Shown: one piece after another, positions 1-52,639 of the stretch
Numbering within the stretch: position 1 is the stretch's first letter
How the letters are laid out: each line of letters opens with the position of its first letter
DNA from: a virus
Length of the DNA stretch: 52,639 nt
Strand: one strand, 5' to 3'
IMG/VR virus record: IMGVR_UViG_3300017740_000007
Location: 1 to 52,639 of that record
Program-made: the position numbers and the translations under genes
The notes under the pieces: generated by a model
What the model was told of the DNA's origin: nothing
The model's input: only the letters and a program-made list of their open reading frames with translations
The model's database searches: none

Positions 1-38
1 ACTACACTACCTCCGAACCATTCAACAATTTTTTTCAT
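1..38 (-). CDS. Small conserved-type phage protein, N-terminal part (continues at 52639)
   Basis: The first 12 codons of a leftward gene starting at ATG 38-36 (MKKIVEWFGGSV) run off the window. If the map is circular, the reading continues at 52639 in the same frame and ends at 52489, giving 62 residues with a C-terminal CFGCGS motif. The start overlaps the end of the amidase gene by 17 nt, as is usual for coupled genes in this block. Function is unknown. Considered alone, this start looks like the start of a Bacteroidota phage holin, but the joined protein has no membrane segment. Confidence 0.5.
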   Translation of the reverse strand, partial: MKKIVEWFGGSV

Positions 39-459
39 ATTCCATTTCGCTTATGTACCTATACTCTTCGGTAGCATCAAAACTTGGACAAGCTTTATTA
101 GCAAAATCTCTATGACCGTGCACGACACTATCAGTATGTATGGCTTTTAAAGTTAGTAATAAAGACTCAAGACTGTCCACTTGCTCTTGAGTTCTAGTAT
201 CTTTTGGTGTTTTGCCGTCAGACTCAACCCCCCCAATATAACAAATTCCCAAACTGCTTCTATTGTACTGTTTACAATGAGCACCGGGAACATTATCTTC
301 TCTACCTTTTTTAATTGTACCGTCTAGGTAAATGACGTAATGGTATCCTACATCTCTCCAACCTCTTCCGTTAACGTGCCAATCTTTTATTGTATCTATT
401 GTAATGTGTTGACCTTCACGAGTTGCAGAGCAATGTACTATGAGTTTATCAATCTTCAT
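22..459 (-). CDS. N-acetylmuramoyl-L-alanine amidase (T7-lysozyme-like endolysin)
   Basis: This 145-residue protein should cut the bond between N-acetylmuramic acid and L-alanine in host peptidoglycan at lysis. It is a full-length single-domain Amidase_2 / T7 lysozyme type enzyme. Zinc ligands can be read as His9 (LIVHCS), His116 and Cys124 in VVHGHRDFANKACPSFD. Lys122 sits where T7 lysozyme has Lys128, and Tyr39/Tyr41 lie where its active-site tyrosine is. There is no signal peptide, so release needs a holin or membrane damage. The neighbouring 59-residue membrane protein (449-628) overlaps its start by 11 nt and is the best local holin candidate. T7 lysozyme also inhibits T7 RNA polymerase, but no phage polymerase is seen here, so only the lytic role is supported. 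Confidence 0.93.
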   Translation of the reverse strand: MKIDKLIVHCSATREGQHITIDTIKDWHVNGRGWRDVGYHYVIYLDGTIKKGREDNVPGAHCKQYNRSSLGICYIGGVESDGKTPKDTRTQEQVDSLESLLLTLKAIHTDSVVHGHRDFANKACPSFDATEEYRYISEMEYEKNC

Positions 460-628
460 TTTTCTTTTTAGATTCTTTGTTTAGCAGGTACCACCTTTGT
501 GCCGTATACCCTACTGACAATATTAACAAAGTAATCTTTAATATCATATCTATATGCGACATCGAAATCGCAAGGGTACTTATATTCAATAAGTACATTT
601 TAATGTCACCCATCCAATTATTTATCAT
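449..628 (-). CDS. Small membrane protein next to the endolysin, holin candidate
   Basis: This 59-residue protein starts at ATG 628-626 and ends in TGA 451-449, overlapping the amidase start by 11 nt. Residues about 27-45 form one strongly hydrophobic segment (MILKITLLILSVGYT), followed by an aromatic residue pair and a Lys-rich tail (KESKKKNED). One membrane span with a short basic cytoplasmic tail and position directly before an endolysin fit a small holin or a holin-accessory protein. The N-terminal half also has weakly hydrophobic stretches. I recognise no family, so the holin role is inference from context and topology. Confidence 0.6.
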   Translation of the reverse strand: MINNWMGDIKMYLLNISTLAISMSHIDMILKITLLILSVGYTAQRWYLLNKESKKKNED

Positions 629-698
629 TACTAATGTAGTTATACATTATCGTTACGTCATCTGCCATTGTAGATGATTGTGTCCAAAATGTTTTCAT
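618..698 (-). CDS. Possible 26-residue peptide
   Basis: An open frame from ATG 698-696 to TAA 620-618 encodes 26 residues and overlaps the start of the next gene by 11 nt, in keeping with the tight packing of this block. It is in frame with the 735-1241 gene across that gene's TAA stop, so it could also be a readthrough tail or a chance frame. No family is recognised. Confidence 0.3.
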   Translation of the reverse strand: MKTFWTQSSTMADDVTIMYNYISNDK

Positions 699-734
699 AT
701 TCTTATCGATATAGCTATTCCTAATGTCTGCATA

Positions 735-1241
735 TTACCAAAGTGCTACAATGTTTTTTGCATCTGTATTAGTTGACCATACTTGTTTTACTTGAATAGG
801 TACAAATCCTACAGGCATATTTTTAAAGGTAACCTTAGTCCCTGTAATTAACGTAACAGTTAAATCTCCTGCATCCCCTACATATAATACACAACCATTA
901 TTAGCATCGTGTACTCCACTATACATAACACTAGCAGGATAAATAATATAACTATTACCTACGTTTAGCATAATGTTTGCATTTAAAGTAAGTTGGTCAG
1001 GGGTGTCAACAGATACAACTGTAGCGGCAGTTCCTAAAGTCATATTATATACTATGTCTCCGGGTTTCACACCTTTTCTTATAAAATCTGCAAGTCCATT
1101 TTTGTCAATTAATTTATCAACTTCTACTAGAGTAGTTGAACCTTCGATTTCATTTTCTTTTAATACGGGGTATGGGACATTAGCAACGTCTGAAGGTAAT
1201 ACACCTAATGCTTTATATCCTTGTAATTTTTGATAACTCAT
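735..1241 (-). CDS. Hypothetical protein, possibly a small virion (decoration-type) protein
   Basis: This 168-residue protein is rich in beta-type sequence: alternating hydrophobic and small polar residues, many Val, Thr and Gly. It has a start like that of several phage head-accessory proteins (YKALGVLPSDVANVPYP). Residues about 60-110 (KPGDIVYNMTLGTAATVVSV) repeat the pattern seen in this phage's other surface proteins, where a position described as GDxV precedes a beta-rich stretch. No signal peptide, membrane segment or catalytic motif is visible. It lies downstream of the small basic genes and upstream of the lysis genes in the late block. The decoration role is a guess. Confidence 0.7.
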   Translation of the reverse strand: MSYQKLQGYKALGVLPSDVANVPYPVLKENEIEGSTTLVEVDKLIDKNGLADFIRKGVKPGDIVYNMTLGTAATVVSVDTPDQLTLNANIMLNVGNSYIIYPASVMYSGVHDANNGCVLYVGDAGDLTVTLITGTKVTFKNMPVGFVPIQVKQVWSTNTDAKNIVALW

Positions 1242-1246
1242 ATCTA

Positions 1247-1402
1247 TTATTTTTTATAAGGAAATTTGTCGTTCAACATTCTTTTCCTTTTTCCACACCC
1301 ACAGTCTTTATTTAATGCTTTTGCTCCTGCATCAACAATTTTTTTGATTCCGGTTGCAGTTGTTATTTTCTCTATTGTATCTCCTAAACCTTTTGATTTC
1401 AT
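1247..1402 (-). CDS. 51-residue small protein with CGCG motif
   Basis: ATG 1402-1400 to TAA 1249-1247. The sequence starts KSKGLGDTIEKITTATGIKK and contains DCGCGKRKRMLN then FPY near the end. Small proteins with this plan (GLGDTIEKIT, then CGC, then LN..FPY) are familiar from Bacteroidota phages, where their function is unknown. The closely spaced cysteines could hold a metal ion or sit in a protein complex. Its start overlaps the stop of the preceding gene by 4 nt (ATGA), so the two are probably translated together. Confidence 0.72.
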   Translation of the reverse strand: MKSKGLGDTIEKITTATGIKKIVDAGAKALNKDCGCGKRKRMLNDKFPYKK

Positions 1403-1548
1403 TTTGATTCTTTTTTACACATACATTGTGCGACAGGACATTCGTTTACGTCAATGATTAATTTTGAAATTAACCAATTCCATTTACAACAAAGTTTACA
1501 CCAAACCTTTTGCATCCACATTCCTAACCTTACCAATAACTTACCCAT
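1399..1548 (-). CDS. 49-residue cysteine-rich microprotein
   Basis: ATG 1548-1546 to TGA 1401-1399, ending in an ATGA overlap with the next gene. The protein has seven possible metal or disulfide residues in a short space: a Cys-x-x-Cys-Cys cluster around residues 17-21, Cys36, and a Cys-x-Cys at 42-44. Trp residues lie between these positions. Its N-terminus is amphipathic (MGKLLVRLGMWMQKVW). It is too short for a known zinc-finger assignment. Together with the adjacent CGCG protein it forms a pair of cysteine-rich microproteins. Confidence 0.6.
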   Translation of the reverse strand: MGKLLVRLGMWMQKVWCKLCCKWNWLISKLIIDVNECPVAQCMCKKESK

Positions 1549-1549
1549 C

Positions 1550-1750
1550 TTAAAAGTTATGTTTTACAACTTTAAGATTGTTGTTATGGTAACATCCTTG
1601 TGCAGAAGACTTGTTTCCTGAGTATGCTCTTTTACCTGAAGCTTTCTCCATCCCTTTAGATTCATCTCTACGAGATTTTAGTGATTGAGACTTCTTTCCG
1701 TTTCTTGCTCCTAAAGACTCATTGAGTCTTGAATTATATCCTTGTTTCAT
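1550..1750 (-). CDS. Small basic protein, 66 residues
   Basis: This Lys/Arg/Ser-rich protein has no hydrophobic core and is probably disordered. It begins MKQGYNSRLNESLGARNG and contains SRRDESKGMEKASGKRAYSG. Short proteins with the sequence plan GYN-R-LDESLG-R followed by RRDESKG occur in many Bacteroidota phages without a known role. A TAnnTTTG-type promoter box lies at 1771-1778, about 20 nt before its start. Confidence 0.7.
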   Translation of the reverse strand: MKQGYNSRLNESLGARNGKKSQSLKSRRDESKGMEKASGKRAYSGNKSSAQGCYHNNNLKVVKHNF

Positions 1751-1770
1751 TTTTAAATATTTTTATTCTA

Positions 1771-1778
1771 CAAATATA
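1771..1778 (-). promoter_or_regulatory. Bacteroidota-type -7 box
   Basis: On the minus strand the sequence reads TATATTTG, a perfect TAnnTTTG, in the 28-nt gap between the 97-residue and 66-residue genes, placing a transcription start about 15 nt before ATG 1750. No clear TTTG -33 element was seen. Confidence 0.45.
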
Positions 1779-2072
1779 CTAATATTTTCCTTGTCTATTT
1801 TTTGGTGAAGATTTTGTAGAACCACCCTTACCTGCCCATAGTTTTTTACAACTCCAATACCTAGCGGTTAGTTTAGACTTAGCAGTTCCGCACTTATGTC
1901 TAGCCTTAAAAGACTTTCTTGCAGCAGAAGAATAATTGTGACCGTAACCCTTTGCTCCAAAATGAATTAGCTTTTCTTTTCCATTCTCACAAGCCTTAAC
2001 CATTTTCTTTTTTCCGGGTCTCGTACTCGGTCTTACCGAATTACACTTCATATTTTTTTTACTTACTGCCAT
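1779..2072 (-). CDS. Small basic protein of a family shared by phages and algal viruses
   Basis: This 97-residue, strongly basic protein contains the conserved run KKKMVKACENGKEKLIHFG, then GYGHNYSSAARKSFKARHKC, then KLTARYWSCKKLW. I know this pattern (HFG, then RKSFRARH.C, then ARYWSC) from phages and large algal DNA viruses as a domain of unknown function, I believe DUF6321. Two Cys and two His in the core (HKC and WSC) could bind a metal. Nucleic-acid binding would fit the charge but is not shown. It follows a coupled group of similar tiny basic genes. Confidence 0.75.
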   Translation of the reverse strand: MAVSKKNMKCNSVRPSTRPGKKKMVKACENGKEKLIHFGAKGYGHNYSSAARKSFKARHKCGTAKSKLTARYWSCKKLWAGKGGSTKSSPKNRQGKY

Positions 2073-2211
2073 CTCTTTTATTTAATGAAGCCATTAGTTT
2101 TTTTAATTCTTTATAATTTTTCACCCAATCACTAGGAAGTCGGTTTCTATTATATTGGTCTACAAACCAAGCATTATCTCTTTTATCTTCTTTTTTTACT
2201 ATGTGCTGCAC
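2059..2211 (-). CDS. Possible 50-residue protein
   Basis: Reads from a GTG at 2211-2209 to TAA 2061-2059, filling the gap between two flanking genes. It overlaps the upstream gene by 29 nt and the downstream gene by 14 nt. The sequence has a protein-like core (NAWFVDQYNRNRLPSDW, then NYKELKKLM) with well-placed aromatic residues. The GTG start and lack of a known family keep confidence modest. Confidence 0.5.
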   Translation of the reverse strand: MQHIVKKEDKRDNAWFVDQYNRNRLPSDWVKNYKELKKLMASLNKRDGSK

Positions 2212-2455
2212 TTTTAATTAACCTTTCTTCCATTTTAGCAACCTTTATTTTAAGGTTGGTGTTTTCTATAATTAGTTCTTCTATCTTTAATTCTAATGAA
2301 TCAATCTTATCTTTCAACTCTGTAATTATCTTTAAAGATAATTTGTCAAGCTTATCTCCTTCTCTTTCATTTTGGTCCATCTTCTTTTTTATAATCGACC
2401 ATATTTCTTTTACACCGAAAGCAGATAATAATGCTATGAGTAATCCGTCTTCCAC
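2183..2455 (-). CDS. Small membrane-anchored coiled-coil protein
   Basis: This 90-residue protein has a hydrophobic N-terminus (residues 4-22, GLLIALLSAFGVKEIWSII). A long heptad-patterned coiled coil follows (about 35-80, with regular Leu and Ile in LSLKIITELKDKIDSLELK) and a basic tail. The start is GTG 2455-2453, overlapping the upstream stop as TAGTG. A spanin-like or holin-associated role would fit a membrane anchor plus coiled coil near lysis genes, but no family is recognised. Confidence 0.68.
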   Translation of the reverse strand: MEDGLLIALLSAFGVKEIWSIIKKKMDQNEREGDKLDKLSLKIITELKDKIDSLELKIEELIIENTNLKIKVAKMEERLIKSAAHSKKRR

Positions 2456-2697
2456 TATGCGTTTCTAACCTTTGCTTTCTTGGTATTAGATACGAATTGC
2501 TTAGAGAACCCTCCTTCTCTTTTTTTCTTTCTAGCAGTAGCTGCTCTTTCAGATTTACTTAATGATTTAGCTTTAGCTAATGGTAAACATCTGTCAGGAT
2601 TTTTTTTATTTTTACTTGTACCACAAGCACCTAAGATTGAACCATCAGTTCCAATCCTTACCCACTTCTGCTCTCTCCACTTCTTTAACTCACCCAT
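2455..2697 (-). CDS. DUF5872-like small basic protein
   Basis: This 80-residue protein matches the pattern of a domain found in phages and algal viruses: KKWREQKWVRIGTDGSILGA, then ACGTSKNKKNPDRCLPLAKA, then SKSERAATARKKKREG. The order W, then CG, then P.C.P.AKA, then a Lys/Arg-rich helix is what I associate with DUF5872. The two cysteines flanking NKKNPDR may bind metal. The start overlaps the upstream stop as TAATG. Function is unknown; high charge suggests contact with nucleic acid. Confidence 0.78.
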   Translation of the reverse strand: MGELKKWREQKWVRIGTDGSILGACGTSKNKKNPDRCLPLAKAKSLSKSERAATARKKKREGGFSKQFVSNTKKAKVRNA

Positions 2698-2855
2698 TAC
2701 TTCTTTTTTCCTTTTGCACCCTTAGCATAGTTAGGGTCTTTACAATATTTACTTGCTGCCATATTAGCATAAGCAGATGGATATTTATCAAAAGTTCTTT
2801 TTGCCCAAGCTATACCTTTAGAACAAATCTTATTTCTTTTTTTTAATTTACTCAT
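2697..2855 (-). CDS. 52-residue small basic protein
   Basis: ATG 2855-2853 to TAA 2699-2697, coupled at both ends (ATGA upstream, TAATG downstream). The core KRTFDKYPSAYANMAASKYC follows KICSKGIAWA. This plan (C-KG, aromatic, YPSAYAN..A...C) recurs in many marine phages as an uncharacterised small protein. Cys11 and Cys38 might pair or bind metal. Confidence 0.72.
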   Translation of the reverse strand: MSKLKKRNKICSKGIAWAKRTFDKYPSAYANMAASKYCKDPNYAKGAKGKKK

Positions 2856-2974
2856 CTTCCTTGTCCTCTATATTTTTTCTTATACTTGACTTGACCTTTA
2901 CTAGCATTCTTATTATGAGAATGAGATTTTCTTTTAGTCTTAGTATATGTTGATACGTTAGCTTTTCTAGCCAT
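2852..2974 (-). CDS. 40-residue Lys/Arg-rich peptide
   Basis: ATG 2974-2972 to TGA 2854-2852. Nearly half of the residues are Lys, Arg or His (for example KTKRKSHSHNKNASKGQ) and no hydrophobic core exists, so the product is likely disordered and may bind nucleic acid. Both ends overlap neighbouring genes in the coupled style of this cluster, which is the main support that it is translated. Confidence 0.58.
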   Translation of the reverse strand: MARKANVSTYTKTKRKSHSHNKNASKGQVKYKKKYRGQGR

Positions 2975-3102
2975 TACTTTTTATTTCCGCATTTAACATA
3001 TATACTATTTGCAATTTGTTTGTTAGATGGTAATCCAAATTTTTCAGGTTTACCCTTCATAACTTTGTTTGCTGCCGTAAAGTATGGTTTTAAATTTTTC
3101 AT
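2974..3102 (-). CDS. 42-residue small protein
   Basis: ATG 3102-3100 to TAA 2976-2974. The sequence MKNLKPYFTAANKVMKGKPE followed by FGLPSNKQIANSIYVKCGNK is basic and has one cysteine near the end. It overlaps the stop of the upstream gene and the start of the downstream gene as TAATG, so translation by re-initiation is likely. No family is recognised. Confidence 0.6.
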   Translation of the reverse strand: MKNLKPYFTAANKVMKGKPEKFGLPSNKQIANSIYVKCGNKK

Positions 3103-3407
3103 TATGCTCTGTAGCTTCTGCCTTTTTTCTTTCTTGCCATACGAGTTCTTGTCTTACCTAAACCTGTTCCTCCAAATGCTAACTTACTACCGCTTGAAGT
3201 TCTTCTCTCTCCATTTGGTTTCTTTTCCCATTTAACTACATCGTTATTTTTGAAAGTACTTAAATCTGTAGTAGCCTTCTTAAGTTTCTCTGCTCTTGCT
3301 TTTGCTTTTTCAGCATTAGTCTTTTTATCAGACTCAGCAGCTTTATCTATCTTGGCTTTAGCTTGACAGTCTTTTAGTTTTTTTCCGGTTAATCCTTCAC
3401 AACTCAT
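3102..3407 (-). CDS. Small basic protein heading the leftward tiny-gene cluster
   Basis: This 101-residue, Lys-rich protein begins MSCEGLTGKKLKDCQAKAKI and continues as a long charged helix (residues about 15-50). A Gly/Lys/Arg-rich end contains GGTGLGKTRTRMARKKKGRS. The GxGLGKT stretch resembles a P-loop only by chance; there is no surrounding ATPase fold. It is the first gene after a TAnnTTTG box (3436-3443), so it probably leads the transcript carrying the next five overlapping genes. Confidence 0.65.
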   Translation of the reverse strand: MSCEGLTGKKLKDCQAKAKIDKAAESDKKTNAEKAKARAEKLKKATTDLSTFKNNDVVKWEKKPNGERRTSSGSKLAFGGTGLGKTRTRMARKKKGRSYRA

Positions 3408-3424
3408 ATCGAAATATTTATTAT

Positions 3425-3432
3425 TATCTTTG
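3425..3432 (+). promoter_or_regulatory. Rightward -7 box for the winged-helix gene
   Basis: TATCTTTG fits the Bacteroidota TAnnTTTG box and lies 25 nt before ATG 3458. It is only three bases from a second, leftward box, so the two promoters are back to back. Confidence 0.5.
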
Positions 3433-3435
3433 CTA

Positions 3436-3443
3436 CAAAGATA
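3436..3443 (-). promoter_or_regulatory. Leftward -7 box for the tiny-gene cluster
   Basis: The minus strand reads TATCTTTG, 28 nt upstream of ATG 3407. RNA polymerase could hardly use this and the divergent box at 3425-3432 at the same time. Confidence 0.5.
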
Positions 3444-3457
3444 TTAAATTTAATTGA

Positions 3458-3889
3458 ATGCCTGATTACTTGAAATATTGGAAGGTTGTTCGATATTACA
3501 TTAAGTCAAAATACGATTTAACTACCGCAGATTTAGATATGCTTATGTTTCTCAAGTCTGAGAAATACTTTAGCAAAGATGACTTTGATGAGTTCAATGA
3601 ACTACTTAGTTGGGATAAGAATAGGTTTGAAAGTTTAAGAGAGAGGGGATGGATAGAAGTGTTTAGAAAACGACACGGTAAAAAGAAAGCTATATACCAA
3701 CTCTCATATAAAGCAGCTAGAGTTATATCATCCGTTTATAAAAAACTAGAGGGTGAGGAAATATCTGAATCTAAATCAAACAATCCTCTCTTCCTAAAAA
3801 ACATAGGGTATATGGATACCGTGTTTAGGAATTATATAAAAAAGTTAAACAAGGCTATAAGACAACAACGACATCTCTCTCAGAAATAA
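3458..3889 (+). CDS. Winged-helix DNA-binding protein, candidate transcription regulator
   Basis: This 143-residue protein has the layout of a winged-helix (MarR/replication-initiator type) domain. Its N-terminal helix is YLKYWKVVRYYIKSKYDLT. Helices 2-3 follow around residues 22-60 (ADLDMLMFLKSEKYFSKDDF, LLSWDKNRFESLRERGWIEV). A beta-wing is marked by FRKRHGKKKAIYQLSYKA, and a basic C-terminal helix ends the protein. I know this sequence type from Bacteroidota phages, usually annotated as a regulator or hypothetical protein. It is the only rightward protein gene inside the leftward block and starts from a promoter back to back with the tiny-gene cluster. Its end overlaps groES tail to tail by 35 nt. 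A role in switching late genes is inference. Confidence 0.75.
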   Translation: MPDYLKYWKVVRYYIKSKYDLTTADLDMLMFLKSEKYFSKDDFDEFNELLSWDKNRFESLRERGWIEVFRKRHGKKKAIYQLSYKAARVISSVYKKLEGEEISESKSNNPLFLKNIGYMDTVFRNYIKKLNKAIRQQRHLSQK

Positions 3890-4112
3890 CCGTATAGGTT
3901 TCTTCTTTAATTATCAATGTGTAACCTGCTCTTGAATCATAAAATATAATATCATCTGAATCAATAACACTTACATCAGTTCCGGGTGCTATTACTTTAC
4001 CTTTCTTATATCTAATGTTACTTGTGTCTTCCGCAGAAAGTAATAGACCTGATTCAGTCTTTACTTCTTCTTTGATTTCTTTTATTAAGATGTACTTACC
4101 TATTGGCTTCAT
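3855..4112 (-). CDS. groES: GroES-like co-chaperonin
   Basis: This 85-residue protein is the lid of the chaperonin cage encoded just upstream. GroES features are visible in order: the N-terminal strand IGKYILIKEI, the mobile loop that docks to GroEL with SGLLLS at residues 21-26 (in place of the Escherichia coli GGIVL type), KKGKVIAPG, a DDIIFYD stretch, and the C-terminal EETYTVISERDVVVVL. Length is slightly below the usual 95-97 because the roof loop is short. It is the last gene of the groEL transcript, the reverse of the usual cellular order, with a 53-codon gene between. A second, doubled GroES-like protein is encoded at 51917-52480. Confidence 0.9.
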   Translation of the reverse strand: MKPIGKYILIKEIKEEVKTESGLLLSAEDTSNIRYKKGKVIAPGTDVSVIDSDDIIFYDSRAGYTLIIKEETYTVISERDVVVVL

Positions 4113-4257
4113 TATGTGTTCTCTGTTTTTTAGTTAGGTACTTATCTTCTTTTAAGTCCTTAATATAGAATCCTTTATTTTTTAACAACTTGATTGCTTT
4201 CTCAATCTTTCGTTGTTCTTGTCTATAGTGTTCAAATATTTGATTATAAATTGGCAT
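4096..4257 (-). CDS. 53-residue protein between groEL and groES
   Basis: ATG 4257-4255 to TAA 4098-4096, starting 16 nt after the groEL stop and overlapping the groES start by 17 nt. The sequence is a charged helical protein (HYRQEQRKIEKAIKLLKNKG followed by FYIKDLKEDKY). Its place inside the chaperonin operon and overlap with groES argue that it is translated. No family is recognised. Confidence 0.6.
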   Translation of the reverse strand: MPIYNQIFEHYRQEQRKIEKAIKLLKNKGFYIKDLKEDKYLTKKQRTHNEANR

Positions 4258-4272
4258 TGTATTAGTTTTAAA

Positions 4273-5868
4273 TTAATTTTTATCCTCGTAAGTCCTAGCC
4301 ATAGTTATAATAGCATTGGTAGAAAGAATTGTTACTGCTACAGACACTGCGTTCTGCAATGCCGACTTAGTTACTTTTAACGGGTCAATAACACCCAACT
4401 TATACATATCTCCCCACTTGCCTTCTTTTACATCGAACCCATTGTTGTATCCGATTTTGTTTATTTCAACAGAAGCCTCATATTGACCTTCATATTTTAT
4501 TCCTGCGTTCTCCCATATTTGTTTTAAAGGAGCACGAAGTGCTCTCGCTAAAATTTGTTTAGCTACAGTATCATCACCTATATTATAGGATTCCTGCATT
4601 AAAGCTGAACCACCACCCGGAAGTATACCTTCTTCTAAAGCTGAGCGTACTGCACATACTGCATCATCAATCCTATCATAAAGTTCTTTTTGTTCTAGGT
4701 CAGTTTGACCTCCAACATAAATAACACCTACACCACCTGTGAGTGTTGCAATCCTTGATAGTATAAACTCTGCATTGTTTTTATCTGATTCTCTTTTGTG
4801 TGCTTCTTTTAATTCTTTAATTCTTTTATAGATTTCGCCATCTCCAATAACATCATCTTTAATGATGACGGTTGAGTCACGACCAACTATCACCTTAGCA
4901 CAGTGACCCAAATCTTCTAACGTCATCAAGCTTAAATCATCACCGGTCTTTTCACTATAGTAAGTGGCACCAACACTTAAAGCAATGTCTTGCATTAGTT
5001 CGTGTTGTTTGTATCCAAATGATGGGGGTCCAATAGTACAAAGCTTTAATCCGTTCTTCATTACATTCGCAGCTAGAGTGTTTGTTACATTAGCTGAGGT
5101 TGGTGCAATAATTAATAATCTTTTGTTTTCTGAGATTACAGGTTTTAAAACATTCTCTATGTGTAGTAGGTTTTCAATAGGTGCATCACTAACTAGGATA
5201 TAACAATCTTCTAGTATACACTCATCTTTCTTTTGGTTGTTTACAAACAAAGGTGATTCATAACCTCTTTCAACCTTTAGTCCATTTGTAGATTCATAAT
5301 ATGTTTCTGATGTTTGAGACCTATCAATAGTAACCAATCCGTTTATACCTACCTTTTTATATACGTCTGATATAATAGCACCCAACTCTTTATCGTTGTT
5401 TGCTGATATAGTAGCAACGTCTTTTAATTTTTTTTGTGTAACTTTTGTCGATTTCTTTTTTAAGTTATCGCATACAGTTTCTGTTAGAGAAACTAATTCT
5501 CTTAATACTGATGTTTTATTTTCAGTTATAAGTTCTGCACCTGCTTTGACTAAAGCTTCTGTAAGAACAATTGCAGTTGTGGTTCCATCACCTGCTGAGG
5601 TTGCAGTTCTTTCTGCTGCCTCTTTCATCATCTTCACCGCAAGGTGCTCGGTGGGGTCTATAAGTGCAACTGACTTTGCAACTGTTACTCCGTCTTTAGT
5701 AACTGTTATTCCGTGTGTGTGTTGTGGGGATTCTATTAGAACGGTTTGACCGGCAGGTCCTAGTGTAGACTTTACTGCAGAAGATAATGTTTCAATTCCT
5801 TTGTATAATTTCTTTCTACCCTCTTCATCGAACAATAAGTTCTTTGGAGTATATCCTATATTAGACAT
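4273..5868 (-). CDS. groEL: GroEL-like 60 kDa chaperonin
   Basis: This 531-residue group I chaperonin, close to full length, should form the ATP-driven cage for folding virion proteins with the phage GroES. ATP-site residues are present: TKDG with Asp59, GDGTTT at 93-98, Asp402 at the place of E. coli Asp398 (YDRIDDAVCAVRSAL), and GILPGGGSAL. The apical domain keeps substrate-binding landmarks (VERGYESPLFVNN, LLIIAPTSANV, GPPSFGYKQHELMQDIA). The usual GGM-repeat tail is missing; the protein ends ITMARTYEDKN. Phage GroELs are uncommon but known. It heads a transcript with a 53-codon gene and groES, behind a TATCTTTG box at 5892-5899. Confidence 0.96.
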   Translation of the reverse strand: MSNIGYTPKNLLFDEEGRKKLYKGIETLSSAVKSTLGPAGQTVLIESPQHTHGITVTKDGVTVAKSVALIDPTEHLAVKMMKEAAERTATSAGDGTTTAIVLTEALVKAGAELITENKTSVLRELVSLTETVCDNLKKKSTKVTQKKLKDVATISANNDKELGAIISDVYKKVGINGLVTIDRSQTSETYYESTNGLKVERGYESPLFVNNQKKDECILEDCYILVSDAPIENLLHIENVLKPVISENKRLLIIAPTSANVTNTLAANVMKNGLKLCTIGPPSFGYKQHELMQDIALSVGATYYSEKTGDDLSLMTLEDLGHCAKVIVGRDSTVIIKDDVIGDGEIYKRIKELKEAHKRESDKNNAEFILSRIATLTGGVGVIYVGGQTDLEQKELYDRIDDAVCAVRSALEEGILPGGGSALMQESYNIGDDTVAKQILARALRAPLKQIWENAGIKYEGQYEASVEINKIGYNNGFDVKEGKWGDMYKLGVIDPLKVTKSALQNAVSVAVTILSTNAIITMARTYEDKN

Positions 5869-5891
5869 ATTGTATTTAATTTAAGTTTGCT

Positions 5892-5899
5892 CAAAGATA
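5892..5899 (-). promoter_or_regulatory. Leftward -7 box for groEL
   Basis: The minus strand reads TATCTTTG, 24 nt upstream of the groEL ATG, a perfect TAnnTTTG box. No TTTG was found at the matching -33 position, so the upstream element may be weak or activator-dependent. Confidence 0.5.
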
Positions 5900-6132
5900 C
5901 GAATTTATTTTATCTTAGCCTTATTATTCTTTATGTTTAACTTTCGTCTAAATTACAATATTGCAATAATTCTCTTTCTATATAGTAGTAGTAGTAGTAT
6001 TGAGACTTTAATATACTCTATCTATGATAGACTATTTTTTAACATTTCAACATAAAAAAAGATAAAGTATTAGTAATCAGTAAGTTAGAAAAAATAAAAT
6101 AACATATAAAATAACATTGATATGTTGAATAT
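5900..6132. other. Intergenic spacer between groEL and the tRNA gene
   Basis: No convincing gene. The stretch is extremely AT-rich and holds a short trinucleotide run (five GTA units near 5985-5999), an inverted repeat around CAATATTG (5952-5959) and an A-rich run near 6052-6062. It should contain the rightward start for the tRNA, but no clear promoter box could be chosen. Confidence 0.5.
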
Positions 6133-6206
6133 GCACCTATAGCTTAATTGGATAAAGCAACTGCCTTCTAAGCAGTAGAGTCTAGGTTCGAGTCCTAGTA
6201 GGTGTA
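6133..6206 (+). tRNA. tRNA-Arg (anticodon TCT)
   Basis: A full cloverleaf can be drawn over 74 nt. The acceptor stem is GCACCTA with TAGGTGT, with a G-U first pair and A as discriminator base. The anticodon arm is ACTGC-CTTCTAA-GCAGT and the T arm CTAGG-TTCGAGT-CCTAG. The anticodon TCT reads AGA, a codon used heavily in this AT-rich genome, so the tRNA probably supports phage translation. CCA is not encoded. It lies on the plus strand against the leftward late genes, and its 3' end abuts a leftward terminator. Confidence 0.95.
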
Positions 6207-6207
6207 C

Positions 6208-6237
6208 AAAAAAAAAGAGACGGTAATCAGCCGTCTC
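6208..6237 (-). terminator. Rho-independent terminator for the 64-residue gene
   Basis: On the minus strand a perfect 7-bp stem (GAGACGG / CCGTCTC, 7-nt loop) is followed by nine U residues. It lies just after the 6269-6463 gene and directly beside the tRNA 3' end, insulating the two. Confidence 0.85.
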
Positions 6238-6268
6238 CTTCCCTATCAATCAATCAAATCAAAATCAA

Positions 6269-6463
6269 CTACATTCTGTAGAAGCCTTTTCTGCCTTCAG
6301 CTAATTCAATTCCGTCTGCCATCATATCAACCTTCTTGGCTCTTCTAAATGACTTCTTTAATTGTGCTGCTTGAGCAATCCCTGTGATTCCGTCAGGTCT
6401 ATCGTTTATAAGTCTACCGTCTTTAACTCGTAGACCCCCCATACTTTGAAATTTCATTTTCAT
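6269..6463 (-). CDS. Small hypothetical protein, single-gene transcription unit
   Basis: This 64-residue protein starts MKMKFQSMGGLRVKDGRLIN and continues with GITGIAQAAQLKKSFRRAKK, then ADGIELAEGRKGFYRM. It is moderately basic, without membrane segment or cysteines, and fits no family I know. It has its own promoter box (6481-6488) and terminator (6208-6237), making it an independent unit at the very start of the leftward block, next to the control region. That position would suit a regulator or small early or structural protein. Confidence 0.65.
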   Translation of the reverse strand: MKMKFQSMGGLRVKDGRLINDRPDGITGIAQAAQLKKSFRRAKKVDMMADGIELAEGRKGFYRM

Positions 6464-6480
6464 ATCTAATGCGTTTTGTA

Positions 6481-6488
6481 CAAAGATA
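6481..6488 (-). promoter_or_regulatory. Leftward -7 box
   Basis: The minus strand reads TATCTTTG, a perfect TAnnTTTG, ending 18 nt before the ATG at 6463. Confidence 0.5.
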
Positions 6489-6651
6489 CAAAAAATTTTA
6501 TCAGTTATATAGAACCATCAGGTAATATATAGTGCACGGCTGCGGCACCCCATTTGGAAACCGATATTTTTTTGGCAAACCGATTTCGTTTTTCTCGGTG
6601 CGGTCAGATTTTTTTAGCTTTTTGTTTGACTACCTGTCTACCTGTAGCGGC

Positions 6652-6683
6652 AACAGGGAACGAGTCACTGCTCGTTCTCTGTT
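6652..6683 (+). repeat. Long hairpin in the control region
   Basis: AACAGGGAACGAG (6652-6664) pairs with CTCGTTCTCTGTT (6671-6683) over 13 bp with one G-U pair and a 6-nt loop. Upstream CCTGT copies could pair with ACAGG instead, giving an alternative fold. No U-run follows, so it is not a simple terminator. Confidence 0.75.
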
Positions 6684-6736
6684 ATACGTTTACCTTCCCC
6701 TAATCTCTAGCTATTTAGCTACGTTCTAAGCTACGT

Positions 6737-6752
6737 TTGTCTTCAAAGACAC
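6737..6752 (+). repeat. 16-bp palindrome family, copy 1 (one mismatch)
   Basis: TTGTCTTCAAAGACAC: 15 of 16 bases match the family GTGTCTTYAAAGACAC. It lies in the control region, between the duplicated AGCTACGTT and the first early promoter. Confidence 0.8.
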
Positions 6753-6891
6753 TTTTATAAACTAAAAAAGAAAACTTAATCTCTCAGAGAGTTAAGGTTG
6801 TGTCTGTGCGAAGATTTTAGTACTTAAACAAAACTTAGTAATTGTACGAGAATTTGACCGCCAACAGAGAGAACAAAAACTTTCTTAAGAA

Positions 6892-6925
6892 TTAGACAAT
6901 AATTAAACTAAATTTAGTATATTTG
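6892..6925 (+). promoter_or_regulatory. First early promoter with inverted-repeat operator
   Basis: TATATTTG at 6918-6925 is a perfect Bacteroidota -7 box. Upstream lie TTAGAC (6892-6897) and, eight bases later, AACTAA, part of the 10-bp palindrome CTAAATTTAG (6908-6917). The same TTAGAC plus CTAAATTTAG plus TATATTTGTC arrangement returns before the gene at 10433, so it is probably a regulated promoter pair. The transcript should start near 6931 and carry an 80-nt leader to the gene at 7010. Confidence 0.65.
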
Positions 6926-6968
6926 TCTCAGAAAGGGGAGTTAAAAACAAGAGAAAACAACCCTAAGT

Positions 6969-6983
6969 CGCTGAGAGTCAGCG
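6969..6983 (+). promoter_or_regulatory. Leader hairpin before the first early gene
   Basis: CGCTGA-GAG-TCAGCG forms a 6-bp stem with a 3-nt loop about 26 nt upstream of ATG 7010, inside the predicted 5' leader. It may stabilise the mRNA or tune translation. Confidence 0.5.
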
Positions 6984-7009
6984 AGTTAAGTAACTAAAAA
7001 TCAAATAAA

Positions 7010-7654
7010 ATGAGTGAATTACTAAGTATCGAGTCAGCATTTCTGAATAGTTCGGAAATTAAGACTGCTCTTAATCTCACTGAAGTGAGACGAGTGCAAA
7101 GGAGCATAAACAATGCACACAAAACTAAATTCAATCACACTACGAAGTTATCGAAGTTGGTTGGGAATGCAGTTCGTTGGTTTGAATCTGAAGAGGGACA
7201 AGAGAAAATGCGTGAAGAGGGAATCGAATGGAGCAAAGCCGAATTCGGTCAGAAGACTTTCGGATATCAGAAATCGTTTTTCTACAAGCTAGTGAAAGTA
7301 GCTAACCTAGATGAAAGAATTCTAGATGCATTTAACCAAAAATGTGATGAGATTGGAACAGATGCAAATCGTTCAATTGCGGGTCTTCTTGAATTCTCAA
7401 GAAACATTGACCTTGATGCTATCGAAGTATCAGAGGATGCTACAGAAGAAGAAATTGCTCAAGCCGAGCAAGATGTTATCGAGTCTACTGAAGTTGAGCA
7501 AGAGAGACCAAATTTCTTGTTCGTAATGACTTACAAGAATCCTCAAGGAAATATCCTATCGGTTAGAATTGATGATAGCGGTAATGTTAGAGGAAATAAC
7601 CTAGAAGAAATTGCAAATGCAATTGAATTCTTACAACAATCAATTAATCAATAA
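7010..7654 (+). CDS. First early protein, hypothetical (possible DNA-associated regulator)
   Basis: This 214-residue protein is the first gene after the early promoter. Residues about 25-110 are helical and basic, with aromatic spacing in KLVGNAVRWFESEEGQEKMR and FGQKTFGYQKSFFYKLVKVA. The latter is reminiscent of helix-turn-helix-like regions in phage proteins that act on DNA. A strongly acidic linker (about 135-165, EDATEEEIAQAEQ) follows, and a small C-terminal beta-alpha domain (NFLFVMTYKNPQGNILSVRI). The ATG follows an A-rich leader (AATCAAATAAA). Position suggests host takeover or regulation. I do not recognise a named family. Confidence 0.75.
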   Translation: MSELLSIESAFLNSSEIKTALNLTEVRRVQRSINNAHKTKFNHTTKLSKLVGNAVRWFESEEGQEKMREEGIEWSKAEFGQKTFGYQKSFFYKLVKVANLDERILDAFNQKCDEIGTDANRSIAGLLEFSRNIDLDAIEVSEDATEEEIAQAEQDVIESTEVEQERPNFLFVMTYKNPQGNILSVRIDDSGNVRGNNLEEIANAIEFLQQSINQ

Positions 7655-7657
7655 TCA

Positions 7658-7673
7658 GTGTCTTCAAAGACAC
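7658..7673 (+). repeat. 16-bp palindrome family, copy 2
   Basis: GTGTCTTCAAAGACAC, between the first early gene and the amidoligase ATG at 7691. It sits in the leader of the amidoligase. Confidence 0.95.
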
Positions 7674-7690
7674 AAAAAACCACAGATAAA

Positions 7691-8638
7691 ATGATAAACG
7701 AAATCACATACACAAATTCAAACGAATCTCAGAGAGGAAGAATGTCTCGTTACCATTCTTCTCCTCAGCCAAGAGAGATGCACAAAGGTGCTAAGAATAC
7801 TGATATCGCAAATCTAAAGACTACCAAGAAACGTAATCTTTTAGTAGATGAGAATGGAGACCACAAGTCTAAGTTCACTATCGGTATTGAAGTTGAAAAG
7901 AACAGATTAAGTTCTAGAGCAGTGACTGAATATCCTTTGTTCAAAGGATTTGAAAGAGATAGTTCTTGCGGTTATGAAGCTATAACTAATATCTTACCAT
8001 TGCTACCTAGCGGTAAATGGAGAAACAAAGTTTTCAATATGATGTTTGAAGCTAGAAAAATTATTGAAGACCAATACTCTCCAAGTGACTACAGATGTGG
8101 TGGTCACGTTACATTAGGTGTTGAGGGAATGAATGGTCAACAGATTATGAAAGCAATCAGAAAGAATTGTGGAATACTACATTCTTTATTCTTTAAAAGA
8201 CTTAAGAATGGATATTGCAAGAACAATCTAACAATGCTACCATACGATGAAGAAATGATGAATGGTGGTGGTAGATACCAATTCTGTTTAGATAAAGGTA
8301 ATCTAATCGAGTTTAGAGTTGTATCTCGTTTTCAATCGGTAAAGCAAATGATGAGAAGATACGAGTTGTTCTACGAGTTACTTGACTTTTCAATTAACAA
8401 TCCAAATGGAAACCACAATACTTTTCTTAAGAAAATTACACCAATCATTAAGTCTATGTACAATGGCGATATGGACAAGGTAAACGAAAAACTTGAGTTG
8501 GCTAAGACATTTAGAAAGATGATATTAACCAACAAAGTAAGTAGACCAATTATTGACTATGTTGACCCAATGAGAAGACTTGATGCACAGAAGTGGTACG
8601 ACAGAGAGTTACTCAGAAATGGGTACAGAGCAATCTAA
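7691..8638 (+). CDS. Amidoligase-family protein (COOH-NH2 ligase fold)
   Basis: This 315-residue protein shows the motifs of the putative amidoligase family (PF12224 type), a glutamine-synthetase-fold group predicted to join a carboxyl to an amine using ATP. Visible motifs: GIEVE (65-69), Asp90 and Glu96 in FERDSSCGYEAITNI, CGGHVTLG with His139, and LIEFRVVSRFQS with Glu207 and Arg209, which match the family order GxExE, D-S...G.E, CG.HV, EFR. The first 60 residues are basic and Ser/Lys-rich. I start at ATG 7691; an in-frame GTG at 7658 lies inside the repeated palindrome and is unlikely. Family neighbours elsewhere often include class II amidotransferase and cyclotransferase genes, and such a fusion lies at 10433 here. 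Likely substrates are peptides or cell-wall glutamates (inference). Confidence 0.82.
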   Translation: MINEITYTNSNESQRGRMSRYHSSPQPREMHKGAKNTDIANLKTTKKRNLLVDENGDHKSKFTIGIEVEKNRLSSRAVTEYPLFKGFERDSSCGYEAITNILPLLPSGKWRNKVFNMMFEARKIIEDQYSPSDYRCGGHVTLGVEGMNGQQIMKAIRKNCGILHSLFFKRLKNGYCKNNLTMLPYDEEMMNGGGRYQFCLDKGNLIEFRVVSRFQSVKQMMRRYELFYELLDFSINNPNGNHNTFLKKITPIIKSMYNGDMDKVNEKLELAKTFRKMILTNKVSRPIIDYVDPMRRLDAQKWYDRELLRNGYRAI

Positions 8639-8644
8639 TCTAAA

Positions 8645-8674
8645 AGGGGTAGTGTCTTTAAAGACACTACTCCT
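8645..8674 (+). repeat. Long hairpin after the amidoligase gene
   Basis: A 15-bp near-perfect inverted repeat with one G-U pair. The 22-bp core GTAGTG...CACTAC is perfect and encloses copy 3 of the 16-bp palindrome. It starts 7 nt after the stop codon and ends at the ribozyme. No U-run follows, so simple termination is unlikely; it would cap the 3' end left by ribozyme cleavage. Confidence 0.85.
8652..8667 (+). repeat. 16-bp palindrome family, copy 3 (perfect palindrome)
   Basis: GTGTCTTTAAAGACAC, the fully self-complementary form, at the tip of the hairpin between the amidoligase gene and the ribozyme. Confidence 0.95.
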
Positions 8675-8724
8675 CTGTCTGAGGATGAGTGTCCTCACTG
8701 ATGAGTTCAAAAGAACGAAACAGA
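8674..8724 (+). ncRNA. Type III hammerhead ribozyme
   Basis: All conserved parts are present and correctly ordered. Stem III is TCTGT (8674-8678) paired with ACAGA (8720-8724). The cleavage base is C17 at 8679. Stem I is TGAGGA (8680-8685) with TCCTCA (8692-8697) around a 6-nt loop. The catalytic core is CTGATGA (8698-8704). Stem II is GTTC/GAAC (8705-8708, 8713-8716) around AAAA, starting with the usual G10.1-C11.1 pair. GAA (8717-8719) follows and then A15.1, which pairs with U16.1 (8678). Cleavage should fall between 8679 and 8680 and separate the amidoligase mRNA from the genes downstream. Hammerheads are known in bacteria and phages. An intact core with three complementary stems makes a chance match very unlikely. 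Confidence 0.94.
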
Positions 8725-8752
8725 AACATTAATTAATTTAAATTCAATCAAG

Positions 8753-8989
8753 ATGAAAAATCAAATCAGAAATTATGCAGAAACAATTGTTTATGTATCA
8801 GTAACCTTAGGAGTCTTCTCAATGGTAGGTAGACTATTAGTCCACATTCTTTTTAACGATGCTAGAATGCTATTACAAAGCGTGAGTGGAGCAGTATCAA
8901 TGCTAGTTGTATGTGCGTTCTTATTGTTCTGTATGTATGCGACAAGTCTACTTATTATAGCTGACATAAAAGAGAGACACAATGCATAG
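8753..8989 (+). CDS. Small membrane protein with two transmembrane segments
   Basis: This 78-residue protein has hydrophobic segments at about 13-34 (VYVSVTLGVFSMVGRLLVHI) and 46-68 (AVSMLVVCAFLLFCMYATSL), joined by a short polar loop, with a charged C-terminus. It is the first gene after the ribozyme, 28 nt downstream of it, so its mRNA would carry the 3' ribozyme fragment as leader. Lying between the amidoligase and a secreted transglycosylase, it may act at the host envelope, but no family is recognised. Confidence 0.72.
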   Translation: MKNQIRNYAETIVYVSVTLGVFSMVGRLLVHILFNDARMLLQSVSGAVSMLVVCAFLLFCMYATSLLIIADIKERHNA

Positions 8990-9152
8990 TGAGAGACAAC
9001 ACTACTACAAAGTTAGATATGCAGGTAAGCTAATTAAAGTCTTACCTGCACATTCTAAATGGGAAGCAATCGACAGAATTTACAATGAAAACATTGGAAG
9101 ATACAAGTGGATTGTAAGAGAAAAATTTACCGCAGTTAAATCTAAAAATTAA
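8982..9152 (+). CDS. 56-residue hypothetical protein
   Basis: ATG 8982 lies 8 nt inside the end of the membrane-protein gene and the frame ends at TAA 9150-9152, just before the next ATG at 9157. The product is basic and compact with many aromatic residues (HYYKVRYAGKLIKVLPAHSK, then EAIDRIYNENIGRYKWIV). This is typical of small single-domain phage proteins. No family is recognised. Confidence 0.68.
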   Translation: MHSERQHYYKVRYAGKLIKVLPAHSKWEAIDRIYNENIGRYKWIVREKFTAVKSKN

Positions 9153-9156
9153 AATT

Positions 9157-9513
9157 ATGTATAAAGTAACATTACAATTCGATACACATAAGATAACTTA
9201 TGGAACGAACAGAGGGCAGTGGGTCTTAACTAAAGAGTTCAATGACCTGAAACACTGCAACAATTTCATAGACTATATATGCCGAACCAAAGGTTATAGC
9301 TTAGATGAATTATGGTACGAATCAGGATACCCTTTTAAAGAGGGAGATGATTATTGGACAATCGAAAGCGGAACGAAGTTGGTGCGGTCTTGTTGGGATG
9401 ACCAATCAGAAGAATTGTTTGACCCGAACAAAATATATTTCACTAGCGAAAAAAGAGCAGAGGAATATAAAGAGAGTATGAAAGATGTAACAATCATAAA
9501 TCTAAGACAATGA
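9157..9513 (+). CDS. Hypothetical acidic protein, 118 residues
   Basis: This soluble alpha/beta-type protein is rich in Tyr and Trp (GQWVLTKEFNDLKHCNNFID, ELWYESGYPFKEGDDYWTIE). It has three cysteines but no paired metal motif. It overlaps the transglycosylase start by 4 nt (ATGA), so the two are translationally coupled and may be made in matched amounts. No family is recognised. Confidence 0.72.
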   Translation: MYKVTLQFDTHKITYGTNRGQWVLTKEFNDLKHCNNFIDYICRTKGYSLDELWYESGYPFKEGDDYWTIESGTKLVRSCWDDQSEELFDPNKIYFTSEKRAEEYKESMKDVTIINLRQ

Positions 9514-10028
9514 AAAAATTAATATTTATATCAGCATTATCTGTGGTTGGATATGTGGGTAGTGATGTGTCTTCAAAGACACTAACTATCCAAGCAGAAG
9601 AAGTTCAAAAGACAGACTCTGTTCTAGTGGTAAGGGAGGAAGTAGTTCCTCCCAAGCCATTGGCGATAGACACATTGCTAGTTGCAATGATGTATGTAGA
9701 ATCTAGACTAGACTCAACGGCATATGCAAAGAATGAAAATGCCGTAGGAGTTTTGCAGATAAGACCAATAATGGTTAGAGAAGTAAACAGAGTTCTAAAA
9801 AAGATGGACAAGGAAGAAAGATATACATTAAAAGACAGATGGAGTTTAGTGAAGTCAGTCGAGATGTTTAATATAATCCGAGACTATCATCACAAAGACT
9901 CAAGCTATGAAACCATAGCAAGATGTTGGAATGGTGGAAGGAGAGGTGATAGAAAAAAATCTACACTTGTGTATTGGGAACGAGTTCAAATACAAATAAA
10001 TAATATCAATCAAATTTTAAATAAATAG
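9510..10028 (+). CDS. Secreted lytic transglycosylase (SLT-type) protein
   Basis: This 172-residue protein starts with a signal peptide (MKKLIFISALSVVGYVGSDV) and continues into a goose-lysozyme/SLT fold. Catalytic Glu64 lies in MMYVESRLD, followed by the AVGVLQI strand that usually reads GLMQ, then a KDRWSLVKSVEMFN helix and ARCWNGG, the late landmark of the family. It should cleave glycan strands in the periplasm. A wall-cutting enzyme in the early block, far from the late endolysin, suggests remodelling of the envelope instead of lysis, perhaps in concert with the amidoligase island. Palindrome copy 4 (9567-9582) lies inside the coding sequence just after the signal peptide. Confidence 0.82.
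   Translation: MKKLIFISALSVVGYVGSDVSSKTLTIQAEEVQKTDSVLVVREEVVPPKPLAIDTLLVAMMYVESRLDSTAYAKNENAVGVLQIRPIMVREVNRVLKKMDKEERYTLKDRWSLVKSVEMFNIIRDYHHKDSSYETIARCWNGGRRGDRKKSTLVYWERVQIQINNINQILNK
9567..9582 (+). repeat. 16-bp palindrome family, copy 4
   Basis: GTGTCTTCAAAGACAC inside the transglycosylase gene, read as VSSKT at about residues 20-24. Confidence 0.95.
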
Positions 10029-10030
10029 TT

Positions 10031-10330
10031 ATGACAAACAAAGAACAAATAATCAAAGAGTTAAAAAGAAGAATGCAGATAGCTAGAGACACTCAAGCTA
10101 TTGGCAGAGAGAAATACCTAGCAACATTAATACAAGGTGTGCAGAATGAATTCAAACCTGCGTATGACGATGAGGGAAAAAAGTTTAGCACCTGCTTTGA
10201 CAGTATGGAAGTAAGCGGAAACTTTTCAATGCAGTTGAGTTGGTGGAATAATTTTGCAGACTATGTGCAAGAACATAGAAACACTTGCTACAACAATGCT
10301 TGTGAATACGCAGATGAAAAAGAAATATAA
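10031..10330 (+). CDS. Hypothetical protein, 99 residues
   Basis: A helical, Gln/Asn-rich soluble protein that starts 3 nt after the transglycosylase stop. It begins MTNKEQIIKELKRRMQIARD and ends NNACEYADEKEI, with Trp-Trp in FSMQLSWWNNFADYVQEH. It is the last gene before the second early promoter. No family is recognised. Confidence 0.7.
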   Translation: MTNKEQIIKELKRRMQIARDTQAIGREKYLATLIQGVQNEFKPAYDDEGKKFSTCFDSMEVSGNFSMQLSWWNNFADYVQEHRNTCYNNACEYADEKEI

Positions 10331-10332
10331 GA

Positions 10333-10369
10333 TTAGACTTGCGTATGTCTAAATTTAGTCTTATATTTG
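10333..10369 (+). promoter_or_regulatory. Second early promoter with TTAGAC-N8-GTCTAA operator
   Basis: TATATTTG at 10362-10369 is a perfect -7 box. Upstream, TTAGAC (10333-10338) and GTCTAA (10347-10352) make an inverted repeat with 8-nt spacing, overlapping CTAAATTTAG (10349-10358). These elements repeat those of the first early promoter, with 3 nt more between CTAAATTTAG and the -7 box. It should start the transcript for the amidotransferase-cyclotransferase gene. Confidence 0.65.
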
Positions 10370-10395
10370 TCCAATCAATTATTAATCAGAGGTCT

Positions 10396-10411
10396 GTGTC
10401 TTCAAAGACAC
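10396..10411 (+). repeat. 16-bp palindrome family, copy 5
   Basis: GTGTCTTCAAAGACAC in the leader of the amidotransferase-cyclotransferase gene. Flanking GAGG and CCTC can extend it to a longer bulged hairpin. It sits about 26 nt after the predicted transcription start and 21 nt before the ATG. Confidence 0.95.
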
Positions 10412-10432
10412 TCCTCACAAATCAAATCAAAT

Positions 10433-11506
10433 ATGTGCGTAATTATTATTAAGCAGAAAAACAATGTGATGACTGAAGAAATAGCCAAGACATCATCACG
10501 AATCAATCCTCACGGATTGGGAATTATTTGGCTAGACACTTTTGAAGTAGAGTATTACAAATCAAAAGACTATCGTAAACTACTAACCAAGCGACCATTC
10601 ATTGCACACTTTCGTTATGCAACAAAAGGTAAAGTCAACAAAGCCAACACGCATCCATTCATATGTGGTAACAACAAAGATGAATACCTAATGCACAATG
10701 GTACTATCAAAGGTATGGGTACAGATGAATGTTGTGATAGTAAAGAGTTAGCTTGTCACTTAGGTAGTCTTAATCGTAGAGATTGGAAAAAAGAATTGGA
10801 GCAATATGACTCACGATTTGTTTCAGTCAATGTTCGTACTCGTTCATTTCAAATCTACAACAGAAACCTATATACTTATAGGGATGGAATCTGGTATTCA
10901 AAAGCCAATGTATTACAAGACAATCTTATCGCAGTGTATGGTACACTAAAGAAAGGTTTCGGTAACTACTATTCATACCTAACTAATGCAAAGCATTTAG
11001 GTAGAGGTAAGACTCAAGACAAGTATCCTTTGTTGGTTGAGGGGTTACCTTATATGGTAGACAAAAAAGGTGTGGGTCACAATGTGGTGGTTGATGTGTT
11101 CAAGGTTAGCGATATGCAACTAAAGAATATTGACCAACTTGAAGGACACCCACGTTGGTACAAGCGAAAGCAAATACCAATCAAGTTAAAGAATCGTACT
11201 CTTAATTGTTGGTTGTACTTTAATCCAAAGGATGTAACAAACAAAGAGTATCACGAATCTTTTGAAAGAACTATTCAGCCAAGAAAATTATTTACGTTTG
11301 AAGATGTTCAGCCAAGTTATGATACCACTGAGTATCACGAGGCAATTGATATAGGTTGGGATGACAATGACTTTCCAACAGACCAAACACCTACCTGCGT
11401 AGATTGTTTCAATGACTTGGAACACGATGCATTCCACAACTATTACTGCTCATCTTGTGGTGGTTGGTTTAAAGAAGATGAGGTTTTAAAATTTAATCAA
11501 GACTAA
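10433..11506 (+). CDS. Class II glutamine amidotransferase, gamma-glutamylcyclotransferase and zinc-ribbon fusion
   Basis: This 357-residue protein joins three domains. Residues 1-110 are a class II (Ntn) amidotransferase: Cys2 as nucleophile after Met removal, NPHGLGI, HFRYATKGK with Arg61, NTHPF, LMHNG with Asn89-Gly90, and Asp102 in CDSKELA. Residues about 165-262 are a gamma-glutamylcyclotransferase (AIG2-like) domain: AVYGTLKKGFG and LEGHPRWYKRK, with Glu237 as likely catalytic acid. Residues 322-342 hold a CxxC...CxxC zinc ribbon. I start at ATG 10433 so that Cys is residue 2; longer frames would hide it. It could free ammonia from glutamine and cyclise gamma-glutamyl groups, opposing or feeding the amidoligase at 7691 (inference). 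Confidence 0.88.
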   Translation: MCVIIIKQKNNVMTEEIAKTSSRINPHGLGIIWLDTFEVEYYKSKDYRKLLTKRPFIAHFRYATKGKVNKANTHPFICGNNKDEYLMHNGTIKGMGTDECCDSKELACHLGSLNRRDWKKELEQYDSRFVSVNVRTRSFQIYNRNLYTYRDGIWYSKANVLQDNLIAVYGTLKKGFGNYYSYLTNAKHLGRGKTQDKYPLLVEGLPYMVDKKGVGHNVVVDVFKVSDMQLKNIDQLEGHPRWYKRKQIPIKLKNRTLNCWLYFNPKDVTNKEYHESFERTIQPRKLFTFEDVQPSYDTTEYHEAIDIGWDDNDFPTDQTPTCVDCFNDLEHDAFHNYYCSSCGGWFKEDEVLKFNQD

Positions 11507-11519
11507 TAATTATAAATCA

Positions 11520-11540
11520 GAGGGGTGGAATCCACCCCTC
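11520..11540 (+). repeat. GC-rich hairpin after the amidotransferase gene
   Basis: GAGGGGTGGA and TCCACCCCTC form a 10-bp inverted repeat with one central base. It lies 13 nt after the stop and has no U-run, like the hairpin after the amidoligase gene, so it may protect an mRNA end or pause polymerase. Confidence 0.75.
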
Positions 11541-11556
11541 ATAATATCAAATCAAA

Positions 11557-11817
11557 ATGAAAGTAAAAGTTCAAAACAGAAGTGTTTATCACAAATTCGC
11601 AGAAGTAGAAGTAGAAGTTCCTAATGATGTAGAGGACATTCAAGAATGGCTCATTGAAAATGAGCAGACATATATATATGAAATGGATGCTAGTATTAAT
11701 GAGAGTAAGTATGAATTTGGAAGTGGGGTAGATGATTATAAAGGAATGAATGAGTCTGAATCAAGCTCTGAATGGAGATATGAATGCGAAGAAAAAAAGA
11801 TAGGTGGACACCTATAA
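11557..11817 (+). CDS. Small acidic hypothetical protein
   Basis: This 86-residue protein is strongly acidic (VEVEVPNDVEDIQEWLIENE, then YEFGSGVDDYKGMNESESSS). The start VKVQNRSVYHKFAEVEVEVP looks like a short beta-sheet. The ATG follows the leader ATCAAATCAAA. Acidic early phage proteins often inhibit host DNA-binding proteins, but nothing specific is visible here. Confidence 0.68.
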   Translation: MKVKVQNRSVYHKFAEVEVEVPNDVEDIQEWLIENEQTYIYEMDASINESKYEFGSGVDDYKGMNESESSSEWRYECEEKKIGGHL

Positions 11818-11842
11818 TATTAATCAATTAAAATAAAATAAA

Positions 11843-12082
11843 ATGGCAGACTTAAAAGAAATATCAAGCGAAGACTTGAGACAAGAACTACAATTAAGAG
11901 GTTATCAAACAGATAACCTTTGGCACACAGAAGATGTAATGCAGAACTATGACTGCGAGTCAGAAGTAGCAATGGAAATATTGGAGTTAGCAATGAACAA
12001 TCAGTGGGTAATTGAAAACATATTTACAATCGTTGACCAATATGCTGAAGACGATTTTAATTTAAAAAATAAAAACCAATGA
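11843..12082 (+). CDS. Small acidic hypothetical protein
   Basis: This 79-residue acidic helical protein (LKEISSEDLRQELQLRGYQT, then NYDCESEVAMEILELAMNNQ) overlaps the next gene's start by 4 nt (ATGA). An A-rich leader lies before the ATG. No family is recognised; the pattern of short amphipathic helices suggests a compact protein-binding domain. Confidence 0.68.
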   Translation: MADLKEISSEDLRQELQLRGYQTDNLWHTEDVMQNYDCESEVAMEILELAMNNQWVIENIFTIVDQYAEDDFNLKNKNQ

Positions 12083-12390
12083 TATATATAACTAAGAAAG
12101 ACCACTTTGTGTGGTTAGATGTGACTAGAAAATGTAAGTCGTTTAATTCTGTATTAGAACTAAACCAAGCACACGAACTTTATGCGGTTAGTGATGATGA
12201 TGTAGACTCTTTAATTGAAGATGTAGATATGGTGCCTAGACTTGTAAAGAGAGGATACAGAATCTGTATTGAAGTTGGACACCTACCAAAAAAATACCAT
12301 CCTAGAAAAACTTGGGATGGTACTAGCAAGAAGTTAATTGATGGGTATTGGTATGTGAAATTAGCAGATATAAAATTAGGTAATGTCTAA
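12079..12390 (+). CDS. Hypothetical protein, 103 residues
   Basis: This soluble alpha/beta protein starts in an ATGA overlap with the gene before. Notable stretches are YITKKDHFVWLDVTRKCKSF at the start and HYHPRKTW-like spacing near residue 75 (HLPKKYHPRKTWDG), ending VKLADIKLGNV. No catalytic motif or family is recognised. Confidence 0.68.
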   Translation: MIYITKKDHFVWLDVTRKCKSFNSVLELNQAHELYAVSDDDVDSLIEDVDMVPRLVKRGYRICIEVGHLPKKYHPRKTWDGTSKKLIDGYWYVKLADIKLGNV

Positions 12391-12399
12391 ATATTTTAT

Positions 12400-12407
12400 T
12401 ACTTTAG
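12400..12407 (+). promoter_or_regulatory. Third early -7-like box
   Basis: TACTTTAG resembles TAnnTTTG with one change. TTAG lies 20 nt before it (12376-12379) and GTCTAA, half of the operator seen at 10333-10352, is at 12384-12389. It would drive the gene at 12430. Confidence 0.4.
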
Positions 12408-12429
12408 TACAAATAAAAATCAAATCAAA

Positions 12430-12672
12430 ATGGCAAGACTAATTAAATCAAGCGGGGAGGTTCTACCGAATGTAGATATCTCCTCTCTCAAAAAAATGCA
12501 GGACTTAGTGCAAGGATATATAGAGTTTGTATATCTCAAAGACAATAAAGTTTTAATTGTAAACGAAGAAGGACTGTTAAATAATCTCCCACAAAATAAA
12601 CAAGCAAGTAATATCTATGGTCATCGAGTAGTGGGCGATGCAGTAGTATGTGATATTACGGAACTTAAATAA
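12430..12672 (+). CDS. Small hypothetical protein, 80 residues
   Basis: Beta-rich short protein (MARLIKSSGEVLPNVDISSL, then YIEFVYLKDNKVLIVNEEGL, GHRVVGDAVVCDI). Small proteins with the plan ..EFVYL.D...LIVNEEG...N.P.N..A..L.G..ivGdavv are widespread in phages and plasmids with unknown function (DUF3846-like, from memory). It has the ATCAAATCAAA leader and its own promoter-like box. Confidence 0.72.
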   Translation: MARLIKSSGEVLPNVDISSLKKMQDLVQGYIEFVYLKDNKVLIVNEEGLLNNLPQNKQASNIYGHRVVGDAVVCDITELK

Positions 12673-12678
12673 TAACTT

Positions 12679-13053
12679 ATGAAGAATATGATTCACTTAC
12701 AACGTGAGCATCTCATCAGTCTAAAGCTAGACGGAGGGAGCAAAGAACACATTCAAAAAGTACAACAAGCTATGGACAATGGCTCGTATGGACACAAGGA
12801 ATTCAAGCTAACTAGAAAGAAGATGAAGCCATCAGAATTTTTAAATATGTTTGGTAATCCTCCAAAGATTGAAGATAGTTGTGTTGAAGTTTATTTATAT
12901 ATAGGTCTAAACTTTATTCAAAAACTACAACCGAATAAAGAAAAGAAAGAATATAAATATTTATGGCACAACGAGGAAAAATCTAAACTCACCAAGAAAC
13001 TTGACACCACAGAAAAAGGTATGTGTGAAGTTATCTTTGATAAAAAATATTAA
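12679..13053 (+). CDS. Hypothetical basic protein, 124 residues
   Basis: This 124-residue soluble protein is rich in Lys (HIQKVQQAMDNGSYGHKEFK, then LTRKKMKPSEFLNMFGNPPK). It starts 6 nt after the preceding stop. A short hydrophobic strand run (CVEVYLYIGLNFIQKL) lies near residue 75-90. No family is recognised. Confidence 0.65.
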   Translation: MKNMIHLQREHLISLKLDGGSKEHIQKVQQAMDNGSYGHKEFKLTRKKMKPSEFLNMFGNPPKIEDSCVEVYLYIGLNFIQKLQPNKEKKEYKYLWHNEEKSKLTKKLDTTEKGMCEVIFDKKY

Positions 13054-13057
13054 TATT

Positions 13058-13318
13058 ATGACAATCAATTTTAAATCATTTCAGGACTCAGGTCAGATTC
13101 AGGACATAAAAGGTGTGGAGCATATAGAAAGACTGCATCGTTTAACAACGGATGTAATCTTATATGTATCCAATCATTATGTAGAGATGCTGAGTGATGG
13201 TAATTTTTTATACCGCCCATCAGGTAAAGGTCAAGGCAAGAGGTCTAAGGTTCTTGCTAATGTAGAGAGATACATATATTTTAATTTAATTTATGGCAAA
13301 GACAGAAGAACTAATTAA
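13058..13318 (+). CDS. Hypothetical protein, 86 residues
   Basis: I start at ATG 13058 because it lies 4 nt after the previous stop with an A-rich leader; a longer frame from 13001 would overlap the previous gene by 53 nt. The sequence is a compact alpha/beta type (INFKSFQDSGQIQDIKGVEH, DVILYVSNHYVEMLSDGNFL). It overlaps the next gene by 26 nt. No family is recognised. Confidence 0.62.
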   Translation: MTINFKSFQDSGQIQDIKGVEHIERLHRLTTDVILYVSNHYVEMLSDGNFLYRPSGKGQGKRSKVLANVERYIYFNLIYGKDRRTN

Positions 13319-13586
13319 AGAAGTAGGCAGAGAAGTAGTAATGCTATTGCTTGAAAAGAACAAAGCATATGGCGACACTGCAAACAAGCCACCTAAAATC
13401 TTCAGTAAACTTTCAGCGAAGGAAGGAATACTTGCAAGGATAGATGATAAGTTAAGCAGGATAAAAACTGTGGGTATCAATGATAAAACAGAAGACACCC
13501 TGCTCGACTTGATTGGATATCTAATTCTATATAGAGTGCAGTGCAAGAAAGAAGAAGTGTCTTTAAAGACACAAGAAAAAGGTTAG
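13293..13586 (+). CDS. All-alpha nucleotide-associated protein (DUF1599/MazG-like)
   Basis: This 97-residue helical protein resembles the nucleotide-modification-associated / MazG-like all-alpha group. The hallmark order is KNKAYGD, then KLSAKEGILARIDDKLSRIK, then EDTLLDLIGYLILYRVQ, where Glu and Asp of the last two stretches would bind Mg2+. Members hydrolyse or handle (d)NTPs. In a phage this may adjust dNTP pools or protect a modified base, though no base-modifying enzyme is recognised here. Palindrome copy 6 (13557-13572) overlaps its last codons as VSLKTQ. Confidence 0.78.
   Translation: MAKTEELIKEVGREVVMLLLEKNKAYGDTANKPPKIFSKLSAKEGILARIDDKLSRIKTVGINDKTEDTLLDLIGYLILYRVQCKKEEVSLKTQEKG
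13557..13572 (+). repeat. 16-bp palindrome family, copy 6 (perfect palindrome)
   Basis: GTGTCTTTAAAGACAC within the last codons of the MazG-like gene, about 20 nt before the TTTG element of the next promoter. Confidence 0.95.
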
Positions 13587-13592
13587 ACGAAA

Positions 13593-13624
13593 TTTGGAAA
13601 AGTAATATACTTTTATTACATTTA
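13593..13624 (+). promoter_or_regulatory. Early promoter before the DnaA-like/recombination genes
   Basis: TTTG at 13593-13596 is followed after 20 nt by TACATTTA (13617-13624), close to the Bacteroidota TTTG-N19/20-TAnnTTTG layout. TTAGAC, shared with other early promoters, is at 13583-13588. It would start a transcript about 30 nt before ATG 13660. Confidence 0.5.
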
Positions 13625-13659
13625 CAGTCTAATATTAATCAATTAAAATCAAATCAATT

Positions 13660-13866
13660 ATGTCAAAAATGAAAGAAATCTTTCAGGAAGAAAGAGAACT
13701 TAGTTCGCACCAAGATGAATTCTTGGATGCTGAGTGGGAACAAGAAGTAGTTTCTACTCACAACAGACAAAGACAAATGTTAAACGAAATCTTTGAAGCT
13801 TGGGGAGAAATCTTTGGGGTCAAGGAAATTAAATCAAAATCAAATAATGAAGACGAAAATTTTTAA
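13660..13866 (+). CDS. Small acidic protein, 68 residues
   Basis: A highly charged helical protein (MSKMKEIFQEERELSSHQDE, FLDAEWEQEVVSTHNRQRQM) without hydrophobic core beyond one amphipathic helix. It overlaps the start of the DnaA-like gene by 20 nt. It might be an adaptor for the next protein, but this is unsupported beyond position. Confidence 0.65.
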   Translation: MSKMKEIFQEERELSSHQDEFLDAEWEQEVVSTHNRQRQMLNEIFEAWGEIFGVKEIKSKSNNEDENF

Positions 13867-14143
13867 CTTATATGTAGACAGAGTTTGCTTTCTATTTGGA
13901 ATAGATAAAGAAACTTTGTTTACTAAAACCAAACGTAGAGATGTAGTAGATGCTAGGCATTTGTTATATTATCTTTGTCATCAAAGACCAATGAGGTTAG
14001 TATACATTCAAGAGTATATGGCAGAGAACGGGTACGTTATTAATCATTCATCAATTCATCACGGGATAGCACAAGTAAAAAACAAGGTGGAAAATGATGT
14101 GGATTATGTAACCGCAATAAATGAAGTAGTAGATGAAGTATAA
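13847..14143 (+). CDS. DnaA domain IV-like DNA-binding protein
   Basis: This 98-residue protein looks like the DNA-binding end of the replication initiator DnaA without its ATPase. It has the start FNLYVDRVCFLFGIDKETLF, then RDVVDARHLLYYLCHQRPMR, and IQEYMAENGYVINHSSIHHG at the place of the DnaA-box recognition helix (cellular form DHSTVLHA). I start at ATG 13847; a longer frame from 13793 overlaps the previous gene more. A second protein of this type is at 21327. It may recruit replication proteins to the phage origin or compete with host DnaA (inference). Confidence 0.75.
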   Translation: MKTKIFNLYVDRVCFLFGIDKETLFTKTKRRDVVDARHLLYYLCHQRPMRLVYIQEYMAENGYVINHSSIHHGIAQVKNKVENDVDYVTAINEVVDEV

Positions 14144-14582
14144 TTTGGATGACATATATAATCAATCTTTAGAAGATACTTATGCTATACAACTAGATGG
14201 AGATGGATACGAATCTCGAATGGTGTATGGAACTAAGATTATCAAAGATAAATTAGATGGTAGCATTCAGATATTAAATACTGCTAGAGGTGGTGATTAT
14301 TATTCTCACCTGAACTCAGAGCAGATGAATAATTTTTTAGAAAAAGGTTGGAGATACGGAGTATTTGTCTTATCTTTGTCTAACTATCGTTCAAAGCTAG
14401 ATATCATTGAGCAACGAATCAAACAGTTTATTAATGATAAGAAGTCTGAGAAGCAGATACTACAATTAAAATCAAGCAGGGACAGAATCCTTGCAAAATA
14501 TAGTGTAATCAATTTTAAATTAAATCAATTAAATTATGGCAACAAAGTCAACAACAACGAAGAAGAAGCAGACAACATTTGA
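14133..14582 (+). CDS. Hypothetical protein, 149 residues
   Basis: The N-terminal half contains NLDDIYNQSLEDTYAIQLDG and ILNTARGGDYYSHLNSEQMN. The C-terminal half is a long helix with heptads (IIEQRIKQFINDKKSEKQIL). It overlaps the genes on both sides (11 nt and 47 nt). Position just before the annealing protein suggests a role in recombination or replication. No family is recognised. Confidence 0.65.
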   Translation: MKYNLDDIYNQSLEDTYAIQLDGDGYESRMVYGTKIIKDKLDGSIQILNTARGGDYYSHLNSEQMNNFLEKGWRYGVFVLSLSNYRSKLDIIEQRIKQFINDKKSEKQILQLKSSRDRILAKYSVINFKLNQLNYGNKVNNNEEEADNI

Positions 14583-15180
14583 GAAGCTATCTTCAATCAA
14601 CGTAAACAAATACGTTGAGAAAAAAGCGGGACTAACTTATTTATCTTGGGCATATGCTTGGGCAGAAACTAAGAAGCATTGTCCTGATGCTAGATATGAA
14701 ATTCTAGAAACAACTTATGATGACTCAATAGGTTTTATGTGTAACACACAAGTAACTATCGAAGGAGAAACTTTAGCTATGTGGTTACCCGTAATGGATA
14801 GTAAGAATCAGTCTATGAAAAAGCATAAGTATTCTTATACAACTAGGTACGGAGAGAAAGAAGTTTCCGCAGCAACTACATTTGATATTAATAAAACAAT
14901 GATGAGATGCTTAGTTAAGAATCTTGCAATGTTTGGATTAGGAATTTATATCTATGCAGGAGAAGATATGCCTATTGAAGAAGAAAAGGTTGTGTCTTCA
15001 AAGACACCTACTGCTAGTGGTAAACCTAATTTAGAAGTAGGAGATGCAAAGTGGGAGGCAATGGCTAACTTTTGTGTAGCTAATAAGTCACTAGGTTATA
15101 AGAAGTTATGTGATAAGATTGGTACTAAGTACACATTGAGTGCAGGAGTTAAGAACGAAATCAAAAACCTAATCAAATGA
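14536..15180 (+). CDS. Single-strand annealing protein (Sak/Rad52-like, DUF1071)
   Basis: This 214-residue protein matches phage single-strand annealing proteins of the DUF1071/Sak type. It has the NVNKYVEKKAGLTYLSWAYA start, PDARYEILE, and the signature FDINKTMMRCLVKNLAMFGL at about 116-135 followed by GIYIYAGED. It anneals complementary single strands during recombination-dependent replication and repair, working with the exonuclease that follows directly (ATGA overlap). The C-terminal region (175-214) is a separate small helical domain. Palindrome copy 7 (14992-15007) lies in the linker between them, read as VSSKT. Confidence 0.87.
   Translation: MATKSTTTKKKQTTFEKLSSINVNKYVEKKAGLTYLSWAYAWAETKKHCPDARYEILETTYDDSIGFMCNTQVTIEGETLAMWLPVMDSKNQSMKKHKYSYTTRYGEKEVSAATTFDINKTMMRCLVKNLAMFGLGIYIYAGEDMPIEEEKVVSSKTPTASGKPNLEVGDAKWEAMANFCVANKSLGYKKLCDKIGTKYTLSAGVKNEIKNLIK
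14992..15007 (+). repeat. 16-bp palindrome family, copy 7
   Basis: GTGTCTTCAAAGACAC in the linker codons of the annealing protein, between its conserved domain and its C-terminal domain, a place where extra residues would be tolerated. Confidence 0.95.
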
Positions 15181-15899
15181 AAGAGGTAATTGAGAAACTA
15201 AAAGATGACACCCAATACTATGGGGAGTTTGGTAAGCAGTTCTTATCTAATTCAGACATCGGCACACTACTAAAGAATCCTAAAGAGTTTGGGTTACCAC
15301 AAGATGATAACGTAAACTTTCACAAAGGAAGATACTTTCATCAACTAATACTAGAACCTGAGAAGGCAGAAGAAACTAAGTTTGTTGATGTGTCATCGAG
15401 AAACACGAAGGCATACAAAGAACAAGCGACTAATGGTATTATAATGTTGGAGAAGGAAGGTCAGGAGATTCGTGATTGTGTTCAAGCAATGATGGAAAAC
15501 CTACCATTCTTTGAAGGCATTCGTCAGGCAGGTAATGAGTATGAGGTACCTGCTATCGCAGACATTAAGGGAATGAAGTGGAAAGGAAAGGCTGATATAG
15601 TTTGTACCGATAAGCTGATTGACCTGAAAACTACGGGTTCAATCTCAGATTTTAAATGGTCAGCACGAAAGTATAATTACGACAGTCAATGTTATATATA
15701 CCAACAACTATTTGGTAAGCCGTTAGTGTTCTATGTTGTGGACAAGACAAGTAAACAACTAGGTATCTTTAGACCATCAAAAGAATTTGTAGAACGTGGC
15801 GAACAAAAAGTTATACAAGCTATTGAAGTTCACAGAAAGTTTTTTGGAGAGAATCCAACGTATGATATAAATGAATATTATGTTGAAGAGACTCTTTAA
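15177..15899 (+). CDS. PD-(D/E)XK exonuclease (RecE/DUF3799-like)
   Basis: This 240-residue nuclease is the partner of the annealing protein. Visible landmarks are GRYFHQLILEP with His55, Glu121-Tyr-Glu123, the metal-binding core Asp140 in KGKADIV, Asp149-Leu-Lys151 (LIDLKTTG), and YDSQCYIYQQ, the Gln-containing motif of RecB/RecE type nucleases. It should degrade one strand from double-strand ends to give 3' tails for annealing. The start ATGA overlaps the annealing gene stop by 4 nt, supporting a matched pair. It is shorter than lambda exonuclease-like fusions but complete for the core fold. Confidence 0.85.
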   Translation: MKEVIEKLKDDTQYYGEFGKQFLSNSDIGTLLKNPKEFGLPQDDNVNFHKGRYFHQLILEPEKAEETKFVDVSSRNTKAYKEQATNGIIMLEKEGQEIRDCVQAMMENLPFFEGIRQAGNEYEVPAIADIKGMKWKGKADIVCTDKLIDLKTTGSISDFKWSARKYNYDSQCYIYQQLFGKPLVFYVVDKTSKQLGIFRPSKEFVERGEQKVIQAIEVHRKFFGENPTYDINEYYVEETL

Positions 15900-16026
15900 T
15901 AAAGTAAGTAAAAGGCAAGTGTTATGGTTTCAAGTTCCAATGAACTGTAAGACTCGCAGAGAAAAGGATTACCTTATCTCAGATTTATTAAATCAATTGG
16001 AACAAAAAATTAAAATCAATAAATAA
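15871..16026 (+). CDS. 51-residue basic protein
   Basis: Frame from ATG 15871 (or ATG 15880) to TAA 16024-16026, overlapping the exonuclease end by 29 nt and the next ATG as TAATG. The sequence is basic with an aromatic core (KRLFNKVSKRQVLWFQVPMN, then DYLISDLLNQLEQKI). Tight coupling on both sides supports translation. No family is recognised. Confidence 0.55.
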   Translation: MNIMLKRLFNKVSKRQVLWFQVPMNCKTRREKDYLISDLLNQLEQKIKINK

Positions 16027-16301
16027 TGGCAGAAGAAAAAATTTTTGCAGATGGTTTCTCATTTAAGAGAAACGAAAACGCACCCGAGTTTGTGGTGGGT
16101 AAGCAATCCATCAAGGTGGATGAAGCAATTGCATTCTTAAAGAAGTATGCAAAGAATGGTTGGGTAAACCTAGATATTAAACAATCAAAAGGAGGCAACT
16201 ACTATTGTGAGTTAGATACTTGGGAAGCTAAACCTAAAGCCGCAGCACCTGCAGCAGCAGTCGCAGCAGACACCGCAAGTGGCGAAGACTTACCATTCTA
16301 G
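16026..16301 (+). CDS. Small protein with an SSB-type C-terminal tail, candidate ssDNA-binding accessory
   Basis: Residues 1-66 form one folded unit (FADGFSFKRNENAPEFVVGK, then NGWVNLDIKQSKGGNYYCEL). A flexible Ala/Pro-rich linker follows and the protein ends GEDLPF. Bacterial SSB proteins end in an acidic tip of the DDDIPF type that recruits replication and repair enzymes, so this end is a good mimic. The N-terminal unit is too short for a standard SSB OB-fold, though similar small proteins occur near recombination genes in Bacteroidota phages. It follows the annealing protein and exonuclease and precedes the primase-helicase. Palindrome copy 8 begins at its last base. Confidence 0.68.
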   Translation: MAEEKIFADGFSFKRNENAPEFVVGKQSIKVDEAIAFLKKYAKNGWVNLDIKQSKGGNYYCELDTWEAKPKAAAPAAAVAADTASGEDLPF

Positions 16302-16316
16302 TGTCTTTAAAGACAC
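16301..16316 (+). repeat. 16-bp palindrome family, copy 8 (perfect palindrome)
   Basis: GTGTCTTTAAAGACAC beginning at the last base of the TAG stop of the SSB-tailed gene, 20 nt before a strong terminator. Confidence 0.95.
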
Positions 16317-16334
16317 AGATTGTTTGTGTGTGTG

Positions 16335-16365
16335 AAGGAGGGAGATTAAGTTCTCCCTCTTTTTT
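16335..16365 (+). terminator. Rho-independent terminator after the recombination genes
   Basis: GAGGGAGA (16338-16345) and TCTCCCTC (16352-16359) form an 8-bp stem around TTAAGT, extended by A-U pairs and followed by TTTTTT. It ends the transcript that carries the annealing protein, exonuclease and SSB-tailed protein. Confidence 0.9.
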
Positions 16366-16382
16366 ATACCAACAATGTTATT

Positions 16383-16568
16383 ATGAAAGCTTTTATACTT
16401 TCTATCTACTTTATTTTTATATATAATATTTTTTTATTTTCTTTACATTATAAGAAAAAAAACAACATATCAACATTTAGTACTGATAATCAACGAGTTA
16501 CAAAAATCAAATCAACATTAAATCAACAGACAGATGACAGAAAAGGTTACAATATTCAAAAACATTAA
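16383..16568 (+). CDS. Doubtful small open frame with hydrophobic start
   Basis: A 61-codon frame follows the terminator and overlaps the primase-helicase start by 35 nt. The N-terminus is a hydrophobic Ile/Phe-rich run (ILSIYFIFIYNIFLFSL) and the rest is polar. The region is extremely AT-rich, where such runs arise by chance. The second half reads through the A-rich leader of the next gene. It may simply be the 168-nt leader or promoter region of the primase-helicase. Confidence 0.25.
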   Translation: MKAFILSIYFIFIYNIFLFSLHYKKKNNISTFSTDNQRVTKIKSTLNQQTDDRKGYNIQKH

Positions 16569-18945
16569 AGAAACAGAGACTCCATTTCATAAAGAAGTGG
16601 GTGTTGTACTAGATAGAATCAAGGATGGTGCAACAAAGAACTTAGTTAAATCAATACGGATGACTAAGGATAAATCAGAACGCAATGAACTAAAGAAAAG
16701 ATTACCTGCGATTTGTTTTAGTGGAACATTCACAAAAAGAAAAGACAATGCTATACAAGAACACTCAGGTATTATTTGTTTGGACTTTGACGGCTACGAA
16801 AAAAAGAAATTACTTTTAGAACATAAAGAAAGATTAACTAAAGACCCATACACTTTTTCAGTTTTTATTTCGCCATCAGGTAATGGACTTAAGGTGTTGG
16901 TAAAGATACCTGCCAATACAGAAAACCATATCAACTATTTTAATTCACTCCAAAAATATTATGACTCCCCTTACTTTGATAAGATGTGTAAGAATGTATC
17001 AAGAGTTTGTTATGAATCATATGACCCATTACTTTACACGAACAAAGTATCACAACTGTGGGATACAGTAGCTGAACCTGAATACACTGAGGTAGATAAA
17101 TACAACGACCCTCCAACAATACCAATCTCAGATGAGAATAAAATTGTAGAGATACTTGTCAAGTGGTGGGAGAAAAAATACCCAATGATTGAAGGTCAAC
17201 GTAATCAGAACTGTTATGTATTGGCTATGGCATTCAATGATTATGGAATAAACAAATCGTTGGCAGGTTATATACTTAATAGATATGTCACTAAAGATTT
17301 TAATCAAAATGAAATCAACAGAACAATAGACTCTGCATATATAAATACTCAAAACTTTGGCACTAAGTATTACGAAGATGAAGAAAGACTTCAATCAATT
17401 AAGGATAAGTTTAGAAAGGGTATATCAAAAAAAGAAATACGCAGCCAACTAAGTGATGCAGGTATGGATGCAGAAGCGATAGATGGTGTAGTAAATAAAA
17501 TAGAAAAGGAACAAGCAAAGAAAACCTTTTGGGAAAAGAATGAAAAGGGAACCATAAAGATTGTACACTTCTCTTTTAAAAAGTTTTTAGAAGACAATGG
17601 TTTCTATAAGTATTGCCCTGAAGGTGGTAAGAACTATGTATTTGTTAAGGTTACTAATAACCTAATAGACCACACATCAGAAAAAGAAATCAAGGACTAT
17701 GTATTAAATTATTTACAAGACATTGATGACTTAAGTGTATACAATTACTTCGCAGACCAAGTTAGATTTTTTAGAGAAGAATTTCTAACCCTATTAAATA
17801 CCATAGATATTTATTTCATTGAAGACACAAAAGATTCTGCTTACTTATACTATCAGAACTGTGCAGTTAAGATAACTAAAGATTTAATTGAACCTATAGA
17901 CTATTTAGATTTAGGAGGTTATGTTTGGTCTGACCATATCATATCTAGAAAATTTAAAATATGTGATGAGTACAAGTGTGACTATTCTATATTTATTGGA
18001 AACATTTGTGGTAATGATAATGACAGGGTAAAGACTATGGAAAGCACCATAGGATTTATGATGCACGGGTATAAAAATTTATCTTATTGTCCGGCTATCA
18101 TTCTTAATGATGAGATTATATCAGACAATCCTGAGGGTGGCACGGGTAAAGGTTTGTTTATGAATGCACTTAGTCAAATGAAAAAGTTAGTAGTCATAGA
18201 TGGTAAAGCTTTTGCTTTTGAGAAATCATTTCCATATCAATTAGTATCAGCAGATACACAGATACTTTGTTTTGATGATGTGAAGAAGCACTTTGATTTT
18301 GAAAGATTGTTTAGTGTAGTAACTGAAGGATTAACATTAGAGAAGAAGAACAAGGATGCAATCAAGATACCATTTAGTAAGTCTCCTAAAATTGCTATCA
18401 CAACTAACTATGCTATCAAGGGTTCAGGTAATTCTTTTGAACGTAGAAAGTGGGAGGTAGAACTTCATCAACACTATACCAAAAACTTTACACCACTTGA
18501 TGAATTTGATAAGCACTTTTTTGCTGATTGGAATGAAGATGATTGGTGTTTGTTTGACAACTATATGACTTCTTGTTTACAAAATTATTTAACAACAGGT
18601 CTTGTTAAGAGTAAGTTTGTTAACCTTAAGATTAGACAACTGTCTGCTTCAACTTCACACGATTTTATAGAATGGTGTGGACTAATTGAAGGTCATCAAA
18701 AGAATAACAAACTCGTACTTGATTCTAGATTATCAATGCAAGATTTATACTTTGACTTTATTGGAGAGTATCCTGACTATGGACCAAAAGCTAAGATGAC
18801 TATTAGTAGAACAAGATTTTATAAATGGTTAATTCAATATGGTTCATACATAACCAACAAGCAACCATTGGAAGGGAGAGATATGAATGGAAGATGGTTT
18901 GAGATGCAGACACCTAAGTCAAGTCAAAGCACTATGAACCTATGA
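16534..18945 (+). CDS. Primase-helicase fusion (BT4734/VirE-type N-terminus, SF3/D5-type helicase)
   Basis: This 803-residue replication protein has two enzyme parts. Residues about 45-190 resemble the BT4734/VirE N-terminal domain of Bacteroidota primase-like proteins (IICLDFDGYEKK, SPSGNGLKVLVKI, SRVCYESYDP). Residues about 210-290 form a PriCT-like helical domain (QRNQNCYVLAMAFNDYG). A linker leads to a superfamily 3 helicase: Walker A GGTGKG at about 535, Walker B ILCFDDV at about 576, motif C KIAITTNYAIKG at about 619, and an Arg-containing ERRKWEVEL. It should prime and unwind phage DNA, and it is the central replication enzyme because no polymerase was found. It is followed by an ATGA-coupled gene. 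Confidence 0.85.
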   Translation: MTEKVTIFKNIKETETPFHKEVGVVLDRIKDGATKNLVKSIRMTKDKSERNELKKRLPAICFSGTFTKRKDNAIQEHSGIICLDFDGYEKKKLLLEHKERLTKDPYTFSVFISPSGNGLKVLVKIPANTENHINYFNSLQKYYDSPYFDKMCKNVSRVCYESYDPLLYTNKVSQLWDTVAEPEYTEVDKYNDPPTIPISDENKIVEILVKWWEKKYPMIEGQRNQNCYVLAMAFNDYGINKSLAGYILNRYVTKDFNQNEINRTIDSAYINTQNFGTKYYEDEERLQSIKDKFRKGISKKEIRSQLSDAGMDAEAIDGVVNKIEKEQAKKTFWEKNEKGTIKIVHFSFKKFLEDNGFYKYCPEGGKNYVFVKVTNNLIDHTSEKEIKDYVLNYLQDIDDLSVYNYFADQVRFFREEFLTLLNTIDIYFIEDTKDSAYLYYQNCAVKITKDLIEPIDYLDLGGYVWSDHIISRKFKICDEYKCDYSIFIGNICGNDNDRVKTMESTIGFMMHGYKNLSYCPAIILNDEIISDNPEGGTGKGLFMNALSQMKKLVVIDGKAFAFEKSFPYQLVSADTQILCFDDVKKHFDFERLFSVVTEGLTLEKKNKDAIKIPFSKSPKIAITTNYAIKGSGNSFERRKWEVELHQHYTKNFTPLDEFDKHFFADWNEDDWCLFDNYMTSCLQNYLTTGLVKSKFVNLKIRQLSASTSHDFIEWCGLIEGHQKNNKLVLDSRLSMQDLYFDFIGEYPDYGPKAKMTISRTRFYKWLIQYGSYITNKQPLEGRDMNGRWFEMQTPKSSQSTMNL

Positions 18946-19175
18946 CAGAAAAGCATCTGCACATAGCAATGATTAATTCTTTTAGTGTAATAGTATTAGA
19001 TTACGATTGGGAAGAAATCATTGATGGGAAGACTCCTTACTTTGCACACAATGTTGCAAGAAGAATTCCTAGTAAAAGAGAATTAGAAAATATATTAAAA
19101 TACTTTATTGAAATAGAAGACTACAAAAGATGTGCATCGTTACAAAGATATATGAAGGAAGACCTGAAGAAGTAA
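18942..19175 (+). CDS. Hypothetical protein, 77 residues
   Basis: This small helical protein overlaps the primase-helicase end by 4 nt and the helicase start by up to 46 nt. It contains NSFSVIVLDYDWEEIIDGKT and RRIPSKRELENILKYFIEIE. A link to replication follows only from its position between two helicases. No family is recognised. Confidence 0.65.
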   Translation: MTEKHLHIAMINSFSVIVLDYDWEEIIDGKTPYFAHNVARRIPSKRELENILKYFIEIEDYKRCASLQRYMKEDLKK

Positions 19176-20617
19176 CTGAAAGAGTTTCAGGTTATTCAGA
19201 TGAAATGATGTATCGTCAATGTAAATTGTTACACGATATTATTTTTAAAACCAAACTTGTAAAACAAGGAAGGGGTAAGAAAGCAGTGATGGTAGAAAGA
19301 AGGATGTATGAAATAGATGCTATCGTGGAGCACAAAGCAAAGGTTAGTCTTGAATATTATAAAAACAGAATGGCGATACCAAGTAAAATTAAATTTAGAG
19401 AATACCAAAAGAAAATTATTGTACAAGGAGCAGAACATCTAATTAAAAACGGATTTGTTTATTTAGCTATGGAAGTTAGAACGGGCAAGACCTTAACAAG
19501 TTTAGGAATGTGTCGTCTTTTAAAAGACACAAAGGTTTTGTTTGTTACAAAGAAGAAAGCTATTAGCAGCATAGAATCTGATTATGATTTATTAAATGCA
19601 GAGTTTAGTATAACAATAATAAATTATGAATCACTCCATAAAATAACAGACAGAGATTTTGATACCATTATATTAGATGAAGCACACAGTATGGGTGCCT
19701 TTCCTAAACCAAGCAAGAGAGCCAAGCAGGTAAAGGAAATGCTTGTAGCACATAATCCAAAAGTTATATTGCTATCAGGTACACCAACACCTGAATCATA
19801 TAGTCAGATGTTTCATCAGGTATATGGAATTAAGAATAATCCTTTTAGAGACTATGTAAACTTTTATAAATTTTCTAAACGATATGTAAACGTAAAGCAG
19901 AGAAAGATAAATGGTTTGTATATAAATGATTATCACGATGGACTACAATCTATACTTGATGAAATGAAACCACATACTATTGCTTACTCACAAAAGGAGG
20001 CAGGGTTTAAAGTAGACACAAGGGAGCACACACTAGAGGTGGAACTTGAACCAATAAGCTATAAGCTTACGGCTCAATTGAAAAAAACTTTAGTAGTAGA
20101 AGGAAAAGATGAAGTCATACTTGGTGATACACCGGTGAAATTAATGATGAAGCTGCATCAGTTATACTCCGGAACAATAAAGTTTGAATCAGGTAACTCA
20201 ACTGTATTGGATTATAGTAAAGCAAAATTTATTAAAGAAAAATTCAAGGGTAAGAAGATTGGAATCTTTTATAAATTCAAAGAAGAATTAAATGCTTTGA
20301 AAAAAATCTTTGGAGATAATTTAACAACAGAACTTAGTGTCTTTGAAGACACAAATAAATCTATAGCTTTACAAATTGTATCAGGTCGTGAGGGTATCTC
20401 CTTACGAAAAGCAGATGCTCTTGTATATTATAATATAGATTTTTCTGCTACATCATATTGGCAAAGCAGAGACAGAATGACAACTAAAGATAGACTAGAG
20501 TCAGACGTTTATTGGGTTTTCTCTAAAGGAGGAATTGAAAAAGATATTTACAAAGCAGTCTCCAAGAAGAAGGACTATACTGTGAATCATTTTAAAAAGG
20601 ATTTGTTATCTTTGTGA
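19130..20617 (+). CDS. SNF2/DEAH-type (SF2) helicase
   Basis: This 495-residue protein is an ATP-dependent DNA translocase. Motifs in order: FREYQ (about 85), Walker A as EVRTGKT (about 115-121), LFVTKKK, DEAH (about 184-187), LLSGTPTPES (motif III), VSGREGISLRKAD, and QSRDRM (about 445), where SNF2 proteins have QxxxRxxR. It probably serves replication restart, recombination or origin remodelling. The start is uncertain: ATG 19130 gives a 46-nt overlap with the preceding gene, while ATGs at 19205 and 19208 are in frame and lose no conserved motif. Palindrome copy 9 and a looser copy lie within the coding sequence. Confidence 0.88.
   Translation: MCIVTKIYEGRPEEVTERVSGYSDEMMYRQCKLLHDIIFKTKLVKQGRGKKAVMVERRMYEIDAIVEHKAKVSLEYYKNRMAIPSKIKFREYQKKIIVQGAEHLIKNGFVYLAMEVRTGKTLTSLGMCRLLKDTKVLFVTKKKAISSIESDYDLLNAEFSITIINYESLHKITDRDFDTIILDEAHSMGAFPKPSKRAKQVKEMLVAHNPKVILLSGTPTPESYSQMFHQVYGIKNNPFRDYVNFYKFSKRYVNVKQRKINGLYINDYHDGLQSILDEMKPHTIAYSQKEAGFKVDTREHTLEVELEPISYKLTAQLKKTLVVEGKDEVILGDTPVKLMMKLHQLYSGTIKFESGNSTVLDYSKAKFIKEKFKGKKIGIFYKFKEELNALKKIFGDNLTTELSVFEDTNKSIALQIVSGREGISLRKADALVYYNIDFSATSYWQSRDRMTTKDRLESDVYWVFSKGGIEKDIYKAVSKKKDYTVNHFKKDLLSL
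19515..19528 (+). repeat. Degenerate relative of the 16-bp palindrome
   Basis: GTCTTTTAAAAGAC is a 14-bp perfect palindrome followed by AC and preceded by GTGTC, like the family but with two extra central bases. It lies in the SF2 helicase gene and may be a decayed copy or chance. Confidence 0.4.
20337..20352 (+). repeat. 16-bp palindrome family, copy 9
   Basis: GTGTCTTTGAAGACAC, the complement of the C-form, inside the SF2 helicase gene and read in a different frame (SVFEDT) from copies 4 and 7. Confidence 0.95.
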
Positions 20618-20618
20618 T

Positions 20619-20825
20619 ATGAGGTTTGTAAGGTTCACACTAATATGGATTAGTCAAAACCTAGCTATACCTTTTTGGGTGGTTGGTCATATTCACTTGT
20701 CGGTTCATACCTTTCACGACTTGACAGAAATCATATCATCAGTGGGTATGAATGTGATAGTGGCTATAGGATTTTATTTAGATTATAAACGTGACCGAAC
20801 AACAGATACAAGCGAAAAGAATTAA
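20619..20825 (+). CDS. Small membrane protein with two transmembrane segments
   Basis: This 68-residue protein has hydrophobic segments at about 5-27 (FTLIWISQNLAIPFWVVGHI) and 38-56 (IISSVGMNVIVAIGFYLDY) and a charged tail. It starts 1 nt after the helicase stop and overlaps the nuclease gene by 35 nt. Two-span topology would allow a holin-like or superinfection-blocking role, but it lies among replication genes and nothing decides between these. Confidence 0.65.
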   Translation: MRFVRFTLIWISQNLAIPFWVVGHIHLSVHTFHDLTEIISSVGMNVIVAIGFYLDYKRDRTTDTSEKN

Positions 20826-21030
20826 GCAGTTAGAAGCTGAGGGTTATTATGTTTTAAAATTAGTTAAGACTAATAAGAATGGAATCCCTGACATCCTAGC
20901 AATACCTCCTGATAGTAAGGTTTTGTTTAGTGAAGTTAAAACACCAAAAGGAAAAGTATCTAAACTACAAGAATATAGATTAAAAGAACTAGAAGGATAT
21001 GGTTTTAGCACTGAAGTATACCGAGGATAA
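20791..21030 (+). CDS. VRR-NUC domain nuclease
   Basis: This 79-residue protein consists almost only of a minimal VRR-NUC fold, a PD-(D/E)XK branch found in structure-specific nucleases such as FAN1 and in stand-alone phage enzymes. Catalytic residues read as Asp34 in NGIPDILAI and Glu48-Val-Lys50 in FSEVKTPKGKVSKLQ, with Gln60. It likely cuts branched DNA (flaps or four-way junctions) formed during replication and recombination, before packaging. The start is GTG 20791, overlapping the membrane-protein gene by 35 nt; no better ATG keeps the N-terminal helix. Confidence 0.85.
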   Translation: MTEQQIQAKRIKQLEAEGYYVLKLVKTNKNGIPDILAIPPDSKVLFSEVKTPKGKVSKLQEYRLKELEGYGFSTEVYRG

Positions 21031-21406
21031 GTTACCTTACGAAATAGATGATTGGTTCTTCCAACAACTAAGTGACTATTCTTTATCAGATGCATCCTTA
21101 ATAGTAGCACAGGCTCTTGCGGTATTAAAAGAACTCCCTACAAAAAATGGATGGAGTCAAGAAGTAGCAGGTGTTATTACTGACAAAGGAACAGAGCCTA
21201 TATTTTTTGTGATAGAATATTTGAAACAAGAAGATGACAGACCAATACTAATAGATATAAATGAAATTGAAGTAGATGAATACTTAGACTTTATAATAGA
21301 AAACAAATCAATCAAATCATACATAGATGAATCAAGAGTTAGAGACCTTATACTTAAAGGTGGAACAGTTCAGCCACTTAAAAGAAATAATAAAAACAAT
21401 TCTTAA
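20999..21406 (+). CDS. Hypothetical acidic protein, 135 residues
   Basis: This soluble protein is acidic (LKQEDDRPILIDINEIEVDE) with a helical N-terminal part (EIDDWFFQQLSDYSLSDASL). It overlaps the nuclease gene by 32 nt and the next gene by 80 nt. The middle segment KNGWSQEVAGVITDKGTEPI may be a short beta sheet. No family is recognised. Confidence 0.65.
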   Translation: MVLALKYTEDKLPYEIDDWFFQQLSDYSLSDASLIVAQALAVLKELPTKNGWSQEVAGVITDKGTEPIFFVIEYLKQEDDRPILIDINEIEVDEYLDFIIENKSIKSYIDESRVRDLILKGGTVQPLKRNNKNNS

Positions 21407-21878
21407 CGTAGACGTTAAGAAAGATAGGAATAGAATGCAGCATACAGTCAATTGTAAAATGATATATGCTAATGTACTTAGAGAATGTGGTTATGGGTGC
21501 AGTGTTATTTCTAAATCAATCTTAATGAACCACGCAACTATCCTCCATTACTTTAAAACATTTCCTTTCTACATAAAAACAGATGTAGTTCTTCGTAATA
21601 ATTATGAAAGAATTAAATCAGAGTTTAATAAAGAGTATGACCCTGTTTATTATTTGTCAGAAAATGAACTAAAAAACGAAGTTTTTTCTTTGAAAATTAA
21701 AAATAAAGATTTATCTTCGGATTTGGAGACGTGCCAATCTAGACTCACCGAACTGATAAACAAAGAGGGTAGGCTTGAAGACATCTTTAAGATGATAGAT
21801 GAGAGGACAAGACCCGGTACAGAGGACCACGTTCTAAAAAAATTAAATCACTTTTTCAATGGTGTATACACAAAATGA
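21327..21878 (+). CDS. Second DnaA domain IV-like protein with coiled-coil tail
   Basis: Residues about 18-85 of this 183-residue protein resemble the DnaA DNA-binding domain: IIKTILNVDVKKDRNRM, then CKMIYANVLRECGYGCSVIS and KSILMNHATILHYFK, the last standing where cellular DnaA has DHSTVLHA. The rest is a coiled coil (about 105-150, ENELKNEVFSLKIKNKDLSS) and a helical end. It has no ATPase domain. The start overlaps the preceding gene by 80 nt; no later ATG keeps the first helix. With the protein at 13847, the phage has two such proteins, one of them able to oligomerise through the coiled coil. Confidence 0.7.
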   Translation: MNQELETLYLKVEQFSHLKEIIKTILNVDVKKDRNRMQHTVNCKMIYANVLRECGYGCSVISKSILMNHATILHYFKTFPFYIKTDVVLRNNYERIKSEFNKEYDPVYYLSENELKNEVFSLKIKNKDLSSDLETCQSRLTELINKEGRLEDIFKMIDERTRPGTEDHVLKKLNHFFNGVYTK

Positions 21879-22113
21879 AATAGACAAAATACTAGCCTAT
21901 AAAACTTGGTCAGATAAAAAAAAGCAAGACCAACTTTTAAGAATGGATTGTTCTATGTATTGTCATCTTGGAATAGATTCCAATAAAAAGGAAAGAGAAG
22001 AGGTAACGAAAGTTTCTCGTAAAATTTATACTGCAATTAAATCTATTAATCATAATATGGGAACATTGTTTTTACAAACAATGGATAAGAATGTAACCAA
22101 AGAACCTTTATAG
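21859..22113 (+). CDS. Hypothetical protein, 84 residues
   Basis: A basic, helical protein (MVYTQNEIDKILAYKTWSDK, then DQLLRMDCSMYCHLGIDSNK) overlapping the preceding gene by 20 nt. Short proteins beginning with the plan Y-x-EIDKILx-K-WSxKKKxDxLLxMD recur in Bacteroidota phages, with unknown function. Confidence 0.68.
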   Translation: MVYTQNEIDKILAYKTWSDKKKQDQLLRMDCSMYCHLGIDSNKKEREEVTKVSRKIYTAIKSINHNMGTLFLQTMDKNVTKEPL

Positions 22114-22116
22114 GAA

Positions 22117-22308
22117 ATGCAAGAGCCGTCAGCGTATGACAAAGAACGTATAACACACATCAATCATTTGATGGAAGCAATACACGGCTCTACTAATGAG
22201 ATTTATGAAGCACTAATTGACAGAGACTTTGTTATCTTAAAGAAGGAAATAAAAGAACTTCAAGACATCCTTAAGGACATATCTATTTCTATAGAGGATG
22301 ACATATGA
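22117..22308 (+). CDS. Small helical protein, 63 residues
   Basis: An acidic helical protein (THINHLMEAIHGSTNEIYEA, then REFVILKKEIKELQDILKDI in form). It starts 3 nt after the preceding stop and overlaps the next start by 11 nt. It probably forms a helical hairpin. No family is recognised. Confidence 0.65.
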   Translation: MQEPSAYDKERITHINHLMEAIHGSTNEIYEALIDRDFVILKKEIKELQDILKDISISIEDDI

Positions 22309-22735
22309 TTACAAGCAGTTTGCTAATGAGCAGCAGTTATTTGATTTTATAAAAGACAATTTTATAAACGACCTGAACCCTAGTGAATATTCCACATCAA
22401 GATATGATTGTTTTTCTGAGCGATATCAAATGGATATTGAACTTAAGTGTAGAAGAAAACATTATGAAGGTTTAATTATAGAGAAAGGAAAGTATGATGC
22501 TCTGATGCATCGTTGTAAAACATACGGGACAATACCGGTATATATTAACTCCACACCTGAAGGTGTTTGGGGATTTTATTTGCAACAGTTTGATTTAGTA
22601 TGGGAACACAGAGACTTACCTAAACAAACAGATTTTTCTAGACGAGAAAAAATATCTAAAGAAATAAGTTATCTACCTGTATTAGAAGGAATAGATTTAC
22701 TTTCTCTTCTTGACAAGCCTTCTCCTAGCCTTTAA
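22298..22735 (+). CDS. Putative PD-(D/E)XK-type nuclease
   Basis: This 145-residue protein shows a plausible PD-(D/E)XK core: RYDCFSERYQMDIELKCRRK, where Asp-Ile-Glu-Leu-Lys gives the D/ExK site, followed by YEGLIIEKGKYDALM, an order seen in small phage and restriction nucleases (ELKxR, then Y...lIe..Ky..l). A Trp-rich strand region (GVWGFYLQQFDLVWEHRDLP) follows. It is the last gene of the rightward block and its end overlaps the first opposing gene by 39 nt, so the two transcripts converge here. Substrate is unknown. Confidence 0.65.
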   Translation: MTYDYKQFANEQQLFDFIKDNFINDLNPSEYSTSRYDCFSERYQMDIELKCRRKHYEGLIIEKGKYDALMHRCKTYGTIPVYINSTPEGVWGFYLQQFDLVWEHRDLPKQTDFSRREKISKEISYLPVLEGIDLLSLLDKPSPSL

Positions 22736-22849
22736 AGGTTTTACTCTTTCAGGTAAGTACTTACTCTTACCATAAGAATCCCACTCTTTAGCCATATCAG
22801 GATTGTTTGCATACATCCATCTTCTTTGTGCTTTACTTTTAAACGGCAT
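22697..22849 (-). CDS. Small basic protein at the end of the late block
   Basis: ATG 22849-22847 to TAA 22699-22697, 50 residues, beginning MPFKSKAQRRWMYANNPDMA and ending in a Lys/Arg tail. The MPFKSKAQRRWMYA start is a familiar signature of small phage proteins of unknown role. It lies 9 nt after the stop of the giant virion protein and overlaps the opposing gene at 22298 tail to tail. It may ride with DNA or the ejection proteins, but that is only a guess. Confidence 0.75.
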   Translation of the reverse strand: MPFKSKAQRRWMYANNPDMAKEWDSYGKSKYLPERVKPLKARRRLVKKRK

Positions 22850-22858
22850 ATATTTTAT

Positions 22859-25800
22859 TTAGTTTCCAAATTTTTGACTACCAAAGGTATCCTTACCTTT
22901 CTTCTTTCTTTTCTTTTTACCAAAGCCATCACCACTACCAAAGCTTCCTGAACCAAATGAAGAGCCTGATGTGTAATTCATTTCTTTATCTTTCAGTAAT
23001 CTATTTAATTCAGCTTCTCTTCTTTTCTGTTCTTTCTTTTGTTGTTCAGATTCATAGTCAGGAGAGTTAGGACCAAAGGTGTCATACCATAATCTATAGT
23101 TATATCTTTTCATTTCGCTTCTTGAACTATAGTTGCCAAGCTTTTCTTTTTCTATAGCAGCAGCCTTTCTTTCCTGTGCTTGTTTCTTATTCATCTCACC
23201 ATATAAACTTCTCAACACCAAACGTCTTACATCTTTATACATTGGTATGAATCCTGAGTTACCTAATAATTCAAGAGGTAGTCTATACATTAACTCATCT
23301 TCTTGTCTTTCCTGTGCTTCAACAGTTTTCTTTGGAGCAGACGTAGCTTTCTTAACAATAAAGTCTGCGGTCTTAACTGCAGGTCCTAAAGAAGCTGCCA
23401 TATTAGTTAGTATATCTCCAAGAGATGAACCTCTTCCATCTTTATTTTTAGGTACAACTTGATAAGATAAACCATCTTTATACACATCGTATTCTCCGTC
23501 TCTTAAGAAGTCTAAGAATTCTTTATTGAACTCTTCAATACCCATATTGAGTATGGCTTTAGTTGCATTACCAAAGTCTCTACCTACAATTAACCCTAAC
23601 ATTGATGAAGCAACTGCTTGTCCAAGTTTCTTCTCTAAATCTTTTGGCTCTTCTTCTTCTCCTGCAATACTTGCAAGTGCCTCACCTAATACTTGTGCCA
23701 TCATAGTATACATAATCATACGAGTAGTTGAACCTGCAAGTAGTGCGGCTCCTTTACGTTTACTTAAATGACCTCGACCAATTGCATTAACAATACCTGT
23801 TCTTGCAGTTACAAATTCATATATTAAGAATGTAGTCATAAAGGTATTGAATGCATTGAATGCAGTTTTGAAACCACTATCCCCCGGCTTTCTCGTTCCT
23901 TTTAATATTCCTAAAAATGGATTAGCAGTAGAACCTGTCATTACAGAAGTTTCGTCAGCAACCTCTGTTGCTTTAGCTAAAGCTTCTGCATTGTCTGCCA
24001 TATACTTAGAATCATTTGCTGCAATCTTATCCATATCAGGTTCTATACCTGTTATCTTTTTAAACTCACTTGCAAAAGAACCAAACCACATAGGTCTCAT
24101 TACAATCTTATCAGGTGTTGATATTAATCCATCGGCTAATGTAGCCACACCACTCTGATATTTTTTACCTGACCTATTCCAAATTTGTACAAGTTTATTT
24201 TTAAATCTACCCATTGCTCTACCGCCCTTGATACCTTCTGACTCCTTCATTATATTGGTATCAATCATTCTACCTGACATATCTTCATTAGGATATATAC
24301 GGTTAGTCTGTTTACTTTTAAGATTCTCCATAGCTTTTGGAGCGGCATCACTATTTAAAAACTTAACACCAAACTTAGAGCCTTTAACAAAAGCAACAGG
24401 ATTAGTTATCATTGCAAAAGCTGCGTTAGAAGTAAGTTCCGCAATCCACCTAGTACTACTTGCAAGTATAGCACGATACCCGTTTTTCTTTAACCAATTC
24501 ATTGCTTCTTCTGCAATAGTGGTTTGTTGGTATGCAGTGGTTAGCATATTTTCTACAACCTCTTCATAAGCATCTCTAATAGCATTGAACTTTTCTCTAT
24601 CTTTAGAATCCATTCTAGCCTTATCACCTTTCAATCTTTGTTCCGCTACATTTAAAGTTCTTCTTGCGGTTCTAATTGGTTCAGTCATATGGAAATCTAA
24701 CAACACTCCTTTTGCTCCTCTAGTAGCTGATGCATACACATCAAAGTTTAAAGCCGACACAACACCTTCTCTCTTGATTAAAGACTTTGCTTTAGTAGAA
24801 CCTCTCAAACCATTCATATATTGTTGTATAAATGATTCATTACTGTTAGGGTCTAGACCTCTATCTGTTACAACATTTAAGTGTACATAATTATTTCTTG
24901 GTTTAATTCCTGTACCTCTAATAATAGATGCAGTCTGAACTGCCATTGGACCTAGTTCTGAATTTACTTCTTGTATAACCTTAATAGAATTTTTCTCTGC
25001 TTCATTAAAACTATTATAAAGTTTCTCTAGATTTATTTCTCCCGTTTCTTTATCAGTAAACTTTTCTAAAATCTCTGCTAACATTTCAGAGTCTTGTTGA
25101 CTGAAGGTGGTTTTATCTGTATCAATAGCTTCAATAGTCTTTTTAATATATGCTGCAGCTTGATGTCTTGTCTCAGGGTTACCCAAGTTAGAATCGTGCT
25201 CAAGTTGAATCATATAAACCATCTGCTTAAACTTAGACATCAAAGTCTTGTTTGGATTTTGTTTAAATGATTTAGCAACCGCAGCCTCGGCAGCATCTAT
25301 CTTACCTCTAAGTCTTTTAAACTGTGACGTAAATAATTCTTTTGCTTTTGCTGATGGATTAAATAAAGTATTAAATATAGGTTTTGATTTAAAGTTACCG
25401 AACACTTGGTCAACATAGAACAATGGGTTTCTTCTAATGGCTTCTAGAACAGAACCTTTTCTAGTGAATATACTTTTAAACTTAGCATACATTTTAGTTA
25501 CAGGAAGTAGCTTAGAACCGCTTATTCCACCGGCAAGTTCTTTACCCTTTAACTGTGCATCCATCTTCTCATTCATTACCTGAACAAGATGTGGTGTGTA
25601 GCCATTGTTTATATTATTGTATAGTTTATCTATTTGTTTTAAATCCTCAAGTGAAAGATTCTCTATAGCTTCAATGTTATTGATTAAACTTTCAAACATC
25701 GCAGCAACCTTTCTTTCAAACTTACTAGGAAGTTCAGAGATTTTTAAAGCAGGTAGTTTCTTTATGTTAGCTATAACCTCTTGTCTTTCAGCTTCTATTT

Positions 25801-28800
25801 CTGCTTCTGTCTTTTCAACCTTTTGTTTCTTAGGAAGTATTTCATTCTTATACTTTTGCATTACCTCTAAGTCTATCTCATCAATGATACCATCATTAAG
25901 CATAGCCTTAATTGTTTTAGCGTAATCAACCTTACCGTCTTTATCAACAACTTTATTTTCAAATGCAGAATATTTTTCCTGTAGTTCAGGAACTTTAGAG
26001 TACTCTACATCAACCGCTTCTAATATTCTTTCTGTAATTTTTTCAACCTCAGCTACTGCAGATGGATTTAGAATTGCTTTCCTTTCTCCAAACTCTGTAA
26101 CTAAATCTATATACTCTTGGAATACAGACTCAGGAATCAATGAAGCTTTCATAGAAAAGATTCTATTTAACTGTGTATTAATAGCATCAGCAATACCTAT
26201 TTTAGTTCTTACGTTTTTTAATGCTTGTTTACGTTGCTTGTTTGCTACTGCAACTTCTTGTGCGTAATTAGCATTCTTAAATACTCTACGCATATATTCA
26301 ACAAAACTGTCAATAGATGCCTCACTTAACATATTAACCTTAGTAAACCTTTTTATAATAGCCGATGCTTGTTTAGAAGTTATCTTGCCCTGTTGAGCCA
26401 TCTCTCCTATTTGTTGTGCTAGTTGTCTACTCGCTTCAACAAATGCTTGTATAGCATTTTTTGCTCCACGATTTAAAGATTTAATCTGTTCTGCTAAAGC
26501 TTGTTTCTCTGTAAGAGTAATTGTTTTAGGATTTATTTTACCAAACAATAATCGTTTTGCAGACGGAGCCTTCTTTTCTTTTTGCCCAAATCTTTTTCTT
26601 AACTCACGAATCATCTTCTCTCTTTGAACGTCAGTTGAGTCTTTATAAAGTCTTGTACCTTTTAAATATTCTAAAGCTGCATTAAATATTTTAGTTGGAC
26701 TTGTACTTTCTTTTGTATTTCTAGCCTTAACCTTTTCTACAATACCATCTATTTCTCCCATCACCCTATCAAAACCTTTAGCAAACTTCTCGCTTACTTT
26801 TGATTTTTGATTTGCTTTAGGTCCTGCTTTTTCAAAAGCTACTACTATATCTTCTTGTGCTACACCTCTTCTATTAAGAACAGTTCTAATTGCAACCTCT
26901 GATATTCCTTGTCCTCTTGCATCTTTTATAAATGCAGCAACATCATCACCCAAAGAAAATCTCGGCATCATACCTTGAGATTCTTTAGCTGCATCAAACT
27001 TTATTTTTGATTTTGCATCAACTGCTTTACCTGCAAATAAATCAGCAAGACCTGTATTAATAAAGTCTTCTAAAGACATTGACTCTATTTCTTTTGTCTT
27101 AAGACCTTCAAGCGTAGTAAATTTTTCTTTAATATATTTAAAGGTGGCATTCATCCACTCTTTAAACCTAGACTTCTTTGCAGCATTAACAATAGTCTCT
27201 CCTTTATTAGCCATCATTTCTACCAATGCTTCTTCTCTAGCTAATTTGTTGTCGCCATATTTTTCTATAGCTGCTTTTAATTCAGGAGTTCCCTCAATTA
27301 ATTTTAATCCTCTTTCTAAAAGTTTAGTCCCCTTTCTTCCACTAGCCTTTGACCTTAAGAAGTCAATCCATATATGTCCGAACTCGTGAATAGGTGTACC
27401 TAAAGAAGCTTGGTCAGGATTTATAAATACTTTACCATCCTTAGTCATACCAAGAATAGTCTTTCCTTTTGAAACCTTGGTTCTAACACCCGGTTCTTTT
27501 AGCATAGCATCAAACTCCTGTTGTGTAGCCACTACTGTAACACCCGGAAATGCAAATCTAAACTTAGCAGCCAACTGTTGCATATCAGTTATACCTTCAG
27601 TTTGAACTGATGCACCCTGAAAAGCATTGTCACTAGGAGCGGTTCCCATAGTTTGAGAAGCAACATTTCTTTGTGAAGGTAATCTCCCTTTCTTATCTTT
27701 TTTAAATACTCTATTTGATTTTACTTTCCACTCAGGGAATACATCCATTCCACTTGTTGGATTTTTAATAAGCTTAATCAATCTTCCTTTAGGACCTGAA
27801 CCGTAGTTAGGATGGTCTATATCTATAACACCACCATCTAATACATCAATACCAACAATTGAAACCACGTCTCCTTTATTGGTTTTCATCATAGAGGGTT
27901 CGCCTATTGCTTGGTAAATATTTTTAGCTAAAAAGTTTTCTGCTCCCTTACCATCTGTACCGTTATACAATGCGTTTAACATTCGGTTTGATATACTACC
28001 ATCTTTACTTTTTTGTACAGACTTAGTTGTCTCAGGAGAAGTAATAAAGCCAAACAATTCTGCTCTCTCATCAAGAGTTAATGTGTTCTTGACATCTCCT
28101 TTTGCTCTAGCATTTGCATCTGCTACAACCTCATCCATCAACTGACCTAGTGTGTTAATGTTTTTATCTTCAATAAACTGTATTAGCTTAGAGGTTTTAC
28201 CAAACTTACCTGCCTTATTATTTAAATCTGAAACAAGTTCTAGTAAAGCTGCTCTTTGATTTTCTTGAGATTGAGCATTAATTTCAGGTGATAGGTATCT
28301 GTAAACAAGTTCGTTTGAATTTACTGCATCATTACCCATACGAACAATAGCCATTGGTATATGTCCTTTAGGTAATCTTCCTTCATCCCACAACCTATCA
28401 AATAAATCTTTATTCTTTTGATATAATTTTACTGCATTATCATACTGACCTTGTGATTTATCTTTAGCAACACCTGCCCAAGCCGCTTTAACTTTAGCTA
28501 ACGCATTAAACATTAGACCACCTTTAGCATTCATATCGTTGCCTCTTGAGTCTTTTATAGTTCCACCTGCAGCTATATCTGATACACCTGTAATCATAGG
28601 TATACCATTAAACTCTTCGATAGTTCCAACCATATCATCTTGGCTTTCAAAACCAAGGTCATTTATTTCGTCTTCGTTTAGATTAGTAGAAGAATTACTA
28701 TCCTCAAAAGGATTAACTGTTGTTGTAGTTTCACCTGTAGGATTTGTGAAGTTTACTTCAGCTTCATCCATTTGATTCATTTCTTCTGTGATTGCTTCTG

Positions 28801-30778
28801 AATTTGAGGGGTCAGCAACAAAAGCAGACTCTCCTTCTTCTGCAACACTAAATCTAGTTTCACCTTCTAGGTTACCCTCTAAATTATCTATATCTTGCTG
28901 AAGTATTTGAGATGCTCTTTCATCAACCATTTCATTGGTCAATTCGTATTCTTTAATACCTTGTTCAGCCATCTCATTTTCCATTTGCTCAATGGCTCTG
29001 TCTTGTAATTCTAATTTTTCATCAGGAGATAAAGCATTATATTCTTCTATACTTGATTTAACTGATTCAGCTACATCAGATACAACTTGTTCTGTTTCAG
29101 CAGCCGCTTCATCAGCTAGTTGGTTTTCTTGTAAGTCTACTATTTGTTTTTTTAAATCAGCAATTTTTTTCTTACCCGTTACTGTACCTAATACTCTACC
29201 CTCTAGTTCTTGAACCTGTCTTTCTAAATCTACAATAGCATCCACCGTTGGACCGTTTAGGTCAGGGTTTGCCGCCATAACAGATTCCTTAGTTCTACCT
29301 GCTAGAATTTTATCTTGTAATTTTTGTGCTCTACCTTCAAAGTCATTATCTATTTGTATTTTAAAATTAGGAGCGGTTAATTGCTCATAAGTCATACCAT
29401 CAATAACTTTATCTATTTCTTCTACAGTAGCTTTCTTTCCGTTAATTTTATATTTAGGGTTTTGATATCTAACTGCAATTAAATCCTTTACAGAACCCGG
29501 TGCTTCAGCAATACCTTCTAGTAGTATCTCACCGGTATCAAATTCTTGTCCTTGCTCACCGTATATATTAGTAGCTGCAATACCTGCGGTTTCACCAATA
29601 GAACCACCTACTGATTCAACTCCCATAGCACGACCAATTGCTTTTCTTTTTAATGCTCTTGATGCAGATTTAGTTCCTGCGGCACCTGCTTTTGTAAGTA
29701 ATGGTTTTGCTACCTTACCACCTAATCTACCTGTTAATGCATCTATAGTACCGATTGCCATACCTCTTGCGATGGCATCAAATCTTAGTTCATCAACAAC
29801 CTCTTCATTAGATAGTAATTCTCTTACGTTATCTGCAGTTAATTCTTTTCCTTGAACTTCAAGTCTTTCTTTTAATAACTCTCCATAAGTTAAACCTGTT
29901 TCTAAAACTGTACTAGCTGCGGCAAAAGCATAAGGTAAACTAGCTGCGGCACCTGCAACTGCACCCGGTGCTGCTCCAACACCACCTGCTAATGCACCTG
30001 TACCTGCACCATAAGCAGTACCTGCTGCAATAACTGCACCTCCTGCTGCTGCTGAATCTTCATTAGCCATAGCCGAAAAAGAACTAGCTAATACTTCAGG
30101 AATAACACTAGGGTTTAATACGAGTCCCTTTATTGTTCCCCATACACCCTTACCTTCTTCTTCATAAATTCTTTGATAATCTTGCATTTCATCAGAAGGA
30201 CCTAATTGAGTAGCCTTTTGACTTTTAGCTATAAATTCTTGTATGTCTTCATAGGTAGCAGAAGTACCACCCATAAGTAAATCGTTACCACTTTCTGCAA
30301 TCTGACCATTTTGAAAACCGGCATCAATTGAACGAGCCATATCATCAATAAAATCTCCTACACCTACAGGACTAATAGCATCTATACCCCTTAGTATATC
30401 GCCAAATGTTCCTTGAAAGTAATCAACCTCCTCAGAAACGGGAGACGGTGAAGTTGTAGCATTTGATGTGCCATCCGAAAAACTTGAAACGAAATCCGGA
30501 GAATCTTTTTTTTTTAATGAGCCTTGCTCAACATAAGATTTAAATTCCTCTACACCATAGCGGTTTACTAAATCTCCTTCAGAGTAAACTTTACCATTAG
30601 GTGTTTCATAAAAATGACCACCATCTTGAAAATTTAATTCAGGTGTTTCTTCTTCTACAAATTCAGTTAACTGCCCTTCGTTTACAAGTTGGTCAAACCC
30701 TTCATCACCATATCTTTCTAGTGCTTCTGATTGACTAATCTTATAACCATTGGGTGTTACATAAAAAATTTCATCCAT
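22859..30778 (-). CDS. Giant ejection-type virion protein with zinc-peptidase motif (polyvalent protein)
   Basis: At 2639 residues this is the largest gene. Residues about 1-92 hold two copies of a short module (YVTPNGYKISQSEALERYGD; YETPNGKVYSEGDLVNRYGV). Residues about 240-300 are an Ala/Gly-rich membrane-active segment. Around 1131-1135 HEFGH with downstream REEALVEMM (1181-1189) gives a zincin metallopeptidase motif inside a domain common in phage polyvalent proteins. Long helical stretches follow (about 1380-2000). Another hydrophobic region with TTFLIYEFVTARTG lies near residue 2330, and the tail is Gly/Ser/Phe then Lys-rich. Such proteins are stored in podovirus heads and ejected with DNA. 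The peptidase could mature the virion or attack a host protein (inference). Confidence 0.85.
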   Translation of the reverse strand: MDEIFYVTPNGYKISQSEALERYGDEGFDQLVNEGQLTEFVEEETPELNFQDGGHFYETPNGKVYSEGDLVNRYGVEEFKSYVEQGSLKKKDSPDFVSSFSDGTSNATTSPSPVSEEVDYFQGTFGDILRGIDAISPVGVGDFIDDMARSIDAGFQNGQIAESGNDLLMGGTSATYEDIQEFIAKSQKATQLGPSDEMQDYQRIYEEEGKGVWGTIKGLVLNPSVIPEVLASSFSAMANEDSAAAGGAVIAAGTAYGAGTGALAGGVGAAPGAVAGAAASLPYAFAAASTVLETGLTYGELLKERLEVQGKELTADNVRELLSNEEVVDELRFDAIARGMAIGTIDALTGRLGGKVAKPLLTKAGAAGTKSASRALKRKAIGRAMGVESVGGSIGETAGIAATNIYGEQGQEFDTGEILLEGIAEAPGSVKDLIAVRYQNPKYKINGKKATVEEIDKVIDGMTYEQLTAPNFKIQIDNDFEGRAQKLQDKILAGRTKESVMAANPDLNGPTVDAIVDLERQVQELEGRVLGTVTGKKKIADLKKQIVDLQENQLADEAAAETEQVVSDVAESVKSSIEEYNALSPDEKLELQDRAIEQMENEMAEQGIKEYELTNEMVDERASQILQQDIDNLEGNLEGETRFSVAEEGESAFVADPSNSEAITEEMNQMDEAEVNFTNPTGETTTTVNPFEDSNSSTNLNEDEINDLGFESQDDMVGTIEEFNGIPMITGVSDIAAGGTIKDSRGNDMNAKGGLMFNALAKVKAAWAGVAKDKSQGQYDNAVKLYQKNKDLFDRLWDEGRLPKGHIPMAIVRMGNDAVNSNELVYRYLSPEINAQSQENQRAALLELVSDLNNKAGKFGKTSKLIQFIEDKNINTLGQLMDEVVADANARAKGDVKNTLTLDERAELFGFITSPETTKSVQKSKDGSISNRMLNALYNGTDGKGAENFLAKNIYQAIGEPSMMKTNKGDVVSIVGIDVLDGGVIDIDHPNYGSGPKGRLIKLIKNPTSGMDVFPEWKVKSNRVFKKDKKGRLPSQRNVASQTMGTAPSDNAFQGASVQTEGITDMQQLAAKFRFAFPGVTVVATQQEFDAMLKEPGVRTKVSKGKTILGMTKDGKVFINPDQASLGTPIHEFGHIWIDFLRSKASGRKGTKLLERGLKLIEGTPELKAAIEKYGDNKLAREEALVEMMANKGETIVNAAKKSRFKEWMNATFKYIKEKFTTLEGLKTKEIESMSLEDFINTGLADLFAGKAVDAKSKIKFDAAKESQGMMPRFSLGDDVAAFIKDARGQGISEVAIRTVLNRRGVAQEDIVVAFEKAGPKANQKSKVSEKFAKGFDRVMGEIDGIVEKVKARNTKESTSPTKIFNAALEYLKGTRLYKDSTDVQREKMIRELRKRFGQKEKKAPSAKRLLFGKINPKTITLTEKQALAEQIKSLNRGAKNAIQAFVEASRQLAQQIGEMAQQGKITSKQASAIIKRFTKVNMLSEASIDSFVEYMRRVFKNANYAQEVAVANKQRKQALKNVRTKIGIADAINTQLNRIFSMKASLIPESVFQEYIDLVTEFGERKAILNPSAVAEVEKITERILEAVDVEYSKVPELQEKYSAFENKVVDKDGKVDYAKTIKAMLNDGIIDEIDLEVMQKYKNEILPKKQKVEKTEAEIEAERQEVIANIKKLPALKISELPSKFERKVAAMFESLINNIEAIENLSLEDLKQIDKLYNNINNGYTPHLVQVMNEKMDAQLKGKELAGGISGSKLLPVTKMYAKFKSIFTRKGSVLEAIRRNPLFYVDQVFGNFKSKPIFNTLFNPSAKAKELFTSQFKRLRGKIDAAEAAVAKSFKQNPNKTLMSKFKQMVYMIQLEHDSNLGNPETRHQAAAYIKKTIEAIDTDKTTFSQQDSEMLAEILEKFTDKETGEINLEKLYNSFNEAEKNSIKVIQEVNSELGPMAVQTASIIRGTGIKPRNNYVHLNVVTDRGLDPNSNESFIQQYMNGLRGSTKAKSLIKREGVVSALNFDVYASATRGAKGVLLDFHMTEPIRTARRTLNVAEQRLKGDKARMDSKDREKFNAIRDAYEEVVENMLTTAYQQTTIAEEAMNWLKKNGYRAILASSTRWIAELTSNAAFAMITNPVAFVKGSKFGVKFLNSDAAPKAMENLKSKQTNRIYPNEDMSGRMIDTNIMKESEGIKGGRAMGRFKNKLVQIWNRSGKKYQSGVATLADGLISTPDKIVMRPMWFGSFASEFKKITGIEPDMDKIAANDSKYMADNAEALAKATEVADETSVMTGSTANPFLGILKGTRKPGDSGFKTAFNAFNTFMTTFLIYEFVTARTGIVNAIGRGHLSKRKGAALLAGSTTRMIMYTMMAQVLGEALASIAGEEEEPKDLEKKLGQAVASSMLGLIVGRDFGNATKAILNMGIEEFNKEFLDFLRDGEYDVYKDGLSYQVVPKNKDGRGSSLGDILTNMAASLGPAVKTADFIVKKATSAPKKTVEAQERQEDELMYRLPLELLGNSGFIPMYKDVRRLVLRSLYGEMNKKQAQERKAAAIEKEKLGNYSSRSEMKRYNYRLWYDTFGPNSPDYESEQQKKEQKRREAELNRLLKDKEMNYTSGSSFGSGSFGSGDGFGKKKRKKKGKDTFGSQKFGN

Positions 30779-30790
30779 AGTTCTTTTCTA

Positions 30791-32791
30791 TTAACAATTG
30801 ACCTGTAGTCCTGTTGCAAGTTCTTCTTTCTTACCATTAACACAAGGACCATACTTACCTTGACCACCTGTAAACTTTTGGTCTCTTGCTAGGGTTTCTA
30901 TTTGCTTAGTTTGTTTCAACACATAAGTCAACCACTTCTCAAATCTTTGTTCTTCTTCTAGTGCATTAGAATCTATATTAATATCTGAATCTAAATCAAA
31001 CTCCGCAGGATATTCTGCATTACCTTTCCAACCATCTATAGTTACACGGGTATTATCCGTTGTTCCAATTCCTGTCGCTACCGCTTTAAGACCATACTTA
31101 CTATATCTATCATTTAAAGCTTTAGCTACTTTTTTATCACTTTGGTCTAAGAATGGTTCCTCAGTACCCATACTGCCCGTAACCTTAGGGAATCCTTTTT
31201 TAATGAATGAACTCACCTCTGTGTCAAATCTTCCTTGGTTACCTTGTCTGTTTGCTCCTGATTCTCCGAAGTCTGTGTTAAGAGGCTTACTGTTACCGTC
31301 AGCATCTTTAATAAATCCTCCTGCATTTAATGCTTTTGTAGGGTCATCAAGACCTGTAATCTCATTACCTAGTATTGCCCAATCTTCATCACTAATATCC
31401 TCAGTGAAATCAATTCTTCTATTTTTAACAGGGTCAGTATATACAAACTCTATAGACAATCCATCAGTTGATGGGTTAACACCAATCAATCCTGCCGCTT
31501 TACCTTCCGCAGTACCAATTAAAGATTCAAAAGAAGCAACTCTTTCGTCAGCCGTTTGACCTTTAATAGAGTTCCAAGTTCTTTGAATATTTTCTTTAGC
31601 TTTATCCTCTCTTTTATCATCTCTAACATCTTTAGGTGCATATGTAGGAGCATTGTAATCTTTAGGTGCAGCTTTGTATTCTTCTGTTTTATCTAACTGC
31701 ATACGAAGCTGAACTTTCATTGCCTCTTCTGCTTTAGCTTGTTGCTCATCGGTAAGTTCTGCTTCAAGCTTACCGTTGTTATTTACCATTAATACCTTCA
31801 GAGGGTCTGCTGCGGCTTCCTTAGGGTCCATTGTTGGAGTATACCCATCACCTTGCAAGAAATCTACAAGCACTGATGCTGCAGAGTTGTCTCCAATACC
31901 TAATTGACTCTTAACAAAACTGTCTTCTGCTTTTTCATACATAGACATAACCTTTACATCTTCAGGTTTGATTCCTGCTTTTTTAGCAATCACTGCAATT
32001 TGTGCATCAGTTAGGTCTGCTAATGAACCAAAGCCTTCTCTTTTTGTAATATCTGAAACCTCGGTCACTAAACCATTGGCTCTATATCCACCCATTTTTC
32101 GTTGAACTTCTTTATCTACACCTAATGATTTGGCATATTCATCAACTGTACCTATTACATCATACTTGGTGTAAGTTCCTTTAATTCTGTTCTCTAAGTT
32201 TTGAACAGTCATTAAGTTATTTTCGTCAGGTATTCTTGGACCATTCGGATTGTTAGGGTCAGGTATCATTTTAGCCATAGACATAATACCTGTTTGTGGA
32301 TTTATAATAAGTTTACTGTCTTGGAAATTTCCAAAGCCTTCAACTAATCCCATAGACCAATTCTGTATTTCTGAAGCTTGTTCTCCAACAGGAAGGTTGG
32401 AGTTATTCATAGCCATTTTTCTTTTGTACTCAGCATTATAATTTTCAAACAAACTAAAAGCTTGGTCAGTTCCATCAACTAAATTTTGTCTAGTAATGGT
32501 ATATTGTCTTGGGTCTAATTGTCCTGATTTTAAAAGAGTTTCCTGCATCAACATAACCTCTTGCAAATCAGCACCTGCATTTAAAGCGAATTCATTTAAC
32601 TGTGTATTTTCTCCTTGAGGTATATTGTTTAATACCTTTTGCATTTCACGAGTAGCTGCATCAATTGCACCTTTTTTCTCCTCACGAACTCTGTTTTCTT
32701 CTTTAAGAGTATTAGTTAAATTAGAACCTACTTCTGCCCAATTTATATTATCCTCTGCTTTTCTTTCAACGTATTTATATGCTGTTGCCAT
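30791..32791 (-). CDS. Internal virion (ejection) protein candidate, 666 residues
   Basis: A mostly helical, charged protein (VERKAEDNINWAEVGSNLTN, GAIDAATREMQKVLNNI) without signal peptide or membrane segment, ending CVNGKKEELATGLQVNC. It sits between an Ala-rich gp14-like protein and the giant ejection protein, the same order as ejection genes 14, 15 and 16 of T7-like phages. This suggests it is the middle ejection protein. Sequence similarity to T7 gp15 is not visible, so the assignment rests on order, size and composition. Confidence 0.7.
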   Translation of the reverse strand: MATAYKYVERKAEDNINWAEVGSNLTNTLKEENRVREEKKGAIDAATREMQKVLNNIPQGENTQLNEFALNAGADLQEVMLMQETLLKSGQLDPRQYTITRQNLVDGTDQAFSLFENYNAEYKRKMAMNNSNLPVGEQASEIQNWSMGLVEGFGNFQDSKLIINPQTGIMSMAKMIPDPNNPNGPRIPDENNLMTVQNLENRIKGTYTKYDVIGTVDEYAKSLGVDKEVQRKMGGYRANGLVTEVSDITKREGFGSLADLTDAQIAVIAKKAGIKPEDVKVMSMYEKAEDSFVKSQLGIGDNSAASVLVDFLQGDGYTPTMDPKEAAADPLKVLMVNNNGKLEAELTDEQQAKAEEAMKVQLRMQLDKTEEYKAAPKDYNAPTYAPKDVRDDKREDKAKENIQRTWNSIKGQTADERVASFESLIGTAEGKAAGLIGVNPSTDGLSIEFVYTDPVKNRRIDFTEDISDEDWAILGNEITGLDDPTKALNAGGFIKDADGNSKPLNTDFGESGANRQGNQGRFDTEVSSFIKKGFPKVTGSMGTEEPFLDQSDKKVAKALNDRYSKYGLKAVATGIGTTDNTRVTIDGWKGNAEYPAEFDLDSDINIDSNALEEEQRFEKWLTYVLKQTKQIETLARDQKFTGGQGKYGPCVNGKKEELATGLQVNC

Positions 32792-32800
32792 ATTATAATT

Positions 32801-33661
32801 TTATTCAGGTAGGTAATTAAAGAAATCCAATCCGTTTCTACCACCGGTACCTTGCATATACTGATTATAATTTTGAGAATATTGTTTGTTATTAAACAAC
32901 ATTGCTTCTTGTTGTGGATTTAGTTCTCTTTTAAATTGTCTAAATTGTTTGTTGGACATATTAGCAACTGAACCTAAATCTAAATTAGTAAATCCGGCAC
33001 CACCGGCTTCACCCATACTTTTAGATACACCACCATTTTTACCCATTACATTTCCAAACTTATCAAATTGTGCTTGGTCCATTTGCATACCACCAACTGC
33101 TGCTTTTTGTGCTGATTGGTTTTGCTTATATAAAGGAACCATAGATACTGCTTGACCTATAGTAGAAACCGCACTCTGTATACCTTGGTTTTTTGCTGCT
33201 TGTGCTGCTCTTTGAGCATCTGCTGCTTTCTGTTGATTACCCGCAACTTCTTCTAAGTCTAAAGCCACATCTAAATCTCTAAGTCTTGAGTCTTCTTCTA
33301 CAATTGCAGCTTCAATATTGGTTAATTCATCACCCATTGCGGCACGAGTTTGTGCTTGTCCTGCTTGTTGTGCGGCAAGAACTCTACCTGCAGTAGCTGC
33401 TCCACCTCTATCGCTTTCTACACCTGCTTCTAAAGCTTGTGCACCTGCGGCTAGGTTAGCTTCTCTCTCAAGTTCGTAACCTTCTTTTTTAATGGACATT
33501 TGTTCTGCAAAGTTAACTTCTAGTTTTCCTCTCGCTGCTTCCATTGCAGCATCAGCTTCTGCTTCTGCTTGAGCCTGAAGCTTTTTTTGCTGACCTGCTT
33601 GAGCAAACGACAAACCTGTTGATATTGCTCCAATTGCTAATCCTGCTATTGCTGCTGACAT
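32801..33661 (-). CDS. Internal virion protein, T7 gp14-like plan
   Basis: This 286-residue protein begins with a hydrophobic Gly/Ala run (MSAAIAGLAIGAISTGLSFA) and continues as a long Ala/Gln/Glu-rich helix (AEAEADAAMEAARGKLEV, RGGAATAGRVLAAQQAGQAQ). A Gln/Asn-rich C-terminus follows (NNKQYSQNYNQYMQGTGG). An N-terminal membrane-active segment plus long helices is the plan of T7 gp14 and its relatives, which form part of the channel through the host envelope. It precedes the 666- and 2639-residue candidates in the transcript. Confidence 0.75.
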   Translation of the reverse strand: MSAAIAGLAIGAISTGLSFAQAGQQKKLQAQAEAEADAAMEAARGKLEVNFAEQMSIKKEGYELEREANLAAGAQALEAGVESDRGGAATAGRVLAAQQAGQAQTRAAMGDELTNIEAAIVEEDSRLRDLDVALDLEEVAGNQQKAADAQRAAQAAKNQGIQSAVSTIGQAVSMVPLYKQNQSAQKAAVGGMQMDQAQFDKFGNVMGKNGGVSKSMGEAGGAGFTNLDLGSVANMSNKQFRQFKRELNPQQEAMLFNNKQYSQNYNQYMQGTGGRNGLDFFNYLPE

Positions 33662-34164
33662 AATTTTTTATTTTTTTTAATTACAGATGTAGGTAACTCA
33701 TTGAAATCTTCAGTAAACAATTCTTTTTCAGCTTCCTCCACTGTTTTTGCATCTGTTCTATATGTACATACCCATACACAATCTTCGTGCATATAAGCAA
33801 CTCTCTGTGTTCCTACTTCTGTTTGCACCACCATCGGTGCTTTTATTCTTTTTACCTCTGCCTTATCTGTTAAAATAGACATCTCACCACTTAAAAAAAA
33901 TGATGGATGATTTACTTTATGTATAAAGCTTAAAACCAACATTCCTTTAGGCATAAAAATTTCCCTAGTATAAATACCATCTTTAATATGGTGTTTAAGC
34001 GGCATAGCTTCTTGCATCTCAGGAGTGTGGTGCTTTACAGTTTCTTCAATTGAAAGCAATTGTCCTTTGAATTCATTAATCTTTTCCCACAATACTCCTC
34101 TGTTTTGACCAATAGTTTCCAAAACAGATTCAGGATTAGACTGTACTATTTGAACTTCATCCAT
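33646..34164 (-). CDS. Cupin-like virion-associated protein
   Basis: This 172-residue protein contains a single cupin-like beta barrel at about 65-145: YTREIFMPKGMLVLSFIHKV, NHPSFFLSGEMSILTDKAEV, then KAPMVVQTEVGTQRVAYMHE and CVWVCTYRT. His in IHKVNHP and in YMHED stand where cupins place metal ligands. Proteins of this type occur between structural genes of many phages with unknown role. It overlaps the gp14-like gene by 16 nt. A TATCTTTG box lies just upstream at 34172-34179. Confidence 0.75.
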   Translation of the reverse strand: MDEVQIVQSNPESVLETIGQNRGVLWEKINEFKGQLLSIEETVKHHTPEMQEAMPLKHHIKDGIYTREIFMPKGMLVLSFIHKVNHPSFFLSGEMSILTDKAEVKRIKAPMVVQTEVGTQRVAYMHEDCVWVCTYRTDAKTVEEAEKELFTEDFNELPTSVIKKNKKLCQQQ

Positions 34165-34171
34165 ATTGTAG

Positions 34172-34179
34172 CAAAGATA
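34172..34179 (-). promoter_or_regulatory. Leftward -7 box
   Basis: The minus strand reads TATCTTTG in the 21-nt gap before ATG 34164. Transcription from it would give an almost leaderless mRNA for the cupin-like protein and the ejection genes. Confidence 0.4.
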
Positions 34180-34185
34180 CTAATT

Positions 34186-34995
34186 TTAAGGGAATGATTT
34201 CATTACTTCAGACTCAACTGAAAATAACTCTATTTTACTTGTATTGTCGTTTGTTAAAGTAAATACACTATAGTGCCCTAAAATACCGTGAGATTCTGCA
34301 ACAGAATTTTTAATATATAAGATATACTCAGTTGTAGTTGGTGCAGGTACGGCTCCTACTATGGTATTATCCACAACTATTTCGTTTATACCTGCAGGTA
34401 AATTTACATTTATAGCAGTTACTTGACCTAAAAGAGAAGGGTTAGGATTTCCAAAGTAAACCATATCTCCAACAGAAATTATATTCCCTAAGTATACACC
34501 TGTTATAAAAGAAACAGTAGTTTCGTTTCCTGCAACAACTATATTTTGACTAGAACCAATACCATTTAAAGACCTTAATGCATACTGATTAGGATTTGCA
34601 GGAGATGTAAATGATTGTCCTGAGTTTCTAATAAAAGCATAAAAGTCTCCCTCTTTCTTTTCAAAGTAACTTGCTTCTATAAATCCTGTGTCTTGTTGGT
34701 CACTTGTTATGATTGCTCCCCAAGCATCATCTCCTTCTAAATTAATAGTTTTAAATAATTTATTATGTAAAGGTTCTTCATTAAAAACTGACTGCAATTT
34801 AGATGGGTAATTCACACCATAATATTGGTTCCTAGTTTCGTTAGTGTTATGACGGTAAAGATTACCCCTGTAAAACGTATAGAAGTAACTATTCATTCCC
34901 ATCATAAAATCAGGAACGTAAGAATAAAACGAAGGGAATCCTCCAACTCCCGGGTCGTATGATATAGTATAAGTACAATTATTTTGAGCAGCCAT
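34186..34995 (-). CDS. Virion protein candidate, 269 residues
   Basis: The protein is rich in Tyr, Phe, Asn and Ser with alternating beta patterns (TYTISYDPGVGGFPSFYSYV, DFMMGMNSYFYTFYRGNLYR). It includes a strand region that resembles tail-spike or baseplate proteins (FYAFIRNSGQSFTSPANPNQ). Such composition suits an exposed tail or fibre protein, and it lies between the Cys-rich candidate receptor-binding protein and the cupin-like gene. No enzymatic motif is seen. Confidence 0.65.
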   Translation of the reverse strand: MAAQNNCTYTISYDPGVGGFPSFYSYVPDFMMGMNSYFYTFYRGNLYRHNTNETRNQYYGVNYPSKLQSVFNEEPLHNKLFKTINLEGDDAWGAIITSDQQDTGFIEASYFEKKEGDFYAFIRNSGQSFTSPANPNQYALRSLNGIGSSQNIVVAGNETTVSFITGVYLGNIISVGDMVYFGNPNPSLLGQVTAINVNLPAGINEIVVDNTIVGAVPAPTTTEYILYIKNSVAESHGILGHYSVFTLTNDNTSKIELFSVESEVMKSFP

Positions 34996-35006
34996 ATATT
35001 AATTTT

Positions 35007-36182
35007 TTAAGGACAAGGTGGACAATGAACAGTGTCGTCACAAGCGTAAGCAACACCGGATTGAATTATTGAATCAAAGGTAGCACTATTTATTAAAGCC
35101 TGTACCGTTGCACATTTCTCTCCTCCTGAACCTGTTGCACCTTCTTTAAACTGAACAACATCACCTACACTAAATCCTCCGTATGTAGAATTTGATGCAG
35201 TCCATACATCTCCGTCACAACATTCTTGTAATCTATATCCATTAGGAACACAAGTTCCTGTGTTTATTACAACACCATTTTGAATTTGAATCCAAGGATG
35301 TGGTTCGCCTACTAAGTTTATAAATCCATCTGAAGCAGGTGTAACACCATTTTCATCAATAAATATCATATCATATAATGCAGGGTTTGTTGCAGTTCCA
35401 TTTATTGGAACGTGGTAATAACTTTGAGAAGGATTTAAATTACACTGTAAATCCCCTGTTGTAGTGCTTCCTTGAAAGCTAGTAAGTGCAGTAGGACACT
35501 GTACTCCTATATTCCATCCCGTTGAACCACAAGGTCCATAAACCTGTACCTGCATAATACTTGGAGAAGGAGTTGGTTTTGGTATTACCATCATACAATT
35601 ATTCGGAGCATTAGTTGTTAATTGATTACCTGTAGAGGTGATAGTAATAATTTGTTGGTTTCCTGTAGGAACAAATGCACCACCTATGTATTCGTCTTCA
35701 TTTAAAGTATAAGTACCTTCTATTGCTCCCGGAGTACCACCATTACAATTTGTTTGACTACCAATTCTACCAACAAAAGTTGGAACAGTTAAATCAGGAA
35801 CACCTGCATTGTTTGCTTGTAATACACCTTCAGTTGCTGAAACTAATTTATTATAGCTTGAACTATCATATGTTACTATGATACCATCAGGAATTGAAGC
35901 AGGATTAAATGTGACTATTGCGGCTCCTGTGTCAGTACTTGTTCCACCTAAGTCAATGTCAACAATAAATACACCTTGGTCTCCTGATGCAGCTATAGTT
36001 CCATCACAAGGTTGAGCACAAGTCCCACAAGTTTGTGCAGGAAGTAAAACACAATTTAATAATTGTCTGCTTACAACACCATCTGAATAAAATCCATCTG
36101 CCGCACAAGTAGTTAAGTCAGCATCATCAAATACAGATGTTGAGTTTGTTAGTGTTGTTCCGTCTAAATAGTATGTAGCCAT
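35007..36182 (-). CDS. Cys-rich surface (receptor-binding candidate) protein
   Basis: This 391-residue, Thr/Ser/Gly-rich beta protein has many cysteines (CGTCAQPC near 54-60, later CVPNGYRLQECCDGD). Its C-terminal module GGFSVGDVVQFKEGATG, then CATV, then SGVAYACDDTVHC is clearly related to one at the end of the 1614-residue tail protein. Two proteins sharing a Cys-rich end module point to a common attachment or receptor-binding role. The N-terminus LDGTTLTNSTSVFDDADLTT resembles exposed marine phage tail proteins. There is no signal peptide or membrane segment. Confidence 0.7.
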   Translation of the reverse strand: MATYYLDGTTLTNSTSVFDDADLTTCAADGFYSDGVVSRQLLNCVLLPAQTCGTCAQPCDGTIAASGDQGVFIVDIDLGGTSTDTGAAIVTFNPASIPDGIIVTYDSSSYNKLVSATEGVLQANNAGVPDLTVPTFVGRIGSQTNCNGGTPGAIEGTYTLNEDEYIGGAFVPTGNQQIITITSTGNQLTTNAPNNCMMVIPKPTPSPSIMQVQVYGPCGSTGWNIGVQCPTALTSFQGSTTTGDLQCNLNPSQSYYHVPINGTATNPALYDMIFIDENGVTPASDGFINLVGEPHPWIQIQNGVVINTGTCVPNGYRLQECCDGDVWTASNSTYGGFSVGDVVQFKEGATGSGGEKCATVQALINSATFDSIIQSGVAYACDDTVHCPPCP

Positions 36183-36198
36183 AATTTAATTTTATATT

Positions 36199-39100
36199 TT
36201 AACAAGACCCATTAGTCCCTATTGAATTTAATCCCGGATTAACTGTTCCTGTTTGTGCACATATTGTTTCTTGGTCATATCCTCCTACACCACCTATTGC
36301 TCCACCTGCTGAAGTTCCATCACACGCAGTGTATGAAAAACTTTGTGCTTGTGGTGAAGATGTAGATAATGTATATGATGTACAACTAACTCCACTTGGG
36401 TCAGGGATATTACAATGAGTTGTGTCACCACAAACATATGATACACCTGTTCCATAAAGTGTTCCGGTAGGAGTTAAAACAGATGGTGCTAAAATTTCAC
36501 CACATCTAATTGTTCCACCTACAGTGCTTTGATATTGAACCACATCCCCAACACTGTAAAGACTATTAGTGTCTTCAATAATTACAAGGTTACCGGTATC
36601 ACAATCAGAAAGTCCCCAAATAGTAGCCGAAGGACCTGACCCTTCACAAGAACAACAAGCTTCTGTTGGAGATGCTCCATAACACAAATCTAATGGTGTA
36701 CTTGTTCTAAAGTCCCAAATTAAATATAAATATTGTCCTTGGTTTGGCATTGTAAAGTCCGCATAATATGCAGTATTACCATTTGCCGGTGGGTTTATTG
36801 GTGTAGCCTGTGAAGATGCCGCTAACAATGCGAGAATGTCTGCAGGATTATTACCATATAATGTATCTGTTCTTAAATACTTAAAGTCATCTTGAACAGG
36901 ATTAAATACATAGTCATCTGCTCCAAGAAGATTAGAGTACATAGAAACAGTAGAGCCATTAGTTGGTATAACACCACCTCCTTGTGGTCCTGTTATATCT
37001 TCATATAAAGAAACAATAGGATAAGTACCACCTATCATTGTAACTTCTTCAGATTGAAGAGGAGATATAAAAGGTCCATCAACCCAACGATATTCATCGT
37101 GTATACTTAAACCTGTATCAGCATCACTATTTAAGTGTACCAATTTAATTGTAATTATCTCAGCTTGAGGACAATTAACAGTTAATGTAATAGAAGCATA
37201 ACCCGATGTTTGTATTGTTATCTGTGCTTCTTGATTTAAGATTAAGTTTTTATTAAAACTTAAAGTGCCTCCTGTAGAAACATTTCCTGTAGTAACATTC
37301 TGTAAACCATATTCAGCATCAATTTTAAAAGTTCCTACTAAAGAAGAAGAATCTACCGTATAGTCAATATCAACTGTCCCTATAGTTTCACCTACATCAA
37401 CGCAATATGTAAACACTTCTTTTTGAGTTTGTAAAAGAACTTGTTGTGTTATACCACATTGAGTACAATCAATCTCTAAAGGAATTTCTGTACAATTAGA
37501 TGCTAATACAAACTCATTCATATAAGTATCGTACCCTCCTAATTTTTGAGTAAACAAACTATCATTAAATAAATCTCTAAACCAAGGTCTCATACCTTCT
37601 GCAGATATGGCTTTTAATCTTTCGTTTTGTGCTGAGGTTCCTGTAAGTTGCAAAACAACTCCTCGTTTACCATCAGTAAAATATTTGTCAGGTCCATATT
37701 GAGCAAAGCTTTCAGGGTTATGGCTTATACCATACTCTTCTATCCTAGCTATTTGTGTTCCTAAAACTTCAGGTACAGAGGTTAATGCACTTCCACCTGC
37801 AGCATCTGAAAGCAAATTCTTTCCTGATAATACATAAGATATTTTATCTTCTTGTAATGTAAGTATATCTGTCTCTCTTGCAAATAATTTTTGAACAGGT
37901 CCAAATGATTGTTCTAAAGCTTTAAAGTTTAGTAACCCTGCATTAAACTCGTTTAGTTTGTTTACGTTAGATTCTGCATTATATACACCACTATAAGTTA
38001 TATCGGCAAACCTATGCTCTTCTTTGTAGGTTTGAGCGGTAGTTGTAAATGCTCTGTTACCCAATACCATTTCTTTACCAATAATAGAATCTTGAATTCT
38101 ATAACTTTCAACTCCATTTCCAAATGAAAAACAATTAAAGAATGCAGTTTTTATAATAGCAGGAGAGTTTGTTGCAATATCTTGGTCTTGCTTATTTCCA
38201 GAATGTTCACCGGTAGCAGTGTTGATTGCATAAGATTGAGATGACTCATACCACAAATCAGGAGAAGCATCTTTTGGTAATGTTTCAAATACAGTTAATC
38301 CACTTGCTCTAATTACCTCAATATCAACTCTACATCTAGATTCCTTTTTACTACCACCATATCCCTTCGATGCTTTAAAAACAAAATATGTTCTTCCTCC
38401 GGATTGATAAAAGTTTGAGTAAACATTACCAACGCTACAAGGTCTATTACCTGCAGACTGATAGTTATTACTATAATTAGGACCGTCAACTCCTGTACCG
38501 TCATCATTTGCTAAACCTGATAAAGCACCGGCAATATTATCTCCTTCAAACCAATTTTTAAAATTACTATATTCCTGAGAAGCGGTAAAAGTTGTATCAA
38601 CTTGCCATAGTTTTTTAGGAACATTTCCAAATAAAGAATCTATGTTACCCCTTCTGTAACTTCTAAGTTTTATATTAACTTTAGTACCTGCAGGTAAACT
38701 GTAATCTATATAACTACCGGGGTTGTTTGGGTCTTCTGTATCTACAGGGTAGTTAATAGACCTACAACCACTTCCGTTATTATTTTTTTCTCCATAAGCA
38801 ACAACCGGTAAATCTCCTACCTCAGTAGAAAAATTATTCGCTCTTAGTTTCATATAAGTACCGGCAGGTACAGGGATATCGTTTCCATTAACATCAATCG
38901 GAGCAGGGTCCAAAAAGTCTTTTGTTTTGGCATCTTTTTCAAGAACCGTTGTATATGTACAACTATCTCTTGGACCTTGAGTGTCTACTTTTACAATTAA
39001 TTCATCACCAAGTTCTATTTTTTGTGAGTTCTGACCTTCTAATAAAAAGTAATCTGCTCCACTAGCAGGGTCTCTGAAAAAGAACTGTGAATATATTGTA

Positions 39101-41043
39101 TTGTATTGCTCCTTATCAGGCTTTATACAAAACTTATATCTAGTTGCCCAAGATGGTGCAAGTTGTGATGTTGGTATATTTACACTAATTGTATTTTTAA
39201 ATTCTGATGAAGAACAAGGAATATGCACATTATTATTTAAACTAACTTGTGCTGAAGATGCTCTATTAAATTCATCCATATAAACAATACCAACCTCATA
39301 TCCTCTGTTACTATGTAGACTTGATGGGTCTCCTAATTCTTGGTATACCGCATCTACTAAGTTTATTTTATAGTACTCCCATACTGTTTGTGTTATAGCC
39401 ACACCTGTAGGGTCGTCTACAAAAGACATAGCTAAAAGCTGAAGCTTTATGCTAGTTGAACCCGGAGAAGCAATAATTTCTATAGGTTGACCTGTAGCAC
39501 TTATACCACTTTCGTATTTAAATAATCCTGATAATTCATTTGAGATAACACAATTAAACAAGTCAGTTAATGTTGTACCATTACAAGAATTGGCAACTGT
39601 TTGAATGTTAGTTGTAACACCAACCTTCTCAGCAAAATCTACCGAAGTAGCTAAATCATATACTGAATTGAAGTCTGTTGGTAGTATATATGTAAATTCT
39701 ATATCTTGCTCTTGTGTTGTATCAGCAGGGAATGGTGCTTGTCCTGTCCAACTGTTGTGTTCAAACCTTATCAATATATTTAACGTAGCACCCTGTATTA
39801 AGTCTAATCCATCTAAATTTACTTCAACAACACTATTCTGTATTGCTTGAGCACCATTAATACTATAGTTTCCCTGTACAGTTAAACCTTCTAAGTCAGT
39901 TCTACCTATTGATTCTTGATTTGTACCTACAGTATATTCAAACTTAGTTGGTACCGACTCTCTCGATAAATCATATTGCTCATAATAATTACCATACATT
40001 AATCTGTTACCCATCATTGTTTGAGCCTGTGCTAAATGCGGTACATTATCATATAGTCTCAAAATTTCTGACGAAGGCAGAATAGTAAATATCTTACTGT
40101 TGTTAAAATTAAAATTGTATTCTGTATTATCAGCTAATCCTACATCTTCCTTGTTTAATGATTCAATAACTTTAATTATTGAACTATTCATATCTTTAAA
40201 AAGTATATCTACTTCCTTTACTAAAGGACCACCTGAATTATATCTTATTGTAGCAGCATTAGTACTATTTAACATACCTGAATTTAATGCCGTACTGATA
40301 TCATATTTAAATGTATTAGGTATAAAGCTAGGTTCTGAAAATTGTGACGTTGCTGAATACTCACCATCAGCATATTTATATCTGTATGCAAAACAAATAA
40401 ACCTATCTTCTAAAAAGTTATCTTGACTTGAAGTTGCTACAGGGGTTACCAAAGGTACTTCTGAAGGTGGTTTTTTAATAACCATAATCTCTTCAGCAGA
40501 AAATGTATCTAGTGATGCGACAGGATTTGGGTAATTTTTAGTTACATTTATTTGTCTTGGTGGATTATAATTATCTGTCCAATACAATAAATTTTCAATT
40601 TTATTTACTCCTGTAATTAAGTAATCAGAATTAAAGTTTAATGTGGTTTTAGTTTGTGTTGTATCTAGTGGGTCGCCAATACTAATAACGTGGTATCTTA
40701 ATAGTAAAGTCTGTGCATTGTATGAAACAATTAAATCAACTACACCTGTTAATGTTCCGGGTCCACCAAAATTAGGGTCGTGAACAAACCAATACATAGT
40801 TTCAAAAGCACCATCTTCAAAAGCACCAATACATTTAGCTTGATTGCTTAAATTATCATTTAAATACTTTAGAGAGGTTAATTGTTCGTTACCCTTAGAG
40901 TTCTCTATTACACCTATTTCAGAGCCTTCAGTAGAACCCATACGAACATTAAGTGCATCAACGTACTGCCCTTGAGGGACAAGACGTTCATCCACCATTT
41001 TATTCATTTTCCCTTGAGTAAAATTTCTTGTCGTAGTAGCCAT
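36199..41043 (-). CDS. Large tail protein (crAss-like stabilisation/tube B type) with Cys-rich adhesin end
   Basis: This is a 1614-residue structural protein. Its start (TTRNFTQGKMNKMVDERLVP, QGQYVDALNVRMGSTEGSEI) is the type seen at the start of large tail or stabilisation proteins of crAss-like and T7 gp12-like phages, where a QGxxxDAxNxR motif leads. Much of the body is beta-rich. The last 250 residues become Cys-rich (EACCSCEGSG) and contain LYSVGDVVQYQSTVGG, CGEI, GVSYVCGDTTHC, the same module as in the 391-residue protein. It probably forms the tail hub and carries a fused receptor-binding end. It lies between the connectors and the surface proteins. Confidence 0.8.
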   Translation of the reverse strand: MATTTRNFTQGKMNKMVDERLVPQGQYVDALNVRMGSTEGSEIGVIENSKGNEQLTSLKYLNDNLSNQAKCIGAFEDGAFETMYWFVHDPNFGGPGTLTGVVDLIVSYNAQTLLLRYHVISIGDPLDTTQTKTTLNFNSDYLITGVNKIENLLYWTDNYNPPRQINVTKNYPNPVASLDTFSAEEIMVIKKPPSEVPLVTPVATSSQDNFLEDRFICFAYRYKYADGEYSATSQFSEPSFIPNTFKYDISTALNSGMLNSTNAATIRYNSGGPLVKEVDILFKDMNSSIIKVIESLNKEDVGLADNTEYNFNFNNSKIFTILPSSEILRLYDNVPHLAQAQTMMGNRLMYGNYYEQYDLSRESVPTKFEYTVGTNQESIGRTDLEGLTVQGNYSINGAQAIQNSVVEVNLDGLDLIQGATLNILIRFEHNSWTGQAPFPADTTQEQDIEFTYILPTDFNSVYDLATSVDFAEKVGVTTNIQTVANSCNGTTLTDLFNCVISNELSGLFKYESGISATGQPIEIIASPGSTSIKLQLLAMSFVDDPTGVAITQTVWEYYKINLVDAVYQELGDPSSLHSNRGYEVGIVYMDEFNRASSAQVSLNNNVHIPCSSSEFKNTISVNIPTSQLAPSWATRYKFCIKPDKEQYNTIYSQFFFRDPASGADYFLLEGQNSQKIELGDELIVKVDTQGPRDSCTYTTVLEKDAKTKDFLDPAPIDVNGNDIPVPAGTYMKLRANNFSTEVGDLPVVAYGEKNNNGSGCRSINYPVDTEDPNNPGSYIDYSLPAGTKVNIKLRSYRRGNIDSLFGNVPKKLWQVDTTFTASQEYSNFKNWFEGDNIAGALSGLANDDGTGVDGPNYSNNYQSAGNRPCSVGNVYSNFYQSGGRTYFVFKASKGYGGSKKESRCRVDIEVIRASGLTVFETLPKDASPDLWYESSQSYAINTATGEHSGNKQDQDIATNSPAIIKTAFFNCFSFGNGVESYRIQDSIIGKEMVLGNRAFTTTAQTYKEEHRFADITYSGVYNAESNVNKLNEFNAGLLNFKALEQSFGPVQKLFARETDILTLQEDKISYVLSGKNLLSDAAGGSALTSVPEVLGTQIARIEEYGISHNPESFAQYGPDKYFTDGKRGVVLQLTGTSAQNERLKAISAEGMRPWFRDLFNDSLFTQKLGGYDTYMNEFVLASNCTEIPLEIDCTQCGITQQVLLQTQKEVFTYCVDVGETIGTVDIDYTVDSSSLVGTFKIDAEYGLQNVTTGNVSTGGTLSFNKNLILNQEAQITIQTSGYASITLTVNCPQAEIITIKLVHLNSDADTGLSIHDEYRWVDGPFISPLQSEEVTMIGGTYPIVSLYEDITGPQGGGVIPTNGSTVSMYSNLLGADDYVFNPVQDDFKYLRTDTLYGNNPADILALLAASSQATPINPPANGNTAYYADFTMPNQGQYLYLIWDFRTSTPLDLCYGASPTEACCSCEGSGPSATIWGLSDCDTGNLVIIEDTNSLYSVGDVVQYQSTVGGTIRCGEILAPSVLTPTGTLYGTGVSYVCGDTTHCNIPDPSGVSCTSYTLSTSSPQAQSFSYTACDGTSAGGAIGGVGGYDQETICAQTGTVNPGLNSIGTNGSC

Positions 41044-41044
41044 A

Positions 41045-41968
41045 TTATTTAATCCACTTATCTCTACCCCTCATATTCATTAAAAGTCTTCCGGGGTGTA
41101 TATTACTTATTCTGATTTTTGCGTTTCTAAGCAATGCTGATTTACGCTTTCTCAGTCTATTTACGATGTACTCTTGTACACCAACTTTAGAACCAAGTAT
41201 TGCAAACTCAATTGCGGCATAGATATAATCTTCAAATAATTTATTTACAGTAACTAAACTATCGTTACCATTTTCCATACCATCTGATACATATTCTAAC
41301 ACACAGAGTTCTCCTGACATTCCTGAACTAAAGTTAATAACACCACCCTTTGGATTAATCTTAAAGGTAGGATTAGCGTTGGCAGTCTCCGTATTTAATC
41401 CGTAGTGAGCACCAATACCATACTCAAAAAACCATTCACCGTCACAAAAATATCCTTCTTTACCATTGTAAGGGGAATTTGCATTTAGATAAATAGACCT
41501 TTTACCACCATAAATTCTATCATAATCTAAATCTGAATGTTGAGGTTTTAATGCGTTGCCATCTATATCAAAAAGAATTCTACAATCACTATCTTGTAAA
41601 TATGCAGAAGACCAATTGGTTTGTATGTTCTCACTTAATGGATATAACAATCCATCTTTATACATAGAAATCCTCACCCAATTAACGTAGTCATTAGGTA
41701 AGACATATCTTAGTGTATCACATACGCTTAATTCTAAAATTTTAATTTCTTTAAAAGCATCATAGTTTAATTCCTGTATCGCTCTTTTTGCGTGGAATAA
41801 TACTTTGTACCTTTCTTCGTTGTTTACAATACTATGGTTTCCTGTATACATCAACATAAAATTGTTGACAATATCTTCTAATGAAACATATTGATATGAA
41901 CCCCAATTAGCATCTTCAGGATTTGCACCGCCATTTTCATAATATTGATAATCGTTTATATATGCCAT
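41045..41968 (-). CDS. Head-tail connector/ring protein (tube A type)
   Basis: This 307-residue protein contains YKVLFHAKRAIQELNYDAFK, YVLPNDYVNWVRIS and a C-terminal basic helix (EYIVNRLRKRKSALLRNAKI). The pattern of an N-terminal helical domain, then LPxDYVxWxrv and a beta domain is what I associate with the ring or tail-tube A protein of crAss-like and other podoviruses, which joins portal and tail. It lies 1 nt from the large tail protein gene and 2 nt from the other connector gene. Its exact place in the ring stack cannot be told from sequence. Confidence 0.75.
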   Translation of the reverse strand: MAYINDYQYYENGGANPEDANWGSYQYVSLEDIVNNFMLMYTGNHSIVNNEERYKVLFHAKRAIQELNYDAFKEIKILELSVCDTLRYVLPNDYVNWVRISMYKDGLLYPLSENIQTNWSSAYLQDSDCRILFDIDGNALKPQHSDLDYDRIYGGKRSIYLNANSPYNGKEGYFCDGEWFFEYGIGAHYGLNTETANANPTFKINPKGGVINFSSGMSGELCVLEYVSDGMENGNDSLVTVNKLFEDYIYAAIEFAILGSKVGVQEYIVNRLRKRKSALLRNAKIRISNIHPGRLLMNMRGRDKWIK

Positions 41969-41970
41969 AA

Positions 41971-42927
41971 TTATTTTTCTTGTTGTTCGCTTTGTGCTTC
42001 TTCACTTCCTGCAAATTGAACTGCTTGAATCTCTCTAATACTCATTCCGGCATATTGAAGTATCTTCATAACTAAATTTACTTCGTCATCATTTGGTAGT
42101 TCAAAGTCTTGATAATCAACTGCAGTCTCATCAAATGCAGGTTCTCCGTTAGTTAAAGTAACATATGTCCATTTAGGTGTAAAAGGAAATCTTATATATT
42201 GAGAAACCAATTGCCCAACATTACTTACTGTATCAGGATATATTTCAACAGTCAATCCGTTTTGAGTATATGCAGGATATGTTAAATTAGGCTTAGTCAA
42301 TATTGAATTATTAAGCATTGTTATCTTAGTATGTGTAACTTTTTCAGCTTCCTTTATATCTCCTTTTTTATAAATAGAATATAAAAGCGGTTGTACGTTA
42401 ATGTTGTTACCACTTGTTTGAATAGTAGTGTCATTTAGTATATTCAGAACAGTATAATTATAAGTTACTCCGGCTATAGTTATTCCAACAATATCTCCTA
42501 TAGAAATACCATCTGTTGTAAATGTAGCCGAACCGTCAACAATAGCATTTTGACCACCCACAACTCCATCAGTTGTTCCTGATACTATTAGATTATTATG
42601 TACTAAGTTTTTATTAATTAAATAATAATCATTATTTGTCGTTGTTAAAGATGGTAAAAAATAATTGTTCCCACCCGCATTTAACAAAGGTAACGTAACA
42701 GAAAAAGTATCAATAACTTCTTCCAATCCCTTTGTTATATCTGCATATCCTGTTCCTGACTGTCTTGCATTTTCTTTCTGCAACTGATAGTTGTATGAAT
42801 AAAAATATGTTTCAAATAAATCTAACTGTGCTTGTTTTGCAAACAAGTTAAAATCTGACGGAGAAATATATCCGTAATTATTTTTATTCAGGATGGACAT
42901 CACTGTTTGTCTTACTGAATTTATCAT
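41971..42927 (-). CDS. Head-tail connector (ring) protein
   Basis: I start at ATG 42927-42925, giving 318 residues, because a promoter box (42943-42950) covers the longer start. The helical start INSVRQTVMSILNKNNYGYI, SPSDFNLFAKQAQLDLFETY is typical of crAss-like connector proteins. A beta domain follows (about 100-190) and an acidic C-terminus (LPNDDEVNLVMKILQYAGMS). It is the first gene after a strong terminator and promoter, so it heads the transcript for connectors, tail and ejection proteins. Confidence 0.75.
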   Translation of the reverse strand: MINSVRQTVMSILNKNNYGYISPSDFNLFAKQAQLDLFETYFYSYNYQLQKENARQSGTGYADITKGLEEVIDTFSVTLPLLNAGGNNYFLPSLTTTNNDYYLINKNLVHNNLIVSGTTDGVVGGQNAIVDGSATFTTDGISIGDIVGITIAGVTYNYTVLNILNDTTIQTSGNNINVQPLLYSIYKKGDIKEAEKVTHTKITMLNNSILTKPNLTYPAYTQNGLTVEIYPDTVSNVGQLVSQYIRFPFTPKWTYVTLTNGEPAFDETAVDYQDFELPNDDEVNLVMKILQYAGMSIREIQAVQFAGSEEAQSEQQEK

Positions 42928-42942
42928 CTGTAATCTTTTGTA

Positions 42943-42950
42943 CAAAGATA
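42943..42950 (-). promoter_or_regulatory. Leftward -7 box heading the connector-tail transcript
   Basis: The minus strand reads TATCTTTG immediately after the terminator at 42954-42987, ending 16 nt before ATG 42927. Terminator then promoter is a clear boundary between transcription units. Confidence 0.6.
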
Positions 42951-42953
42951 ACT

Positions 42954-42987
42954 AAAAAAAAAAGACCCCTTCAAAATGAAGAGGTCT
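42954..42987 (-). terminator. Rho-independent terminator
   Basis: On the minus strand AGACCTCTTC pairs with GAAGGGGTCT (one G-U pair, 5-nt loop) and is followed by ten U residues. It closes the transcript of the 103-residue gene. Confidence 0.92.
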
Positions 42988-43012
42988 CGCTTTTAGTTAG
43001 GTAGATTTAAGT

Positions 43013-43324
43013 TTAAGGATTGACTTCAATACAAGTAATACACTGAAAATCTAAACTCTTAAGGCTTACGTCTGAATAATCTCCTTCAAACACAACCTTT
43101 GAAATCGGTTTCATCCAATTTGTTGTGGCAGCTATAAAAAGAGCCTCATTAACAACTTCTTGAAAACCACTTGTCAAATCACTTCCTTTAACTTCGATTC
43201 TATAATTTGAACCTTTTAACTGAATGTACGCTAGTTGACTTGTTGCTACTTGGACATTTAAAATAGCATCACAAGCTACAAGTTCTTTTCCGGTTTCAGT
43301 TTCAAATTCTAAATACTTTAACAT
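43013..43324 (-). CDS. Small protein in its own transcription unit, possibly virion-associated
   Basis: This 103-residue beta-type protein (MLKYLEFETETGKELVACDA, NVQVATSQLAYIQLKGSNYR) has three cysteines, two in its end CITCIEVNP. It is bracketed by terminators at 42954-42987 and 43346-43371 with a promoter box beyond (43384-43391), so it can be expressed apart from its neighbours, which suits a protein needed in large amounts such as a head decoration protein. No family is recognised. Confidence 0.68.
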   Translation of the reverse strand: MLKYLEFETETGKELVACDAILNVQVATSQLAYIQLKGSNYRIEVKGSDLTSGFQEVVNEALFIAATTNWMKPISKVVFEGDYSDVSLKSLDFQCITCIEVNP

Positions 43325-43345
43325 AATAAATAATTTAAGGTTAGT

Positions 43346-43371
43346 AAAAAAACCTACACCTTCGTGGTGTA
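43346..43371 (-). terminator. Terminator or attenuator before the 103-residue gene
   Basis: On the minus strand TACACC-ACGAA-GGTGTA forms a 6-bp stem, followed by GG and seven U residues. Because the -7 box at 43384-43391 lies upstream of it, transcripts from that promoter meet this structure at once, so it may act as an attenuator as well as a terminator. Confidence 0.8.
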
Positions 43372-43383
43372 AGCACTAAACCA

Positions 43384-43391
43384 CAAAGATA
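43384..43391 (-). promoter_or_regulatory. Leftward -7 box upstream of the attenuator
   Basis: The minus strand reads TATCTTTG between the 248-residue gene and the hairpin at 43346-43371. Confidence 0.5.
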
Positions 43392-43401
43392 CAATATTAT
43401 A

Positions 43402-44148
43402 TTATAGTGTTTCGAGGTGTTTAAGTACGTCAATACCTTCGTCTGATTGTAAATAAGAAACAACTAAATCTAAACCATCAGCACCGAATGGTACATTAAG
43501 CATTTTAGTTTTATTAGTTGGGGTGTTATACCATACTTCCTTTTTACTTTTTCTATAAGCTAAATGCCCTTTATCAAAGAATGATTGTACCATACCCATA
43601 ATCTTTAATTCAGGGTCGCTACAAATATCTAGAAAATCTTGAGGATTGTTCTTAGCAAAAACTAAAACATCTCTTTTCATTTCTGCAGTAGTTAGTTTAT
43701 CTACATTCGTATTAAACAAAACTCTACATACATTCTCTAATTGCTCAAGAGATAGTTTCTTAGCTTCGACTAAAGCATCTGCTTCAATCATAAGTTGGTC
43801 TACTACTTGTGCAGCATCTTTAGATTTATCTACCTCAACAAACTTAGTTCCGTTTAAAGGATGATAATGTAGAAATTGTTGAAGTACTTGGTTTTCTTTT
43901 CTAACAAACAAAAATCCATCTTCAAATATTACAGGCTCTAGCAAAGCATTACCATCTTGCTTATCAACAAAAGGTGACTTTTGATTTCTAGCATATCTAA
44001 GTTCACGGTTTGTACCTGTGCTCTCATCAAAATGTAATAAAGGAAATCTTCTTGAATGTTTTATTGGTAGCATAAAGGAAAGAGGTGCTACATCTCTTGT
44101 TAGTTTATACTGCTTATCAACGTAAACAGTTGTCGTCTTTTTTTTCAT
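43402..44148 (-). CDS. Hypothetical protein downstream of the capsid gene, 248 residues
   Basis: The N-terminal part (residues about 15-110) has a beta pattern: PLSFMLPIKHSRRFPLLHFD, RELRYARNQKSPFVDKQDGN, then FLFVRKENQVLQQFLHYHPL. This resembles small phage proteins near capsid genes that carry an HPxN stretch. The C-terminal part is helical (LSLEQLENVCRVLFNTNVDK). It is separated from the capsid gene by a terminator, and its own promoter is not obvious. A structural or assembly role is likely from position. Confidence 0.68.
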   Translation of the reverse strand: MKKKTTTVYVDKQYKLTRDVAPLSFMLPIKHSRRFPLLHFDESTGTNRELRYARNQKSPFVDKQDGNALLEPVIFEDGFLFVRKENQVLQQFLHYHPLNGTKFVEVDKSKDAAQVVDQLMIEADALVEAKKLSLEQLENVCRVLFNTNVDKLTTAEMKRDVLVFAKNNPQDFLDICSDPELKIMGMVQSFFDKGHLAYRKSKKEVWYNTPTNKTKMLNVPFGADGLDLVVSYLQSDEGIDVLKHLETL

Positions 44149-44172
44149 TGTATTAAATTTAAATTAAAGTTT

Positions 44173-44203
44173 AAAAAAAGGGAGTGTCTTTGAAGACACT
44201 CCC
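44173..44203 (-). terminator. Terminator after the capsid gene, built on the 16-bp palindrome
   Basis: On the minus strand GGGAGTGTCTT, a 2-nt centre and AAGACACTCCC form an 11-bp inverted repeat, followed by seven U residues. The inner 16 bases are copy 10 of the genome's palindrome family. It should end or thin out transcription after the major capsid gene. Confidence 0.92.
44184..44199 (-). repeat. 16-bp palindrome family, copy 10
   Basis: GTGTCTTTGAAGACAC on the plus strand (GTGTCTTCAAAGACAC on the minus strand), forming the upper stem of the capsid-gene terminator. Confidence 0.95.
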
Positions 44204-44218
44204 CTATTAAATATCTGC

Positions 44219-45658
44219 TTACTCTTGGAATAAGAAGAAGTTGTTTGCACCTAAAGTACATACTGCTCTTTCAGATAGGAAGTGAACCTCCATAGCATCT
44301 AAGCTAGAAGTTTCTGCTCCACCTGCAGAACCTGTAATCCAAGTCTTGTAACGTCTGTCTTCAGTTTCTGAAGCTCTATATCTAACGTGCAAGAATGGTC
44401 TCTTAGCATTTTTACCAAGGATTTGGTCATATACTGAAGTAGAACCTGCAGGAACTAAAAGTCCATTAACTCTACCTGACCCTGCACCTGTAGGTAATCC
44501 ACCTCTCATTGTTGGGTCATTCAAATATTTCCAATCAGACTTATAGAAGTCATAACCTCTTCTAAATCCTGTGAATCCTAAGTTAAGTGCCATTTCTTTC
44601 TCATTGTCAAAAAGACCATAAGATACACCACCTGCTGCATTAGATGACTGCTGAGAAAGCATATCGTCAATGTCGAAAGAGAAATCTCTATCTACAAATA
44701 CAACATTCTCTTCAATAGCACCTTGCTTATCAAGTCTTGAAATGATAGAATCCCAATCAGCTAAAATAGTTGGGTTTCCTCCACCCCAAATGTTTCCTCT
44801 TTGCTCTACTGCGTAGAAGATACCATCTGAACCTTTGTTACCTACCATCTCAGCACCTGCTACTGCTTGAGTAGCTGCACCTGAAGTATTACCTGCAGGA
44901 ACTGCTTCAATCATTGCAGTCTCTAGATAGTCGTCAAATCTCAATCTAGTTTCGTGCTCAGACTTCATATACCATAGGTATCCATTTGCTCCATTTTCAG
45001 TTGTTACTTCAACCCATCCAATCTGTGCCATATCAGAACCTGATACTGCATATTTATCTTTAATGATAATTGGAGAGTTTTCAAAGATGAAGTCATCAGC
45101 TTCTAGAGAATCTTCCATTCCTACTGTTCCTTTTCTGAATTCAGAACCGTAGATGAACATTGTAAACTCAAGACCTGCTCCTGCTACCGGTATTCCATTG
45201 TTGTCATAGAATGCAACACTTACTACTTTAGTAGCATAATCAACTTTAGTTACTACTGCTTTAGCTGAACCACCACCTGCATTATCAGAGATATATACAG
45301 TTTGTCCTTTTCTAATAGCGATACTATTACTAGCACCGAAAGCAGGGACACCTGCATCTCCAATAGTGAAGTCAGCTTCGTCAGCATTAATTAATGCCGC
45401 AGTTGTACACTTTACATATTTAGTATGCAATCTTCCTTGTTCTGCCCATTTGATAAGGTCAGAGTTAGATGGCATTTCTGCACCTACCATTCTTAGGAAG
45501 GATGCGATTGTTCTATTACCATATCTTTCAAATTCTTTTTCATAAGTATCAGGTAGATACTGATTCAAGAAATCAAAATTGGTAATGTAGTTAGACTTCA
45601 ACGGCACTCTTTGTGCACTTGGTTGTAAGTCAAAACCGGGTACGTTTAATACACTCAT
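44219..45658 (-). CDS. Major capsid protein (crAss-like type, HK97 fold expected)
   Basis: This 479-residue protein shows the C-terminal signature I know from crAss-like capsid proteins: KSDWKYLND, GLLVPAGSTSVYDQILG, PFLHVRYRASETEDRRYKTW, ITGSAGGAETSSLDAMEVHF, LSERAVCTLGANNFFLFQE. Length is close to the family's about 490. The scaffold-like gene lies 25 nt upstream and the portal beyond, the usual order. A palindrome-based terminator follows. The HK97 fold is known for the family and not directly visible. The N-terminus FDLQPSAQRVPLKSNYITNF shows no separate prohead protease cleavage signal, and no protease gene was recognised. Confidence 0.9.
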   Translation of the reverse strand: MSVLNVPGFDLQPSAQRVPLKSNYITNFDFLNQYLPDTYEKEFERYGNRTIASFLRMVGAEMPSNSDLIKWAEQGRLHTKYVKCTTAALINADEADFTIGDAGVPAFGASNSIAIRKGQTVYISDNAGGGSAKAVVTKVDYATKVVSVAFYDNNGIPVAGAGLEFTMFIYGSEFRKGTVGMEDSLEADDFIFENSPIIIKDKYAVSGSDMAQIGWVEVTTENGANGYLWYMKSEHETRLRFDDYLETAMIEAVPAGNTSGAATQAVAGAEMVGNKGSDGIFYAVEQRGNIWGGGNPTILADWDSIISRLDKQGAIEENVVFVDRDFSFDIDDMLSQQSSNAAGGVSYGLFDNEKEMALNLGFTGFRRGYDFYKSDWKYLNDPTMRGGLPTGAGSGRVNGLLVPAGSTSVYDQILGKNAKRPFLHVRYRASETEDRRYKTWITGSAGGAETSSLDAMEVHFLSERAVCTLGANNFFLFQE

Positions 45659-45683
45659 TTTTTAATTTTTTAGTTTAACAATT

Positions 45684-46835
45684 TTACTTTTTATTACTCC
45701 TAATCTTTAAACCCCTACCGTGGTCGGTGTTTATAGATTTTATTTGCATACCTGATTTTGTGCTTCCAACTTCCGGAGCGGTACGAGTAGTCATATTTAC
45801 ATTTTTCAACTTTCTCATTTGCTCATCTGCTGCTGCAGATTTGCCCTGCTCATAAAAGAATTTAGCAAACTTCTCAGGATGCATTGCCATTGCTAGTGAC
45901 CTGTGGTAACCTTCTGCGTTTTTAAGAGAACCATCTGACTCCTGATACTTTTCAATAAAAGTACTAGGATTAGAATGAACTTTTAACAACTCATCTGCAT
46001 CACCGGGTGAAAAGTAAACTTTGTTATCGTCTAGCGTAAACTCAAAACCTTTGAACTCACTGAATACATTGTTTGTTTTTTCTAGATAAACTTCCCTCGC
46101 TCTTGAGTTCCGTTCACCGATTGTCTTCGCTTCAGCTATATATTGCTTATATGCCTTGTATTCGTCTGTTTCAGATTCAGGAATAGAATCCCTTTTCGAC
46201 TCGAGAGGGACCTTATATAACTCCTGTTGCTTGACAAAAAAATCTTTGGCTTTAGCAATAGTTTTTTTCTTTGCTAATTTAATTTTTCTAATTTGCTTTT
46301 CATCATCAACATCTTCATCGTATTGATAATCTTCCATAAGTTCTGTGATGTCTTCAGCATCAAGACCTTTTTCAGTTGCAGTTAGATATTCTCTTAGCAA
46401 TCTATCGGGTTCCATTTCATCATAGTTCTTTTGCATTTTTGCAAAGTCCTCGAATCCACGACCCGTTTCTTTTTTGTATTTAAGATACTTAGCTACATCT
46501 TCAGGAAGAGGTTTCTCCTCTCTCTGTTGATTTAACTCGTCAAGAGATTTATACTCTTTACCGTATCTATTTCCAATATATTTAAGAACGTCATCCTCAC
46601 TTAACTCTGAGGATTGAGTTTTAATTTCTTCTTGTGGAACTTGCTTCTTCTCAGCTTCAGGTTCCGGTTTTTTTTCTTCTGTTGTAGTTTCTACTTTAGT
46701 AGACTCAACAACCTTATCTTCTGCTACAGGAGGTTGTCCTGTTGTTGACTCCTGATGTTTGTCTAACAATTCTTGTTCAACTTGTTGTACAGACTTTTCT
46801 TCAGTCGCTCCGACTTCTTTTACTTTTATTTCCAT
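45684..46835 (-). CDS. Scaffold-like acidic assembly protein
   Basis: This 383-residue, strongly charged protein lies between portal and capsid genes, as scaffolds do. The first 90 residues are acidic and disordered-looking (TEEKKPEPEAEKKQVPQEEI). The middle is a long helical part (EDITELMEDYQYDEDVDDEK) and the end is basic (IKSINTDHGRGLKIRSNKK), like scaffolds whose C-terminus touches the capsid. No protease domain is visible. A TAACTTTG box at 46859-46866 suggests a start for scaffold plus capsid transcription. Confidence 0.75.
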   Translation of the reverse strand: MEIKVKEVGATEEKSVQQVEQELLDKHQESTTGQPPVAEDKVVESTKVETTTEEKKPEPEAEKKQVPQEEIKTQSSELSEDDVLKYIGNRYGKEYKSLDELNQQREEKPLPEDVAKYLKYKKETGRGFEDFAKMQKNYDEMEPDRLLREYLTATEKGLDAEDITELMEDYQYDEDVDDEKQIRKIKLAKKKTIAKAKDFFVKQQELYKVPLESKRDSIPESETDEYKAYKQYIAEAKTIGERNSRAREVYLEKTNNVFSEFKGFEFTLDDNKVYFSPGDADELLKVHSNPSTFIEKYQESDGSLKNAEGYHRSLAMAMHPEKFAKFFYEQGKSAAADEQMRKLKNVNMTTRTAPEVGSTKSGMQIKSINTDHGRGLKIRSNKK

Positions 46836-46858
46836 ATTTTATTAAATTTAATTTTATA

Positions 46859-46866
46859 CAAAGTTA
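46859..46866 (-). promoter_or_regulatory. Leftward -7 box before scaffold and capsid genes
   Basis: The minus strand reads TAACTTTG (fits TAnnTTTG), 24 nt upstream of ATG 46835, in the 59-nt gap after the portal gene. Confidence 0.5.
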
Positions 46867-46894
46867 CACAAAAAATAATATACTTTTAGACAAC

Positions 46895-49330
46895 TTATCT
46901 CGGGTTGAACTCAGCTAAATCAAAGCCATCCAAACTATCTTCATTAGATTCAAAATTCATTGGTGGAAGATTGTTCTTACGTTGATTGATTAATTTAGAT
47001 TGTTCAGAATTAGCTTGAGATATACGTTCAGACTTTGCTTTTTCTCTTTGGTCTTCTCTAGACTGTAAGCCTTGAGCATCCATCTGTCTTAATTGCATAT
47101 TTATTGCAAACTCTTCTTGCATTAATTGTGACTTCAACATTGCTTCTTGTTTCATTTTTTCTATTTCAAAAGCAATATCTCCTTGTCTAAATTGTAATTT
47201 AGCTTGAGTTTCCATTTGCAACTTTTGCTGATTAGCTTGTATAGTCATTTCTTGTTGCTTAATCATTTGTTGAGATTTCATAGCTTGTTGTTGCATAGCC
47301 ATCTTCTCTTCTCTTTCTTGCTTAGAAATACGCTTCATTTTCAAAAGCTGATTAGCAAGTTTCATATTTTTTATTTCACGAATATCAATTGCATCTTCAA
47401 GATTAATATCTCCTTTAGATAAAGCCATTTGAATATTTTGTTCTAATTGTGCTTTTTGTTCTTCATCAGGTGATAGTTCAATAAATATTCCAAAATCATA
47501 AATATATAAGTCAGAGATATCTCCAAGTATAGATACGTTGTATTTACCTATTTGATTTATAAACTCTTCTTTAAAGTCAGCATACTGTAAAATATCTGCT
47601 ACTCTATAAGTTATAGCTTCAGATAAACTTTTATAAATATATAAACCTGCTTGTAGTATATGTCTTGTAGCTACATTAGAATTTAATGCCGCCATTTTTT
47701 GTAATCCAACTAAAGAGTTTGAATCAGGCATACTCGCATCTCTTGCCTCATTAAGACCTGTTACAGTTCTAATTTGGTTTAAATAATGATTATAATTAGT
47801 TATAAGCATTTGTGTTTTAGATGCTCCTGAATTTGAAGTCAATTCTTTAATAGGAACTTTACCTTGGTTATAATCACCATCTTGAGTATAACTTCTACCT
47901 ATTACACTACCTGTTTGAAAATATAATCTTAAAGCATCTTCAGGATTATATGCGTTTCCGTTTCCTAAATCAACTTCACCCAATCCATCGGCATCAATAA
48001 ATACACCATCAGGCACAACTCTAGATATAACTTGTTGTAGTTTTAAATGTGTGATTTGAATCAAGTCTGCAAAAGGAACCATACGTCTAACTAAAGACTC
48101 AATTACTCCTTTGTACATTCTTGGTGCATTAGCTACATAATTAGGTATAGCGTGTTGTGTTGCAGATTGTGGTCTAACCATATTCTCCATTAGCTTCCAC
48201 TGTAAAAGAATATTAGTTCCCATAACCATAACACCTTCATACCATACATCAATAGTTTTTGACTCTTTTGTAAAGTTACCTTCATCCATCATTTCATCAG
48301 GTGGATTGAAATTATCATCTTTTTCAATCATACTTACATTACCATTATCTTTTACTTTTCTTTTATAAACAACTTTTTTTGTTGTTTTATAATTAAAGTA
48401 CATAACGGTTGCAGTATCTTTATAAAAGATATCGTTTTGATATGCTTGTGCATTATTATAATAATCATACCAACTCTGAGAATATTGAGATATCTCATCT
48501 AAATCTTCATTAGTTAAAGTTGGGTCAATCTTTTTTAATTCTATAATAGGAAGAGTTTTAATCTCACCCCAATAAAAACAATCTCTAAAGTAAGGGTCTT
48601 CAGTATAACTATATACTATATTAGCAGGGTCTACATAACTAATCTTTACTCCATCTCCGGGTAAAAACTCGTGCTTCGCAACTGCTAAACCTAGAACAGT
48701 CATATCATAATCTAACCTCTTTCTTGTGTCATCATATTTATTAGCTTCAAACAAAGTACTAATTGCTTCTTCTTCAGCTATTTCTATTGCAGGTTTATAA
48801 TTTAATTGCATATACAACTTCAACTCTTCATCAGAATTCGGAAGTTCTTCAGGCTCTACTGTAAAAGGATTTGCTCCGGTTTTCTTTTGTATAGTTTCAA
48901 GCATAGGTTTTGCGACCATTTGTCCCTCAACCATCTGTTGGTACTTGCTTCTTTTAGATTGTGATAATGCATCTTGAGCAAAAGCTTTAGGTACAAATTC
49001 TCTGCTCTGCATTCCGTTTACTACAATATCAACAAACTTAGGCAATACAGGTACAGGTGTCCAATCTAAATTTAGATAAGACAAATCACCATCTATTGCT
49101 AATTCATTTTTGTATTTAGCTACTGACTGTTCTCCTCTTGCGTATAATCTGAGTCTATGGAAGTCTCTCCATTGATTATAATACCTACAACTATTTCCGT
49201 CTCTTTTAAACCATTCGTACTGAATAGCTTGTCCGATTTGTAAACCAAATTCGTCAGTAGCTTTTTCTGAATCTGAAACAAATTGACTAGGAAATCCTGT
49301 AGATGATATGTTAATGTCTACTTTCTTCAT
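46895..49330 (-). CDS. Portal protein (crAss-like type) with Gln-rich coiled-coil end
   Basis: This 811-residue protein should form the twelve-part ring through which DNA is packaged. The N-terminal region has the crAss-like portal features YNQWRDFHRLRLYARGEQSV, then SYLNLDWTPVPVLPKFVDIV and VNGM. The core continues with KYDDTRKRLDYDMTVLGLAV and the conserved helical region around VRRMVPFADLIQITHLKLQQ. The last 150 residues are a Gln/Met-rich coiled coil (EKMAMQQQAMKSQQMIKQQE), a barrel-type end, then an acidic tip. The start overlaps the terminase stop by 4 nt (ATGA). The length is about the usual 800 for this group. Confidence 0.88.
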   Translation of the reverse strand: MKKVDINISSTGFPSQFVSDSEKATDEFGLQIGQAIQYEWFKRDGNSCRYYNQWRDFHRLRLYARGEQSVAKYKNELAIDGDLSYLNLDWTPVPVLPKFVDIVVNGMQSREFVPKAFAQDALSQSKRSKYQQMVEGQMVAKPMLETIQKKTGANPFTVEPEELPNSDEELKLYMQLNYKPAIEIAEEEAISTLFEANKYDDTRKRLDYDMTVLGLAVAKHEFLPGDGVKISYVDPANIVYSYTEDPYFRDCFYWGEIKTLPIIELKKIDPTLTNEDLDEISQYSQSWYDYYNNAQAYQNDIFYKDTATVMYFNYKTTKKVVYKRKVKDNGNVSMIEKDDNFNPPDEMMDEGNFTKESKTIDVWYEGVMVMGTNILLQWKLMENMVRPQSATQHAIPNYVANAPRMYKGVIESLVRRMVPFADLIQITHLKLQQVISRVVPDGVFIDADGLGEVDLGNGNAYNPEDALRLYFQTGSVIGRSYTQDGDYNQGKVPIKELTSNSGASKTQMLITNYNHYLNQIRTVTGLNEARDASMPDSNSLVGLQKMAALNSNVATRHILQAGLYIYKSLSEAITYRVADILQYADFKEEFINQIGKYNVSILGDISDLYIYDFGIFIELSPDEEQKAQLEQNIQMALSKGDINLEDAIDIREIKNMKLANQLLKMKRISKQEREEKMAMQQQAMKSQQMIKQQEMTIQANQQKLQMETQAKLQFRQGDIAFEIEKMKQEAMLKSQLMQEEFAINMQLRQMDAQGLQSREDQREKAKSERISQANSEQSKLINQRKNNLPPMNFESNEDSLDGFDLAEFNPR

Positions 49331-51555
49331 CTAATAATTTCGCTTATTGTACCTTTATTACTATACCTTGCAAAGTTAACCTTTATTTTTGAAACTTTTT
49401 GCTGAGGTATATATAGGTGTTTCTGACAAGCCATAATCGCTAACCCCGAGGAAATACTAGCATCAAACTTAGTTCTATTACTTATGTCAAATTTTGCCCA
49501 ATCTTCTAAAGTTCTTGTAAAAATGCAATCACCCATTTCATTATTTTCTTTCATTCCTATGTTTGCATCTATGTAAGATTCTATTGCAGAAGCGTGTGCT
49601 TGTTTTACTGCTTCACTTGAATTAGGAATACCACCTAATTCTTTTTCAGTCTTTGATAATTTATTATAGTGTTTGTCAGGTCTATTTAAACAAAAATTTC
49701 TATATCCTCTATTTTTAAAATGATATAGCAATCTAGGTTTATTATTCTCTATAAGTATTGGCATACCATAAAACACACAAGCTTTTAATACATCTTCAAA
49801 AAATATTTCTGCCGTTTGAGGTCTAGCAACATATTCTAAAAAAAACTCATTACTTGGAGCATCATCCATATTAAACATAGTTAAACCGTGCAAGGCTCCA
49901 TTAGAACCTCCACCACCTACAGTTCCTGATATATCATAACTATCACATCCGAATGCACCTATATGTTTATTGCCCGGTGTTTTTTTACCATTAATACTTT
50001 CTACTCTGTTTTGTAGATTTTTTGATGGAGTCCAAGATACATAAAACCTACCTCTTTGATTTGGAGTAAACTCAACCTTAGAATCTTTTATTCCATTTTT
50101 CCAAACTAAATCTCCTCTTGTTAAATGATGGTCTATTATTAAAGAATCATTGTAATCTATTTGCTGATATATTTTGGTAAGATTAAATATAGATTGCTTA
50201 CTCTCATCTCTAAATGCGTGTGATTCACTTCTAGGAAATTGTCTATAAAATTCATTTAATGCATCAGGGTCTTTCTTTAATGAATCCACTTCATTATCCC
50301 AATAGTCTACTGCTCCTTGATATATTGTTTCTCCATCAATTCCTTCAACACCTTGTTCGGGATTTTTAAAAACAGGCATTCCATACCTATCTATAAACCC
50401 CTCCATATTCCATTCCATAGGGATGAAAAGTGAATACATACCGCTTTTGGTTTGACCATTGGCATTTCTGTTTAATACATTAGAATTATTGTATAAATTT
50501 TTAAAGTTGTCACCACCCTTATCTAAAGCATTTGATGTAGAACCCATCATACATTTACCAATAATTTTACTACCAAGACGTAGACAGGTTTTAGTTACTC
50601 TCCAATTATTTAAAATATTATTAGGCTTTATCCATTTACCACTTTCATCGTGAACTAATAGTAAAAGTTTTTCACCATCGTAAGAGTTGTCATCTGTGTT
50701 CTTCCAATCTATTGTAGTATCTAATCCATACAACTCATCATTGGTTGTATCGTACATATTTTTTTTAGTTATCTTTGCAGCCGGAATTCTAAAAGCTAGT
50801 TCTGTTTTAGGTTTATCCATACCATCCATAATAGGTTTAAAGAAAAATGGTAGTCTACTATTTATTGGAACAACCTTATCTGTAAACATTTTTTTTGCAT
50901 CAGAACCTGTCTTAGACAGTATACCAACTCTAGAATCTTTAGCTAGAGTTCCGGTATTTACACATTCAGAAGATGACATAAAAGAAAATCCTGAACGTCT
51001 TATCTTTAAATAAATCATTCCGAAACTTCTTGTGTCAGCTTTACAAGCTTCCCAAAAAATAAACAATAATCTATTAGCTTCTCTAAAATCAGGATAACCA
51101 ACATCAATAGATGTCCACTGTAAATACATATAATGTGCTCCTGTTATATAGGTAGGAATACCGTTTGACATATACCATAAACCTTGTTCTCTTCTATCAA
51201 ACTCTTCCTCTATATAATCAACCCACCTATCTTTAAACTCTGAGGACATTTCATTCCACTGAAATATTGATTGAATCTTTGATAAAGCTTTAGGCAGTTC
51301 TTGTCTTTCCCAATACTGTTCTTCTTTTTTTGAGTGTCTTTGAAGACACTTTTTTGGTTCTAATGGAAGTGCTATACTTAGTCCTTGAATAGAAATTATG
51401 TTTCCTATTTGTCCGCTTTTAGAAATGACAATAAAATCATATTTAGAATTGTATCCATATTTCCACGTTTTAGCCTTGTTCTTAGACGTTAAAACATTTT
51501 TAGGTACAATACCTTCAAGTACTTTATATAATTTATTTAGACCTTCTTTCTGCAA
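49327..51555 (-). CDS. terL: Terminase large subunit (crAss-like type)
   Basis: This 742-residue packaging motor has an ATPase and a nuclease domain. Residues about 130-195 read GIPTYITGAHYMYLQWTSID and IYLKIRRSGFSFMSSSE, the latter standing where a Walker A loop is expected in an unusual form. Walker B is LLLLVHDESGKW with Asp303-Glu304. The RNase H-like nuclease shows GAFGCDSYDISG (first Asp near 535), PILIENN and a later Asp-containing region (TRTLEDWAKFDISNRTKFDA). Sequence style and length match crAss-like TerL. It overlaps the following portal gene by 4 nt. Palindrome copy 11 lies in its N-terminal part, read as CLQRHS. Confidence 0.93.
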   Translation of the reverse strand: MQKEGLNKLYKVLEGIVPKNVLTSKNKAKTWKYGYNSKYDFIVISKSGQIGNIISIQGLSIALPLEPKKCLQRHSKKEEQYWERQELPKALSKIQSIFQWNEMSSEFKDRWVDYIEEEFDRREQGLWYMSNGIPTYITGAHYMYLQWTSIDVGYPDFREANRLLFIFWEACKADTRSFGMIYLKIRRSGFSFMSSSECVNTGTLAKDSRVGILSKTGSDAKKMFTDKVVPINSRLPFFFKPIMDGMDKPKTELAFRIPAAKITKKNMYDTTNDELYGLDTTIDWKNTDDNSYDGEKLLLLVHDESGKWIKPNNILNNWRVTKTCLRLGSKIIGKCMMGSTSNALDKGGDNFKNLYNNSNVLNRNANGQTKSGMYSLFIPMEWNMEGFIDRYGMPVFKNPEQGVEGIDGETIYQGAVDYWDNEVDSLKKDPDALNEFYRQFPRSESHAFRDESKQSIFNLTKIYQQIDYNDSLIIDHHLTRGDLVWKNGIKDSKVEFTPNQRGRFYVSWTPSKNLQNRVESINGKKTPGNKHIGAFGCDSYDISGTVGGGGSNGALHGLTMFNMDDAPSNEFFLEYVARPQTAEIFFEDVLKACVFYGMPILIENNKPRLLYHFKNRGYRNFCLNRPDKHYNKLSKTEKELGGIPNSSEAVKQAHASAIESYIDANIGMKENNEMGDCIFTRTLEDWAKFDISNRTKFDASISSGLAIMACQKHLYIPQQKVSKIKVNFARYSNKGTISEIIR
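49371..49378 (-). promoter_or_regulatory. Possible -7 box inside the end of terL
   Basis: The minus strand reads TAACTTTG, 41 nt before the portal ATG and within terL codons. It could start a portal transcript; being inside a gene makes chance more likely. Confidence 0.3.
51334..51349 (-). repeat. 16-bp palindrome family, copy 11
   Basis: GTGTCTTTGAAGACAC on the plus strand, inside terL, flanked by T/A runs on both sides (TTTTTTGA before, TTTTTTGG after). Confidence 0.95.
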
Positions 51556-51814
51556 ATCCTTGTTTTGTATCTGTTTTTTTGGCTCCCCTTTCTAATGACT
51601 CAATAGCTTCCTTCTCCGATTCTATTCTATTTAATATTTCAAAAGCATCAAAGATTGCTAACTTTTTTGTAGCTGCTGCATTTTTTAATCTATCAGCAGA
51701 TAAGTCATCTTCAGGGTCGTGTTTAATAATTGCTTCCTTCGCCACCTTTATCAGTTGTTCCACTGCCCTGTGACCTGCTTCTATTATTTTTAATTTTATT
51801 TCTTTTGATTTCAT
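51533..51814 (-). CDS. Small helical protein before terL, terminase small subunit candidate
   Basis: This 93-residue helical protein (IEAGHRAVEQLIKVAKEAII, LSADRLKNAAATKKLAIFDA, FEILNRIESEKEAIESLE) overlaps the terL start by 23 nt. Position directly before terL, small size, basic helices and a coiled-coil-like end would suit a small terminase subunit, though no helix-turn-helix is evident. crAss-like phages carry a comparable small gene at this place. Confidence 0.7.
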   Translation of the reverse strand: MKSKEIKLKIIEAGHRAVEQLIKVAKEAIIKHDPEDDLSADRLKNAAATKKLAIFDAFEILNRIESEKEAIESLERGAKKTDTKQGFAERRSK

Positions 51815-51896
51815 TTTTAAATCTTTTCTTTTTTCTTATTGGAATAGGTGAGCCATCGTGCTCATTCCATTCGTCTTCCCAAAAAATATAACTCAT
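51723..51896 (-). CDS. Small hypothetical protein, 57 residues
   Basis: ATG 51896-51894 to TAA 51725-51723. It begins MSYIFWEDEWNEHDGSPIPI, a convincing protein start with Trp and acidic residues, then turns Lys/Arg/Asn-rich. The last 92 nt overlap the following gene in another frame, so the real product might be shorter or a programmed shift into the next frame could occur. No family is recognised. Confidence 0.45.
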   Translation of the reverse strand: MSYIFWEDEWNEHDGSPIPIRKKKRFKNEIKRNKIKNNRSRSQGSGTTDKGGEGSNY

Positions 51897-51916
51897 ATGT
51901 AATAAAGATATAGTTC

Positions 51917-52480
51917 TCAAAGTATCATTGTTATTTGATGGTCAAACATTCTGTATAGTTTTTCTCCATCAATATTAAACTCATATTCACTTTCAGGTTT
52001 GTAACACACTTTAACTCCTTTTGTAACCCCTTTAGATTTTAAATATTCATTAGGATATTTTACAATTCCAATTAAAGGTTCTTCGCTTAATGGTTTATAA
52101 ATATAAGAATCTTCTACCGGTGCAGGTTTAATAAAACAATATCTATCTATTGCATTCCACTCTACACCATTATGATATGCATAGTATTGTTCTTCATCTA
52201 TAAAAAATAAATCATCTTTAAAATAACTTTTGCCACTTTGAACTTTTCCCTGCATATCATTATAATATTTAAAAACATTATGATGTACAAGTAATTTATC
52301 TCCTTTCTCTATAGGTCCATTATAATCAAGAGGAAGTTCTATAACCTCAGCTTGTCTATTAGAAAACCTATGGTCCTCCTGTGACGTACTGATTATAAAA
52401 TCAATATTCCCGTAAGTCTTTGTGTTATCGTATCTTTTACCCTTTAAAGGCTTTACAATAAAAGAAGTTGGTGAATTCAT
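51917..52480 (-). CDS. Double GroES-like protein (candidate second co-chaperonin)
   Basis: This 187-residue protein appears to hold two GroES-type halves. Half one (about 5-120): SFIVKPLKGKRYDNTKTYGN, then AEVIELPLDYNGPIEKGDKL, LLVHHNVFKYY, and FFIDEEQYYAYHNGVEWNAI. Half two (about 121-187): RYCFIKPAPVEDS, GIVKYPNEYLKSKGVTKGVK, VCYKPESEYEFNIDGEKLYR, MFDHQITMIL. Both show the GroES order KP, then G.V, then G.KV, then a strand pair and an acidic ending. The match is by pattern, not a strong identity. It lies between the lysis genes and the terminase. It may be a capsid-specific lid for the phage GroEL, as T4 gp31 is for host GroEL (inference). Confidence 0.6.
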   Translation of the reverse strand: MNSPTSFIVKPLKGKRYDNTKTYGNIDFIISTSQEDHRFSNRQAEVIELPLDYNGPIEKGDKLLVHHNVFKYYNDMQGKVQSGKSYFKDDLFFIDEEQYYAYHNGVEWNAIDRYCFIKPAPVEDSYIYKPLSEEPLIGIVKYPNEYLKSKGVTKGVKVCYKPESEYEFNIDGEKLYRMFDHQITMIL

Positions 52481-52488
52481 AATTTAAT

Positions 52489-52639
52489 TTATGAGCCACA
52501 ACCAAAACAATCTATGTGTGAATCAGTTGGCTTGACTCCATTTAATTTCATTTTAATATTATGGATTTTATCTGCAAGTTCCATTTCTTGCTCGAATGTT
52601 AGATTGGGTTGCTTCTTTTGTTCTGTATAAATTTCAAGT
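52489..52639 (-). CDS. Small protein with C-terminal CFGCGS, C-terminal part (starts at 38 if circular)
   Basis: The window's right end cuts a leftward gene whose last 50 codons are visible, ending MKLNGVKPTDSHIDCFGCGS. Read with the 38 nt at the left end, it becomes a complete 62-residue protein, with GTA split across the junction and no frame break. The CFGCGS end with two cysteines is conserved-looking and seen in other Bacteroidota phages near the terminase genes. Function is unknown. Confidence 0.65.
   Translation of the reverse strand, partial: LEIYTEQKKQPNLTFEQEMELADKIHNIKMKLNGVKPTDSHIDCFGCGS

Follow-up and report, generated by a model that had tools for sequence, protein, structure and literature searches.

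Hammerhead ribozymes (HHRs) have been reported in phages and prophages, where they flank genes (Perreault 2011, PMC3088659, accessible text). Clustered phage HHRs were proposed there to trim long transcripts to operon- or gene-length mRNAs, and some were shown to be active: tandem HHRs cut polycistronic RNAs of about 2 kb in vitro and an HHR array of A. tumefaciens cut in E. coli (PMC3088659, accessible text). What hammerheads do in bacteria and phages has been an open question since 2011. The halophages HF1 and HF2 carry a hammerhead variant in a phage early region that sets a 5' end of a polycistronic transcript; it has a variant core and lies in a leader, not between genes. The theta (HDV-like) ribozymes of gut phages (PMC10879173) are also self-cleaving RNAs in phage genomes but are ribozymes of a different class, associated with tRNAs and recoding. 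Finally, RNase P cuts non-tRNA transcripts such as polycistronic mRNAs and the C4 RNA of phages P1 and P7 (as cited in the accessible text of PMC11143913), a process that needs host RNase P and no ribozyme in cis.

The window analysed here is a whole virus record of 52,639 nucleotides. It carries a type III HHR that resembles the clusters of Perreault 2011 in flanking genes and in its proposed role in transcript cutting. As a ribozyme it is of a known kind and a phage hammerhead as such is not new. The new part is the boundary unit formed by a hairpin and the HHR, its geometry, and its apparent exchange with small tRNA-like RNAs (mini-tRNAs). A keyword search of the accessible text of PMC3088659 returned no flush hairpin, no fixed spacing from stop codon to HHR to start codon, no Bacteroidota phages and no tRNA-like alternatives. 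In the open-access literature, no publication was found that connects hammerheads to Flavobacterium phages, nor any description of the hairpin-HHR unit or of the mini-tRNA swap; most subscription papers fell outside this scope, so that absence from the literature is weak evidence. The original prediction knew of no described hammerhead in such a setting. This has to be narrowed, since phage HHRs are known (PMC3088659, accessible text); for Flavobacterium phages, none was found described in the open-access literature.

The hammerhead of the window and its neighbours

The features of the locus are the following.

7691..8638, + strand: upstream gene, 315 aa, with 28 relatives in IMG/VR
8645..8674, + strand: hairpin AGGGGUAGUGUCU-UUAA-AGACACUACUCCU, 13 bp, directly 5' of the HHR
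8674..8724, + strand: type III HHR (RF00008, 47.5 bits; covariation)
8679..8680, + strand: predicted cleavage site, after C17 (C8679), from sequence and RF00008 alignment
8698..8704, + strand: catalytic core CUGAUGA
8717..8719, + strand: catalytic core GAA
8725..8752, + strand: A/T-rich leader of 28 nt, from the HHR to the next start codon
8753..8989, + strand: downstream gene, 78 aa, hydrophobic

The HHR reads UCUGU C UGAGGAUGAGUGUCCUCA CUGAUGA GUUCAAAAGAAC GAA ACAGA and is open at stem III (8674-8678/8720-8724, 5 bp). Stem I comprises 6 bp (8680-8685/8692-8697) and an additional U8686-G8691 pair, stem II 4 bp (8705-8708/8713-8716). The G10.1-C11.1 and A15.1-U16.1 pairs are both found. Position H17 is C8679, an H and not a G, which places the predicted cut between 8679 and 8680. 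The original prediction had given the type, the strand, the three stem lengths, both core motifs, the two pairs, the C at the cleavage site and the site itself; the RF00008 alignment and the covariation described below confirm the first three, the core elements are all present in the sequence, and sequence and alignment agree on the site. It had also proposed a plus-strand search with the Rfam hammerhead III model, which matched the HHR with E 1.6e-9 in 401 nt and E 5.1e-11 in a search of the whole record. A default Rfam scan at gathering threshold does not list it because the gathering score of RF00008 is 48.5, one bit higher; this value is a curators' cut-off and no structural feature. Compared with the type III HHRs of RF00008, the window copy is alike in core, permutation, the three stems, the NUH cleavage site, the conserved loop I (UGWGUR) and the A-rich loop II bases, and differs in its score just below the cut-off, its very short stems and its flush upstream hairpin. 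In the minimum-energy fold, stems I and II are formed and the core CUG pairs with CAG in place of stem III (-14.1 vs -13.3 kcal/mol for the stem III form, tertiary terms left out). It is the only HHR III match of the record at E <= 10, and the arrangement of retrozymes and circular RNAs, in which two HHRs flank one unit, is thus not found. By its sequence, 8674-8724 (+) is confirmed as a complete type III hammerhead, real and conserved, with a predicted cleavage.

The terminase has its relatives in phages that infect Flavobacterium, Cellulophaga, Tenacibaculum and Maribacter, in agreement with the Bacteroidota phage first proposed. Two other labels are weaker: the upstream gene, called an amidoligase, has no Pfam or PHROG match, and the early operon was deduced from gene order. 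The downstream gene has no family match in Pfam or PHROG either, and no match to a Bacteroidota-type promoter was found near the hairpin-HHR element. Elsewhere in the window, 4273-5868 (-) encodes a phage GroEL-like chaperonin (Pfam Cpn60_TCP1, E 2.7e-55).

Conservation of the gene boundary among relatives

Relatives of the locus were fetched by homology to the upstream protein only, ignoring RNA, which yielded 28 loci in IMG/VR; this set alone is free of pattern-selection bias. In most of them an HHR lies directly 3' of the upstream gene. Across 14 distinct copies, pairing holds in 99.1% of cells and nine pairs are changed on both sides. The covariation score reaches 0.681; shuffles give 0.229, and sliding the pairing gives no more than 0.160. 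The compensatory changes concern all three stems, hence the HHR is not a product of chance. The Rfam scan at gathering threshold also missed the HHRs of the homologous loci L001-L013. Some cores are altered (A9 is U in L004; L007 and L008 carry U10.1/U11.1), so that activity may not persist in every homologue, and by their sequences these copies may be slow or dead. Downstream genes vary across the homologous loci and the position and spacing of the HHR are conserved; the HHR is therefore tied more closely to the boundary than to any single downstream gene.

These altered cores would suit an explanation in which the hairpin attenuates transcription as a terminator, the hammerhead being an incidental or decaying selfish motif. 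So would the fact that the same GTGTCTTCAAAGACAC stem, together with a T run, makes up a terminator-like site at 44205 (-). This explanation is highly improbable: no T run follows the hairpin at 8645-8674, and both the compensatory changes and the constancy of position and spacing next to changing downstream genes argue against it.

A 16-nt palindrome, GTGTCTTYAAAGACAC, is repeated in the window at 7658, 8652, 9567, 10396, 13557, 14992 and 16301 (+) and at 44184 and 51334 (-), with 23 matches at <= 2 mismatches vs 0.16 expected. Some copies lie within ORFs and one is part of the terminator-like hairpin with a T run at 44205 (-).

Flush hairpins and gene spacing in viral hammerheads

A pattern scan of viral contigs returned at least 120 stretches, nearly all of them true HHRs according to a stem-checking descriptor; counts from this survey depend on the pattern, which fixes core and loops. 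RF00008 matched at E <= 0.01 in 34 of 37 larger virus records chosen from the listed loci, and matching records carry one to four HHRs each. The bases of loops I and II, between which a tertiary contact may form, are strongly conserved among viral copies. The base at the cleavage site is C in 73, A in 20 and T in 2 of the 95 distinct viral copies listed (the descriptor excluded G). The viral HHRs lie between genes: among the matches listed, their median distance is 33 nt from the preceding stop codon and 22 nt from the ATG that follows, vs 414 nt and 358 nt for the antisense-strand control.

In the window, the outermost pair of the upstream hairpin uses U8674, which is common to stem III. Such hairpins are frequent: among the matches listed, 95 of 131 viral HHRs with distinct upstream DNA have a stem of 6 bp or more whose end lies at most 3 nt from the HHR, vs 12.5 in shuffles, 6 on the mirrored downstream side and 16 in the stretch 100 nt upstream. 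After dereplication of the upstream DNA at <70% identity and removal of the commonest repeat (GTGTC..GACAC), 37 of 63 of the matches listed retain an abutting hairpin (5.8 in shuffles). The sequences of the hairpins are highly varied (GTGTCTTCAAAGACAC, GGGGGCTTCGGCCCCC, GGGAGCAGAAATGCTCCC and others). Neither the flush hairpin nor this wider pattern formed part of the original prediction.

Altogether, many related phages have the hairpin-HHR pair between genes, as though these viruses cut long messages to gene size and needed no enzyme for it. Anatomy and comparison suggest that hairpin and hammerhead are probably a self-cleaving gene-boundary element of a polycistronic phage transcript. RNA polymerase would read across the gene boundary and the hammerhead would fold and cut after C8679. 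The upstream message (7691-8638) would carry at its 3' end the 13-bp hairpin and then UCUGUC, closed by a 2',3'-cyclic phosphate; the hairpin would protect this end, which would arise with no termination of transcription. The downstream message would have its 5'-OH at U8680, within the stem I hairpin itself, and would reach the AUG at 8753 after about 73 nt. In this way a single long early transcript would become separate mRNAs with structured ends, whose stabilities could differ. The lack of a Bacteroidota-type promoter match near the element speaks for this model; the minimum-energy fold that omits stem III, the changed cores of L004, L007 and L008, and the two relatives (L009, L014) with neither HHR nor mini-tRNA at the spot speak against it.

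The spacing itself (distance 0 in 78 of the 95 abutting hairpins among the matches listed) could also indicate that coaxial stacking of the hairpin on the short stem III speeds up the ribozyme, with no protection of a 3' end. Stem III is slightly shorter in the presence of a hairpin (5.0 vs 5.6 bp, p 0.005), but the difference is small and absent in a set of genome contigs (p 0.5), and hairpins also precede mini-tRNAs, which need no such help. A pure folding aid is very unlikely, but it is only a partial rival, compatible with the boundary element described above.

The distribution of the hairpins bears on their role. They accompany 90 of 106 HHRs with a stop codon at most 70 nt upstream vs 4 of 15 others (Fisher p 7.8e-6), in counts that are limited to the matches listed and not phylogenetically independent, and most HHRs in leaders of first genes have none. 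This agrees with a role of the hairpin at 3' ends and of the HHR in making ends generally. Genome contigs show no such link between hairpin and upstream gene (31/51 vs 28/46), a mismatch that is possibly due to ORF calling or other genetic codes. In five bacterial genome contigs (L172, L191, L210, L224, L241; many such contigs are from Patescibacteria) the hairpins preceding HHRs could, by eye, form H-type pseudoknots, with GGUU pairing to a loop AACC and an A-rich third loop.

HHRs without a close upstream gene, about 20 nt before a first ATG, do exist (L030, L048, L054, L086, L143), which implies that 3'-end making is not the sole role. They are in line with an HHR serving the downstream gene only, by stripping its leader and leaving a 5'-OH that evades 5'-end-dependent decay, the upstream hairpin being a separate matter. 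Two phage examples point the same way: the HHR of the cultured Elemovirus elemoF has a divergent gene on its upstream side and is followed after 14 nt by KNV11_gp59, and a 5' end of phage HF2 lies at most 3 nt from the HHR site (PMC3088659, accessible text). Such a restricted role is unlikely, however, as it leaves unexplained the bias of the hairpins to close upstream gene ends.

Cultured Elemovirus isolates carry an HHR at a different place from that of the window (NC_055853, 17865-17921, -), by eye without an upstream hairpin. These Flavobacterium phages, with the HHR in leader position, are an available laboratory system. BLASTN of phage records with the element gave weak partial matches only, and RF00008 has no match in MW202828 (W01), the nearest of the annotated relatives. 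A candidate HHR in Cellulophaga phage phi19:3 (24.6 bits) was left uncounted, as its stems fail to close by eye.

tRNA-like RNAs at gene boundaries

In three of the homologous loci (L015, L022, L023), the spot of the HHR is occupied by a tRNA-like RNA made of an acceptor and a T arm; the T arm of L015 was read from the sequence, the predicted fold giving the acceptor stem only. ARAGORN calls no tRNA for these three structures and they have no gathering-level Rfam match. Compact forms of about 43 nt with the spacing GG-N12-UUCRANY were found by a descriptor at other boundaries of the HHR-bearing loci L024, L047, L106, L129 and L144, and also in L015 (seven in all vs none in shuffles). They lie on the strand of the HHR where one is present, several of them behind a hairpin. 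A wider scan for the T-arm pattern gave 102 distinct viral matches. In 61 of them, 6 or all 7 acceptor pairs close, vs 9.7 expected with permuted partners; the median distances are 11 nt from the preceding stop codon and 34 nt to the following ATG.

These mini-tRNA-like RNAs are likely sites of host RNase P, and the cutting of polycistronic mRNAs and of C4 RNA (cited in PMC11143913, accessible text) would be the counterpart of this form. A broader proposal, plausible but tentative, is that a 3'-end hairpin combined with either an HHR or a mini-tRNA of about 43 nt recruiting host RNase P forms an exchangeable cis kit, which would turn a single transcript into gene-length mRNAs, each with defined and structured ends, as a general and previously undescribed RNA-processing strategy. 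The stop-hairpin-ribozyme-start geometry, the loss of the hairpin without an upstream gene and the tRNA-like swap make the idea of mRNA processing directly testable.

Mini-tRNA-like positions between phage genes include L015:4912, L024:4899, L106:7681, L129:2446, L022:10549, and 5001 and 4560 (-) in L047. The 43-nt forms consist of a 7-bp acceptor, an AUGGU-like remnant and a T arm, and are not called by ARAGORN where checked. The homologous spots of L009 and L014 hold neither an HHR nor a mini-tRNA. A different structured RNA is seen there (L009:5955-6010, L014:5960-6010; CAGAAACGG..GGAUUUGGUGGU), a hairpin with an AGAAAC loop followed by GGAUUUGGUGGU; one further likely member of this type was identified among 39 pattern matches, at L417:1390-1440.
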